Assembly: GCA_903874895.1 (NCBI GenBank)
Contig: CAIQUG010000169.1
Span: 1-48,731, forward strand
DNA length: 48,731 nt
Direction: 5' to 3'
Source of the DNA: an uncultured Caulobacterales bacterium
GTDB lineage: Bacteria; Pseudomonadota; Alphaproteobacteria; Caulobacterales; Caulobacteraceae
In this document: positions 1 through 48,731 of the stretch, piece after piece
Layout of the letters: each line of letters begins with the position of its first letter
Position numbering within the stretch: the first letter of the stretch is position 1
Program-made: the position numbers and the translations under genes
The notes under the pieces: model-generated
The model's database searches: none
What the model saw: the letters and a program-made list of their open reading frames with translations, nothing else
What the model was told of the DNA's origin: nothing

Positions 1-171
1 CTCGATCGGCATGGCAAACAGCCGCGCCACCTTGAAGGCCAGTTGAAGGGAAGGGGTGTACTTGCCGGTCTCGATGGCGTTGATCGCCTGCCGGGACACA
101 GCGAGGCGCTCGGCCAGGTCAGCCTGGCTCCAGCCCCGTTCGGCACGAAGAACGCGTAGCTTGCTTTTCAC
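1..171 (-). CDS. XRE-family helix-turn-helix transcriptional regulator (C-terminus cut by window edge)
   Basis: Reading the minus strand from a GTG at 171 gives a compact HTH domain beginning VKSKLRVLRAERGWSQADLA and continuing with SRQAINAIETGKYTPSLQLA, the classic XRE recognition-helix pattern. Proteins of this small subfamily are about 65-70 residues, so only the last few residues should lie outside the window. It starts 22 bp after the stop of a four-helix membrane protein on the same strand, a common pairing in which the regulator controls its own two-gene operon. A palindrome upstream of the membrane gene is a candidate operator. The ligand or signal cannot be told from the sequence. 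Confidence 0.85.
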   Translation of the reverse strand, partial: MKSKLRVLRAERGWSQADLAERLAVSRQAINAIETGKYTPSLQLAFKVARLFAMPIE

Positions 172-193
172 TGGGGGCGGACCTTCCGGGCGT

Positions 194-622
194 TCAGCGC
201 TTCGACGCCCACCAGATCGCCCAGCCGATCCCGAAGGCCAGGATCTGCAGCCCGACGCAGGCCAGGACACCGGCACCGAAGGCGGTGTTGACCGTCAGGG
301 CATTCACCGCCGCCGGCAGCGCGCCGACCGGGGCCCGGACCGCATAGACCGCGAGGCCCAGTGCGAAGCAGCTGCCGATCGACCCGCCCCAATACCAGGC
401 GCTCTGCTGGGCTTCCCGGGCCACCTCGTCCAGGCGCCGCCAGACAGGGATCGCCGCGACACAGACCAGCAGGAGCACGCCCGTTGCGCCGATCCCGGCA
501 GCGGCGGGCGAGATCAGGCCCGCGAACTTCTTCTCGAACAGGCCGATCGCGAAACCGGCGACAAGCCCTCCCGCCAGCATGCTGAGGACATATGAGAGCG
601 ATCTTGATTGTTGCGCGACCAT
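194..622 (-). CDS. Four-helix integral membrane protein paired with XRE regulator
   Basis: This is a 142-residue protein starting MVAQQSRSLSYVL. Four hydrophobic segments are visible at about residues 10-30, 38-58, 78-98 and 112-136, with charged loops containing RRLDEVAREAQQSAW between helices 2 and 3. The ATG at 622 is preceded by a good AAGGAG ribosome site 6 bases upstream, which decides the start over longer in-frame options. It is the first gene of a two-gene unit with the XRE regulator downstream. I do not recognise a family with a known function; such regulator/membrane pairs are often annotated only as hypothetical. A role as a small sensor or regulated membrane protein is inference. 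Confidence 0.75.
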   Translation of the reverse strand: MVAQQSRSLSYVLSMLAGGLVAGFAIGLFEKKFAGLISPAAAGIGATGVLLLVCVAAIPVWRRLDEVAREAQQSAWYWGGSIGSCFALGLAVYAVRAPVGALPAAVNALTVNTAFGAGVLACVGLQILAFGIGWAIWWASKR

Positions 623-665
623 GGACGTCTCCTTCGATTGTCGGGTCTCAGGTTCATCTCGGGTT

Positions 666-694
666 AGGCTATCGCAGTCAAGATGTAAGGTCAA
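666..694 (-). promoter_or_regulatory. Candidate promoter of the membrane protein/XRE operon
   Basis: On the minus strand TTGACC (694-689) is followed after 17 bases by TAGCCT (671-666), a reasonable -35/-10 pair, about 44 bases before the ATG at 622. The -35 box lies inside the palindrome at 684-701. Confidence 0.5.
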
Positions 695-701
695 CATTAC
701 A
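684..701. promoter_or_regulatory. Operator-like palindrome
   Basis: The 18-bp sequence TGTAAGGTCAACATTACA is an imperfect dyad with perfect outer arms TGTAA/TTACA and 14 of 18 positions paired. It overlaps the -35 box of the divergent membrane-protein/XRE operon and lies 66 bp upstream of dusB. The likely ligand is the XRE protein encoded in the same operon, giving autorepression; this is inferred from position only. Confidence 0.55.
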
Positions 702-767
702 TTTTGTCCGCTATGCACGACATGCCCCTCTGGACCGCAGGATCGTTCTGCGTCACAAGCGCCGCCC

Positions 768-1760
768 ATGACCCCCAGCTTTTCCATCGGCGACGTCGTG
801 ATCGGCTCCCGGGTGCTGATCGCCCCCATGACGGGCGTCAGCGACCTGCCGTTCCGGCGCGTGGCGTCGTCCCTCGGGGCGACCTATGTGGCGACCGAGA
901 TGGTGGCCTGCGCGGAGCTGTCCCGCGGTCGCCCGGACGTGGTCCGTCGTGCAGCTGTGGGGGAGGGGTTGCCGATGACGGTGATCCAGCTGGTCGGGCG
1001 GGATGCCGACCACATGGCCGCCGGGGCCCGGATGGCCGAGGCCGCCGGTGCCGACATCATCGACCTCAACATGGGCTGTCCTGCCAAGGAAGTGACCGGC
1101 GTCCAGTCCGGCGCAGCGCTGATGCGGGATCTCGACCAGGCCCTGCGGCTCATCGACGCGGCGGTGAGCGCCACCTCCCGTCCCGTCACCCTGAAGATGC
1201 GGCTGGGCTGGGACGATGCCAGCCGCAACGCTGCAGACCTCGCCCGGCGCGCCGAGGCGGCGGGAATCCAGGCGATCACGGTCCATGGCCGGACCCGTGC
1301 CCAGTTCTACACCGGGTCCGCCGACTGGGCCGCTGTCCGGTCCGTGCGGGACGCGGTCCGGGTGCCGCTGATCGTCAACGGGGATATCGTCGACGGTGCG
1401 ACGGCCCGGCAGGCCCTGGCGGCGTCCGGGGCGGATGCGGTGATGATCGGTCGCGGCGTCTACGGGCGTCCCTGGGCTGCGGCCGCGATCAGCCGGGAGC
1501 TGGCGTCGCCGGGGACGCTGTCCGCCGAGCCGGACCGCAGCGCGCGCCTGGACCTCGTCCTCAATCACTTCCGCGAAGCGCTTCGGTTCTACGGCGATCG
1601 CCTGGGGGTCCGCATCTTCCGCAAGCACCTCGGCTGGTATGTGGCCCAGGCCCCCTGGCCCGCGGGTGCCGAGGCCCGTCGCGCCGCCCGGGCGGACCTG
1701 TGCCGACGGGACGACCCCTGCGAGGTGGAGCAGGGACTGACCAGCCTGTGGGCTGCCTGA
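768..1760 (+). CDS. dusB: tRNA-dihydrouridine synthase DusB
   Basis: This FMN enzyme reduces uridine to dihydrouridine in the tRNA D-loop. The 330-residue protein has the N-terminal TIM-barrel motif APMTGVSDLPFR (19-30), the catalytic loop NMGCPAKEVTG with the proton-donor Cys at 104, KMRLGWDD, the DusB signature ITVHGRTRAQFYTGSADW, and the FMN phosphate site VNGDI...GADAVMIGRGVYGRPW. Length is normal for DusB. The ATG at 768 starts at the expected family N-terminus; further upstream the frame has no family similarity. In many alphaproteobacteria dusB (nifR3) heads the ntrB-ntrC operon; here the next gene is a molybdenum-enzyme subunit, so it appears to stand alone. Confidence 0.95.
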   Translation: MTPSFSIGDVVIGSRVLIAPMTGVSDLPFRRVASSLGATYVATEMVACAELSRGRPDVVRRAAVGEGLPMTVIQLVGRDADHMAAGARMAEAAGADIIDLNMGCPAKEVTGVQSGAALMRDLDQALRLIDAAVSATSRPVTLKMRLGWDDASRNAADLARRAEAAGIQAITVHGRTRAQFYTGSADWAAVRSVRDAVRVPLIVNGDIVDGATARQALAASGADAVMIGRGVYGRPWAAAAISRELASPGTLSAEPDRSARLDLVLNHFREALRFYGDRLGVRIFRKHLGWYVAQAPWPAGAEARRAARADLCRRDDPCEVEQGLTSLWAA

Positions 1761-1910
1761 CGGGATTTCGGGGTGATCCGGGCGGTCCGATCCGTGAAAA
1801 CCCTCGGCCGCACGGGGCCTCAACTGCGGCCCGACTGAATTTGATCACTGGAATGTCGCAGGATCAGGCCTAACATAGAGAGACGTGACACGCGGGGAGA
1901 GGTTTGTTCC

Positions 1911-2378
1911 ATGGCCATCGAGCTGGAAATCAATGGGGTCAAGCGGCAGGTGGCCGCGGAAGCGGATACGCCGCTTTTGTGGGTGCTGCGGGACGAGCTG
2001 CACATGACCGGCACCAAGTACGGCTGCGGCATTGCCCAGTGCGGGGCCTGCACCGTGCATCTCGACGGCCAGCCGATCCGGTCCTGCCAGACGCCGGTGG
2101 GCACGATCGGGGCGGCCAAGATCACCACCATTGAAGGCCTCGGGGGTGCCCATCCCCTGCAGACGACCTGGGTGAAGCACGACGTGCCCCAGTGCGGTTA
2201 CTGCCAGTCCGGCCAGATCATGTCGGCGGCGGCGCTGCTCGCGGCGACGCCCAAGCCCACGGACGCGGACATCGATGCCGCCATGTCGGGCAATCTCTGC
2301 CGCTGCGGGGCCTATCAACGGATCCGCGCCGCCATCAAGGACGCCTCCGGCGAACTTGCCGTCAACGCCAAAGCCTGA
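1911..2378 (+). CDS. iorA: (2Fe-2S)-binding small subunit of isoquinoline 1-oxidoreductase-type molybdenum hydroxylase
   Basis: This 155-residue protein carries two [2Fe-2S] clusters and passes electrons out of the molybdenum site. The plant-ferredoxin-like domain has Cys39, Cys44, Cys47 and Cys59 ([12 protein letters not shown]...RSC); the C-terminal helical domain has CGYC (95-98) and CRC (130-132). Size and spacing match the xanthine-oxidase family small subunit. It ends 14 bp before the large subunit, with GGAGGA between, so the two are cotranscribed. There is no separate FAD subunit gene, which is characteristic of the two-subunit isoquinoline/aldehyde-type enzymes. The true substrate is unknown; many relatives oxidise aldehydes or N-heterocycles. 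Confidence 0.92.
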
Positions 2379-2392
2379 GGGAGGACCCCGTC

Positions 2393-4609
2393 ATGTACAT
2401 CGCTCCCGAAAAGACCCAGACGACGCCCCGCGCCTCCGGGGCCAGCCGGCGTGAACTGATCGTCGGTGCTGCCCTGGTCGGCGGATCCCTGCTGGTGGGC
2501 TGCTCTCCGGCCGACATCATGGGCTCCGGCGCGCCGAAGACCGACTTCGGGGCCTTTGGCCCATTCATCAAGATCGATGCCGACGGTGCCGTGACGGTGA
2601 TGAACAAGCACCAGGAGATGGGGCAGGGCAACCATGCCGGCCTCTCCGCCATCGTCGCCGAGGAAATGGACGCCGACTGGTCCACCGTGAAGGTGAAGCA
2701 GTCGGCGGCCAACGCCAAGGTCTATGCCAACAGCCTGATGGGCTTGCAGGGCACGGGCGGATCCACCGCCATCGCCAACAGCTGGATGCAGCTGCGCAAC
2801 GCCGGGGCCACCGCCCGGGCCATGTTCGTGCAGGCCGCGGCCAATGTCTGGAAGGTCCCGGCGGCCGAGATCACGGTGAAGGACGGCGTGGTCAGCCACC
2901 CGTCGGGCAAGTCGGCCCATTTCGGCGACCTGCTGGCCGAGGCGGCCAAGGTGACTCCGCCGACCTCCGTCAAGCTGAAGGACCCCAAGGACTTCACCCT
3001 GATCGGAAGCGATCGGGTCCGCCGGAAGGACAGCCTCGCCAAGTCCACGGGTCAGGCCCAGTACACCCAGGACGTCTATCTGCCGGACATGCTGACAGCC
3101 GTCGTGGCGCACGCGCCGCGGTTCGGCGGCAAGGTGACGAGCTTTGATGCCACCGCGGCCCTCAAGGTCCCTGGCGTGGTGGATGTGTTCGCCATCGCCA
3201 CCGGCGTGGCCGTGGTCGGCAACGGCGTTCATGCCGCCCGCAAGGGACGGGATGCCCTGAAGGTCGAGTGGGACAACGCCAAGGCGGAGACCCGCTCCAG
3301 CGCCGAAATGCTGGCGGATTACCAGAAGATCGCCCGGGGGGAGCTGACCCCCTCCGACGACAAGTGGGCGTCCTTCACGGCGAAGGGCGATGCTGCGGGC
3401 CAGTTCGACGGGTCCGACGTCCTGCACGCCACCTATGACTTCCCCTATCTGGCCCACGCGACGATGGAGCCGATGAACTGCGTCGCGCAGGTGGACGGAT
3501 CGAAGTGCAAGCTGACCTACGGGGCCCAGGGGCACTCCCTGGACCAGATGGCGGCGGCGACCGTGGTTCTGAACCTGCCCGGTGCCATCGAGATCGAGAC
3601 CCTGTTCGCCGGCGGCAGCTTCGGGCGCCGTTCCAGCTGGGATAGCGACTATGTGGTCGAGGCGGTGCAGATCGCCAAGCACGTGGGCAAGTTCCGGCCC
3701 GTGAAGCTGGTCTGGACCCGGGAAGACGACATGACCGCGGGCCACTACCGGCCGATGGCGCACCATGCCGTCGCGGTGAAGGTGGGCAAGGACGGCTATC
3801 CGGCGGCCTGGCGTCACCGGGTGGTCATCCAGTCCTTCGCCAAGGCGAGCCCGATAATGGCGTCGATGATGGTGAAGAACAACGTGGACGCCACCACAGT
3901 GGAGGGAGCTTCGGGCTCCCCCTACCTGGCGGCCACGCCGATCGTGGATGCACAAGTGTTCACGCCGCACAATCCGGTGTCCACCCTTTGGTGGCGGTCG
4001 GTGGGCGCCACCCATACGGCGCCCGTGATGGAGCACACCATCGACCAGCTGGCGGCCCGGGCAAAGATCGATCCGGTGGACTACCGGCGGGAGCTCTATC
4101 GCCGGGCGGGTCCGGCCGGAGCGCGGCACCTGGCGGTGCTGAACCTTGCGGTGGAAAAGGCCGGCTGGGGCAAGCTGGAGGATGGCTGGACCCGAGGCGT
4201 CGCGGTGCACGAGAGCTTCGGTACGGTCGTCGCCAATGTGTGTGAAGCCAAGATCATCGACGGGGAGCCCCGGGTCCGCAAGGTGACCGTGGCCGTGGAC
4301 TGCGGCATCGCCATCGCCCGGGACCAGATCGCGGCGCAGATGGAGGGCGGCACCTGCTACGGCCTGTCCGCTGCCCTGTTCGGTCAGGTGACCCTCGACA
4401 AGGGGCGGCCGCAGCAGACCAACTTCGACACCTATCGCGTGCTTCGCCAGAACGAGGCCCCGCAGGTCGAGACCTGGGTCCTGCCGTCGGCCAACCCGCC
4501 CAGCGGAGTGGGGGAGCCGGGCACGCCGGTGATCATGGCGTCCCTGCCCAATGCCCTGTTTGCCGCCACGGGCAAGCCGGTCAGCAGCTTCCCGCTCGTC
4601 AAGGCCTAG
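2393..4609 (+). CDS. iorB: Molybdopterin-binding large subunit of isoquinoline 1-oxidoreductase type, Tat lipoprotein
   Basis: This 738-residue catalytic subunit binds the molybdenum cytosine-dinucleotide cofactor. The N-terminus carries a twin-arginine motif (SRRELIV, Arg19-Arg20), then a hydrophobic stretch and a lipobox ending LLVGC (Cys37), so the folded enzyme is predicted to be exported by Tat and lipid-anchored on the periplasmic side. Cofactor motifs include QEMGQGNHAG, GGSFGRRSSWD and the C-terminal GVGEPGTP with the probable catalytic Glu708. It follows iorA in an operon. A cytochrome c subunit or XdhC-like maturation gene, often seen nearby, is not present here. Substrate is not predictable. 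Confidence 0.92.
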   Translation: MYIAPEKTQTTPRASGASRRELIVGAALVGGSLLVGCSPADIMGSGAPKTDFGAFGPFIKIDADGAVTVMNKHQEMGQGNHAGLSAIVAEEMDADWSTVKVKQSAANAKVYANSLMGLQGTGGSTAIANSWMQLRNAGATARAMFVQAAANVWKVPAAEITVKDGVVSHPSGKSAHFGDLLAEAAKVTPPTSVKLKDPKDFTLIGSDRVRRKDSLAKSTGQAQYTQDVYLPDMLTAVVAHAPRFGGKVTSFDATAALKVPGVVDVFAIATGVAVVGNGVHAARKGRDALKVEWDNAKAETRSSAEMLADYQKIARGELTPSDDKWASFTAKGDAAGQFDGSDVLHATYDFPYLAHATMEPMNCVAQVDGSKCKLTYGAQGHSLDQMAAATVVLNLPGAIEIETLFAGGSFGRRSSWDSDYVVEAVQIAKHVGKFRPVKLVWTREDDMTAGHYRPMAHHAVAVKVGKDGYPAAWRHRVVIQSFAKASPIMASMMVKNNVDATTVEGASGSPYLAATPIVDAQVFTPHNPVSTLWWRSVGATHTAPVMEHTIDQLAARAKIDPVDYRRELYRRAGPAGARHLAVLNLAVEKAGWGKLEDGWTRGVAVHESFGTVVANVCEAKIIDGEPRVRKVTVAVDCGIAIARDQIAAQMEGGTCYGLSAALFGQVTLDKGRPQQTNFDTYRVLRQNEAPQVETWVLPSANPPSGVGEPGTPVIMASLPNALFAATGKPVSSFPLVKA

Positions 4610-4626
4610 GCTCCGGATCGGTGGGC

Positions 4627-4647
4627 CGGTCGGCATGATGCCGACCG
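4627..4647 (+). terminator. Stem-loop after iorAB
   Basis: A perfect 9-bp hairpin (CGGTCGGCA, loop TGA, TGCCGACCG) lies 18 bp past the iorB stop. There is no U-run after it, so it may act with Rho or as a 3' end stabiliser. The rest of the 213-bp gap to the next gene shows no clear promoter. Confidence 0.5.
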
Positions 4648-4822
4648 TTGCCCGTCCGCCGGGGCCGTTAGCATCCTATTGCCGGGCTGAGCCGTTCATT
4701 CGCCTCCTATCGAGCGTCTCGACGTGGCGCAGGGGGGGCTGTGGACCGTTGGAGTTGCGGTGGCGCAACGCGGCCGTCTCACGGCAGGGTCAGGATCTTT
4801 GCCTCACTCCCGGAGGCGAACC

Positions 4823-5416
4823 ATGCTGCAGGCCGTCATTGTCGCTCATCCCAACCCCGACAGCTTCACCCTGTCCGTGGCGCACGCCTATGCCCGTGCG
4901 GCGGAGGACGCCGGCGGAACGGTGATCGTCCGCGACCTCTACGCCATGAATTTCGATCCCTGCCTGAAGCGGGACGAGATCCCCACATCACCAGACTACC
5001 GGATCCTGCCGGACGTGGCCGCCGAGCGATCCGCCCTTGAAGGGGTGGATCTCTACGTCCTGGTCTATCCCTTCTGGATCAATGCACCGCCGGCCATCCT
5101 GAAGGGGTACATCGACCGCGTCCTCGGCTTCGGTTTCGGCTTTTCACCTGAGGGGGAGGGGCTTCCGCCTCCCCCGACCGGCAAGCGCCTGCTCAGCCTG
5201 ACCTCGTCCGGGGCCCCCCGGCACTGGGTGGTGGACACCGGCGCGCTGAACGCTGTGCGGACCCTTTTCGACACACACCTCGCGAAGGTCTGTGGCCTGA
5301 CGGTCGTAGACCACATCCATTTTGGAGCAATCACGCCGAACATGACTGCCGCCGCAGTCCAACGGCATCTTGATCTTGTGCGCAACACTGCGAACTGGAT
5401 CAACCGTGACAATTGA
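4823..5416 (+). CDS. NAD(P)H-dependent flavodoxin-fold oxidoreductase (quinone reductase/KefF-MdaB family)
   Basis: This 197-residue protein is of the flavodoxin-like NAD(P)H:quinone oxidoreductase family. It begins with the FMN/FAD-binding strand and loop AVIVAHPNPDSFTLSVAHAY, followed by VRDLYAMNFDPCL, then YPFWINAPPAILKGYIDRVLGFGFGF, the family active-site region, and LSLTSSGAPRHW. These enzymes reduce quinones by two electrons and protect from redox stress. The start ATG at 4823 is supported by CGGAGG 7 bases upstream. It appears monocistronic, with a separate leader before mucR. The precise electron acceptor is unknown. Confidence 0.88.
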   Translation: MLQAVIVAHPNPDSFTLSVAHAYARAAEDAGGTVIVRDLYAMNFDPCLKRDEIPTSPDYRILPDVAAERSALEGVDLYVLVYPFWINAPPAILKGYIDRVLGFGFGFSPEGEGLPPPPTGKRLLSLTSSGAPRHWVVDTGALNAVRTLFDTHLAKVCGLTVVDHIHFGAITPNMTAAAVQRHLDLVRNTANWINRDN

Positions 5417-5423
5417 AGAATTC

Positions 5424-5487
5424 GAATCCTGTTGTAATTGGGGTTTCTTTTCTTATATCACCGTGGCAAGAGGATTCGTATTGAGTC
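5424..5487. promoter_or_regulatory. Cluster of three CcrM-type GANTC sites upstream of mucR
   Basis: GAATC (5424-5428), GATTC (5473-5477) and GAGTC (5483-5487) fall within 64 bp, the first overlapping an ATTCGAAT palindrome (5420-5427). GANTC is the target of the cell-cycle methylase CcrM in Caulobacter relatives. A TTAACC CtrA half-site-like hexamer is at 5557-5562. Binding is inferred. Confidence 0.45.
5432..5459 (+). promoter_or_regulatory. Candidate mucR promoter
   Basis: TTGTAA (5432-5437) and TATATC (5454-5459) are separated by 16 bases in the AT-rich leader between the oxidoreductase and mucR. This would give an unusually long 5' leader of about 250 bases. The rest of 5417-5713 has no convincing open frame; other promoters nearer the gene are possible. 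Confidence 0.35.
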
Positions 5488-5713
5488 ATGTGCGCTTCGC
5501 ATGCGACTTGCCCCGCAACTTCCGTTGATTGGCCAATCCAGTCGGCCTCTTAGAGATTAACCAAAGTCGTCACAGACGGCCTTTGTCGCCAGATTTCCGG
5601 GATGTTTATTTATGTCTCGAACGGGGCGGTCTTGTTGACTGATAACGACGCGATCGATGCCCCGGCACAGGTGCGCATTGGACGCCCACACGAACAAAGA
5701 AGGAGTATTTCTG

Positions 5714-6166
5714 TTGTCCAACTCGCCTGACCTCATTGAAATGACCACCGACATCGTGTCGGCGTTTGTCAGCAACAGCACATTGGCCGCTGCGGATCTG
5801 CCGGGTCTGATCCACCAGGTTCACAAGACCCTGGCGGAGATCGCCACGGGCGTTGAGGCCGAACCGGTTGCCCCGGCGCAAACGCCTGCCATTTCGGTCA
5901 AGAAGTCCATCACTCCGGATTTCCTGATCTGTCTGGAAGACGGTCGCAAGTTCAAGTCACTGAAGCGGCACCTGCGTACCAAGTACGATCTGACTCCGGA
6001 ACAGTATCGCGCCAAGTGGAACCTGCCGAAGGATTATCCGATGGTGGCTCCGAACTATGCCGCAGCGCGATCGAACCTGGCAAAGCAGAGCGGCCTCGGC
6101 CAGGGCGGCCGCAAGCCGGCGGCTGCAAAGCCGGCCAAGGCCCGGGCGGCGAAGCCGACGGCCTGA
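5714..6166 (+). CDS. mucR: MucR/Ros-family transcriptional regulator with degenerate zinc finger
   Basis: MucR proteins are global DNA-binding regulators of exopolysaccharide, motility and cell-cycle genes in alphaproteobacteria. The predicted 150-residue product has the N-terminal oligomerisation region (SNSPDLIEMTTDIVSAFVSNSTL) and the C-terminal DNA-binding domain (about 66-130) with FLICLEDGRKFKSLKRHLRTKYDLTPEQYRAKW, then a Lys/Ala-rich tail. I chose TTG at 5714: AGGAG ends 8 bases before it and the protein then begins where family members do; an in-frame ATG at 5657 would add 19 atypical residues. Of the four expected zinc ligands only Cys73 and His86 are present; Asp76 and Lys90 occupy the other places. 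A strong terminator follows. Confidence 0.92.
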   Translation: MSNSPDLIEMTTDIVSAFVSNSTLAAADLPGLIHQVHKTLAEIATGVEAEPVAPAQTPAISVKKSITPDFLICLEDGRKFKSLKRHLRTKYDLTPEQYRAKWNLPKDYPMVAPNYAAARSNLAKQSGLGQGGRKPAAAKPAKARAAKPTA

Positions 6167-6232
6167 TCGCTTGCAATCCGATGGGGGCGGTTGGCCTGTC
6201 CGGCCGGAGCCCCGATACGATGCCTCCAGAAG

Positions 6233-6262
6233 ACCGGTCTGCCCGTGGCAGGCCGGTTTTCA
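6233..6262 (+). terminator. Rho-independent terminator of mucR
   Basis: An 11-bp stem with one G-U type mismatch (ACCGGTCTGCC, loop CGT, GGCAGGCCGGT) is followed by a T-run, 66 bp past the mucR stop. This is the clearest intrinsic terminator in the window. Confidence 0.8.
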
Positions 6263-6293
6263 TTTTGGGTGAACCATGCTCTAGGGTGTCGGA

Positions 6294-6701
6294 ATGAAAC
6301 TGACCGATCATCGGATCGTAGCGGGTGTTGGCATGGGCATTGTTGCCCTTGGCGCGCTCGGCTTTGCTCTGGGCCTGCAGCAGGGGCAGCGGGCACCGGC
6401 GGAGACACAGCCGCTTCCCCTGCCGGTCAACACGGGCCATCCGATGAACCTTCAGGGCGTTCCGGCTGCCGCCGCGCTGGATCCTGCCGCCGCCAACGGG
6501 GCCATCGACCCCGTCGCGGCCCGGCTTCGGGCACGCCGGGCCCAGGCGGATGCGGACAATACCATGGACGATGGCGGGGACGACCCGACCTCGCAGACCC
6601 CTGCGCCGCTGCAAGCGGCCGAACCTGCGGAGCCGGTGCATCCAGCCCCCAAGGCCGCCACGCCTGCACCAGCGGCAAATGCGGTGCACGGTCCCTACTA
6701 G
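6294..6701 (+). CDS. Small membrane-anchored protein of unknown function
   Basis: This 135-residue protein starts MKLTDHRIVAGVGMG, with one transmembrane helix or uncleaved signal anchor at about residues 8-28 (VAGVGMGIVALGALGFALGL). The remainder is low-complexity, rich in Ala, Pro, Asp and Gln, with an Arg-rich patch RLRARRAQADADN and no recognisable domain; it is probably disordered in the periplasm. It lies just after the mucR terminator and ends 7 bp from the convergent PilZ gene. No clear ribosome site or catalytic motif is seen. Coding is supported by codon-position GC bias and by how tightly it fits between neighbours. Confidence 0.6.
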   Translation: MKLTDHRIVAGVGMGIVALGALGFALGLQQGQRAPAETQPLPLPVNTGHPMNLQGVPAAAALDPAAANGAIDPVAARLRARRAQADADNTMDDGGDDPTSQTPAPLQAAEPAEPVHPAPKAATPAPAANAVHGPY

Positions 6702-6708
6702 CGCGATA

Positions 6709-7041
6709 CTACCGGTTCAGCAGACGAATCCAGAGCTGCGCACGCTTCATCAGTCGCGGCTCCTTGGTGCCCTTGAGCGGAACCGAGCGGTTGAAAGCGA
6801 CGCCGACCAGGGGCTCGGCCCGCCACACCACGCGGCACTCATGCAGCATCCCGGCGGTGAGCTGGATGGCATCGAACGTGTCCGGAAGGCTGACGTCCTC
6901 ATCCAGCAGGATGCGACCCCCGACATCGCTGAGATCCTTGAAGGTCCCGCGGACCAGCTCGGGAGGTTCATCCCAGGCGACGGCCACGGTGAGACGCGTC
7001 CGTCGTCGGGGAGCCCTGCGGCGTTCGTCGGCAACCGCCAT
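6709..7041 (-). CDS. PilZ domain protein (probable c-di-GMP receptor)
   Basis: This single-domain protein of 110 residues contains both hallmarks of c-di-GMP-binding PilZ domains: an RxxxR motif in the basic N-terminus (Arg8-Arg12, ERRRAPRRRTR) and DxSxxG (Asp36, Ser38, Gly41 in DLSDVGGRI). The following strands (CRVVWRAEPLVGVAFNR) complete the beta-barrel pattern. It has no effector domain, so it would act by binding a partner. It is convergent with the small membrane protein. Target process (motility, holdfast, polysaccharide) cannot be read from context. Confidence 0.85.
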   Translation of the reverse strand: MAVADERRRAPRRRTRLTVAVAWDEPPELVRGTFKDLSDVGGRILLDEDVSLPDTFDAIQLTAGMLHECRVVWRAEPLVGVAFNRSVPLKGTKEPRLMKRAQLWIRLLNR

Positions 7042-7168
7042 TCTGCGTTGACTCCGTGTGTAGCTGATGTCGATTTGTGACGAAACTCGCTAACAAGGGG
7101 TTGCCAGTGACGCCCGTTCGTCATGAACTCGTGCGAAAACAACGAATTCGCGGATAGGAATGACACTC

Positions 7169-9955
7169 ATGACCGGACTTTTCCTGGCTCTGGCACTGGC
7201 TGCGGGTCCGGCATCGCCATCCTTCGTTCCCACCGGAGCCGCCATCACACCCCTGGCCACGCCTGGTGCCCTGTTCCAGCCCCTGAACCCCGACCTGCCG
7301 ATCCTGCCGGACTATGTGGTGGGTCAGGCATCGGGCGTCGCCCTTTCGCCCGACGGCAAGACCCTGGCCATCCTGACCAGCGGCTTCAACCGGAACCGGG
7401 ACGACAAGGGCAAGGTGATCCTGGCCGGTTCCAGCGAATTCGTCTTCCTTTACGACATATCCGGCGATCAGCCGCGCAAGCTCCAGGCGCTGAGCCTGCC
7501 AAACGCCTTCATCGGCCTCGCCTGGGCACCCGACGGTCAGCATCTCTACGCGTCCGGCGGCGTCAATGACGCCGTGGCCGTGTTCGCCCGGGACGGGGAC
7601 CACATGGTGGCCCGATCCGCCATTCCGCTGGGGCACAAGGGTGGACTGGGGCTGAAGGTCCAGCCGGAGGTGGCCGGCCTGGCCGTCAGTCCGGACGGCA
7701 AATGGCTGATGGCTGCCAACCTGCAGAACGACAGCATCAGCCTCGTGGACCTCGCCAGCGGCAAGGTCGTGGGGGAGCTTGACCTGCGCCCCGGCGCACA
7801 GAAGGCCGAGGATCATGGCAAGTCGGGGGGCACCTTCCCCCGGGGCGTTGCCTTTGTCGGCAACGGCAAGGCCTATGTCTCCAGCCAGCGGGATCGTGAA
7901 CTCATTGCCGTCTCGGTAGCGGCAGATGGCCAGTTGAAGCTGGACAAGCGCATCCGCGTCGCCGGGCAGCCGAATGCCCTTGTCGTTCGTGCCTCCGCCC
8001 ACCGGCTGTACGCGGCCCTCGACAATACCGACCGGGTGGCGGTCCTCGACACCGCGACCGATCGTCTGGTCGAGACCTTTGCAGCGGCCGCTCCGGCGGC
8101 CCTCCTGCCCAACCCGATGAAGCTGGGGGGCGCAGGCACCAACGCCCTGACCCTCTCGCCGGACGGCCGGACCCTGCTGGTGAGCAACGGTGGGGAGAAC
8201 GCGGTCGCCGTGGTCCGTCTTTCGGAACGGGCGACCGGCGGGGACAAGGCGGCGACCAAGGGACATGACGCCGACGATGCGCCCCGTTCCGAGGTGGTGG
8301 GCCTGATCCCCACCGGCTGGTACCCGACGGCGGTTGCCATGCGCGGTGACGGCAAGCAGATCTACGTGGTCAACGGCAAGAGCGATCCGGGTCCCAATGT
8401 GCGTAACTGCCGGGGTGACGCGACCCTGACCAAGGAGCAGTGCCAGGGGGCCAACCAGTACGTGTGGCAGCTGGAAAAGGCCGGCTTCCTGACCGTGCCG
8501 ACACCGACACCGACGGTGCTGGGTCAGCTGAGCCGCCAGGTGGCGGAGAACAACCGCTTCCTCGCCAAACCCGACCCCGCCGCCGCGGAGACCATGGCCT
8601 TCCTGAAGGCGCACATCCGCCACGTGATCTACATCGTCAAGGAGAACAGGACCTATGATCAGGTCCTGGGAGATCTGGAGCCGGGCAACGGCGATCCCCG
8701 CCTGACCCTGTTTCCGCGGGCGATCACCCCAAACCACCATGCGCTGGCCCGGAACTTCGTGACTCTCGACAATTTCCTGGACAGCGGAGAAAGCTCGAAT
8801 ACCGGCTGGAACTGGTCGACGGCGGCCCGGACCACGGATTTCACCGAGCGGGAGGCGCCGGTGAACTATGGCGCGCGCGGCCTGCAATATGATCAGGAAG
8901 GGTCCAATCGAAACATCAACATGGCCCAGGCAACGCCGGCTGAGCGGCGCATCGCCAATCCGGTCTCGCCGGAGGATCCTGATATTCTCCCCGGTGTCCA
9001 CGACGTGGCGGCACCCGACGGTCCCAACGGCCGGGAGGAGGGCGGATATCTCTGGGATGCGGCGCTGGCCAAGGGACTGAGCGTTCGCAACTACGGCTTC
9101 TACGAGGATCTGGTCCGCTATGAGGGGGACGTCGGCGACGCCAAGATCCCCCTGGAGCGCGAGCCCTGGAAGTCCGGCCTCGTCGTGGCCTTTCCGACCA
9201 AGGCATCCCTGCTGAAGGTCTCCGACCCCTATTTCCGCAGCTTCGACCAGGCCTTCCCCGACTATTACCGCTTCCAGGAGTGGAAGCGCGAATATGACGC
9301 CTACAGCGCCAAGGGTGATGCCCCCAGCCTGACCCTGCTCAGGATCAACCACGACCATTTCGGGTCCTTCAAGGAGGCCATCGACGGGATCAACACGGTG
9401 GAGACCCAGATGGCGGACAACGACTACGCCCTGGGCCTGGTGGCCGAGGCGGTGGCCAAGGGGCCCTTCGCCAAGGACACGCTGATCTTCGTGCTCGAGG
9501 ACGACGCGCAGGACGGGGCCGATCACGTGAACGCCCACCGGTCTGTGGCCCTCGTCGTGGGACCCTATGTGAAGCAGGGGGCCGTGGTCTCGAAACGCTA
9601 CACGACCGTCAATGTGGTGCGGACCATGGTGGACGTGCTGGGGCTCGATCCTCTCGGTCTCAATGACGCCATGGCAGAGCCGATGAGCGACGTCTTCGAC
9701 GTGTCCCAGGCGAACTGGAGCTACCGGCCGCTGGTTCCGCCCGTCCTGCGCTCCACCACCCTGCCGCTGCCCCCCGCTGCCAGCGCCTGTGTCGCCCGGC
9801 CGAAGCATTCGGCGGCCTACTGGGCCGCGGCCATGGCCGGTCAGGACTTCTCGTCGGAGGACAAGCTGGATACGGCGCGCTTCAACCGCGCCCTGTGGAA
9901 GGGTCTGAAGGGCAAGGGGGCTGCGCAGTATGACGGCGGTCCGGGCTGCGAATAG
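7169..9955 (+). CDS. Secreted bifunctional YncE-like beta-propeller/phosphoesterase (alkaline phosphatase superfamily)
   Basis: This protein of about 928 residues has a short signal peptide. The N-terminal half carries repeated propeller blades (VALSPDGKTLAIL, LAVSPDGKWLMAANLQNDSISLVDL, LTLSPDGRTLLVSNGGENAVAVV). The C-terminal half is an alkaline-phosphatase-like phosphoesterase: VIYIVKENRTYDQVLGDL contains the presumed nucleophile loop, followed by DNFLDSGESSNTGWNWS, NHDHFGS, and DTLIFVLEDDAQDGADHVNAHRS with metal ligands. Of two nearby ATGs (7160 and 7169), 7169 has an AGGA 9 bases upstream, whereas 7160 would abut it. It is probably periplasmic or exported, hydrolysing a phosphoester of unknown identity, and is monocistronic. 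Convergent with the amidohydrolase. Confidence 0.88.
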   Translation: MTGLFLALALAAGPASPSFVPTGAAITPLATPGALFQPLNPDLPILPDYVVGQASGVALSPDGKTLAILTSGFNRNRDDKGKVILAGSSEFVFLYDISGDQPRKLQALSLPNAFIGLAWAPDGQHLYASGGVNDAVAVFARDGDHMVARSAIPLGHKGGLGLKVQPEVAGLAVSPDGKWLMAANLQNDSISLVDLASGKVVGELDLRPGAQKAEDHGKSGGTFPRGVAFVGNGKAYVSSQRDRELIAVSVAADGQLKLDKRIRVAGQPNALVVRASAHRLYAALDNTDRVAVLDTATDRLVETFAAAAPAALLPNPMKLGGAGTNALTLSPDGRTLLVSNGGENAVAVVRLSERATGGDKAATKGHDADDAPRSEVVGLIPTGWYPTAVAMRGDGKQIYVVNGKSDPGPNVRNCRGDATLTKEQCQGANQYVWQLEKAGFLTVPTPTPTVLGQLSRQVAENNRFLAKPDPAAAETMAFLKAHIRHVIYIVKENRTYDQVLGDLEPGNGDPRLTLFPRAITPNHHALARNFVTLDNFLDSGESSNTGWNWSTAARTTDFTEREAPVNYGARGLQYDQEGSNRNINMAQATPAERRIANPVSPEDPDILPGVHDVAAPDGPNGREEGGYLWDAALAKGLSVRNYGFYEDLVRYEGDVGDAKIPLEREPWKSGLVVAFPTKASLLKVSDPYFRSFDQAFPDYYRFQEWKREYDAYSAKGDAPSLTLLRINHDHFGSFKEAIDGINTVETQMADNDYALGLVAEAVAKGPFAKDTLIFVLEDDAQDGADHVNAHRSVALVVGPYVKQGAVVSKRYTTVNVVRTMVDVLGLDPLGLNDAMAEPMSDVFDVSQANWSYRPLVPPVLRSTTLPLPPAASACVARPKHSAAYWAAAMAGQDFSSEDKLDTARFNRALWKGLKGKGAAQYDGGPGCE

Positions 9956-9964
9956 TCCGCAGGC

Positions 9965-9984
9965 GACGGCCCTGCGGGGCCGTC
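9965..9984. terminator. Bidirectional terminator-like hairpin
   Basis: A perfect 8-bp stem with four-base loop (GACGGCCC, TGCG, GGGCCGTC) lies between the convergent phosphoesterase and amidohydrolase genes, overlapping the stop codon of the latter. No T-run on either side. Confidence 0.5.
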
Positions 9985-11314
9985 AGTCCGACAGGGTTTC
10001 CTGAAAGCGGACGGGACGCCCTTGTCCGGGAAGCAGGATCTCGTCTTCCCGCATGACCAGTCGGCCGCGGATGACCGTCATCACCGGCCAGCCGGTGACG
10101 GTCATGCCGTCGAACGGCGTCCAGCCGCATCGGCTGGCCATGTCCTCATGGCGCAGGGTCCGCCGGGCCTTGAGATCGACGATGGTGAGGTCTGCGTCAT
10201 AGCCCTCCGCCATCCGACCCTTTCCGGCGATGCCGAACACCCGCTGCACGCCGTGGCTCGTCAGGTCCACCAGCCGCTCGAGGGACAGCCGCCCGTGGGC
10301 CACATGGTCCAGCATCACCGGGAGCAGGGTCTGCACGCCGGGCATGCCGGAGGGTGACGCCGGGTAGGGGCGGGCCTTCTCCTCCCGCGTATGCGGTGCA
10401 TGGTCCGAGCCCAGCACGTCCGCCACCCCGTGGGTGATGCCGCGCCAAAGGCCCGCCTGGTGGTGGGCGTTGCGGATCGGCGGGTTCATCTGGGCAAAGC
10501 CCTTCAGGCGCTCATAGGCCTCCGGTGCGGTCAGGGTCACGTGCTGCGGCGTCACCTCGACGGAGGCCACGTCCTTGTTGTGGCTGAGGAACTCGATCTC
10601 TTCTGCGGTGGTCACGTGCAGCACGTGGATCCGCTTGCCCGCCTGCCGGGCCAGCCGCACCAGACGCTCCGTGCTCTGCATGGCGCTGATGGCGTCACGG
10701 ACCTCCTCGTGGCTGGTCCAGTCGCCGGTCCGGGCCAGGGGGCGACGCTCCACCAGCCGGTATTCGTCCTCGGAGTGGAACGCGGCGCGACGGCGGATGC
10801 TGGCCAGGACCCGGGCCACGCCCTCGTCATCAGCCACCAGCAGGGAGCCGGTGGAGGCCCCCATGAAGACCTTGACGCCACAGCATCCGGGCAGGCGCTC
10901 CAGCTCGCCCAGGAAATCCGCGTTCTCGTGGGTGCCCCCCACATAGAAGGCGTGATCGCACGCCATGCGCCGCGCCCGGACCAGCTTGTCAGCCAGGGCG
11001 GCTTCGCTGGTCGTGACGGGTTCGGTATTGGGCATTTCGAACACGGCGGTGACGCCGCCCAGGACCGCTGCCCGCGATCCGCTCTCCAGGTCTTCCTTCC
11101 ATTCGAGGCCCGGCTCGCGGAAGTGGACCTGGCTGTCGATGACCCCGGGCAGGACCGTCAGGCCGGTGGCGTCGATCACCTGTCCGGCGTCGGCCGTTCC
11201 AAGGTCGCCAACCCGGACGATGCGGCCTTCGCGGATCCCCACATCTGCGATACCGCGACCGGCATGATTCACCACGTCGCCCCCACGGACGATCAGATCG
11301 AAGCTTTCAGGCAT
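9983..11314 (-). CDS. Dihydroorotase-family amidohydrolase (class I, DSQVHF variant)
   Basis: This 443-residue TIM-barrel hydrolase would, as a dihydroorotase, cyclise N-carbamoyl-aspartate in pyrimidine synthesis; the same fold includes allantoinase and hydantoinase. Seen: PGVIDSQVHFREPGLEWKEDL, KVFMGASTG with the candidate carboxylated Lys148, AAFHSEDEY (His180), HVLHVTTAEE (His233) and GSDHAPHT (Asp304). The usual HxH metal motif reads Gln62-Val-His64, so one zinc-ligand histidine is replaced. I recall the same DSQVHF form in other alphaproteobacterial proteins annotated as dihydroorotase, so it looks like a subfamily rather than an error. It follows the GT9 gene by 14 bp on the same strand and is probably cotranscribed. 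No carbamoyltransferase gene is adjacent. Confidence 0.85.
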   Translation of the reverse strand: MPESFDLIVRGGDVVNHAGRGIADVGIREGRIVRVGDLGTADAGQVIDATGLTVLPGVIDSQVHFREPGLEWKEDLESGSRAAVLGGVTAVFEMPNTEPVTTSEAALADKLVRARRMACDHAFYVGGTHENADFLGELERLPGCCGVKVFMGASTGSLLVADDEGVARVLASIRRRAAFHSEDEYRLVERRPLARTGDWTSHEEVRDAISAMQSTERLVRLARQAGKRIHVLHVTTAEEIEFLSHNKDVASVEVTPQHVTLTAPEAYERLKGFAQMNPPIRNAHHQAGLWRGITHGVADVLGSDHAPHTREEKARPYPASPSGMPGVQTLLPVMLDHVAHGRLSLERLVDLTSHGVQRVFGIAGKGRMAEGYDADLTIVDLKARRTLRHEDMASRCGWTPFDGMTVTGWPVMTVIRGRLVMREDEILLPGQGRPVRFQETLSD

Positions 11315-11328
11315 GGGCGTATTCGAAC

Positions 11329-12543
11329 TCAGGTTTGCGGTGTGGAAGCGTCCGGGTCCGGGCCGGGGACGAGTTCATCCGCCACGGCAGCGGCAGCGGC
11401 GGCCTGGGATCGCCGGGACACGGTGGTACGGCGGCGCGAGGGTGGCGCAGGCGGGGCGGCGGCGGGTCCAGCGGCGACCGGCGGTGTCATCCGGATGATG
11501 TCCGCCCCGCCGGCCGGCGGCTCGGCCCCCGCGAAGGGTGTCTCCAGACAGTGCTCGGCGCGCCAGTCGGCGTCGGAGCTTGCGTAAAGCTCCCGGGCCG
11601 CGCGAACCACCCAGTTCACCGGCAGGTCCAGCATGTGGCAGACCGCCTGGTTCAGCTGCGGATCGGCTTCCTTCAGGCTCTCGAAATCCCGCGGTCCGCG
11701 CAGGGCCTGGGCATGGCGTCCCCAAGGGCCGTAGAGCCGGTCGTCGGAGGGACCGAACAGGCCAAGCGTCGGGGCCCCTGCGGCGGCGGCCATGTGCATC
11801 AGGCCGGAGTCGTTGCCGATGAACAGCCGGACCCGCTTCAGGCAGGCATAGATGGTCAGCAGGTCCGTGCGGCCTACAAGGTCGATCAGGCGGTCCCGGG
11901 CGATCACCCGGGAGACGGCCTCGGTGGCCCAGCGATCGTCCGGACCGCCGATCACCATCAGGCGGCCGTTGGCCATCGGACCGTCCGGCCCCAGCAGTTC
12001 CGCCGCAGCCACGGCAAACCGCTCTGCCGGCCAGGTCTTGCCGACCCAGTTGGCGGCGGGGGCGATCGCCAGGATCGGCCCGCCGGTGCCGATCAGGGCA
12101 TCGGCGGCGGCTTCGGTCTCCAGCGATGTGAACAGCAGCGGCCCCGGGGGGCTGTCCTCCACCTTCAGGATACGGGCGGCCTCGATCACCTTGTGGGTGG
12201 GGGCCGGCTGGCTGTGGCTCGACTTCTTGATGGCGCGCCGCTGGGACTGCAGGAACCGGCTGACGGGCGAGTTTCGCATGTCGACGATCAGGCCCCAGCG
12301 CCGCCGCCGGACCCGGTTCCAGAGGCGCAGCCAGTGCAGGCCGTGCTTCTCCTTGGGCAGGGGGATCAGGGCATCGAGGCCCGGGGTTTCGCGAAACAAC
12401 GGTGCAGCCAGCGGACCGGCTACGATCGTGAAGCGGGCGTTCGGAATTTCCTCAATCAGGCGGCGCAGAAGCCCGGACGCAAGAACGGCGTCGCCAATCC
12501 GCGTCGATGTGATGAACAGAATCGGAAATCTGGAAGCCGACAT
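11329..12543 (-). CDS. Glycosyltransferase family 9 (heptosyltransferase-like)
   Basis: This 404-residue protein is of the ADP-heptose:LPS heptosyltransferase family (GT-B fold), acting at the inner face of the cytoplasmic membrane. The N-terminus ILFITSTRIGDAVLASGLLRRL is the acceptor-domain signature, and the donor site includes FIGNDSGLMHMAAAAGAPTLGLFGPSD. The last 65 or so residues are a Pro/Ala/Arg-rich tail (APPAPPSRRRTTVSRRSQAAAAAAV) not typical of the catalytic fold. The start ATG at 12543 has no ribosome site; a -10-like element 7 bases upstream suggests a leaderless message. First gene of a two-gene unit with the dihydroorotase-like gene; divergent from ygfZ. A role in LPS core assembly is likely but the sugar is unproven. 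Confidence 0.87.
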   Translation of the reverse strand: MSASRFPILFITSTRIGDAVLASGLLRRLIEEIPNARFTIVAGPLAAPLFRETPGLDALIPLPKEKHGLHWLRLWNRVRRRRWGLIVDMRNSPVSRFLQSQRRAIKKSSHSQPAPTHKVIEAARILKVEDSPPGPLLFTSLETEAAADALIGTGGPILAIAPAANWVGKTWPAERFAVAAAELLGPDGPMANGRLMVIGGPDDRWATEAVSRVIARDRLIDLVGRTDLLTIYACLKRVRLFIGNDSGLMHMAAAAGAPTLGLFGPSDDRLYGPWGRHAQALRGPRDFESLKEADPQLNQAVCHMLDLPVNWVVRAARELYASSDADWRAEHCLETPFAGAEPPAGGADIIRMTPPVAAGPAAAPPAPPSRRRTTVSRRSQAAAAAAVADELVPGPDPDASTPQT

Positions 12544-12549
12544 TGGGGG

Positions 12550-12557
12550 GTTATAGC
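12550..12557 (-). promoter_or_regulatory. Caulobacter-type -10 element of the GT9 gene
   Basis: On the minus strand GCTATAAC matches the Caulobacter sigma-73 -10 consensus GCTANAWC exactly. It ends 7 bases before the A of the GT9 start codon, the usual distance from a -10 box to the first transcribed base. A matching -35 box is not obvious. Confidence 0.5.
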
Positions 12558-12653
12558 GCGTTTCTGGAAAAGTGCGGTCGTTCACATACGCCCGATGATG
12601 CAAAAGGTAAATTATGCTGGCGAAAGAGCGGTTTGATCGCCACATCTCAGCAG

Positions 12654-13481
12654 ATGACCGTGATGATCGCCTCCCTCCCTGACCGCGCGCTCCTGTCCGT
12701 GACCGGACGGGATGCGGTCTCCTGGCTGGACGGCCTGATCACCCAGACGGTGGAGGGCATGACGCCGGGAGATCTGCGACACGGGGCGCTGTTGTCCCCT
12801 CAGGGTCGGCTGCTGGCGGATTTCGTGATCCAGAGGACCGATGACGGTCTGTGCCTCGATGTCGATGCGGCGACAGCCCCCGACCTGGTGTCGCGCCTGA
12901 TGCTGTATCGCCTTCGGGCCGATGTACGGGTCGAGGGCGTGCCAGGAACCGTCCATGCCCTGTGGGGTGAGGATGCTGCGCCTGCGGGCCCCGCCGATCC
13001 CCGATGGGCGGGACTGGGTCGACGCCGTGTGGGTGATGCCCCGTTGGAGGCTGTGAATGCCTCGCTGGGCGACTACGTCCGCCATCGTCGAAGGTGCGGC
13101 ATCGCCGAGGTTGCCGCTGACGGACTGGCGGACCGCGCCTATGTGACGGAGGCCAATCTCGATCTGCTGAACGGCGTCGACTTCCACAAGGGCTGCTTCA
13201 TCGGGCAGGAGACCACGTCGCGGATGAAGCGGCGTAACGGGATCCGCAGCCGCATCCTGCCGGTCGCACCGGTCGACGGTGGTGACCTGGCACCCGGCAC
13301 CGAACTGCTGAATGGCGACTTGCGGGCCGGTGAGGTGATGGCCGGGTCCGAGGGCGCTGCCCTCGCTCTGTTGCGCCTCGACCGCCTGGGCAATCTTGCG
13401 ACGGAGGGCGGTCGGGTCGTCCAGCTTTCGCGGCCCGACTGGATGCCACCGGCGGCACTCGGGCTGGAAGATGCGGACTGA
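12654..13481 (+). CDS. ygfZ: Folate-binding YgfZ/GcvT-domain protein (Fe-S enzyme repair)
   Basis: YgfZ-type proteins bind folate and help keep iron-sulfur enzymes such as MiaB working. This 275-residue protein shows the GcvT-like N-terminal half (LLSVTGRDAVSWLDGLITQTV...GALLSPQGRLLADFVI) and the family signature KGCFIGQE (179-186) with the essential Cys181, followed by RMKRRNGIRSRILPV. Length is normal. ATGs at 12654 and 12663 both lack a good ribosome site; 12654 is chosen as the more upstream one at the family boundary. Divergent from GT9; followed 24 bp later by an exported unknown protein, perhaps in the same transcript. Confidence 0.9.
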   Translation: MTVMIASLPDRALLSVTGRDAVSWLDGLITQTVEGMTPGDLRHGALLSPQGRLLADFVIQRTDDGLCLDVDAATAPDLVSRLMLYRLRADVRVEGVPGTVHALWGEDAAPAGPADPRWAGLGRRRVGDAPLEAVNASLGDYVRHRRRCGIAEVAADGLADRAYVTEANLDLLNGVDFHKGCFIGQETTSRMKRRNGIRSRILPVAPVDGGDLAPGTELLNGDLRAGEVMAGSEGAALALLRLDRLGNLATEGGRVVQLSRPDWMPPAALGLEDAD

Positions 13482-13505
13482 GGATCGGAGAAGCGGAGGA
13501 TCGAC

Positions 13506-14036
13506 ATGCGACGGATCGGACATCTGGATGGCAGCGGCCTCCGGGGCATTGCCCTCGCCATCATCCTCGGCGCGGTGTCGTTGAGCGCCGGTCCGTCCCG
13601 GGCCGCGGGGGCGCTGGATGTGCAGGTCAGCCTTGCCCCGGCCATGGAGGCCAAGTCCTCGGAGATCGGTCGCCGGGACCTGCAGGACCTGAAGAGCGAA
13701 CTCGCCGCCGTCATCAACCTGGCCTTGCAGAGGTCCAATGGCGGCAAGCTCCAGGCCGTCCGGGTCGAGGTGGTGCTGGAGGATGCCCGCCCCAACCGTC
13801 CGACCATGGCGCGGCTGGGGCGGGAGCCGTCCCTGTCCATCCGATCCCTGTCCCTCGGAGGTGCCCGGGTCACCGGGCGGGTGACCAGCGCCGACGGAAG
13901 CACCCACGCCTTTGATCTCGAGCGCTATTCGACGGATCTGCGGGACGACATGGGCGCCACCACCTGGATGGATGCGGAACGGGCCTTCGACGAAGTGGCC
14001 GACGACCTGGTGCACGGACGACTGCGCAACCGGTGA
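13506..14036 (+). CDS. Exported protein of unknown function
   Basis: This 176-residue protein has an N-terminal signal peptide (about 1-34; hydrophobic core GIALAIILGAVSLSAG, cleavage near SRAAGA). The mature part has mixed alpha/beta character: a helix region EIGRRDLQDLKSELAAVINLALQRSN, strands around LQAVRVEVVLEDARPN and LSIRSLSLGGARVTGRVTSADG, then an acidic C-terminus. I do not recognise a family. The AGGATCGAC 6 bases upstream of the ATG supports the start. It sits 24 bp after ygfZ and ends 4 bp from the convergent S9 peptidase, so it may be the second gene of the ygfZ transcript. A periplasmic location is the only safe prediction. Confidence 0.7.
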   Translation: MRRIGHLDGSGLRGIALAIILGAVSLSAGPSRAAGALDVQVSLAPAMEAKSSEIGRRDLQDLKSELAAVINLALQRSNGGKLQAVRVEVVLEDARPNRPTMARLGREPSLSIRSLSLGGARVTGRVTSADGSTHAFDLERYSTDLRDDMGATTWMDAERAFDEVADDLVHGRLRNR

Positions 14037-14040
14037 GCCT

Positions 14041-16071
14041 TCAGGGGCGAAGGGTCCGGTCCAGGAACCGGCTGACACGCTCGAACATCGCCTGCCAGTC
14101 CTGTTCGAGTTGCAGGGCGTGCCCCTCCCGCGGAAAGCTGAGCAGGTCCACGTCCCGGTGGCGGCGCTGCAGGGCCGCATGCATTTCGAGGGCCTGCGCA
14201 TAGGGCACGGTGTTGTCGCGCTCCCCGTGCACGATCAGCACCGGCGACCGCCACTGGTCGATCCAGCCCGCCGCCGAGCTGGACCGGGCCAGGGTCTGGC
14301 CCGCCGGATCGAGGCTCGGTCCGAAGCTGGTCTCCGACAGGTCATAGACCCCAGATATCACCACCCCGGCCCGGAACAGGTCGGAATGCCGCGCCAGCGC
14401 GAGTGCCGTCAGCCAGCCTCCCCAGCTGTCGCCCCAAAGGCCGATCCTTGATCCGTCGACCTCCGACCGCGCCGCCAACCAGGCGCGTCCCGCCAGGAGG
14501 TCGAGCCGCTCGCCGGCCCCATTGCGCGCCACACCGCGAATCCGTCGGAAGTCCCGGCCCTGACCGGTGCCGGAGCGGTAGTTGAGCTGCATGACCACAT
14601 AGCCCCGCGCGGCCAGGGCGCGGTTCATCCAGCCGAAGCGGCTGTAGAAAGCCGAGGGAGCCGCCGCGGCGAAGGTCTGGCGCTGGGGGCCACCATGCAG
14701 GAACAGGATCGCCGGATGCGGCCCCGGACCGGTCGGGTGGAACACCTGGGCGTTGGTGACCACGCCATCGGTGGCGGTCAGTTGAACGCTCTCTTCCAAG
14801 ACATCGGGGAAGGGGTCCTTCGGCGACGGTTCCGGTGCCACGACCTGTCCGCCGGACAGGATGCGGACAGTCTGGAGTTGAGACGCGGCGGCCCGCCAGA
14901 TCAGCTTGCGGCCATGGTCGAAGGCCGCGGGCTGGATCGCCACGCCGTCATCCGCAGTGAGGGCGACGGCCGCACCGGTCCGGCTGTCGATCCGCGCAAG
15001 GCGTCTGCGATCCACACCTGCGCAGGCGTCGGAGACAACGAGGCTCGCCTCGCTCTCCACCTCGGCGTAGTCGACCTCGCAGCGTCCGGGCGTCAGATCG
15101 GTGACCGTCGCCGCGCGTCCGTCCGATCCGGTGTCGAGGCTGTAGACGTGCTGCCAGCCCTCATGCTCCGACAAGAGGGCCAGTCGCCGGGAGTCCAGCC
15201 AGGCCAGTGGGGCGGTGATGCGCGACCGCCATTGGCGGGCAAATCCGTCGGCACCCGGTGATGTCCAGACCCGCCGGGGTGTGAGGGAATCGACGGTTGT
15301 GAGCATGACAGCGAAGGGGGCGGGCGGGTCCTCGTCGAACTGGTTCGCCACGGCGTCGGTGCTGGGATCGATGCGCAGGAAGGCCAGCCGGGTTCCATCC
15401 GGTGACCAGGACGGGGCCACGTCCAGCTGGTTCAGATGGTCGATCCAGCGAAGTCCGTCCGCCGGCGACCATATCCCGATCCGCCGGGCCCGGCCGCTCG
15501 GGGCCTCGAAGGTCAGGGCGCGACCCTCCGGCGACCAGACGGGGGCGACGATCCCGCCGGACGCCACCTCGACGGTGCCAGACCGCATGGCCTCGCACTC
15601 CGCCAGCAGGGGGGCGGTCATCAGCCGCCCACCCGTCATCCATGCCACCCGGGTCCCGTCCGGCGACAGGGTCGGTCGGCCGCCGTCCGCCAGTCGGCAG
15701 GGCTGTCCGTCGGGAGGCAGGAGCCAGACGCCCCGGGCCGACAGCTGGCCGCGGCCCGCGGCATCCCCCACGCCACCCCGGTCCCAGGCCAGCCATCGTC
15801 CGTCGGCGGAGATGGACAGGGCCTCGATGGGCAGTCCGTCGTTCGGCTGGGACGCCATCACCGGCTCCGGCCGGTAGTCCGGGCCACGGCCGATGAACAG
15901 TTCCGTGGCTGCCCCGTGCTGGTTGATCCAGCCGACGCGGTCCGCGTCGCGCGCCCCGACGGTCTCGGTGGTGAACCGCCAGCCCTCGAAGAGGCCCTCC
16001 GCTGTCGCAGCCGCCGGTGGCACGAGCGTGAAAAGGGCGAAAAGCCGGAGGGCGAGCTTGGCTGTCGGCAT
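14041..16071 (-). CDS. S9-family (prolyl oligopeptidase/DPP IV-like) secreted serine peptidase
   Basis: The 676-residue protein has a signal peptide (MPTAKLALRLFALFTLVPPAAATAEG), a WD40-like beta-propeller region with repeated blades (SISADGRWLAWD, TLSPDGTRVAWM, VWSPEGRALTFE, SWSPDGTRLAFLR) and a C-terminal alpha/beta hydrolase. The catalytic triad reads Ser549 in GLWGDSWGGW, Asp619 in HGERDNTVP and His651 in FPREGHAL; the oxyanion region is LFLHGGPQRQ. Such enzymes trim peptides, often after proline or alanine, in the periplasm of Caulobacter-type bacteria. Monocistronic, divergent from tag. Confidence 0.92.
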   Translation of the reverse strand: MPTAKLALRLFALFTLVPPAAATAEGLFEGWRFTTETVGARDADRVGWINQHGAATELFIGRGPDYRPEPVMASQPNDGLPIEALSISADGRWLAWDRGGVGDAAGRGQLSARGVWLLPPDGQPCRLADGGRPTLSPDGTRVAWMTGGRLMTAPLLAECEAMRSGTVEVASGGIVAPVWSPEGRALTFEAPSGRARRIGIWSPADGLRWIDHLNQLDVAPSWSPDGTRLAFLRIDPSTDAVANQFDEDPPAPFAVMLTTVDSLTPRRVWTSPGADGFARQWRSRITAPLAWLDSRRLALLSEHEGWQHVYSLDTGSDGRAATVTDLTPGRCEVDYAEVESEASLVVSDACAGVDRRRLARIDSRTGAAVALTADDGVAIQPAAFDHGRKLIWRAAASQLQTVRILSGGQVVAPEPSPKDPFPDVLEESVQLTATDGVVTNAQVFHPTGPGPHPAILFLHGGPQRQTFAAAAPSAFYSRFGWMNRALAARGYVVMQLNYRSGTGQGRDFRRIRGVARNGAGERLDLLAGRAWLAARSEVDGSRIGLWGDSWGGWLTALALARHSDLFRAGVVISGVYDLSETSFGPSLDPAGQTLARSSSAAGWIDQWRSPVLIVHGERDNTVPYAQALEMHAALQRRHRDVDLLSFPREGHALQLEQDWQAMFERVSRFLDRTLRP

Positions 16072-16124
16072 GCGCTCAGACTAGCATGGGGCTGCATCCT
16101 GCGCCGAGAGGGATTCCTGGCCGC

Positions 16125-16162
16125 GGGGTGACACGTCTGGACTGTCCGTCGAAGGTCACCCC
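16125..16162. promoter_or_regulatory. Inverted repeat upstream of tag
   Basis: Perfect 8-bp arms GGGGTGAC (16125-16132) and GTCACCCC (16155-16162) are separated by 22 bases and end 12 bp before the tag start. It could be an operator or an RNA hairpin near the ribosome site. In a GC-rich genome chance is not excluded. Confidence 0.3.
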
Positions 16163-16174
16163 CTGAAGGTCCCC

Positions 16175-16771
16175 ATGGAACCCCCCGTTCGCTGCAGCTG
16201 GCCCGGTCACGATCCCCTCTACTGCGACTATCACGATGCCGAGTGGGGCGTGCCTGAGTGGGACGACCGGGCCCTGTGGGAGAAGCTGATCCTCGACGGC
16301 TTCCAGGCGGGGTTGTCCTGGATCACGATCCTCAGGAAGCGCGACGCCTTTCGACAGGCCTTCGACGGGTTCGATCCCGAGAGGGTGGCCCGGTATGGCG
16401 AGGCGGATGTCGCGCGGCTGCTGGGGGACGCCGGCATCGTGCGGAGCCGCGCCAAGATCGAGGCCGCCATCGGCAGCGCGCAGGCCTATCTGGACATGCG
16501 GGAGCGCGGCGAGGCCTTCGCCCCGTTCCTGTGGGACTTCGTCGATGGGCGACCCGTCCAGAACGGCTGGGCCTCGGTCCGCGAGGCTCCAACCCAGACC
16601 GCCACATCGGAAGCCATGTCCAAGGCCCTGAAAAGTCGCGGATTCCGGTTCTGCGGTCCGGTGATCGTCTATGCGTTCATGCAGGCCACCGGCCTCGTCA
16701 ACGACCATGTGACCTCCTGCTTCCGCTGGTCGGAGGTTTCGGCGCTGACCGAACGAAGGGTGGGGTCGTGA
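16175..16771 (+). CDS. tag: DNA-3-methyladenine glycosylase I
   Basis: Tag removes 3-methyladenine from alkylated DNA to start base-excision repair. The 198-residue protein aligns by eye with E. coli Tag along its length: RCSWPGHDPLYCDYHDAEWGVPEWDD, FQAGLSWITILRKRDAFR, and NDHVTSCFRW. The zinc site is intact: Cys7, His20, His176 and Cys180. It is the first gene of a three-gene unit whose coding regions overlap (tag-rnhB-ClC), with the start of rnhB lying over its stop codon. Confidence 0.95.
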   Translation: MEPPVRCSWPGHDPLYCDYHDAEWGVPEWDDRALWEKLILDGFQAGLSWITILRKRDAFRQAFDGFDPERVARYGEADVARLLGDAGIVRSRAKIEAAIGSAQAYLDMRERGEAFAPFLWDFVDGRPVQNGWASVREAPTQTATSEAMSKALKSRGFRFCGPVIVYAFMQATGLVNDHVTSCFRWSEVSALTERRVGS

Positions 16772-17412
16772 CCCGCGCCCTGCTGCGCAAGTTGCCAACT
16801 CCAGGATTGGATGGCCGATGGGAAGCGAGCTACCCCGGGCCGGTCTGCGGCGTGGACGAGGCGGGTCGCGGACCCTGGGCCGGACCGGTGACGGCGGCGG
16901 CCGTCATCCTGGATCCCCAGCGCATTCCGGCGGGTCTGAATGACTCCAAGAAGCTCACTGCGGCTGCGCGGGGCACACTGGAGCAGGAGATCCGCGCCAC
17001 CGCCCTGGCGTTCGGTATCGCCTCCGCCTCCGTTGCGGAGATCGCAGAGTGGAACATTCTGCAGGCGACCGGGCTGGCCATGCGCCGCGCCGTCGACCAG
17101 CTCGCCCTCCGGCCGGCCACGGCCCTGATCGATGGCAACCGCGTGTTCGACCTCGGTTGTCCTGGAGTCGCCATCGTCGGAGGCGACGGCTGCTGCGCGG
17201 CAATCGCTGCCGCCTCCATCCTGGCCAAGACCGCCCGGGACCGGCACATGGCCGTGCTGGACGAGCAGTGGCCCGGCTATGGATTTGCCGACCACAAGGG
17301 CTATGGGGTCCCGGTCCATGCCGATGCCCTCGACCGCCTCGGTCCCTGTCCGGAACACCGGATGAGCTACAGGGCGCTGCAGGCCCGGCTGGCCCGGCGG
17401 GTGGGCGGATGA
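16768..17412 (+). CDS. rnhB: Ribonuclease HII
   Basis: RNase HII cuts RNA in RNA-DNA hybrids and removes single ribonucleotides from DNA. The 214-residue product has CGVDEAGRGPWAGPV with the first two acidic metal ligands, NDSKKLT, IDGNRVF, and SILAKTARDRHM...GFADHKGYGVPVH. The start is GTG at 16768, overlapping the tag stop as GTGA, with GAAGG upstream; this agrees with the usual N-terminal distance to the GVDEAGRG motif. The stop overlaps the ClC start as ATGA. Translational coupling with both neighbours is likely. In several alphaproteobacteria rnhB lies next to the cell-cycle methylase gene ccrM; that gene is not here. Confidence 0.95.
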   Translation: MTRALLRKLPTPGLDGRWEASYPGPVCGVDEAGRGPWAGPVTAAAVILDPQRIPAGLNDSKKLTAAARGTLEQEIRATALAFGIASASVAEIAEWNILQATGLAMRRAVDQLALRPATALIDGNRVFDLGCPGVAIVGGDGCCAAIAAASILAKTARDRHMAVLDEQWPGYGFADHKGYGVPVHADALDRLGPCPEHRMSYRALQARLARRVGG

Positions 17413-19202
17413 GTGACCAGGTCCGTCGGCCCGTCACGTCGGAGGTCGTCCTCGCCTGGCCTGCGCGGCTGCGGGGTCTGGTCCGCGGCTCCAGCGTCGC
17501 CCTGGCGGTCATGGGCGCGCTGGTGGGGGCCATGGCCGGGGTCCTCGTCACCCTGATTGCCGCCACGGCCCAGTTTCTTCACGCTTTCAGCTTCGGCATT
17601 CCCATCGACGTCCGCCTGTCCGCGGTGGACCGGATCGCCCCATGGCGAGCGATTGCGGCGCCTGTGTTCGGCGGTGTCCTGCTGGGGCTGATCGAGATCT
17701 GGCGGCGACGGTCAGGCGCGCGACCCACCGCCGACCCGGTGGAGGCCAACGCCCTTCGCGGGGGGCGCATGTCCCTGCGGGACAGTCTGCTGGTGACCCT
17801 GCAGACGTTGATCTCCAACGGGTTCGGTGCCTCGGTGGGGCTGGAGGCCGGCTACACCCAGATCGGATCCGGTCTCGCCTCGCGGCTGGGCCTCTGGCTC
17901 AATCTGCGCCGCAGCGACCTGCGGATCATGGTCGGTTGCGGGGCAGCCGGCGCGATCGCAGCGGCCTTCGGAGCCCCCCTGACCGGGGCCTTCTACGCCT
18001 TCGAGCTGATCATCGGGGTCTATTCCCTGGCCAATGTCGCCGCCGTCATGGCCGGGTCCCTGGCCGGATTCCTGACCGCCCAGGCCCTGATCGGCGCCCC
18101 GTATTCCATCCACGCCCCCACGGTCGGGAATGTGCAGCCGCTGCACTATGTGGTGCTCATGATCCTCGGGATCGGGGCCTGTGCCCTCGGGATCGGGGCC
18201 ATGCGGGCCGTGGCCCTGGTCGAACGGGCCTTCGAGCACAGCCGGATTCCCGCCTGGGCCAGACCGGCCATCGGCGGCCTCGGGATCGGCCTCCTCGCCC
18301 TCGTCACGCCCCAGGTGCTGGCCGCAGGGCACGGGGCCATGAAGCTGGACATGTCCCTCGACCTGACGGCCCGGCGGCTGATGTTCCTGATCGTGCTCAA
18401 ACTCGCCGCCGCGCTGATTTCCCTGGGTGCGGGCTTCCGGGGCGGGCTGTTCTTCGCCTCCCTGTTCGTCGGGGCCCTGCTCGGCAAGCTGTACGGCCTG
18501 TTCGCGGTCCAGCTCCTGCCGAACCTCGGAATCGATCCGACGGCCTGTACCCTGACCGGCATGGGCGTGTTCGCCGTCGCGGTGGTGGGCGGCCCGCTGA
18601 CCATGTCGTTCCTCGTCCTGGAGACCACCGGGGACTACAGCCTGACCGGAGCCGTGCTCGCCGCCTGCGTCGCCACCAGCCTCGCGGTGCGGGAGACCTT
18701 CGGCTACTCGTTCTCCACCTGGCGACTGCACCTGCGAGGGGAGAGCATCCGGTCCGCCGCGGACGTGGGCTGGATGCGCAGCCTGACCGTCGGGCGGCTG
18801 ATGCGGCGGGATCCGGCGACCCTGAGCGCCGACGCCACCGTGGCCGAGTTCCGCCAGGCCTATCCCCTGGGCTCCCGGCACATGGTGATCCTCAATCAGG
18901 CTGATGGGACCTATGTCGGTCTTGTGCCGACGGCGGAGGCCCATGCGCCGGAGCTGGATGCCGATGCCACCACCCGGCTTGTGCGGACGCTCGCCCGTTG
19001 GCGGAGCGCCGTGCTGACCCCGGTCATGGACGTGAAGGCGGCCATGGCCCTGTTCGACCGTGCCGAGGCCGAGACCCTCTGCGTGGTCGAGGACGCCAAG
19101 ACCCGTCACGTGGTGGGCATGCTCACCGAGACCTATGCCAGCCGCCGGTATGCGGAGGAGCTGGACAAGGCCAACCGCAGCCTGACCGGCGAGGACGGCT
19201 AG
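17409..19202 (+). CDS. ClC-family anion channel/transporter with CBS domains
   Basis: This 597-residue membrane protein has about 10-12 hydrophobic helices (25-440) and two C-terminal CBS domains (about 455-590; VGRLMRRDPATLSADATVAEF and SAVLTPVMDVKAAMALF). The gating glutamate is present at Glu146 in the GLEAGYTQIG loop (family GREGP). The family GSGIP motif is replaced by TADP (107-110), and the position of the inner proton glutamate of E. coli ClC (E203) is Leu200 in FGAPLTGAFYAFELII. It probably conducts or exchanges chloride or another small anion, but the mechanism may differ. Third gene after tag and rnhB; its TAG stop shares a CTAG with the convergent flavoprotein. Confidence 0.88.
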   Translation: MSDQVRRPVTSEVVLAWPARLRGLVRGSSVALAVMGALVGAMAGVLVTLIAATAQFLHAFSFGIPIDVRLSAVDRIAPWRAIAAPVFGGVLLGLIEIWRRRSGARPTADPVEANALRGGRMSLRDSLLVTLQTLISNGFGASVGLEAGYTQIGSGLASRLGLWLNLRRSDLRIMVGCGAAGAIAAAFGAPLTGAFYAFELIIGVYSLANVAAVMAGSLAGFLTAQALIGAPYSIHAPTVGNVQPLHYVVLMILGIGACALGIGAMRAVALVERAFEHSRIPAWARPAIGGLGIGLLALVTPQVLAAGHGAMKLDMSLDLTARRLMFLIVLKLAAALISLGAGFRGGLFFASLFVGALLGKLYGLFAVQLLPNLGIDPTACTLTGMGVFAVAVVGGPLTMSFLVLETTGDYSLTGAVLAACVATSLAVRETFGYSFSTWRLHLRGESIRSAADVGWMRSLTVGRLMRRDPATLSADATVAEFRQAYPLGSRHMVILNQADGTYVGLVPTAEAHAPELDADATTRLVRTLARWRSAVLTPVMDVKAAMALFDRAEAETLCVVEDAKTRHVVGMLTETYASRRYAEELDKANRSLTGEDG

Positions 19203-20422
19203 GGCGATCCCTGCCCGGTCGGTGACAGCCAGGCCAGTACCCCTTCGGCCGCGGCGACCCCCGTTGCCAGGGTCGCCTGCAGCAGATAGCCGCCGGTGGG
19301 GGCCTCCCAGTCCAGCATCTCGCCTGCGCAGAAGACTCCGGGCCGGGCCGTGAGCATCAGGTGCGCGTCCACCTCCGACCACCGAACGCCGCCTGCGGAC
19401 GAGATCGCGCGATCCAGCGACTGCCGTCCCGTCACCGTCAGGGCCACGCCTTTCAGCGCGGTGGCCAGGGCCGCAGGGGTGGCGGGCAGGGTGCTGAGGT
19501 GCTCCCGCAGCAGGGGCACGGTCAGGGGCGGCAGGCTGACCGCCTTGCGCAGCCGGTTGGAGAGGGACTGGTGGGCCGGGGTCTCGAGGATGCGGGCGGC
19601 GAGGGCGTCGGCCTTCATGTCCGGGCGCAGGTCGATCCACAGACGGGGTGTGGCATCCCGGGCCAGGGCCGTTCGCAGGGCCGGTCCCAGGGCGTAAATG
19701 GCTCCACCCTCCAGCCCGTAGCGGGTGATGACGGCCTCGCCCCGGACCCGCTGGTTGCCCACGGTGAAGGCGCACCCCTTGAGGGGTTGTCCGGCAAACC
19801 GGCTGATGAAGGTTTCCGTCCAGGGGATGTCGACGCCGACATTGGCCGCGGTGAACGGCTCGATCGCAATACCGTCTTCAGCCAGCACTGCGGCGACGGA
19901 TCCGTCGGAGCCCAGCCGGGCCCAGCTGGCACCCCCGCCCGCGAGGACCACGGCGTCGGCCGCTTCAAGGGAGATCGACCCGTCCGCCGCACGGAACCGC
20001 AGGGCCCCGTTGGCATCCCAGCCGAGGAAGGTCGACCGGGTCCGGAAGGTCACGCTGCGTGCGGCCAGTTGTCCCAGCCAGGCCCGGAGGAGGGGTGACG
20101 CCTTCATGGCCACGGGAAAGATCCGATCCGACGGACCGGTGAAGGTGGGCTGGCCCAGGTCCTGCGACCACTGGACCAGGGCGTCCCGGTCGAAGCCGTC
20201 GAGGGTCGGGCGCAGCCGGTCCGCGGCGGCCCCGTATCGAAGTGTGAAGCGGTCCCAGGGTTCGGCATGGGTCAGGTTCAGCCCCCCGCGACCGGCCATC
20301 AGCAGCTTTCGCCCCATGGACGGCATCCTGTCGTGCACGGTCACGGTGCATCCGGCCCGGCTGAGCCGGTCGGCGGCCATCAGGCCCGCCGGTCCGCCAC
20401 CGACGATCGCGATATGGGTCAT
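19199..20422 (-). CDS. NAD(P)/FAD-dependent flavoprotein of the HI0933/TIGR03862 type
   Basis: This 407-residue protein has an N-terminal FAD-binding Rossmann motif (HIAIVGGGPAGLMAADRLSRAG), then MGRKLLMAGRGGLNLTH, a segment typical of HI0933-like flavoproteins, an internal GGGASWARLGSDG, and a C-terminal second FAD contact GVFCAGEMLDWEAPTGGYLLQATLATG. The biochemical role of this family is mostly undefined. Its ATG at 20422 overlaps the rsmA stop as ATGA, making it the last gene of the LPS-assembly operon. It ends tail-to-tail with the ClC gene, both using the CTAG at 19199-19202 as stop. Confidence 0.87.
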   Translation of the reverse strand: MTHIAIVGGGPAGLMAADRLSRAGCTVTVHDRMPSMGRKLLMAGRGGLNLTHAEPWDRFTLRYGAAADRLRPTLDGFDRDALVQWSQDLGQPTFTGPSDRIFPVAMKASPLLRAWLGQLAARSVTFRTRSTFLGWDANGALRFRAADGSISLEAADAVVLAGGGASWARLGSDGSVAAVLAEDGIAIEPFTAANVGVDIPWTETFISRFAGQPLKGCAFTVGNQRVRGEAVITRYGLEGGAIYALGPALRTALARDATPRLWIDLRPDMKADALAARILETPAHQSLSNRLRKAVSLPPLTVPLLREHLSTLPATPAALATALKGVALTVTGRQSLDRAISSAGGVRWSEVDAHLMLTARPGVFCAGEMLDWEAPTGGYLLQATLATGVAAAEGVLAWLSPTGQGSP

Positions 20423-21261
20423 GCCTCGACGACCTTTGCCAGTGCCAGAAAGCCGTCGACGGGGATGGTCTCGGCGCGGGCATCGGCATCGACCCCCGCC
20501 GCCTCGCAAAGGGCCGCGCCGCCCAGGGCCTTGAGGCTGGAGCGCAGCATCTTGCGGCGCTGGCCGAAGGCGTGGGCCGTGACGGTCTCCAGCGCCGCAA
20601 GCCGCGCTGCCGAGGGACGGTCATCGGTCCGCAGCACCAGTTCGGCCACGGCGGAGTCCACCTTCGGCGGCGGCGTGAAGGCCCGCGCCGGGAGGGTCAT
20701 GGCGATCCGCGTCCGGGCCACGGCCTGGGAAATCACCGACAGGCGCCCATAGGCGTCCGAGCCGACGGGGGCGGCGATGCGCAGGGCGACCTCCTTCTGG
20801 AACATCAGGTGCATGGCCTCCGGGCGCAGCGGCCCGGTCAGCCACTTGATGAGAAGGGGCGTGCCCACATTGTAGGGCAGGTTGGAAATCACCCGGGGGA
20901 CCCGACCCGGCGCATGTGCCGCGATCAGCGCAGCCTCATCCACGGTCAGGGCATCGGCCTCGATCAGGGTGAGACGCCCGGGGGCCGCCGCCGCCAGTTC
21001 CTGCAGCAGCGGCAGGAAACGGGGATCCTTCTCCACGGCGATCACGTGGGCGGCATCGCTTTCCAGCAGGGCCCGGGTCAGGCCGCCGGGGCCGGGTCCG
21101 ACCTCGATCACGACGGCGTCGGCCAGCGGTGCCGCCAGGCGGGCGATCTTTCGGGTGACGTTCAGGTCCAGCAGGAAGTGCTGGCCGAAGCTCTTGCGCG
21201 CCAGCAGCCCCTCGGCGGCCAGCACATCGCGCAGGGGCGGCAGGTCTGCGAGGCCCGTCAT
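20419..21261 (-). CDS. rsmA: 16S rRNA (adenine1518/1519-N6)-dimethyltransferase RsmA
   Basis: RsmA (KsgA) dimethylates two adjacent adenines near the 3' end of 16S rRNA during 30S maturation. The 280-residue protein has the N-terminal KSFGQHFLLD, the SAM-binding VIEVGPGPGGLTRALLES, the catalytic NLPY motif (VISNLPYNVGTPLLIKWL) and the C-terminal domain FGQRRKMLRSSLKAL. The start overlaps the pdxA stop as ATGA. The pdxA-rsmA order behind surA is widely conserved in proteobacteria. Confidence 0.96.
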   Translation of the reverse strand: MTGLADLPPLRDVLAAEGLLARKSFGQHFLLDLNVTRKIARLAAPLADAVVIEVGPGPGGLTRALLESDAAHVIAVEKDPRFLPLLQELAAAAPGRLTLIEADALTVDEAALIAAHAPGRVPRVISNLPYNVGTPLLIKWLTGPLRPEAMHLMFQKEVALRIAAPVGSDAYGRLSVISQAVARTRIAMTLPARAFTPPPKVDSAVAELVLRTDDRPSAARLAALETVTAHAFGQRRKMLRSSLKALGGAALCEAAGVDADARAETIPVDGFLALAKVVEA

Positions 21262-22265
21262 GTCGCCGGCCGTCCGCGACGGTCGGCGGTTCGGTCCGCC
21301 AGGGCGAGGGCGGCGATCAGGCTGTCGGCCCGCGCGACACCCCGACCGGCGATGTCGTAGCCGACGCCGTGGTCAGGGGAGGTGCGGATGATCGGCAGCC
21401 CCAGGGTGACGTTCACGCCGCCCCAGAAGTCCAGGGTCTTGATCGGGATCAGGGCCTGGTCGTGGTACTGGCAGATGACCGCGTCGAACTGCGTCCGCGC
21501 CTCGGCATGGAACAGGCTGTCGGCCGGGCGCGCGTCGGAGCACGCGATTCCGGACTGGCGCAGGCGCGCGGCAGCGGGATTGATCAGTTCGATCTCCTCC
21601 CGGCCGATGGACCCGCTTTCGCCGGCATGGGGATTGAGACCGGCCATGGCGAGCCGGGGCCGGTCGATGCCGAAGTCCCGCCGCAGGGCCTGCGCGGTGA
21701 CCTCGCCCACCTCCACGATCCGGTCGATGGACAGGGCCCCGGGAACGGCGGACAGGGGGGTATGGATCGTGACGAGGGCGACACGGAGATCGGTCGACGT
21801 GAGCATCATCACCGGACCCCGACGCCCGGCGACCGGCAGGTCCGCCGTCAGATCGGCCAGGTACTCCGTGTGCCCGGGAAAGCGGAAGCCGGCTTCGTAG
21901 AGAGGGGCCTTGGCGATCGGCGCGGTGACCAGCCCGCGGGCGGCCCCGGAGCGGCACAGGTCAACGGCCGTCTGGATCCAGTGCAGGACCGCCGCAGCAT
22001 GGGCCGGGTCCGACTGCCCGGGGGTGACCGGGGCACCCACCGGGCTGTGCAGGACCGGAAGGGCATCGGCAAAGACGCCGGCGGCCTCGGACAGGTCCGC
22101 GATCCGGGCGACGGGATGGCCGAGGGCCGCCAGAAGATCGGCATCACCCAGCACGGCGAAGACGGGGCCACCCTGCCTCAGGGTCGTCCAGGCGGCTGTC
22201 ACGATCTCCGGGCCGATTCCGGCCGGATCGCCGAGGCTCAGCGCCAGCGGCGGACGACCGGTCAT
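21258..22265 (-). CDS. pdxA: 4-hydroxythreonine-4-phosphate dehydrogenase
   Basis: PdxA oxidises 4-phosphohydroxy-L-threonine in the pyridoxal phosphate pathway. The 335-residue protein begins PLALSLGDPAGIGPEIV and shows the metal and substrate sites PGHTEYLADL, NPHAGESGSIGREE and QYHDQALIPIKTLDFWGGVNVTLGLPIIRTSPDHG. The ATG at 22265 overlaps the surA stop (ATGA) and fits the family start exactly. It sits between surA and rsmA in the operon. Confidence 0.96.
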   Translation of the reverse strand: MTGRPPLALSLGDPAGIGPEIVTAAWTTLRQGGPVFAVLGDADLLAALGHPVARIADLSEAAGVFADALPVLHSPVGAPVTPGQSDPAHAAAVLHWIQTAVDLCRSGAARGLVTAPIAKAPLYEAGFRFPGHTEYLADLTADLPVAGRRGPVMMLTSTDLRVALVTIHTPLSAVPGALSIDRIVEVGEVTAQALRRDFGIDRPRLAMAGLNPHAGESGSIGREEIELINPAAARLRQSGIACSDARPADSLFHAEARTQFDAVICQYHDQALIPIKTLDFWGGVNVTLGLPIIRTSPDHGVGYDIAGRGVARADSLIAALALADRTADRRGRPAT

Positions 22266-23620
22266 CGCGCCTCGATCGTGGCCGAGTTGTGCAGGTCGCG
22301 CAGGAAGCGCTTGGAGAGCATGCTGAGTTCCTCGCCGTACAGGCGGTTCTCGATTTCCGATTTGCTTGGCTCGTGGGCACCGCCCTGACGCTTGCTGCAC
22401 ACGGCCACCAGATGCAGGCCCTGGCTGGTGTGGATCACCGGCGTCAGTTGACCGGGCTTCAGGGGCATCACCGCCTTGCTGAACGCCGGCGCCAGGTCCT
22501 TGATATCGACCTCTCCGGTTTCCCCGGCCTTGAGCCCACCGACCTTGGCGGCCTGGGCCTCGAGGTCTTCGCAGCCCTTCAGCTTCGTGGACAGGGCGTC
22601 CAGCCGGGCGGTGGCGGCCTCGACCTGATCGGTGGGCGCCCCGGGGGCGAGGGGGAACAGGGCCTGCTTGAGATTGACCATGGTGGACGAGGAGCCCGCC
22701 CGCCGGTCCCGGAGGAGCAGGATATAGACCCCTTCCGGCGTCTCGATCGGCTGCGACAGCTGGCCGGGGGCCAGTCCCTCCAGAGCCGACTGCAGCGGGG
22801 GCGCAATGTCCCCGGTCACGAGCCAGCCTTCGTCGCCACCCTGCGGTGCGGAGGACGCGGAGGAGAACTGACGGGCCACCGCCGGGAAGGGCGCACCCTG
22901 CTGCAGCTGCTCCAGCAATTGCTTGGCCCCGTTCAGGGCCACGTCGGCACCACCGACCCGTTGGGCGTCAAGAAAGATCTCGCTGACCAGGAACTGGGGC
23001 TTGGCCGCGGCGGCATTGATCCGCGCCAGGCTGGCCTTGATCTGTTCGTCCCCGATCCGGATGGAACTGCCGAAGCGACCGCCCATGTACCGGCGCCACG
23101 CCACCTGGGCGCGGGTCTGGTCGCGCAGGGTGTTGATGCTCACCCCCGCCGTGGCCAGTTGCTGCGCCAGTTGCTCAAGGCGAAGGTTGTTGCCGCGGGC
23201 GAGGTCGGTCAACTCGTCGTCGATCTCCTTGTCCGTCGGCTCGATCTTCATCTTCTGCTTGGTCTGGACCCGGCGGATCTCCTGCAGTTGCAGCCGGTCG
23301 TCGATCATCCCGCGCAGGGCTTCCCGCTGAAGCTGGGGGGCATTCTGCTCCGTCGGCTGGACGCCGGAGGTCACGATCAGAAGCAGCATCCGCTGCTGCA
23401 GGTCATAGGTCGAGATGACCTCGTCGTTCACCGTGGCGGCCACATGGGCGGCGAAGGCGAGGGGATTGCGGGTCTGGGGTGCCCTGGCGGCTGGTGCCGG
23501 AACGGGCGTCGTCAGCGGTCGGGTCGGGGGCGCGGGCTGGGCCATCGCCTGAACGCTCAGCACCGCTGCAAGGATCGTCGCGAGACCTGGTGCGACGACG
23601 GCAAAACGCGGGCAATCCAT
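22262..23620 (-). CDS. surA: Periplasmic chaperone/peptidyl-prolyl isomerase SurA
   Basis: SurA escorts unfolded outer-membrane proteins, including LptD, across the periplasm. The 452-residue protein has a signal peptide (MDCPRFAVVAPGLATILAAVLSVQAMAQ), a Pro-rich linker, the SurA N-terminal chaperone domain (VNDEVISTYDLQQRM...REALRGMIDDRLQLQE), a parvulin domain (QFLVSEIFLDAQ...GDEGWLVTGDIAPPLQSALEGLAPGQLSQPIETPEGVYILLL) and a second, more degenerate C-terminal parvulin-like part. I chose ATG 23620 because AGGATGAG lies about 9 bases ahead; the ATG at 23629 would abut it. It starts 31 bp after lptD. Confidence 0.93.
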   Translation of the reverse strand: MDCPRFAVVAPGLATILAAVLSVQAMAQPAPPTRPLTTPVPAPAARAPQTRNPLAFAAHVAATVNDEVISTYDLQQRMLLLIVTSGVQPTEQNAPQLQREALRGMIDDRLQLQEIRRVQTKQKMKIEPTDKEIDDELTDLARGNNLRLEQLAQQLATAGVSINTLRDQTRAQVAWRRYMGGRFGSSIRIGDEQIKASLARINAAAAKPQFLVSEIFLDAQRVGGADVALNGAKQLLEQLQQGAPFPAVARQFSSASSAPQGGDEGWLVTGDIAPPLQSALEGLAPGQLSQPIETPEGVYILLLRDRRAGSSSTMVNLKQALFPLAPGAPTDQVEAATARLDALSTKLKGCEDLEAQAAKVGGLKAGETGEVDIKDLAPAFSKAVMPLKPGQLTPVIHTSQGLHLVAVCSKRQGGAHEPSKSEIENRLYGEELSMLSKRFLRDLHNSATIEAR

Positions 23621-23651
23621 GTGTCTCATCCTGTAGCGACCGAGGACGCCT

Positions 23652-26207
23652 CTAGCGGTTATCATTGCGACGCGTCCCGATGGCAGGTGTATCACCGAAT
23701 GTGACGATACTTAGGCGAATGCCGATCCCGTCCGAAGCCCCGACCTTCGCGCCGAGACCCCGGTAGACCTCGTTGTGGTGATAGAGCCAGTCCACGCGAA
23801 TGCAATCGTCTTGATAGAAGACGCCGATCTCGGCGCGGGGAAAGACCCGCGTCCGCATGTCCCGCGTGGCGTTCACCTCAATCCCGATGTTGCGGGTCAG
23901 CGAAACCGTTCCCGCGGCCGACATGTCCTCCACCCGGCCGATGAGGGACCGATAGACCAGGTTCGGCGCCACGCCGGATGCTACATAGGTGAGACCTGAG
24001 GTGTTGTAGTCATAGCGGAACGACCCGGAGACCGAACCGAAGCTGGCATTCACCCCGACCTCGTTGCGCTGGACCGACAGGGTGTTGCGATCGAGGCGGG
24101 CCCGGTTGAAGAGCAAAAGGTTCGGCATGGGCTGGACGGAGACATAGGTGATCCAGTCGGACGCCGTGTTCCGGAGGCCAGAGGTCGGCGAGAACAGGGG
24201 CTGGACGTCCGTGTGATAGGCCCGGCCGACAAGGATCGTGGCCCTGCGGCCGCCGTCGAGATTGACCGTCGCGCGCCCGGCAAGGTTCAGGCGTCCGCCC
24301 CCTTCATAGAGGTCGAAGCCGGGGAAGCGGTTGACGGAAAACAGGTTGCTCTCGTCGAATTCGAAGGCCGTGGAGTCCTCGTTGGGGATGTTCGGGTCCA
24401 GCTTGGCCTTGGGCGAGACCGCGATCTGGGCCAGGGGCTCGAGGATGATGGAGCCGGTCTGGCCGATCGGCCGGATCAGCGGATAGCTGAAGTCGGCGCC
24501 CGCAGTCAGGAGGCTCCGGTCGCTGTTGGCCTTTGCGGCCCCCAGGTCCGTCTGGGACCCGTCCGTGGCCACCCGGATCAGGCGGGCATTGTCGATGGCA
24601 TAGGTGTCGATGCGTCCTTCGACGAAGGGATCCATGCGAAGGCCCACCGGCAGGATGAAGGTGCGCCGCCAGTTGGCGTTCAAGCTGGCGCGGGTGCTGC
24701 TGCTGTAGCTGAGGCCTGTGAGGGATGTGGTGGAGGCCAGGGCGGAACCTGCGGCGACCGGCCCGCTCTGCTGCACGCCGGTCGGGTCGACGACCGCGAC
24801 CACGGGATTGAGGCTGGCCAGGCCCGCGACAGCCGTGTTGAGCTCGGAACGCTGGAGCGATACGGCGCTGCCGGTCAGTTCCAGCCGTCCACCCAGCAGC
24901 CACCGGTCGAACCGTCCTTCGATCAGGGGCGCCACGGTGGGAAATGTGGTCTGGTTCTCGAAGGCCGGGGTGTAGTAGGGCGCGCCGTTGACGGTCAGCG
25001 CCTTGCCGTTCACCGTCACCGTGGTCGACCCGACCGCCCGCAGGCTCTGGAAGCTCGCCGCCGTCACCGAGAGGAACGAGTGATCGTCCTCGCGCTGGGT
25101 GTAGATCTGGGACAACAGGCGCGCCGTATCAGCGCCGTAGGGTCCGCGGTCCGTATAGACCTCGCGGATGTTGTAGCGGTTGAACAGGGTGGGATCGCTG
25201 ACCCGCTCGACGCCGAAGCCCCACTTCCAGGTCTTGCTGATGTCGAATTCACCGGTTCCGAGGATGTAGCTCCGGGAGCTGGCGTCCCCGTACTTGATGT
25301 TGTTGTCGAACTTGCGCTCGTAGGAATAGCCGGCGCGGATGTCGACGGATCCGGAATAGAACCGCTGGCGATAGTGCAGGTTCAGGAACGGGTTCACCGT
25401 CGTGTTGATCTGAGGCGAGATGGTCAGGTCGGACGACGGGGACAACACCCACAGGAACGGCTGCTCATAGGAGACGCCCCGCTTGTTGTTGATGCTGATC
25501 CGGGGCGTCAGAAGGCCGGAGCGCCGCTCCGCCGCCGGATCCGGATGCCAGAAGATCGGTGCATAGAAGACCGGAACCCCCAGCACGCGGATGATCGCAT
25601 TCCGGTAGTAGACCACCTGTCGCTGATGATCCTGGAGGATGCGGGAGGCCTGGATCGAGAAGGTCGGGGTCTTGTTGCTGCCGTCGGCCCGGCAGGTCTT
25701 GCAGGGGGTGAGCACACCCTGGTTCAGTTCGAGTACGTTCTCGTTCCGGCGAATGGCGGCACCGGCGGCGATGGTGACGTTGTTCTCCAGTCTCGCGGAA
25801 AAGGCGAGGGCGACGCCGGTGTTCATCTCGTCGTCCAGATCCATTTCCTGGGCGAACTGCTGGGTCTGGTCCGGGTTGATGATGACCACATCGCCGCTGG
25901 CATGGCTGGCGCCGGTATTGGCGTCGTAGACGATCTTCCGCGCGCGGATGATCCGGCCCTGATAGCGGGCTTCGGCATGCCCGACGGCTGTGATGACCTT
26001 GTTGTCCTGGTCGTCGATCAGCTGGTCGGCTTCGAGATAGACGTCCTTCGGCCCGAGCCCGTTGTCGGGCAGGGGGGGCGATGCCGGGCGCGCCGCGTGG
26101 GTGGACGCCTTACCGGGCTTGGCCGCCACCGCCGCGCCCCCGGGGCCTGCGCTGATGGCGAACATGCTGACCAGCACAAACAATGATCGCCGGGTCCTGG
26201 CCGCCAA
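23652..26207 (-). CDS. lptD: LPS-assembly outer membrane protein LptD
   Basis: LptD is the outer-membrane barrel that inserts LPS into the cell surface. The protein of about 851 residues has a signal peptide (ARTRRSLFVLVSMFAISAG...AAVAA), the LptA/OstA-like jellyroll (VYLEADQLIDDQDNKVITAVGHAEARYQGRIIRARKIVYD), and the long C-terminal barrel domain with FYAPIFWHPDP, ERRSGLLTPR. Cysteines in CKTC near the N-domain end and in the C-terminal YQDDCIRVDW could form the disulfides needed for LptD. The start is uncertain: TTG at 26207 has GGAAGGA 9 bases upstream and gives a normal signal peptide; ATG at 26294 would overlap lptG but add a 29-residue leader. Lies between lptG and surA. Confidence 0.93.
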   Translation of the reverse strand: MAARTRRSLFVLVSMFAISAGPGGAAVAAKPGKASTHAARPASPPLPDNGLGPKDVYLEADQLIDDQDNKVITAVGHAEARYQGRIIRARKIVYDANTGASHASGDVVIINPDQTQQFAQEMDLDDEMNTGVALAFSARLENNVTIAAGAAIRRNENVLELNQGVLTPCKTCRADGSNKTPTFSIQASRILQDHQRQVVYYRNAIIRVLGVPVFYAPIFWHPDPAAERRSGLLTPRISINNKRGVSYEQPFLWVLSPSSDLTISPQINTTVNPFLNLHYRQRFYSGSVDIRAGYSYERKFDNNIKYGDASSRSYILGTGEFDISKTWKWGFGVERVSDPTLFNRYNIREVYTDRGPYGADTARLLSQIYTQREDDHSFLSVTAASFQSLRAVGSTTVTVNGKALTVNGAPYYTPAFENQTTFPTVAPLIEGRFDRWLLGGRLELTGSAVSLQRSELNTAVAGLASLNPVVAVVDPTGVQQSGPVAAGSALASTTSLTGLSYSSSTRASLNANWRRTFILPVGLRMDPFVEGRIDTYAIDNARLIRVATDGSQTDLGAAKANSDRSLLTAGADFSYPLIRPIGQTGSIILEPLAQIAVSPKAKLDPNIPNEDSTAFEFDESNLFSVNRFPGFDLYEGGGRLNLAGRATVNLDGGRRATILVGRAYHTDVQPLFSPTSGLRNTASDWITYVSVQPMPNLLLFNRARLDRNTLSVQRNEVGVNASFGSVSGSFRYDYNTSGLTYVASGVAPNLVYRSLIGRVEDMSAAGTVSLTRNIGIEVNATRDMRTRVFPRAEIGVFYQDDCIRVDWLYHHNEVYRGLGAKVGASDGIGIRLSIVTFGDTPAIGTRRNDNR

Positions 26208-26286
26208 GTCCGAATGTCCTTCCGTCACGATGCCATCGGGCAGACCGCGCCGCGCGGTCCGACCGTGATGAGCGCGGGGCACCGCG

Positions 26287-27426
26287 TCAACCATCTTCGG
26301 TGTAGCAGAGCAGGGTAAATCCGGACAACAGGGCCAGCAGAGGTGGTGTGATGGCGGCAAAGAACGCCGGGATGACATCGGCACGACCCAGGGAATTACA
26401 TAGCTGGTTCAAGAAGAAGATGGTGAATCCCAACCCCGCGCCCGACGCGGCGAGGCGGGCAAGCCCGCCGAGCCGGACCAGTCGGAGGGAGAAGGCGGCC
26501 GCGAGGACCGCCATGCCGGCAAACATGAACGGCGTGGCCAGCAGCTGGTCGAACTGCAGCCGATAGGCCGTCGCGGAGAAGCCGGCCCGCTCGGTCCGGG
26601 AAATCACTTCCGGCAGGGACCAGAACGGCACGGCCGCCGGTGCGGCGAAGCGCTCCAGAGCCGTGCGCTCATCGAGGGTGGAGGGCAGGGAGTAGGAGCC
26701 GTATTGCTCCGACTGGGCGCCGGGCTCTGCGGACCGGGCCCCGGACAGCAGCCACTGTCCGGCCTTCAGTACGGCCTCGCGGGCCTCCACCCGTTGGCGG
26801 AAATCCAGATGTCCGTCCGGACGCACGGCATAGCGGAACAGCGACACGTCCAGCAGCCGGATACCGATACCCGGTGCCCGGGCCCGGGCCCGGATGATCA
26901 CCTGGGATCGCCCGTCACCCTGGCGCAGCCAGATGGGCCGGTGCAGGTCGCCGAGGTAGTTTTCCATGAGGGCGGCCTCCCGCCTCTGGAATTCCGCGTT
27001 CAGGGCCGAGGCGATGGGATTGAGCGCCAGCACGGTGGCGATGCCGAGGCTCAGGGCGGCCAGGGCGGCCGGAAAGGTGAACCGCCAGGCAGAGACACCG
27101 GCCGCCCGCATGGCGATGAGTTCGGATCGGCGGTTCAGGTTGCCATAGGCCCCCATGACCCCGAACAGGACGGCAAACGGTACCAGCAACAGGATGATGG
27201 AGGGGCTCTGCAGCAATGTCATCACGAAGATGTCCGCCGTGGTGACCTCCTTGGCGCGGCCGCCCACGGTCCGGGAGATCTCGACGAAGTTCACCAGCAT
27301 GATCAGGGCGCTGATCACGCCCAAGGCACCGGCCATCCCGCCCAGGGCGTGGGTCAGGACATAGCGCTCGAGCCGCGTCAGTCGCGGACGGAGCCGGGTC
27401 AGGGCCTGCATTGGGCGCGCGGTCAT
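26287..27426 (-). CDS. lptG: LPS export ABC transporter permease LptG
   Basis: LptG pairs with LptF in the inner membrane to extract LPS, powered by LptB (encoded elsewhere). The 379-residue protein has the YjgP/YjgQ architecture: N-terminal helices (THALGGMAGALGVISALIMLVNFVEI; LLLVPFAVLFGVMGAYGNLNRRSELIAMRAAGVS, the coupling-helix region), a central periplasmic jellyroll (about 165-275) and three C-terminal helices. Its ATG overlaps the lptF stop (ATGA), indicating coupled translation and equal dosage of the two half-permeases. Confidence 0.94.
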   Translation of the reverse strand: MTARPMQALTRLRPRLTRLERYVLTHALGGMAGALGVISALIMLVNFVEISRTVGGRAKEVTTADIFVMTLLQSPSIILLLVPFAVLFGVMGAYGNLNRRSELIAMRAAGVSAWRFTFPAALAALSLGIATVLALNPIASALNAEFQRREAALMENYLGDLHRPIWLRQGDGRSQVIIRARARAPGIGIRLLDVSLFRYAVRPDGHLDFRQRVEAREAVLKAGQWLLSGARSAEPGAQSEQYGSYSLPSTLDERTALERFAAPAAVPFWSLPEVISRTERAGFSATAYRLQFDQLLATPFMFAGMAVLAAAFSLRLVRLGGLARLAASGAGLGFTIFFLNQLCNSLGRADVIPAFFAAITPPLLALLSGFTLLCYTEDG

Positions 27427-28562
27427 GGGGTCTGCCCCGCGCTGACCGCCAGCGGCACCAGAGACATGGGCAGGCGGGATCCCCCGGGGCGTCCGTACAG
27501 CTTGAGACAGACGAACACGATGGGGGCGATGGGCAGCACATATTGCAGGATGTTCAGCGCCGGTGCGTGGGCACTGGCGGACTGGATGGCAAAGCCCAGG
27601 ATCCGGACGACACCGGCGGTTGCGGCCACGAGTACGATCCGCCGGGTGTATCCAATGCGACTGAAGGAGCCGCCCAACACCCCATAGAGGGCGAGCGCCA
27701 TGAAGGTGATCGTGTAGATCGGAGAGGAGATGCGATAGTGTCCTTCGGCCAGCAGGCTCTTCCTGCCCCGTCGATCCCAGACATTGGTGGTGTCTGGATA
27801 GATCAGTTCGTGGAGGAACCGGTCGGAGGTCTTGTAGACCACCTTTTCGGTAGTCTGGAGATAGGTGGACAGGTCGAAGACGTACTCCTCGAACAGGATG
27901 AAGTTCAGCACGCCCTTGGAGTTGAACTGCTGATTGGAGCCGTTCTTCAGGATCATCACCGGCTGGTCGTGGCGGGATGTCACCAGGCCTCGATCCGCCG
28001 TGAAGGTGGAGGATTCGCCGTTGGGCTTGTCCTCATGGATGAAGACATTCTTCAGAAGGCCTTCGGAATCAACGGTCTGGGCATAGACAGTCAGGCCCGG
28101 CGCGGGGGAGTTGAATTCGCCCTCCCGAATCAGGCTGGCGGCCAGATCGGTCTTCACCCGGAACAGTTCGTCCCGCAGGGCGCGCATGGCCAGCGGCTGA
28201 ATCCACAGGTTGACCACGAGGGTCAGCAGGGCGGCCATCACGGCGAGGCGGAAGGCCGGGGCCGTCACCTGCCAGCGGCTCATGCCCCCGGCATAGCAGA
28301 CGACGATCTCCTGTTCGGTGTGCAGGCGGTTCAGGGTGATCAGCGTGGCCACGAACACGGCCACGGGCAGGACCATGGCCAGCATCTGCGGCAGGGTCAG
28401 GGCGACCACCTTGGCGAACACCAGAAGTCCCTGCTTCTGGCCGACCAGGATGTCCAGGAATACTAGGGTCTGGCTGAGGGTCAGAACAGCCACCAGGGCA
28501 CCGGTGGCGGCCAGGGAGGGGCCCAGCAACTGTCGGAACAGGTATCTGTCGATCAGACGCAT
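27423..28562 (-). CDS. lptF: LPS export ABC transporter permease LptF
   Basis: This 379-residue inner-membrane permease starts MRLIDRYLFRQLLGPSLAATG. Helices 1-3 include the coupling region TLNRLHTEQEIVVCYAGGMSRWQVTAPAF; the periplasmic domain (about 140-270) contains IHEDKPNGESSTFTADRGLV; three C-terminal helices follow (YTITFMALALYGVLGG; IVLVAATAGVVRILGFAI; YVLPIAPIVFVCLKLY). First gene of the seven-gene outer-membrane operon. Its own promoter should lie in 28563-28801, but I could not identify a convincing -35/-10 pair there. Confidence 0.94.
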   Translation of the reverse strand: MRLIDRYLFRQLLGPSLAATGALVAVLTLSQTLVFLDILVGQKQGLLVFAKVVALTLPQMLAMVLPVAVFVATLITLNRLHTEQEIVVCYAGGMSRWQVTAPAFRLAVMAALLTLVVNLWIQPLAMRALRDELFRVKTDLAASLIREGEFNSPAPGLTVYAQTVDSEGLLKNVFIHEDKPNGESSTFTADRGLVTSRHDQPVMILKNGSNQQFNSKGVLNFILFEEYVFDLSTYLQTTEKVVYKTSDRFLHELIYPDTTNVWDRRGRKSLLAEGHYRISSPIYTITFMALALYGVLGGSFSRIGYTRRIVLVAATAGVVRILGFAIQSASAHAPALNILQYVLPIAPIVFVCLKLYGRPGGSRLPMSLVPLAVSAGQTP

Positions 28563-28756
28563 GGGGCGGATTGGCTCTTCAAGTGATCGTCTGGAATCGA
28601 GAACAGAGAACGTTGACGGGGCGAGCCCGGAGCGGGAACAGGACGCCTCCCCGTCGACGGCAGGCCAGCAAAAGGTAAACGCCATTCGCTTCTACAGGCG
28701 CCCGCGCGCGGCGCCAACACGCGCGATCCGCAATTCCGGAGGGAATGCACCTCAGG

Positions 28757-28789
28757 GGGGCACCGACGCTGACGCCGGGGCGGTGCCCC
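28757..28789 (-). terminator. Possible terminator after the DUF5690 gene
   Basis: Perfect 8-bp arms GGGGCACC and GGTGCCCC with a 17-base GC-rich loop lie 12 bp beyond the DUF5690 stop. A second GC-only hairpin (GGCGCC arms, 28697-28715) follows. Neither has a T-run. They would separate DUF5690 transcription from lptF. Confidence 0.4.
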
Positions 28790-28801
28790 GCCGGCGTCCC
28801 G

Positions 28802-30121
28802 TCAAACCTCCTCGGGTGCAGCCACCAGGGAGAGACGGCGTCTGAAATAGATCGCAGCAAGAATGACGAGCGCGAGACCGGCCACGGCCACGGCGTAGGA
28901 GAGCACGATCAGGAAATCGACCCACGACAGGGACAGGTCCATGAAGTTGCGGACCACCAGCAGCAGCACCGATCCGGCATATCCGAACGAGTCGGCGAGA
29001 TACATCAGGAACCCCGCGGTCCCGGCCCGCCCGCTGGCGGCGATGAAGCGGTCGAACAGGATGGCGTTGAAGGGGGTGTAGCTGAGATACAGGCCCGCGC
29101 CGAGGGTGATCATCCATGTCACCGGGCCGATCAGATGGGCCTGGAACAGGACGGACGCCGCACCGGCCAGACAGAAGCCGACGGCGACGAGGAGCAGATT
29201 GGCCATGAAGGCCCGGCGATTGTCCCGGATGAACATCAGGAGGGACAGGGTGGCCAGCACGACGACTGCGACCGGCAGCTCGGACAGGGCGAAGATTTCG
29301 GCGTTCCCGCCCATGCCGAGGCCGGTCCAGATTTCCGCCGCGAAGTTGTCCCGGAAGTCGCGAAGGAGGGTCAGGCCGATGAAGGCGACGATCAGGGCGC
29401 TGAGACCCGGCGCATAGGCCCGGAACATGGATCGTCGCGCGGCCCCGTCCATCGGTGTGCGGGCAACGCGCAGCTGCTTGTCGGCCTCCGACGGCGGGGG
29501 CATGGCCACCAGTCCCAGCACGCAGACCACCAGCAGCGGGGCAAACAGCAGGCCGGTGACCGCGGGCATCCAGTACTCATTGGCCCAGCCGGCCAGCATG
29601 ACCGACTTGCCCGCGGACTTCACGACACCCGACGACACGATGAAGCTCGTGCAGAGGATCGCCCCCAGGACCTCGGACTCCCGGCGCCCCTCCAGGAAGC
29701 CGAAGACGAGGCCCCAGATCATGCCCAGGCTGAGACCGTTCACGAGCATGAAGCCGATGTTCCACGGGGGGGGGACCAGCGCAAAACCCACCAGCGCCAG
29801 TTCGCTCGCACTGATCAGCAGGAGGATGTAGAGCGCACGTCGCTCAGGGGGCGTTTCGGACACGAACTTCACGCCGGCCACCTTGGCGAGGGCGTAGCCG
29901 AGGACCTGAGTGATCACCAGGGCGATCTTGTACTGGATCCAGTAATGGCCCGACTGGGCAAAGCTGGCCACCGTGAACGGCTTGCGGAAGGCATACATGG
30001 CGAAATAGGCACCGAACGCCATGAGCCCGCCGTACAGGGCGAACACCGGGCGCGGTGCCCGGTCGAGGGCGGAGCGGACCATGGCAAGCAGGCTCTGGCG
30101 CGGGGGCAGGGCGGGGGTCAC
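28802..30121 (-). CDS. DUF5690-family, MFS-like multi-spanning membrane protein
   Basis: This 439-residue protein with about 12 hydrophobic segments resembles a major-facilitator carrier. Its N-terminus LYGGLMAFGAYFAMYAFRKPFTVASFA and the segment GMIWGLVFGFLEGRRESEVLGAILCTSFIVSSGVVKSAGKSVML match what I know of the DUF5690 family, whose substrate is undefined; KYTPFNAILFDR-like loop text reads YTPFNAILFDRFIAASGRAG here. GTG at 30121, preceded by GAGGG, is the preferred start; the longer upstream frame lacks hydrophobic or family-like sequence. It is divergent from the TonB receptor and lies upstream of lptF on the same strand. Confidence 0.8.
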   Translation of the reverse strand: MTPALPPRQSLLAMVRSALDRAPRPVFALYGGLMAFGAYFAMYAFRKPFTVASFAQSGHYWIQYKIALVITQVLGYALAKVAGVKFVSETPPERRALYILLLISASELALVGFALVPPPWNIGFMLVNGLSLGMIWGLVFGFLEGRRESEVLGAILCTSFIVSSGVVKSAGKSVMLAGWANEYWMPAVTGLLFAPLLVVCVLGLVAMPPPSEADKQLRVARTPMDGAARRSMFRAYAPGLSALIVAFIGLTLLRDFRDNFAAEIWTGLGMGGNAEIFALSELPVAVVVLATLSLLMFIRDNRRAFMANLLLVAVGFCLAGAASVLFQAHLIGPVTWMITLGAGLYLSYTPFNAILFDRFIAASGRAGTAGFLMYLADSFGYAGSVLLLVVRNFMDLSLSWVDFLIVLSYAVAVAGLALVILAAIYFRRRLSLVAAPEEV

Positions 30122-30525
30122 GACGTCGCCCTCACATCCGGTTGCGCGCGGGGTGTGCAAGGCATCGGGGGTCCTTCCGGCTGGCCCGGCCGTCTGGCCT
30201 GGTCGCGATGCGATCAAGTGAGCGGGTCCCGGCGGGCCTAGCGATGGAAGATGACAGTGCGGAGACGCCCCTGCGAAGGATTTGCGACGCCGCGAAAACG
30301 CATCTAACGGGCCTGCACCGACGTCATGAATGTGTCGGGAGGACTTCAAGGCACTGAAATATATCCATCATGCCGCTGTCACACACACGCGTCAGACACG
30401 GGTAGGCAGGGGTCGGGTCGCCAGAAGGCGCGTCCGCGCCTGCCGTCCGCATCGTCCATGTGGGGGCTTGCCATCGGGGCGGCCGCGCGCACGGGCGCTG
30501 CATTGCAGCCTCGGGGGAATACAAC
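30122..30525. other. Intergenic region between divergent DUF5690 and TonB-receptor genes (404 bp)
   Basis: This should hold the promoters of both divergent genes. I see no Fur-box-like A/T palindrome, no tRNA and no convincing coding frame. An AT-rich patch around 30355-30370 (GAAATATATCC) and a small hairpin of AGGCGCG/CGCGCCT (about 30425-30441) are the only notable elements. A long 5' leader for the receptor is possible. Confidence 0.5.
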
Positions 30526-33270
30526 GTGAAATCCAGATACCTGGTTTCCTGCGCAGTCGTCGCCATCGTCAGCGGCACGGCCGGATTTGCGAGCGCGGCC
30601 GAGACCGCCGCTGCCAGCGCCAGCTCGAACGGGCCCGTGGCTGTGGAAGAGGTGATCGTCACCGCCAACCGCCGCGACGAGTCGGTCCAGAAGGTCGCCG
30701 CCACCGTGCAGGCCTTCTCCGGCGAAACGCTGAACAAGTTGAACGTCGTCGATCTGGCGGACCTTCTGCGGTTCACGCCCAACGTCAGCTACGGTTCGAA
30801 CGGCCCGGGTCAGGGTTCGGTCTTCATGCGCGGCCTGTCCGCCGGCCAGTCGGGCAACCAGTCCAGCGCGACCGTCGGCAACTTCCCGAACGTGGCCATC
30901 TACCTCGACGACCAGTCGATGCAGTTCCCTGGCCGCAACGTCGACATCTATATGGCCGACATGGACCGCGTGGAAGTGCTGGAGGGGCCGCAGGGCACCC
31001 TGTTCGGCGGCGGCGCCCAGGCCGGTGCGCTGCGCTACATCACCAACAAGCCGAAGCTGGGTCAGACCTCCGGCAAGGTGGAAGGCTCCTACGGCTACAC
31101 CGAGGGTGGGTCCACCAACTCCGGGCTCAATGCCACCCTGAACGTGCCGATCGGCGACAAGATCGCCGTACGCGCCGTCATCTACAATGACAAGCAGGGC
31201 GGCTACATCGACAATATGCCCAGCACGTTCACCCGCAAGAACCTGGACGACAACAGCTACTTCGGCATCAAGCCGACCGGCGGCGTCTGCCCGAACGGCG
31301 GCGCGCCCGGCCTGACCGGCTTCTGCACCATCCCGATCGCCAACCAGGCGGGCGGGCAGGCGGGTATCGCCAACAACTACGCCATCGCTCAGCCGAACCA
31401 GAACCCGGTGACCCGCGAGGGGGCCCGCCTCGCCCTGCTGTGGGACATCGCGCCGGACTGGGACGTGCTGATCACCCAGAGCGTCCACAACCTGGACGCC
31501 GAAGGCCTGTCCATGCAGTTCCCACTGGGCTCCGACCAGCAGCAGCTGAAGCCGCTTCAGGTCACGTCCTTCGTGCCGACCTATTATCGCGACAACTACG
31601 AGAACACCTCGTGGACCGTGAACGGCAAGCTGCATGACCTGAGCGTGATCTACACCGGCGCCTTCACTGACCGTCACATCAAGCAGCAGAACGACTACAC
31701 CAACTACTCCCGGACCTTGTACGGCCAGTACTATGAGTGCACCGGCGGCGGCGCGGGTTTGCTGGGCAACGGCCCGATCCGCTGCTATTCGCCGGTCACC
31801 AGCTGGTATGACAAGGTGCGCAACACGCACCTGACCAACGAACTTCGGGTCTCGACCCCTTCGGATTGGCGCCTGCGGGCCGTGGGTGGCGTATTCCACG
31901 AACAGTACCGCATCAACGACCTGATGGACTTCAACTACAAGACCGTCCCCTCCTGCGGGCAGGGCGGCAACCAGGCCGCGGCGCTCGCCGGCGGTTCCCC
32001 CTGCTTCCTGAACGTGCAGACCTATCCGGGTTCGACCGGCCAGCAGCTGGGCTTCCGTCCGGACAACACCGGCTTCGGTGAAGTGGTGGATCGCGGGTAT
32101 GACCAGCTCGCCTTCTTCGGCCAGGTGGACTACGACCTGATTCCGAACGTTCTGACCGTCACCGTCGGTACCCGTCACTACAGCTACGACGAGTACGAAA
32201 AGGGTTCGGTCTACTCGACGGGCGGCAAGTGCTTCGTCGACAGCACCGCCAAGGGCATCGCCAATGCGGCGGCCAATCTCTGCGGTCTGAACACCAATAT
32301 CGACGCCGAGCATCTGAAGGTGAACTACTCCGGCTTCAAGAGCAAAGCCGGCATCCAGTGGAAGCCGACGGCGACCACGATGTTCTACTACACCTACTCG
32401 GAAGGCTTCCGCCCGGGTGGCTTCAGCCGCTCCTCGCGGAACAAGGCCAATGACGCCAACGGCTTCCCGCAGTATGCGACCCCGATCAGCTATTCGCCCG
32501 ACAACCTCACCAACAACGAAGTCGGTTTCAAGACCCAGCTGTTCGAGCGTCGTCTGCAGCTGAACATGTCGGCCTACTACATGGACTGGAAGCAGGTTCA
32601 GCTGGGCCTCTATCAGCCCTGCTGCCTCGGCAACACGACCTTCCTGGTCAACGGCCCCAACTACACCATCAAGGGTGTGGAGGCGCAGTTCACCGCACGG
32701 GTCACCGAAGGCCTGACGATCATGGGTTCGGCCAGCTACAACGACAACCGGCAGGCCAATTCGCCCTGCCTGATCTCCAACATCGCCCTGCCGGCCGGTG
32801 CGGCGGTGGATCCGAACCGGGCCAAGGTCGGCGGCTGCATCACCGAGATCAAGGGTACGCCCTACAACAACCCGCTCGGGGTCAAGGGCGGCGTGTCGGC
32901 CTTCTCGCCGCAGCTTCAGGCTGAGCTCCGTGCCCGTTACGACTGGACGGTGAACGACTACAAGGCGTTCGCCAGCCTGGACGGCAACTATACCAGCCAC
33001 ATGTACAACCAGCCGGCCAGCTACCCGTCAGGGCTGCAGCCGTCCCAGAACCCGGTGCCGAGCACCACTCAGCTTCGGTATCGTCTGGCCCCGTACGCGA
33101 CTCTGGGCGGTGCCCTGGGCGTGACCAAGGACAACTGGACCTTCCAGGTGATCGGTTCGAACCTGTTCGACTCCCATGCCTCGACCTTCACCACGTCGGC
33201 GCAGTTCATCAAGGCGCAGGTGCCGCTGCGTCCGCGGGTCATCGGCATCAAGATCAGCGAAAGCTTCTAG
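30526..33270 (+). CDS. TonB-dependent outer membrane receptor, cysteine-rich
   Basis: This 914-residue receptor has a signal peptide (cleavage near FASA/AET), a TonB-box region EEVIVTANRRDESVQ (about 39-52), the plug domain (ADLLRFTPNVSYG...VEVLEGPQGTLFGGGAQAGALRYITNKPK) and a 22-stranded barrel ending in the terminal Phe (KISESF). Predicted outer loops hold 12 cysteines in nearby pairs. It would import a large nutrient using TonB energy; the ligand is unknown and no iron-regulatory site is evident. GTG at 30526 follows GGGGGA and gives a normal signal peptide. A hairpin and then a TPR-sulfotransferase follow. Confidence 0.92.
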   Translation: MKSRYLVSCAVVAIVSGTAGFASAAETAAASASSNGPVAVEEVIVTANRRDESVQKVAATVQAFSGETLNKLNVVDLADLLRFTPNVSYGSNGPGQGSVFMRGLSAGQSGNQSSATVGNFPNVAIYLDDQSMQFPGRNVDIYMADMDRVEVLEGPQGTLFGGGAQAGALRYITNKPKLGQTSGKVEGSYGYTEGGSTNSGLNATLNVPIGDKIAVRAVIYNDKQGGYIDNMPSTFTRKNLDDNSYFGIKPTGGVCPNGGAPGLTGFCTIPIANQAGGQAGIANNYAIAQPNQNPVTREGARLALLWDIAPDWDVLITQSVHNLDAEGLSMQFPLGSDQQQLKPLQVTSFVPTYYRDNYENTSWTVNGKLHDLSVIYTGAFTDRHIKQQNDYTNYSRTLYGQYYECTGGGAGLLGNGPIRCYSPVTSWYDKVRNTHLTNELRVSTPSDWRLRAVGGVFHEQYRINDLMDFNYKTVPSCGQGGNQAAALAGGSPCFLNVQTYPGSTGQQLGFRPDNTGFGEVVDRGYDQLAFFGQVDYDLIPNVLTVTVGTRHYSYDEYEKGSVYSTGGKCFVDSTAKGIANAAANLCGLNTNIDAEHLKVNYSGFKSKAGIQWKPTATTMFYYTYSEGFRPGGFSRSSRNKANDANGFPQYATPISYSPDNLTNNEVGFKTQLFERRLQLNMSAYYMDWKQVQLGLYQPCCLGNTTFLVNGPNYTIKGVEAQFTARVTEGLTIMGSASYNDNRQANSPCLISNIALPAGAAVDPNRAKVGGCITEIKGTPYNNPLGVKGGVSAFSPQLQAELRARYDWTVNDYKAFASLDGNYTSHMYNQPASYPSGLQPSQNPVPSTTQLRYRLAPYATLGGALGVTKDNWTFQVIGSNLFDSHASTFTTSAQFIKAQVPLRPRVIGIKISESF

Positions 33271-33300
33271 GCCTCGCTTCGTCTGCTAGAGTACGGCCGT

Positions 33301-33326
33301 GGGCGGACAATCCTGTCCGCCCATTT
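33301..33326 (+). terminator. Hairpin between TonB receptor and sulfotransferase genes
   Basis: A perfect 9-bp stem (GGGCGGACA, loop ATCC, TGTCCGCCC) followed by ATTTCC lies 30 bp past the receptor stop and only 15 bp before the next start codon. It could be a partial terminator that lowers expression of the sulfotransferase relative to the receptor. Confidence 0.6.
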
Positions 33327-33341
33327 CCGTGTCAGGACCCC

Positions 33342-35363
33342 ATGTCGACCCTTGACGATACCGACAGCCGCCCGGTTGCAGCGTCCCAGGTGGAGGGCGC
33401 GGTACAGGAGCTCCTGCGTGCTCAGCGGGAAGGGCGGCACAGCGATGTCCTGCCCACCGTGGCGACCTGGCTGGACGGCTGGCCGGAAAACCGCGACCTG
33501 CTGCTGATCCAGGCCGTCAGCCAGCGGCATCTGGGCCAGATCGATGGGGCGCTGGCGACTCTGGACCGGATGGAGCGGCTCTATCCAGGCTTCAGCCGGC
33601 TGCACCAGGAGCGGGGCATGTGCCACGTCGCCCGCCGGGACGCCCCGGCGGCGATCAGCAGCCTCTTGGTGGCGGTGAACCTCAATCCAGCCCTGCCCGC
33701 CAGCTGGAACATGCTGGTCGGCCTCTACCGGATGACCGGGGACCAGGCCAACGCCGTCCTGGCTGCGGAGCACATGACCACCCTGCAGGCCTTGCCGCCG
33801 GAGGTGGTGCAGGCCACGTCCCTGTTCTCCGACGGTGATCTGGCCGTGGCCGAGCCGATGGTCCGCAATTTCCTTTTGAAGCACGGCAACCATCCGGAGG
33901 CCATGCGACTGCTCGCCCGAATCGGTCTAGCCCTCGACGTGCTCGACGATGCCGAGACCCTGCTGGAGGCGGTGCTGACCTTGCTGCCCGACTACCGGGC
34001 CGCGCGCTACGACTATGCCCAGACCCTGATCAAGCGCCAGCGCCATACAGATGCCCTGGTCCAGATCGACCAGCTGCTGGCCGTTGATCCCGCCAATCTC
34101 GAATACCGCACCCTGGCCGCCACGGTCGAGGTGGGGCTGGGTCGCAACGACCGGGCCATCGAGATCTATCGCGGCATGCTGGCCGATGCGCCGGCATCCT
34201 GGGATATCCCCCTGTGGCTCGGCCACGCGCTGAAGACGGTGGGCCAGACACCGGAGGCCGTTGAAAGCTATCGTGCCGCGGCGGTCGCCCGTCCGGACTT
34301 TGGGGATGCCTGGTGGAGCCTCGCCAATCTGAAGACCTTCCGCTTCACCGACGAGGACATCGCCCGGATGACCGAGCAGGAGGGCGCGGACACCACGCGC
34401 TTGGTGGACCGGTATCACCTGTGCTTCGCGCTGGGAAAGGCGCACGAGGACCGGGGAGATGCGGCGCACGCCTGGACCCTCTATGAGCGGGGCAACCGGC
34501 TGAAGCGCTCCGAGAACACCTACGTGCCGGAGGTGTTCGAGACCAACACCCGCGAGCAGATCCGGGTCTGCACTCAGGCCTTTTTCGCGGCGCGGTCGGG
34601 GTGGGGCGATCCTCGTCCGGACCCGATCTTCATCCTGGGCCTGCCCCGGGCCGGCTCGACCCTGCTCGAACAGATTCTCGCATCTCACTCGCAAGTGGAG
34701 GGGACCCAGGAACTGGCCAATATCCAGCGGATGGTACTGGAACTGCAGGGGCCCCATTCGGACCTGCTCGATCCCCGCTATCCGGGGTCGCTGGCGGGCC
34801 TCGCGCCGGCGGACGCGGCCCGCCTGGGCGCGCGCTTTCTGGAGGAAACCGCGGTCTATCGCACCGGTCGCGCCTTCTTCATTGACAAGATGCCGAACAA
34901 TTTCCGGCACATCGGCCTGATCCACCTCATCCTGCCCAACGCCAGGATCATCGATGCCCGGCGCGATCCGATGTCCTGCTGCTTCAGCAATTTCAAGCAG
35001 CTGTTCGCCCAGGGACAGGAGTTCACCTACGGAATCGAGGACATTGCCCGGTACTATCGCACCTATCTGGACCTCATGGATCACTGGGACCGGGCGTTGC
35101 CCGGACGGGTGCTGCGGGTCCAGCACGAGGATGTGGTGGACGATCTCGAGGCCAGCGTCCGGTGCCTGCTGGACTATTGCCAGCTGCCCTTCGAACCGGC
35201 GTGTCTCGACTTCCACAAGACCCGGCGCAGCGTGCGCACCCCCAGCTCCGAGCAGGTTCGCCAGCCGATCTTCCGCGATGGTCTCGAACAGTGGCGCGGG
35301 TTCGAGCCCTGGCTCGGCCCGCTCCAGGAGGCCCTGGGCGACGCCGTGACGCGGTATCGCTGA
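33342..35363 (+). CDS. TPR-repeat sulfotransferase
   Basis: The 673-residue protein has an N-terminal solenoid of TPR-like helices (about 15-390; for example HTDALVQIDQLLAVDPANLEYRTLA, RAIEIYRGMLADAPASWDIPLWLGHAL) fused to a PAPS-dependent sulfotransferase domain. The 5'-phosphosulfate loop is FILGLPRAGSTLLEQILASHS (430-450) and the 3'-phosphate site is IIDARRDPMSCCFSNF. The fold is close to tyrosylprotein-type sulfotransferases, and the TPR part would choose a peptide or protein substrate. AGGA 5 bases before the ATG supports the start. It follows the TonB receptor on the same strand, and relatives of both genes often occur together, suggesting sulfation linked to the receptor or its ligand. 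Confidence 0.9.
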   Translation: MSTLDDTDSRPVAASQVEGAVQELLRAQREGRHSDVLPTVATWLDGWPENRDLLLIQAVSQRHLGQIDGALATLDRMERLYPGFSRLHQERGMCHVARRDAPAAISSLLVAVNLNPALPASWNMLVGLYRMTGDQANAVLAAEHMTTLQALPPEVVQATSLFSDGDLAVAEPMVRNFLLKHGNHPEAMRLLARIGLALDVLDDAETLLEAVLTLLPDYRAARYDYAQTLIKRQRHTDALVQIDQLLAVDPANLEYRTLAATVEVGLGRNDRAIEIYRGMLADAPASWDIPLWLGHALKTVGQTPEAVESYRAAAVARPDFGDAWWSLANLKTFRFTDEDIARMTEQEGADTTRLVDRYHLCFALGKAHEDRGDAAHAWTLYERGNRLKRSENTYVPEVFETNTREQIRVCTQAFFAARSGWGDPRPDPIFILGLPRAGSTLLEQILASHSQVEGTQELANIQRMVLELQGPHSDLLDPRYPGSLAGLAPADAARLGARFLEETAVYRTGRAFFIDKMPNNFRHIGLIHLILPNARIIDARRDPMSCCFSNFKQLFAQGQEFTYGIEDIARYYRTYLDLMDHWDRALPGRVLRVQHEDVVDDLEASVRCLLDYCQLPFEPACLDFHKTRRSVRTPSSEQVRQPIFRDGLEQWRGFEPWLGPLQEALGDAVTRYR

Positions 35364-35461
35364 GTCCCATCGACCCGGCGTCGCTCTGCACCTATATCGA
35401 CGGGAGCGGCCATCGGGCGTAATCCGTCCTGTCTCGCCATCCATCCACGGAGTTCCCACCC

Positions 35462-36946
35462 ATGAAGATCGAATTCGCCGCCACTGGAACCACACCGCGG
35501 GCCGGGACGGGCGTTGCCGTTCTTGCCCTGGACAAGGGAGCCCTGACACCGGCGGCCCAGGCGGTGGATGCGGCGCTTTCGGGTCTTCTGTCACGGGCCG
35601 TGCCGAGCAGCCGCTTCACCGGCGCCAAGGGGCAGAGCCTCGACCTTGTGACCGGGGCGGCTGACGGACCGGTGCGGGTGGCGCTGCTGGGGACGGGGGT
35701 CGAGGGAGAAATCACCGCCGCCGTGGCCGAGAATGCCGCCGCCTCCGCCTGGAAGGCGCTGGGCTCCACGGGGGTGGAGACCGTGGTCGTGCAGCTCGGA
35801 CCGGTGTCCGCCGCGGTGGCCGCCCAGGCCGCCTACGGTGTCACCCTGGCCGCCTATCGCTTCGATCGCTACCGGACCACCGAAAAGCCGGAGTCTCGCC
35901 CATCGGCGACCCGCGTCGTCATCGAACTGGACGACACCAGCGGCGTGGACGCGGCCTTCCTACCGCTGAAGGCCGTGGCGGATGCCACGATCTTTGCCCG
36001 TGACCTGGTATCGGAGCCGGCCAACATCCTCTATCCGGCGGAGTTCGCCGCCCGGGTGAAGGCGCTGGAGCCGCTGGGCCTGACGGTCGAGGTGCTGGGT
36101 GAGGCCGAGATGGAGACGCTCGGCATGGGCTCCCTGCTGGGGGTCGGCCAGGGTAGCCGTCGCGAAAGCCAGCTGGTGGTGATCCAGTGGAAGGGGGCAA
36201 CGGACCCCAAGGCCCAGCCCGTGGCCTTTGTCGGCAAGGGCGTGACCTTCGACACCGGCGGCATTTCCCTGAAGCCCGCCGACGGCATGGAAGACATGAA
36301 GTGGGACATGGGCGGCGCCGCGGCGGTGTCCGGTCTCATGCACGCGCTGGCCGGCCGCAAGGCCAAGGTGAATGCCGTGGGCATCCTGGGGCTTGTGGAG
36401 AACATGCCCGACGGCAATGCCCAGCGGCCGGGAGACATCGTGACCTCCATGTCCGGCCAGACCATCGAGGTGATCAACACCGACGCCGAGGGCCGCCTCG
36501 TCCTGGCCGACGCCCTCTGGTATTGTCAGGATCGTTTCAAGCCGAAGTTCATGGTCGATCTCGCAACCCTCACCGGGGCCATCATCATCGCCCTGGGCAA
36601 CGACTATGCGGGCCTGTTCAGCAACAATGACGAGCTGGCGGACAACCTGCTGGCGGCCTCCCAGGCGTCGGGGGAGCCCCTGTGGCGCCTGCCGATCCCG
36701 CCGGCCTACGAAAAGCAGATCGACAGCATGGCGGCCGACATGAAGAACGTCGGCGGTCGTCCGGCGGGCTCGATCACCGCCGCGCTGTTCCTTCAGCGCT
36801 TCGTCAACAAGCTGCCCTGGGCGCATCTGGACATTGCCTCCACCGCCTGGAAGAAGCCGTCCGCCGTGCCGACCATTCCGGACGGGGCCACCGGCTATGG
36901 CGTTCGCCTGCTGAACCAGCTCGTCGCCGACAACTACGAGGGCTGA
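35462..36946 (+). CDS. pepA: Leucyl aminopeptidase
   Basis: PepA is a two-metal cytosolic aminopeptidase of the M17 family. The 494-residue protein has all five metal ligands: Lys259 and Asp264 in VGKGVTFDTGGISLKP, Asp282 in KWDMGG, Asp341 and Glu343 in NTDAEGRLVLADAL. The N-terminal domain is of normal length. GGAG 9 bases upstream supports ATG 35462. It is followed after 4 bp by holC, an order conserved in proteobacteria. In relatives pepA usually faces lptF directly; here nearly 7 kb separates them. Confidence 0.96.
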   Translation: MKIEFAATGTTPRAGTGVAVLALDKGALTPAAQAVDAALSGLLSRAVPSSRFTGAKGQSLDLVTGAADGPVRVALLGTGVEGEITAAVAENAAASAWKALGSTGVETVVVQLGPVSAAVAAQAAYGVTLAAYRFDRYRTTEKPESRPSATRVVIELDDTSGVDAAFLPLKAVADATIFARDLVSEPANILYPAEFAARVKALEPLGLTVEVLGEAEMETLGMGSLLGVGQGSRRESQLVVIQWKGATDPKAQPVAFVGKGVTFDTGGISLKPADGMEDMKWDMGGAAAVSGLMHALAGRKAKVNAVGILGLVENMPDGNAQRPGDIVTSMSGQTIEVINTDAEGRLVLADALWYCQDRFKPKFMVDLATLTGAIIIALGNDYAGLFSNNDELADNLLAASQASGEPLWRLPIPPAYEKQIDSMAADMKNVGGRPAGSITAALFLQRFVNKLPWAHLDIASTAWKKPSAVPTIPDGATGYGVRLLNQLVADNYEG

Positions 36947-36950
36947 GGCC

Positions 36951-37409
36951 ATGGGGGAGGGCAGCTGCGAGGTCTGGTTCTACCATCTCGAGCGGACTGC
37001 CCTCGACCAGGCCCTGCCGGACCTGCTGGAAAAGACCCTCGCCAAGGGGTGGCGGGCTGTCGTGCGCGCCACCACGGCGGAAAGGCTGGCCCGGCTGGAC
37101 AGCCTGCTGTGGACCTATCGGGACGAGTCCTTCCTCGCCCACGGCCTGGCGGACGAGCCGGAGGCGTCCCGGCAGCCGATCCTGCTGACCACGGCGGATG
37201 ACAACCTGAACCGGGCCGATGCCCTTTTCCTGGTGGAGGGTGCGGAGGAGCAGCGCTTCGCCGGCTATCGTCGCTGCATCGATCTGTTCGACGGGCGGGA
37301 CGAGGGGGCGGTGGCCGCGGCCCGCCAGCGCTGGAAGCTGGCCCGCAGCCTTGGCCTTCCGGTGACCTACTGGAAGCAGGGGGAACGGGGCTGGCAGAAG
37401 CAGGGCTAG
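36951..37409 (+). CDS. holC: DNA polymerase III chi subunit
   Basis: The chi subunit links the clamp-loader complex to single-strand-binding protein. This 152-residue protein has the family pattern EVWFYHLERTALDQALPDLLEKTLAKGWRAVVRA, LWTYRDESFLAHGLAD, QPILLTTADDNLNRADALFLVEGAE and RWKLARSLGLPVTYWKQGERGWQKQ. It starts 4 bp after pepA and is surely cotranscribed; convergent with the ABC-F gene 10 bp on. Confidence 0.93.
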   Translation: MGEGSCEVWFYHLERTALDQALPDLLEKTLAKGWRAVVRATTAERLARLDSLLWTYRDESFLAHGLADEPEASRQPILLTTADDNLNRADALFLVEGAEEQRFAGYRRCIDLFDGRDEGAVAAARQRWKLARSLGLPVTYWKQGERGWQKQG

Positions 37410-37419
37410 GCGAGCGGCC

Positions 37420-39315
37420 TCAGCCTTCCGCCAGCGCGCGGATCTCCTCATAGGCCTCGGCGGCGGTCATCCACTCGGTTTCCGCCTTGTCCAGGCGGTC
37501 CTGCGCCCGGGCGCGCCGGTCGGCAAGGGTCTTGGCCCCCATCGGGTCCTTGGTGTAGAGGCCCGGTTCCGCCAGCCGCCGGTCGAGATCGGCCACCTCC
37601 GCCGTGCAGCGGGCGAGGGTCTGCTCCGCGGCTTCAAGCTTGCGCTTCAGGGGGCTGAGCTTGGCCGCCGCGGACTTCGGCGACGGGGCTGCCGCCGCAG
37701 CCGGTGTTGCCTTGACCTCGTCCTTGATCTGGGTCGGTGCGCGGGCCGCGACCCGGGCCCGGTCCAGCACGAACTTTGCATAGTCGTCCATGTCCCCGTC
37801 AAAGGGCTTCACCGAGCCGTCGGCGGCCAGCCACAGGCGGTCGGCCACCAGTTCCATCAGCGAGCGGTCGTGGGTGATCAGGATGACTGCGCCGGAATAG
37901 TCGTTGAGGGCGTCCAGCAGGGCGCGGCGACTGTCGATGTCCAGGTGGTTGGTTGGCTCGTCGAGGATCAGCAGGTGGGGCGCGGCCATGGCCACGAGAT
38001 TGAGCAGCAGGCGCGCCCGCTCGCCGCCGGACAGGTTGGCCACTGTCGTTTCCTGCTTGTCGAAGCCCAGGCCGAACTGGGCGAGGCGGGAGCGGCGCTG
38101 GTGATCGGCGCTGTCCGGCAGGGCCCGGCGGATGATCTCCAGCGGCGTATCGGTGGGGTCCATGGCCTCGATCTGGTGCTGGTGGAACCAGCCCACCTGC
38201 ATCCGCCGGTCCCGATGCACGTGTCCATGCATGATCGGCAGGGCACCGGCGATCATCTTGGCGAAGGTGGATTTGCCGGCACCGTTGACGCCCAGCAGGC
38301 CGATGCGGTCGTCGATGTCGAGGCGCAGGTTCAGCTTGCGCAGGATCGCCTTGCCGTCATAGCCGACCGTCGCATCCTCCAGTCGCACCAGGGGCGGGGC
38401 GAGGGGGCGGGGTGGGGAGGGCAGCACAAACGGAGCGATCCGCTCCTCCACCGTCAGCGAGACCGGCTCCAGCTTGGCCAGGCGCTTGAGGCGGGACTGC
38501 GCCTGGGTGGCCTTGGAGGCCTTGGCGCGGAACCGGTCGACGAAGGACTGCAGGTGGGCGCGTTCGGCCTCCTGCTTGACCTTGGCCGACTGGAGTAGGC
38601 GCGACTTCTCCGCCCGGGCCTTCTCGAAGGCGTCATAGCCGCCCGTGTAGAGTTCCAGTTTCTGCTCGCTGAGATGCAGGATGAAGTCGACGGAATTGTT
38701 CAGCAGTTCCCGGTCGTGGCTGATGATGATCGCCGTGTGCGGATACTTCTTCAGTCGCGCCTCGAGCCACAGGGCCCCTTCCAGGTCGAGATAGTTGGTG
38801 GGTTCGTCCAGCAGCAGGAGGTCCGGCTCGGCGAACAGGGCCGCGGCCAGGGCCACCCGCATCCGCCAGCCGCCGGAGAACTCCGCCATGGCCCGGGCCA
38901 GGTCCGCGGTGGAGAAGCCGAGGCCGGCGAGGATTTCCGCCGCCCGGGACGGGGCCCGGTCGGCATCGATCTCGATCAGGCGGTTGTAGATCTCCCCCAG
39001 CCGTTCCGGCGGGGCCGTGTCGAGCTCTGCGGTCAGGGTCGCGCGCTCGATGTCTGCGGCGAGGATGGTGTCCAGGAGGGACACGTCCGTGGCCGGGTGT
39101 TCCTGGTCCACGGAGGCCATGCGGGCATTGCGGGGCAGGTTGATGTCCCCGCCGCCCGGCGTCAGTTCGCCCTTGATCAGCTTGAACAGGGTCGACTTGC
39201 CCGCGCCGTTGCGGCCGACCAGCCCGATCTTGGCTCCCGGCGGCGGGCTGGCACTGGCCTCGTTGAAGAACCGGCGGCCCCAGGCGTCGAATGTCAGGTC
39301 TTTGATCTGCAGCAT
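37420..39315 (-). CDS. ABC-F family ATPase (translation factor type)
   Basis: This soluble protein of 631 residues has two ABC ATPase domains and no membrane part: Walker A loops LVGRNGAGKST (about 33-43) and LLGVNGAGKST, signatures FSGGWRMRVALAAALF and LSGGERARLLLNL, Walker B LLLDEPTNYLDLEGAL and LILDEPTNHLDIDSRRAL. Between them is the long interdomain linker (EKARAEKSRLLQSAKVKQEAERAHLQSFVDRFRAKA), and a C-terminal coiled coil follows an Ala/Pro spacer. ABC-F proteins act on ribosomes, relieving stalls or resisting antibiotics; the arrangement is closest to YheS/Uup types. Divergent from ndk. Confidence 0.92.
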   Translation of the reverse strand: MLQIKDLTFDAWGRRFFNEASASPPPGAKIGLVGRNGAGKSTLFKLIKGELTPGGGDINLPRNARMASVDQEHPATDVSLLDTILAADIERATLTAELDTAPPERLGEIYNRLIEIDADRAPSRAAEILAGLGFSTADLARAMAEFSGGWRMRVALAAALFAEPDLLLLDEPTNYLDLEGALWLEARLKKYPHTAIIISHDRELLNNSVDFILHLSEQKLELYTGGYDAFEKARAEKSRLLQSAKVKQEAERAHLQSFVDRFRAKASKATQAQSRLKRLAKLEPVSLTVEERIAPFVLPSPPRPLAPPLVRLEDATVGYDGKAILRKLNLRLDIDDRIGLLGVNGAGKSTFAKMIAGALPIMHGHVHRDRRMQVGWFHQHQIEAMDPTDTPLEIIRRALPDSADHQRRSRLAQFGLGFDKQETTVANLSGGERARLLLNLVAMAAPHLLILDEPTNHLDIDSRRALLDALNDYSGAVILITHDRSLMELVADRLWLAADGSVKPFDGDMDDYAKFVLDRARVAARAPTQIKDEVKATPAAAAAPSPKSAAAKLSPLKRKLEAAEQTLARCTAEVADLDRRLAEPGLYTKDPMGAKTLADRRARAQDRLDKAETEWMTAAEAYEEIRALAEG

Positions 39316-39349
39316 GGGCCCGGGAATACAGGAGAAATGGGAAGCGCGC

Positions 39350-39378
39350 TTGGCCTTTGGCGAAGCCGCCGCTATAAG
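39350..39378 (+). promoter_or_regulatory. Candidate ndk promoter
   Basis: TTGGCC (39350-39355) and TATAAG (39373-39378) are 17 bases apart; the -10 lies in GCTATAAG, near the Caulobacter GCTANAWC consensus. It would give a leader of about 38 bases before the ndk ATG. Confidence 0.6.
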
Positions 39379-39422
39379 CCCGCGACCTCCTCCAAACGCA
39401 AGTCATTCAACGAAGGCCTACC

Positions 39423-39842
39423 ATGACCCAACGGACATTCTCGATCATCAAGCCGGACGCCACCCGCCGCAACCTGACCGGCCAGATCAACGCCGTCATC
39501 GAAGCGGCCGGCCTGCGCATTGTGGCCCAGCGCCGCATCCTCATGACCCGCGCCCAGGCCGAGACCTTCTACGGCGTGCACAAGGAGCGCCCGTTCTTTG
39601 GCGAGCTGGTGGACACCATGACCTCCGCTCCGGTCGTCGTGCAGGTGCTCGAGGGCGAGAACGCCGTGCCGCGCTATCGCGAAGTTATGGGCGCGACCAA
39701 CCCGGACAATGCCGCCGAAGGCACCATCCGCAAGCTGTTCGCCCTGAACGTGGGCGAGAACTCGGTGCACGGTTCGGACTCCGACGAGAACGCCGCCCTC
39801 GAGATCGCGCAGTTCTTCAAGGCCGAAGACATCGTCGGCTGA
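39423..39842 (+). CDS. ndk: Nucleoside diphosphate kinase
   Basis: Ndk balances NTP pools by moving phosphate from ATP through a phosphohistidine. The 139-residue protein is full length, with the N-terminal [13 protein letters not shown], the Kpn-loop region [17 protein letters not shown] and the active-site His116 in [24 protein letters not shown] precedes the ATG. Monocistronic, bounded by its own promoter and a downstream hairpin. Confidence 0.97.
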
Positions 39843-39855
39843 GGATTCGACGTCC

Positions 39856-39879
39856 GGCGGCGCGGCGGGCCGCGCCGCC
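39856..39879 (+). terminator. Strong GC hairpin after ndk
   Basis: A perfect 11-bp inverted repeat (GGCGGCGCGGC / GCCGCGCCGCC, two-base centre) lies 14 bp past the ndk stop. No T-run follows, so termination may need Rho; the hairpin may also protect the ndk mRNA end. Confidence 0.6.
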
Positions 39880-39947
39880 ACCTTACATAATTCGTCATCA
39901 ATGCCGCCTAGGGTCTGACGCGGCAGGGGCAGCAGCAAGGGGCGCTC

Positions 39948-40766
39948 ATGACAGTTCAGTCGGCGATCCGGATGATGGCCCTGATGGCGGCCGTGAGCAG
40001 CGTGCCGGGCCTCGCCGCCGCGTCCGGTGACGACGTTCCGCCGCCGATCTCCGTCCCCTATGAACGCCAGCGCTTCGCCGCCGAGCTTCCGGTGGACGGA
40101 CTGGTGCTGGATGTGGGCGTCGGCGCAGCAGCGCACCCCAAGCAGGTCGGTCTCAAGACCCTGGTGGTGGATCCCGTTCCGGTTCTCGAAGTCCAGTGGG
40201 GCACGGACTTTCACGCGAGCCTCGCGGACGGCGTGACCTTCACGCCGGTCTATTTCGGTCCCGTGGCCATCGGCGGCGTGGTCGAGCTGAAACAGACCTA
40301 CGCCAATGCCCGCCTCGCGCGGGGCCTGCGAAATGCCGACAATGCCGAAGCCGGTGGCCTGGTCCGCTATTTCTCCCCCATCGGTGATTTCGAGGCCCGC
40401 TACCGGGTGGGGCTCGACGGCGACACGACCCATTCCGCCGACTTTACCTACGACGTGGGTTTCACACCGACAAAGCGCCTGACGACCCTGTTCGAGCTTC
40501 GCGCCGGATGGTCCAATCAGGCCTTTGCCATTCCCCAGCGGCGAAGCCGTCTGAATCGCTACGGCCGTCCCCTGGAGACGGCGTCGGACTCCTATTCAGT
40601 CGGTGCCCAGGCGGTTCTGGACTACGAAATCAGCCGGAACTGGCGGCTGATCGCCATCGCGTCGAAGGACGAGATCGTCGATGCAGGAAAACAGGTCCTG
40701 AGTTTTCAGACCCGCAGCGTGCCGGTGTATTCCATCGTCCTGACCCGACGCATCCGCCTGTTCTAG
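39948..40766 (+). CDS. MipA/OmpV-like outer membrane protein
   Basis: This 272-residue protein has an N-terminal signal peptide (SAIRMMALMAAVSSVPGLAAAS) and a mature part of alternating hydrophobic residues typical of a small beta-barrel, with repeated aromatic-ended strands (FTPVYFGPVAIGGVVELKQTYANARLARGL, GGLVRYFSPIGDFEARYRVGLDG, FTYDVGFTPTKRLTTLFELRAGW) and a terminal Phe (RRIRLF), the usual outer-membrane insertion signal. The pattern fits the MipA/OmpV family, some members of which scaffold murein enzymes. The family call is moderate; outer-membrane location is more secure. Monocistronic. Confidence 0.75.
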   Translation: MTVQSAIRMMALMAAVSSVPGLAAASGDDVPPPISVPYERQRFAAELPVDGLVLDVGVGAAAHPKQVGLKTLVVDPVPVLEVQWGTDFHASLADGVTFTPVYFGPVAIGGVVELKQTYANARLARGLRNADNAEAGGLVRYFSPIGDFEARYRVGLDGDTTHSADFTYDVGFTPTKRLTTLFELRAGWSNQAFAIPQRRSRLNRYGRPLETASDSYSVGAQAVLDYEISRNWRLIAIASKDEIVDAGKQVLSFQTRSVPVYSIVLTRRIRLF

Positions 40767-41233
40767 GGCAGGGGCGCCTTGTCGGGTTCGACCCACCCGC
40801 GGCGGGCAGCCACGCTGAACAGGGTGTCCTGATGCCAGTGGCGCAGCAGCCACGCCTTGTCCGCATAGCCGGCGTCGAGCACGGCGTTGGCCAGCACGTG
40901 CTGCGGTGTCGTTCCCGGAAGGGTCGAGAGAACGCCGCGCACGGCCCGCAGCGAGGCCTGGGTGATGGTCTCGTGATACCCGCCGGTATCGCTGTTCTCG
41001 ACACCCGTCGCCCGATTGTAGGCGCGGATCAGATCGGGCATCTCCCGCTCGGGGGGGGCGACCGGATGGCGGCAGACGAGATAGACTGCGGCGGCGATGT
41101 GAGCCGCGTGGGTCCATTCCGGCTTCGGCAGGGTCCTGTTCACCAGGCCTTCGCCCAGTCTGATGATCTCCGCCTCGGTGTGGAAGCGCTGCGTCGTCAA
41201 GCGAGGAGCGACCGGGCCCGGTCCGCAAGACAC
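40763..41233 (-). CDS. Conserved-looking protein of unknown function downstream of purN
   Basis: This protein of up to 156 residues has a compact soluble sequence with invariant-looking segments PEWTHAAHIAAAVYLVC, LIRAYNRATGVENSDTGGYHETITQA and a C-terminal DTLFSVAARRGWVEPD; several His residues (WTHAAH, GYHET, HWHQD) could suggest a metal site, but this is speculation. Two starts are possible: GTG at 41233, overlapping purN by 37 bp, or TTG at 41200, overlapping the purN stop as TTGA; neither has a ribosome site. It is last in the purM-purN unit. It ends overlapping the convergent MipA-like gene by 4 bp. Confidence 0.75.
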   Translation of the reverse strand: MSCGPGPVAPRLTTQRFHTEAEIIRLGEGLVNRTLPKPEWTHAAHIAAAVYLVCRHPVAPPEREMPDLIRAYNRATGVENSDTGGYHETITQASLRAVRGVLSTLPGTTPQHVLANAVLDAGYADKAWLLRHWHQDTLFSVAARRGWVEPDKAPLP

Positions 41234-41781
41234 GCCGGGTAAAGCCTGTGTTCCTCCACAAGCACCCGGGCGGCCAGGGAGTCGGCGGTGTCCCCGGGCA
41301 GGATCGGGACCCGGGCCTGGCCCAGGATCGGGCCCTCGTCCACCCCTTCGGTCACCAGATGGACGGTGCAGCCCCCGTGGCTGTCCCCGGCGGCAATGGC
41401 GCGCTCATGGGTGTGGAGGCCGGGATAGAGGGGCAGGAGACTGGGATGGATGTTCACCATCCGCCCGGCCCAGGCGCGCACCAGGAACGGCGTCAGCACG
41501 CGCATGTAGCCGGCCAGGGCGACGAGTTCGACCCCCGCGCTGCGGAGCCTTGTGTCGAGGACCCGCTCATGGGCCTCCCGATCCTTGCCGAAGGGGTGAT
41601 GCGCGATGGCCTCTGCGGCGATGCCGGCCCGGGCGGCGGTCTCAAGTCCGGGCGCGTCCTCGCGGTTGGCCAGCACGAGGGCGACCTCGAAGGGACAGGC
41701 CGGATCCGCCGCAGCGGCGATGAGGGCTTCCATGTTCGAGCCGCGGCCCGAGATCAGCACGGCTGTCCGCACTCGGCTCAT
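41197..41781 (-). CDS. purN: Phosphoribosylglycinamide formyltransferase
   Basis: PurN transfers a formyl group from 10-formyl-tetrahydrofolate to GAR in purine synthesis. The 194-residue protein has the phosphate-binding [11 protein letters not shown], the folate/catalytic motif [20 protein letters not shown] (Asn110, His112) and Asp148 in VDEGPI. The start overlaps the purM stop (ATGA), so purM and purN are coupled. All catalytic residues are present. Confidence 0.96.
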
Positions 41782-42806
41782 GCCGCGGTGAGCTCCCCGA
41801 TCACGAAGGCATCCTCGCCGGCGTTGAGCAGGGCAGCGAGGACCGCGGGGGCCTGGGCCGCGTCCACCACCAGCATCAGCCCGATGCCGCAGTTGAAGGT
41901 CCGGCGCATCTCGTGATCCGCCACGTCGCCCGTGACCTGCAGCCACTGGAAGACCGGCGGCAGGGGCCAGGCGTTCCAGTCGAAGCGGGCCGCCAGTCCC
42001 TCGCGGATCACGCGCGGAGGGTTTTCGATCAGCCCGCCGCCGGTGATGTGGGCCACGGCCTTCACGAGGCCCGCCTTCAACAGGGGCAGGACCGGCTTCA
42101 CATAGATCCGGGTCGGGACCATCAGCGCCTCTGCCAAAGGGGTTCCCGGGGCGAAGGGCGCGTCCGCCGACCAGTCGAGACCCGACCGCTCGACGATCTT
42201 GCGGATCAGGGAATAGCCGTTGGAATGCGGACCGGAGGACGCGAGACCGATGAGCACGTCCCCCGCCCGCTGGCGGTCGAGACGCGGCAGGACGCCGTCC
42301 CGTTCGACGGCGCCGACGGTGAAGCCGGCGAGGTCATAGTCGCCGTGGCTGTACATGCCCGGCATTTCCGCCGTCTCACCGCCCACCAGTGCGGCCCCGG
42401 CCTGGCGACAGCCCTCGGCGATCCCGGCCACGACCCGTCGCGCCACGTCGACCTCGAGGCGCGCGGTCGCGTAATAGTCGAGGAACATCAGGGGCTCGGC
42501 CCCCTGGGCCAGCAGGTCATTGACGCACATGGCCACCAGATCGATCCCGACCGTGTCGTGCAGGCCCGTATCGATGGCGATCTTCAGCTTGGTACCGACG
42601 CCGTCCGTGGTGGTGACGATCAGCGGATCGGTGAATCCGGCCGCCTTCAGATCGAATAGGGCCCCGAATCCGCCGAGGGAGGCATCCGCCCCCGGACGGC
42701 GGGTAGACTTCGCCAGCGGCTTGATGGCGTCCACGAGGGCATTGCCGGCGTCGATATCGACGCCCGCGGCGGCATAGGTCAGGCCATTTGCCCGGTCAGT
42801 GGTCAA
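41778..42806 (-). CDS. purM: Phosphoribosylformylglycinamidine cyclo-ligase
   Basis: PurM closes the imidazole ring of AIR in purine synthesis. The 342-residue protein shows [17 protein letters not shown], the ATP-binding [49 protein letters not shown] and [15 protein letters not shown]. The start is TTG at 42806 with AGGA 8 bases upstream; no ATG or GTG is near the family N-terminus. The rare start may tune expression. It is divergent from rnd, and purN follows directly. Confidence 0.96.
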
Positions 42807-42887
42807 GGGTCGGTTCCTGTCAGCAAAATCTCAGATCGCGCAGGCGCGCTCTTGTACAGGACGGCCTCGCACGGGCATAGCTAAACC

Positions 42888-44039
42888 ATGACGCCCATAA
42901 TCGCCAATGCAGAGCTTCAATCCTTCTGCGACCGCCTCCGGACCGCACCGTTCATCACGGTGGATACCGAGTTCATGCGCGAGACGACCTACTGGCCCAA
43001 GCTGTGCCTGATCCAGGTCGCCACGGAGACGGATGCCGCCGTGATCGATCCGCTCGCGGACGGGCTGGATCTGGCCCCGTTGCTCAGCCTGCTGGCCGAT
43101 CCCGCCATCACCAAGGTGTTCCATGCGGCCCGTCAGGATCTGGAAATCTTCCACAACCTGGGGGTCCGGACGACGCCGGTCTTCGACAGCCAGGTGGCCG
43201 CCATGGCCGCCGGCTTCGGGGAGCAGATCGCCTACGACGCCCTGGTACGCCAGATGCTGAAGATCGATGTGGACAAGTCCAGCCGCTTCACCGACTGGGC
43301 CCGCCGGCCCCTGTCCGAGGCGCAGATTGTCTATGCGGCGGGGGATGTGACCCATCTGGCCGCACTCTATCCCAAACTCCGGGCGCGTCTGGAGCGGGAC
43401 GGCCGACTGGGCTGGGTCGCCGAGGAGATGGCCCAACTGGCCGATCCCGCCCTCTATGACACCGATCCGGAAAAGGCCTGGCGGCGGCTGAAGCCCCGCC
43501 GCTTCACCGCCAAGTATCTTGCCGTATTCAAGGCCGTGGCCGCCTGGCGCGAACGGACCGCCCAGACCCGTGACCAGCCTCGCGGCCGGATCCTGAAGGA
43601 CGAGGCCATAGACGAGATCGCCACTCAGCTGCCGACGGATGCCGATGGGCTGAACCGCCTGCGCTCGGTGCCCAAGGGATTTGCCACCTCGCGCTTTGGT
43701 CCGGACATGCTGGCCGCGATCCGGACGGCGCTCGAGGATCCGGAAGCCTACGCCCCGCAGATCGAGAAGCCTGCAGGCGGCGGCGCCCCGCCGCCGGGCG
43801 CGGTAGTGGAGCTCCTGAAGGTCCTGCTCAAGGCCCGGGCCGAGGACGCCGGCGTGGCGGCCAAGCTGATCGCCACGGTCCCGGACCTGGAAAAGATCGC
43901 CTCCAGCGACACCGCCCCGGTGGCGGCGTTGCAGGGCTGGCGTCGGGAGCTGTTCGGTGCGGACGCCCTGAAGCTCAAGCGGGGGGAACTGGCCCTGGTG
44001 CTGGACGGAGATCGCGTCCGGGTCGTTCCCGCCGCCTGA
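42888..44039 (+). CDS. rnd: Ribonuclease D
   Basis: RNase D is a 3'-5' exonuclease maturing tRNA and other stable RNA ends. The 383-residue protein has the DEDDy exonuclease motifs: Asp26 and Glu28 in VDTEFMRE, Asp84 in HAARQDLEIF, Tyr149 and Asp153 in YAAGDVTHL. The C-terminal half carries the HRDC domain (AWRERTAQTRDQPRGRILKDEAIDEIA) typical of bacterial Rnd. There is no ribosome site in front of the ATG. Convergent with the holin gene. Confidence 0.95.
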   Translation: MTPIIANAELQSFCDRLRTAPFITVDTEFMRETTYWPKLCLIQVATETDAAVIDPLADGLDLAPLLSLLADPAITKVFHAARQDLEIFHNLGVRTTPVFDSQVAAMAAGFGEQIAYDALVRQMLKIDVDKSSRFTDWARRPLSEAQIVYAAGDVTHLAALYPKLRARLERDGRLGWVAEEMAQLADPALYDTDPEKAWRRLKPRRFTAKYLAVFKAVAAWRERTAQTRDQPRGRILKDEAIDEIATQLPTDADGLNRLRSVPKGFATSRFGPDMLAAIRTALEDPEAYAPQIEKPAGGGAPPPGAVVELLKVLLKARAEDAGVAAKLIATVPDLEKIASSDTAPVAALQGWRRELFGADALKLKRGELALVLDGDRVRVVPAA

Positions 44040-44056
44040 TGCGCTGAACCGCGGCG

Positions 44057-44473
44057 TCAGGTCTGGATCTTCTCGTAGGTCCGCAGGGCCCCGAGACCCA
44101 GAAGTCCCAGCAGCAGCGGCATCAGGCTCTGGGCGTCCAGGGCTGGCCATCGGGCCGCATGTCCAGCGATACCCGCGAAAAAGACGGCCAGCGGTCGGAC
44201 GATGAAGTCGTTGGCCAGCGCCGCGCCGCAGACCCAGATGACGAAGGGTCGCCCCCCCGCCACGAACAGGCTGGATGACGTGGCCTCGGCCTTGTTCACC
44301 TCGATCTGGGCGCGGGCGAGATCGGTGTCGGCGGTCATGCGGGCCAGCTCTCCGGTCGCCTTCAGCTGCAGCAGTTGGGCCGCGGCCTGCGCCTTGGCTG
44401 CGGGGTCGGGGATCAGGCGGTCGACCAGCTTGGCACCCAGATCGAGGGCACCGGTCAAGGGATCGAAGGACAT
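44057..44473 (-). CDS. Three-TM holin of the gene-transfer-agent type (Holin_3TM)
   Basis: This 138-residue protein has an amphipathic N-terminal part (LGAKLVDRLIPDPAAKAQAAAQLLQLKATGELARM), then IEVNKAEATSSSLFVAGGRPFVIWVCGAALANDFIVRPL and the C-terminal LMPLLLGLLGLGALRTYEKIQ. The layout and the segments VAGxRPFxxWVCG and LLLGxLGLGxLRTYEK match the Holin_3TM family known from gene transfer agents and related prophages, where it lets lysin through the membrane. AGGAGA 7 bases upstream supports the ATG. It stands alone: no endolysin, capsid or integrase gene is adjacent, and neighbours are rnd and ppx. Family assignment is from memory. Confidence 0.85.
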   Translation of the reverse strand: MSFDPLTGALDLGAKLVDRLIPDPAAKAQAAAQLLQLKATGELARMTADTDLARAQIEVNKAEATSSSLFVAGGRPFVIWVCGAALANDFIVRPLAVFFAGIAGHAARWPALDAQSLMPLLLGLLGLGALRTYEKIQT

Positions 44474-44596
44474 GGGTACGGTCTCCTGTGTCGCCCGGCG
44501 GACGGCGTCTGCGGGAGACGACAGTGTGCCGTCATCCGGCGGGCCGGGGACAAGTTGCCAGCCGCCAGGACCGGACAGTGCCGGGGTCTGCCGTCG

Positions 44597-46102
44597 TCAG
44601 CGTACGTCGATCAGGGACGGCAGTTCCAGCACGTCGGCCAGGCCGGCGAGGCGCTTGCGCGTCTGTTCGCCGAGCACCATGTCCGCCCGTTCCCGCCGGA
44701 CGGTCAGTTCGATCCCTTGCCCGGTGAGGCGCAGGGTCGCCTGGTCGAGAAGCACCTCGCTTCGGCCGGACAGGTCGCAACCCAGGCGGAGCGCTGCCCC
44801 CAGCGCCCGGGCCCGGCGGAGGCGGTCCGGGGAGAGAAGGCGCGCGATCCCGCTTCCCTCCCGGGTCTGGTTCTGGGCCGTGTAGCGGGAGAAGACGGCG
44901 GCGGCGAGAAAGGCCCGTTCTGCATGGGACTGACCGGCAATCGGCGCGCGCAGCACCTGATCGAAGGCCAGATCTGCCCGATGATCCGGATGAAGCCTCG
45001 CCCCGAGGTCGCACAGGCGGCAGGCCGCAGCCAGCAGGATATTGTCCCGGCCTGCGGGGAACAGGGGCTCCAGCGAGCTCCAGAGGGGTTTCAGCCAGGC
45101 CTCCAGAGGCGGTCCCATGCGTTCTGAAATACCGTGCCGGGCCCCGAGCCAGTAGCAGCCCTCCACCAGCGGGTCGAGGGCGCGGTCCGCCGGTGCCATG
45201 GCCTCCAGCAACAGGCCTTCGCGCACGCCATAGGCTGATACGGACACGGTGCGTACGCCCAGGGTCTCGATCACCGATTCCAGAACGACGGCGGCATAGC
45301 CCATGGTCTCGACCCGCTTCTTCGAGACCCCCGGGATGCGTTCGAGGGACCCGCGGGACTGCCGGGCGACGAAGCGGGCCGTCTCCAGAGCCTCCCGCGC
45401 TGGCATCTCGAACTGATGCACGATCTGCAGGGGGTAGTCCGTCACCGCCATATGGACGAGGGCCAGATTCCGCCAGGCCCCGCCCACGGCATAGAAGGTC
45501 TCTGAATGAAACCGGTCACCCAGACGGGCAAAGGCGGCGGTGCAGGCCGCCCGGACACTGACCGGGTCGAGGGGGGCCGGGGCACCAAGGGAAAACGGAC
45601 CCAGTGCCATGGTCACGCCCGGGCCGGGCCGTCCATGGTCCAGGCGTGTGAGCTCGAGGCTGGAGCCGCCCAGATCCCCGACCACGCCATGGGCGTCCAC
45701 GGCCCCGGCGGCGACGCCAAGGGCGGCGAAGTGCGCCTCGTCCTCTCCGGACAGGACACGGATTTCCAGGCCGGTCTCCCGGAGCACCCGTTCGACGAAG
45801 GCCGGGCCGTCCACGGCCTCGCGCACGGCGGCCGTGGCGGCGGTGAAGACCTCGTCCGGTCGTGCGCCGTCGAGGACCGCCCGGAAGCGCTTCAGGGCGG
45901 CGATCGCCTGGGTCACGCCCTCCGGGGACAGGCGTCCGGTGCGCGCTGTGCCGCGTCCGAGGCCCGCCAGGACCTTTTCGTTGTAGGCCGTCCAGATCGC
46001 ACGCCCCTCGACCCGATAGAGGACCAGGCGCACCGAATTCGATCCAACGTCGATGACGGCAATGTCACGGGAACTCAGGTGACTACCTCCGCGGGCCGAC
46101 AT
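44597..46102 (-). CDS. ppx: Exopolyphosphatase / Ppx-GppA family phosphatase
   Basis: Ppx removes phosphates from polyphosphate ends; GppA forms hydrolyse pppGpp. The 501-residue protein has the actin-like ATPase phosphate loops [13 protein letters not shown] (about 16-28) and [10 protein letters not shown], the catalytic-glutamate region [12 protein letters not shown], and [11 protein letters not shown], followed by a C-terminal HD-like helical domain. Its start overlaps the end of ppk by 20 bp, so synthesis and breakdown of polyphosphate are coupled in one transcript. Confidence 0.93.
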
Positions 46103-48410
46103 GGTCGAAGGCCCGCGGGAGTTGCTTCACTCCACGGCCGCGACCGGACAGGCTTGGGTTGGTCATGAAATATTCGTGCGCCGAAAAGGACTTGCGGAGG
46201 TTGCGCGCATTGAAACGCTTGTAGGTCCCGTCGGGTTCCAGATACCAGCTCTGGGCCTCGTCATTCAGGTTCGCCACCATGATCTGGTTGAGGATCTGCT
46301 GGTGAACCGTCGGGTTTTCAATGGGAATCAGGCTTTCCACCCGGCGGTCGAGATTGCGCGGCATCCAGTCGGCGGAGGAGATGAACAGGCGTGCCCCGGG
46401 ATTGGGCAGGGCCTGTCCGTTGGCGAAGCAGACGATCCGGGAGTGCTCGAGGAAGCGGCCGACAATGCTCTTGACCCGGATATTTTCCGACAGGCCGATG
46501 ACGCCGGGCTTCAGGCAGCATATGCCGCGGACCACCAGTTCGATCTGCACGCCGGCCTGGCTGGCCTTGTAGAGCGCGTCGATGATCACCGGATCCACAA
46601 GGGCATTGAGCTTGGCCCAGATCCCGGCAGGGAGGCCCTTGCGCGCATTTGTGGCCTCCGCCTCGATCAGTTCAAGCAGCGTCGGCTTCAGCGTGACCGG
46701 CGAGAAGGCCAGCCGTTCCAGCCGATCCGGCACGGCATAGCCGGTGATGTAGTTGAAGATCTTCGCCACGTCCCGCCCATAGGCCGGGGCGCAGGTGAAC
46801 AGGGACAGGTCGGTGTAAACCCGGGCGGTGATCGGGTGGTAGTTGCCCGTCCCGAAGTGGCAGTAGGTCTTCAGCCCGTCACCTTCCCGCCGGACCACCA
46901 GGGAGAGCTTGGCGTGGGTCTTGTACTCCACGAAGCCGAAGACCACGTGAACGCCGGCCCGTTCCAGGTCCCGGGCCCATTTCAGGTTGGCCGCCTCGTC
47001 GAAGCGGGCCTTCAGCTCCACCAGGGCCGTGACGTTCTTGCCCCTGTCTGCGGCCTCGATCAGGGCCGCGACGATGGGGCTGTTCTCGCTGGTGCGGTAA
47101 AGGGTCTGCTTGATCGCCAGCACGTCCGGATCCGCCGCGGCCTGGCGCAGGAACTGCACCACCACGTCAAAGCTCTCGAACGGATGGTGGACCAGGATGT
47201 CCTTCTCCCGGATCGCAGCGAAGCAGTCGCCCCCGTGTTCGCGAATCCGCTCCGGATAGCGGGGTTCGAAGGGCTGGAACTTCAGGTCCGCCCGGTCCGG
47301 CGGGATGAGCTGCGACAGCTGAGCCATGCCCAGCATGCCATCCGTGCCCAGCACGACCACGTCATCGGCCTCGGCATGGAGGTTGCGGACGATGAAATCC
47401 CGCAGTTCGGTGCTCATGGAGCTGTCGAAGGTGACGTTGACCACCGAGCCCAGCCGACGCTGGCGGAGCAGGGCCTCGAATTCCCGCACCAGGTCCTCGG
47501 CCTCTTCCTCCATCTCCACGTCCGAATCCCGGAGCAGCCGGAAGACGCCCTGCGTCTCCACGTCGCAGCCGGGGAACAGGTGATCGATGAACATCACCAG
47601 CAGGCCTTCCAGCGTCAGGTAGCGACGCTCCACCTTGCCGCCGCGGGCCTTGCGGGGGGGCAGGCTCCAGAACCTGCGAACCTGCTGCGGCACGGGAACG
47701 AGGGCATAGAGGGTCCGGCCGTCCTGCCGCCGTCGCAGCTTCAGGGCGAGGCTGAAGGCGAGGTTCGGAATGAACGGGAAGGGGTGGGCCGGGTCGATGG
47801 CCATCGGCGTCAGGACCGGGAAGACCTGGGCGTTGAAGATCTCGCTCATGGCCGCCCGGTCGGTGGGGTCCACCTCGTCGGAGGCCAGCAGCTTGATGCC
47901 GGCCCCTTCCAGTTCCCGGCGAAGCTCCCGCCAGCGGTCCTGCTGGGCCTGCATCAGGGTGGCGGCCCCGGCGTTGATCCGCTCCAGCTGTTCGGTCGGG
48001 GTCAGGCCGTCCTGGCTCATGACCCGGACGCCCTCGCGCACCTGGCCCTTCAGCCCGGCGATGCGGACCATGTAGAATTCGTCGAGGTTGTTGGCCGAGA
48101 TGGAGATGTAACGCAGGCGTTCCAGCAGCGGATGCCGGGCATTCTGTGCTTCTTCCAGCACCCGTTGATTGAAGGCGAGCCAGGACATTTCCCGGTTGAA
48201 GAACCGGTCGGATGACCCGATCAGCGCCGGATCCAGCGGGTGTGCCAGGGGAGAATGTGAGGCCACATCCGCCGGCGGATCTGATCCTGCGTCTTCAGGG
48301 ACAGCGCCGACGGCCTCTTCCGCCGAAACGGGCGCGGGAAACGGTGCCGGCGTCGACGGGGCCGGAGTGGTCACGGGAATCGCTGGGGGAGGGATCGACG
48401 GGTCTTTCAT
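46083..48410 (-). CDS. ppk: Polyphosphate kinase 1
   Basis: PPK1 builds polyphosphate from ATP at the membrane-associated cytosolic face. The 775-residue protein has the N-domain start [21 protein letters not shown] (about 68-88), the helical H-domain, and the phospholipase-D-like catalytic half with the autophosphorylated His499 in [12 protein letters not shown] and [23 protein letters not shown]. It carries an unusual Pro/Ala-rich extension of roughly 65 residues before the conserved start. The ATG at 48410 is the first plausible start and GGGGTGAC lies 9 bases ahead. Between hdaA (upstream) and ppx (downstream), a known caulobacterial order. Confidence 0.95.
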
Positions 48411-48456
48411 CCGCCGTTTGTCACCCCGTGATGCGCTGCCTGCAAGCGCGCAGATG

Positions 48457-48731
48457 TCATAATTCGTCGAATAGATCGCCATCCACGGGTTCGATCTCGA
48501 GGATCTGGCGGGCAAGACTGCGGCTCACCGGCCGGCCCTGGTGATCGGCCGCATCATCGAGCCTCGCGACCATGCGCTGGGCCTCGGGGATCGACCGATC
48601 GATGCGGCGCACCAGATAGGCCAGCAGCTCGTCCGAAGCGCGGATGTTCCGGTCCCGGAACAGGTTTCGCAGGACCCCGGTCAGGACCACGTCGTCCGGC
48701 GCGGCCAGTTCGGCGACGGGCAGGGCGTTCA
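48457..48731 (-). CDS. hdaA: DnaA regulatory inactivator HdaA, C-terminal part (5' end outside window)
   Basis: The visible C-terminal 91 residues ([59 protein letters not shown]...[15 protein letters not shown]) match the lid domain of Hda/HdaA proteins, including the sensor-2 arginine helix [18 protein letters not shown]. HdaA promotes ATP hydrolysis by DnaA after replication starts. The N-terminal clamp-binding motif and Walker box would lie beyond the window. It precedes ppk by 46 bp on the same strand, so both may be read together. Confidence 0.88.

Follow-up and report, generated by a model that had tools for sequence, protein, structure and literature searches.

The window analysed here, a stretch of 48,731 nucleotides from the genome of a lake bacterium belonging to the uncultured Caulobacterales (G000), carries between the genes for ribonuclease D (rnd) and exopolyphosphatase (ppx) a reading frame with an ATG start which encodes a holin of the family associated with gene transfer agents (GTAs; Table 1). 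The holin gene and rnd converge with 17 bp between their stop codons, and ppx and the gene for polyphosphate kinase (ppk) are located upstream on the same strand as the holin. No endolysin adjoins the holin and no hydrolase is contained in the 17 bp before rnd. The original prediction had described the gene as solitary, without other phage or GTA genes around it, and this agrees with inspection of the ORF starts of the window by eye and with scans of 14 other window proteins against NCBIfam and/or Pfam profiles, in which no further phage genes were seen. Thirteen of these proteins belong to housekeeping families. The remaining one is the product of a 156-amino-acid ORF beside purN (40763-41233, minus strand) which has no Pfam or NCBIfam match and which, as judged by eye, is also found beside purN in two further loci (L024, L175). 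Scans of positions 43900-44800 for sigma-70 promoters and for terminators found none.

Table 1. Positions of the holin gene, its neighbours and upstream elements in the window, and of stand-alone lysis genes in other genera
Feature	Position	Strand	Basis or remark
rnd (ribonuclease D), convergent, 3' of holin	42888..44039	+	TIGR01388, E=2.2e-133
Holin gene, 138 aa, PF11351 GTA_holin_3TM / phrog_3427	44057..44473	-	profile matches
Gap between ppx stop and holin start, 123 bp, holin upstream region	44474..44596	-	coordinates
AGGAGA, predicted ribosome-binding site, 5' of holin	44482..44487	-	read from sequence
CACACT, second block, 19 nt after first, -10 position	44523..44528	-	sequence comparison
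CTTGTCC, first block of element common to the GTA-cluster promoter, -35 position	44548..44554	-	sequence comparison
ppx (exopolyphosphatase), upstream of holin	44597..46102	-	PF02541
ppk (polyphosphate kinase)	46083..48515	-	profile scans; start codon uncertain
GH108 + PF11351 holin, stand-alone beside recJ, G039 and G071	L034 9945-10832; L035 258-1127; L036 478-1344		
M15 peptidase + PF11351 holin	L037 10214-10624; L038 9816-10657		L037 holin frame not listed by ORF script

The predicted assignment to the GTA-type holins was confirmed by the PF11351 profile, from the name of which we presume that the holin of Rhodobacter capsulatus, rcc00556, is a member as well. The profile matched the window protein with 79.9 bits (E=3e-22), above its curated cut-off of 24.8, over profile positions 2-117 of 123, and phrog_3427 (lysis/holin) matched with E=1e-32; an NCBIfam scan gave no match. 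The assembly, 3.56 Mb in 266 contigs, contains exactly one PF11351 match, which is this gene. Hydropathy analysis yielded a long hydrophobic stretch from about residue 66 to 108 and another from about 109 to 133. An AlphaFold2 model with one helix (69-102) and two short ones (114-125, 128-137) had a mean pLDDT of 63.8 and was too uncertain for a fold search. Among PF11351 phage holins (phrog_3427), that of Pseudoalteromonas phage TW1, a full-length match to the family, has 42% identity to the window protein. On viral contigs the neighbours of these holins are often GH24, M15 or GH108 hydrolases (by eye, among 45 loci listed); such phage cassettes lie within phage genomes, whereas the window holin has no phage gene nearby. 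A 45% identical holin (L026 7923-8339) was encountered on a contig labelled Campylobacteraceae with phage-like genes around it as seen by eye, and this contig is probably viral or misbinned.

Five congeners (G001-G005) were available for comparison. The original prediction had proposed to look at synteny in related genomes, and the order ppk-ppx-holin-rnd-purM was indeed found in the window as well as in three of them, i.e. at locus L022 of G001, L023 of G003 and L024 of G004, with holins 91%, 93% and 74% identical to that of the window, respectively. Pairwise dN/dS ratios across the six pairs of the four copies ranged from 0.04 to 0.18, and the gene is thus maintained by purifying selection. 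In G004 a GH25 lysozyme ORF (L024 8125-8754; PF01183, E=1e-36) overlaps the stop of the holin by 4 nt and fills the space up to rnd, which makes this a phage-type holin-endolysin pair and a full lysis cassette. Neither an endolysin ORF nor room for one exists between holin and rnd in the window, in L022 or in L023. A tree of 27 holins joined the copies of the window, L022 and L023 to one clade (support 100/99) and did not settle whether the L024 copy goes with this clade or with the prophage copy of G005 (L025). The latter, 70% identical to the window holin, is the sole PF11351 copy of that genome. It is located in a prophage tail region (L025 106-8435) with a Baseplate_J gene, and a GH24 lysozyme overlaps it.

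A GTA encoded elsewhere in the same genome had been postulated, and this guess proved right, as an RcGTA-type cluster is found on contig C209, the holin being on contig C169. The cluster contains matches to GTA_TIM (E=2e-132), Phage_capsid (E=6e-75) and Terminase_6N/6C, with more GTA-like ORFs between these markers as seen by eye. A structural cluster in the own genome, apart from the holin, is what is expected for a lysis gene of a Rhodobacter-type GTA. Neither of the two findings which had been named as refuting the prediction was made, namely lack of a Holin_3TM profile match, or a genome without GTA or prophage structural genes in which the protein is nevertheless conserved and constitutively produced. 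GTA_TIM and terminase occur in all four genomes with the holin at ppx/rnd. The one well-assembled genome of the genus in which profile searches found neither GTA_TIM nor a GTA terminase, G005 (99% complete), also lacks a holin at this site; since its rnd is not followed by ppx and the site is rearranged, this is weak evidence. G002 has GTA genes and no PF11351 match. The search for rnd recovered nothing but a distant paralogue in its assembly, from which the locus is thus missing, and the genome is uninformative.

Across 148 genomes of the order the holin family does not track the presence of a GTA. PF11351 was matched in 10 of these relatives and GTA_TIM in 81, most GTA-positive relatives thus being without PF11351, and of the 10 genomes with the holin family three have no GTA marker and seven do, G071 through its terminase and the other six through GTA_TIM. 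As PF11351 also occurs in prophages (G005; in G022 a GH24 and holin pair is present), co-occurrence at the level of the order is uninformative and was dropped as evidence.

A murein hydrolase gene, which according to the original prediction should be sought in the genome, did not turn up. GH25 occurs in 18 of the 148 genomes, within the genus only in G004, and genome-wide profile searches gave no match in G000, G001 and G003. GH108 occurs in 21 of the 148 and in none of G000-G005. GH24 is present in all six genomes of the genus with seven matches in total. Each of the genomes contributes one long protein which has a proline-rich middle stretch and a hydrophobic C-terminus and which adjoins lipB wherever the contig extends that far (e.g. 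L195 368-1669 and its orthologues). This protein resembles SpmX, which we presume it to be, and was for this reason regarded as a conserved housekeeping-like protein and not counted as an endolysin. No endolysin partner was hence found for G000, G001 and G003 among the GH25, GH108 and GH24 families; a possible partner would be a hydrolase of a family beyond these three, or there may be none.

The 123-bp gap upstream of the holin had been proposed as a regulatory region of its own. It contains a promoter-like element of two blocks resembling the promoter of the GTA cluster in the same genome; the likeness fails in two of the four genomes with the locus. The first block reads CTTGTCC in G000, G001 and G003 and CTTATCC in G004, and the second, 19 nt further on, CACACT, CACAAT, CACACT and CATAGT in the same order of genomes. 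The GTA-cluster promoters have CTTGTCC-N20-CATAGT in G000, CTTGTCC-N19-CATAGT in G001, and CTTGTCC-N20-CATGAT in G003. In the whole of G000 the pattern CTTRTCC-N19/20-CANANT occurs at three sites, the holin promoter, the GTA-cluster promoter and one site inside dnaK, and it recovered the GTA promoter of G001 which had been left out of pattern building. As this pattern was picked after inspection of the sequences and its reversed control yielded five sites in G000, the number of sites alone proves little. A looser pattern, CTTGTCC-N18-21-CANNNT, gave 32 rows corresponding to 31 distinct sites in G000, against 47 rows for its reversed control. Of 20 sites examined, only those of the holin and the GTA are intergenic, the others lying inside frames as judged by script or by eye.

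Two further comparisons were made. With a profile built from the GTA promoters of four genomes only, the holin site came first in the 48.7-kb window (12.3 bits, the next site having 11.1); in the other stretches of G000 that were scanned, two sites outrank it (14.8 and 14.1). In the G001 sequence scanned, the holin site with 22.2 bits directly followed the GTA promoter, the next non-GTA site having 10.1, and in G003 and G004 it was not among the best 14 listed. In an untuned local alignment of each genome's own GTA promoter with tiles of 130 nt the holin upstream region ranked 2nd of 1946 in G000 and 8th of 654 in G001, where it became first of 654 with the GTA promoter of G000 or G003 as query; there was no likeness in G003 (rank 244 of 654) or G004 (336 of 642). 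By these comparisons the resemblance looks real in two species, G000 and G001, and is absent in G003 and G004. CTTRTCC was also considered as a general element of GTA promoters and rejected, as it is found upstream of only 4 of 18 GTA terminases (G000, G001, G003 and G071). It is not found upstream of the terminases of G002, which has the variant CTGTCC, G004, G091 and G099, nor in any of 10 further family members with a terminase found (12 loci fetched). The background rate is 11 of 239 ORFs with CTTRTCC within 120 nt upstream.

Stand-alone lysis genes were also found in other genera. In G039 and G071, both of the genus g2, a GH108 lysozyme and a PF11351 holin are located together among housekeeping genes with recJ on one side, G071 having two copies of the pair on different contigs. 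The promoter of this pair and that of the GTA cluster in G071 share ACTTATCCG-CCC..CC.GATC..GCGCCTAA.CTT, and with the GTA promoter as query the two copies ranked first among 132 and 210 tiles, a closer likeness of lysis and GTA promoters than in the genus of the window. The cassette of G039 likewise ranked first of 506 against the GTA promoter of G071; neither GTA_TIM nor terminase was found in G039 despite its stand-alone cassette, and a GTA-like promoter in such a genome would fit a recent loss of the GTA or an assembly gap.

A GH108 lysozyme standing alone, close to an alpha/beta-hydrolase-like gene, occurs in five further g2 genomes (L176-L180), each time with CTTATCC upstream. These show no wider likeness to the GTA promoter of G071 (G006 rank 102 of 530, G027 158 of 306, G058 181 of 356, G050 153 of 336, G065 27 of 172), and the GTA promoters of G006 and G027 themselves are without CTTRTCC. 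G091 and G099, which belong to another family, have GTA genes and stand-alone pairs of an M15 peptidase and a PF11351 holin; here, too, the G071 promoter gave no signal (G099 60 of 796, G091 191 of 796). Taken by type of lysis gene, CTTRTCC is found upstream of all eight g2 GH108 loci and of one of two M15 and holin loci, and upstream of none of 17 GH25 loci. Outside g2 it precedes none of the six GH108 loci that the script could judge, L155 not being among these.

Two systems of GTA release lend themselves to comparison. In R. capsulatus the endolysin rcc00555 and the holin rcc00556 are located away from the structural genes of the GTA according to passages of PMC8601537 and PMC3423380, the latter also stating, with reference to Hynes 2012, that disruption of rcc00555 leads to less gene transfer and trapped particles. 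The holin of the window is likewise apart from the structural cluster; unlike the R. capsulatus genes it is solitary and placed at ppx/rnd in a member of the Caulobacterales, and the partner seen in its sister G004 is a GH25 lysozyme. For Caulobacter crescentus, passages of PMC13236601 and PMC9632790 describe LypABC, a CARD-NLR-like system, as needed for GTA-mediated lysis and report that homologues of holin and endolysin were not found. This species is of the same order as the window genome and has a related GTA cluster, the GTA_TIM control being positive in Caulobacter vibrioides, with lysis genes off the cluster; unlike the window genome, C. vibrioides gave no PF11351 match in the control. 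Among the open-access titles and abstracts listed, a weak basis, none dealt with a holin serving a GTA in the Caulobacterales.

An operon for a trypsin and ATPase protein, an NLR-like protein, and a trypsin and endonuclease protein is present in G076 (L181 566-7433). It was taken as LypABC from its layout rather than from a sequence comparison with C. crescentus, and its LypB served as search query. With at most five candidates per genome scored, LypB was detected in 3 of the 148 relatives (E<=1e-10), all of the genus g22, and was not found in G000-G005. PF01223, which we read as the family of the LypC endonuclease, is absent from G000-G005.

Taken together, the gene is probably a phage-type holin which the host has retained for the exit of particles of the RcGTA-type GTA encoded elsewhere in its genome. 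The family, the fixed place of a gene under purifying selection in the genus, the GTA cluster of the own genome and the full cassette at the same place in G004 point to this role, and a functional GTA-linked holin, as a variant of the Rhodobacter arrangement, would on our analysis be the most economical account and is our best reading. The promoter likeness in G000 and G001 and for the pair of G071, the purely prophage-borne copy in G005 and the lack of LypB matches in the genus also count in its favour. Of the role as exit gene as originally predicted, the profile match, the GTA, the synteny and a promoter-like element in the 123-bp gap similar to that of the GTA cluster held; a hydrolase partner of the GH25, GH108 or GH24 families and a tracking of holin and GTA across the 148 genomes did not emerge. 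The main gap is the endolysin, not found among these three families in G000, G001 and G003, and the failing promoter likeness in two congeners also stands against this role.

Another use by the host of a domesticated phage holin, independent of the GTA, for example in programmed lysis releasing extracellular DNA or enzymes, is unlikely in our judgement. The housekeeping-site cassette of G039, with no GTA_TIM or terminase found, would agree with such a use, as would the many GTA-positive relatives without PF11351 and an element which accompanies the GTA promoter in some genomes only. However, a GTA is present in every one of the four genomes with the holin at ppx/rnd, a GTA-like promoter precedes the holin in G000 and G001 and another cassette in G071, and the very cassette of G039 matches the GTA promoter of G071 best of all tiles.

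More doubtful still is the view that the protein no longer acts as a holin and has become a small membrane protein belonging to the ppk-ppx operon, with a part in polyphosphate metabolism or phosphate stress. The endolysin overlapping the holin in G004, the 70% identity kept to the holin of a prophage lysis cassette and the promoter-like element in the gap argue against it, although the gene does lie downstream of ppk-ppx in the same orientation, the terminator scan was negative for the region between them, and GH25, GH108 and GH24 searches offered no endolysin in G000. That the gene is a functionless remnant of a decaying prophage, for which the prophage relative in G005 and the lack of any phage gene around the holin could be adduced, is very improbable in view of the selection test and of the open frames which four genomes have at this site.

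For the holin as exit gene of the GTA the following course may be envisaged. Whatever activates the GTA programme would also act on the predicted promoter in the 123-bp gap, so that holin and GTA would be co-regulated. In the small fraction of cells that produce GTAs, the holin would then build up in the inner membrane and open lesions at a set time. The particles would be freed thereafter by a murein hydrolase from another locus, in G004 by the GH25 lysozyme whose gene follows that of the holin, or by a collapse of the envelope. GTA lysis without an endolysin is conceivable, as lysis in C. crescentus proceeds without a known endolysin according to passages of PMC13236601 and PMC9632790. The position of the gene permits a further speculation. 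Work by Westbye from 2013 is said to have found RcGTA release responsive to phosphate, and a holin downstream of ppk-ppx might connect with a response of this kind.

In a wider sense, and tentatively, release of GTAs in the Caulobacteraceae could be a swappable module. Different lineages would have placed a PF11351 holin, accompanied by a GH25 or GH108 endolysin or by none, separately among housekeeping genes at differing sites, with a promoter that is a copy of the GTA-cluster promoter or has come to resemble it by convergence, and LypABC of Caulobacter would be one lineage-specific replacement. The solitary holin in the genus of the window might work by itself or together with a hydrolase from another locus. 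C. crescentus, which uses the immune-like LypABC according to passages of PMC13236601, is the model species of the order and has been reported without holin-endolysin lysis, with which the arrangement in the window contrasts. As LypB was detected in 3 of the 148 relatives only although 81 carry GTA_TIM, LypABC would not explain the exit route in most GTA-positive relatives. If the holin, conserved and standing alone behind a promoter like that of the GTA, and the full cassette of a sister genome do have the role suggested here, classical phage lysis would serve GTAs in the Caulobacterales, too.
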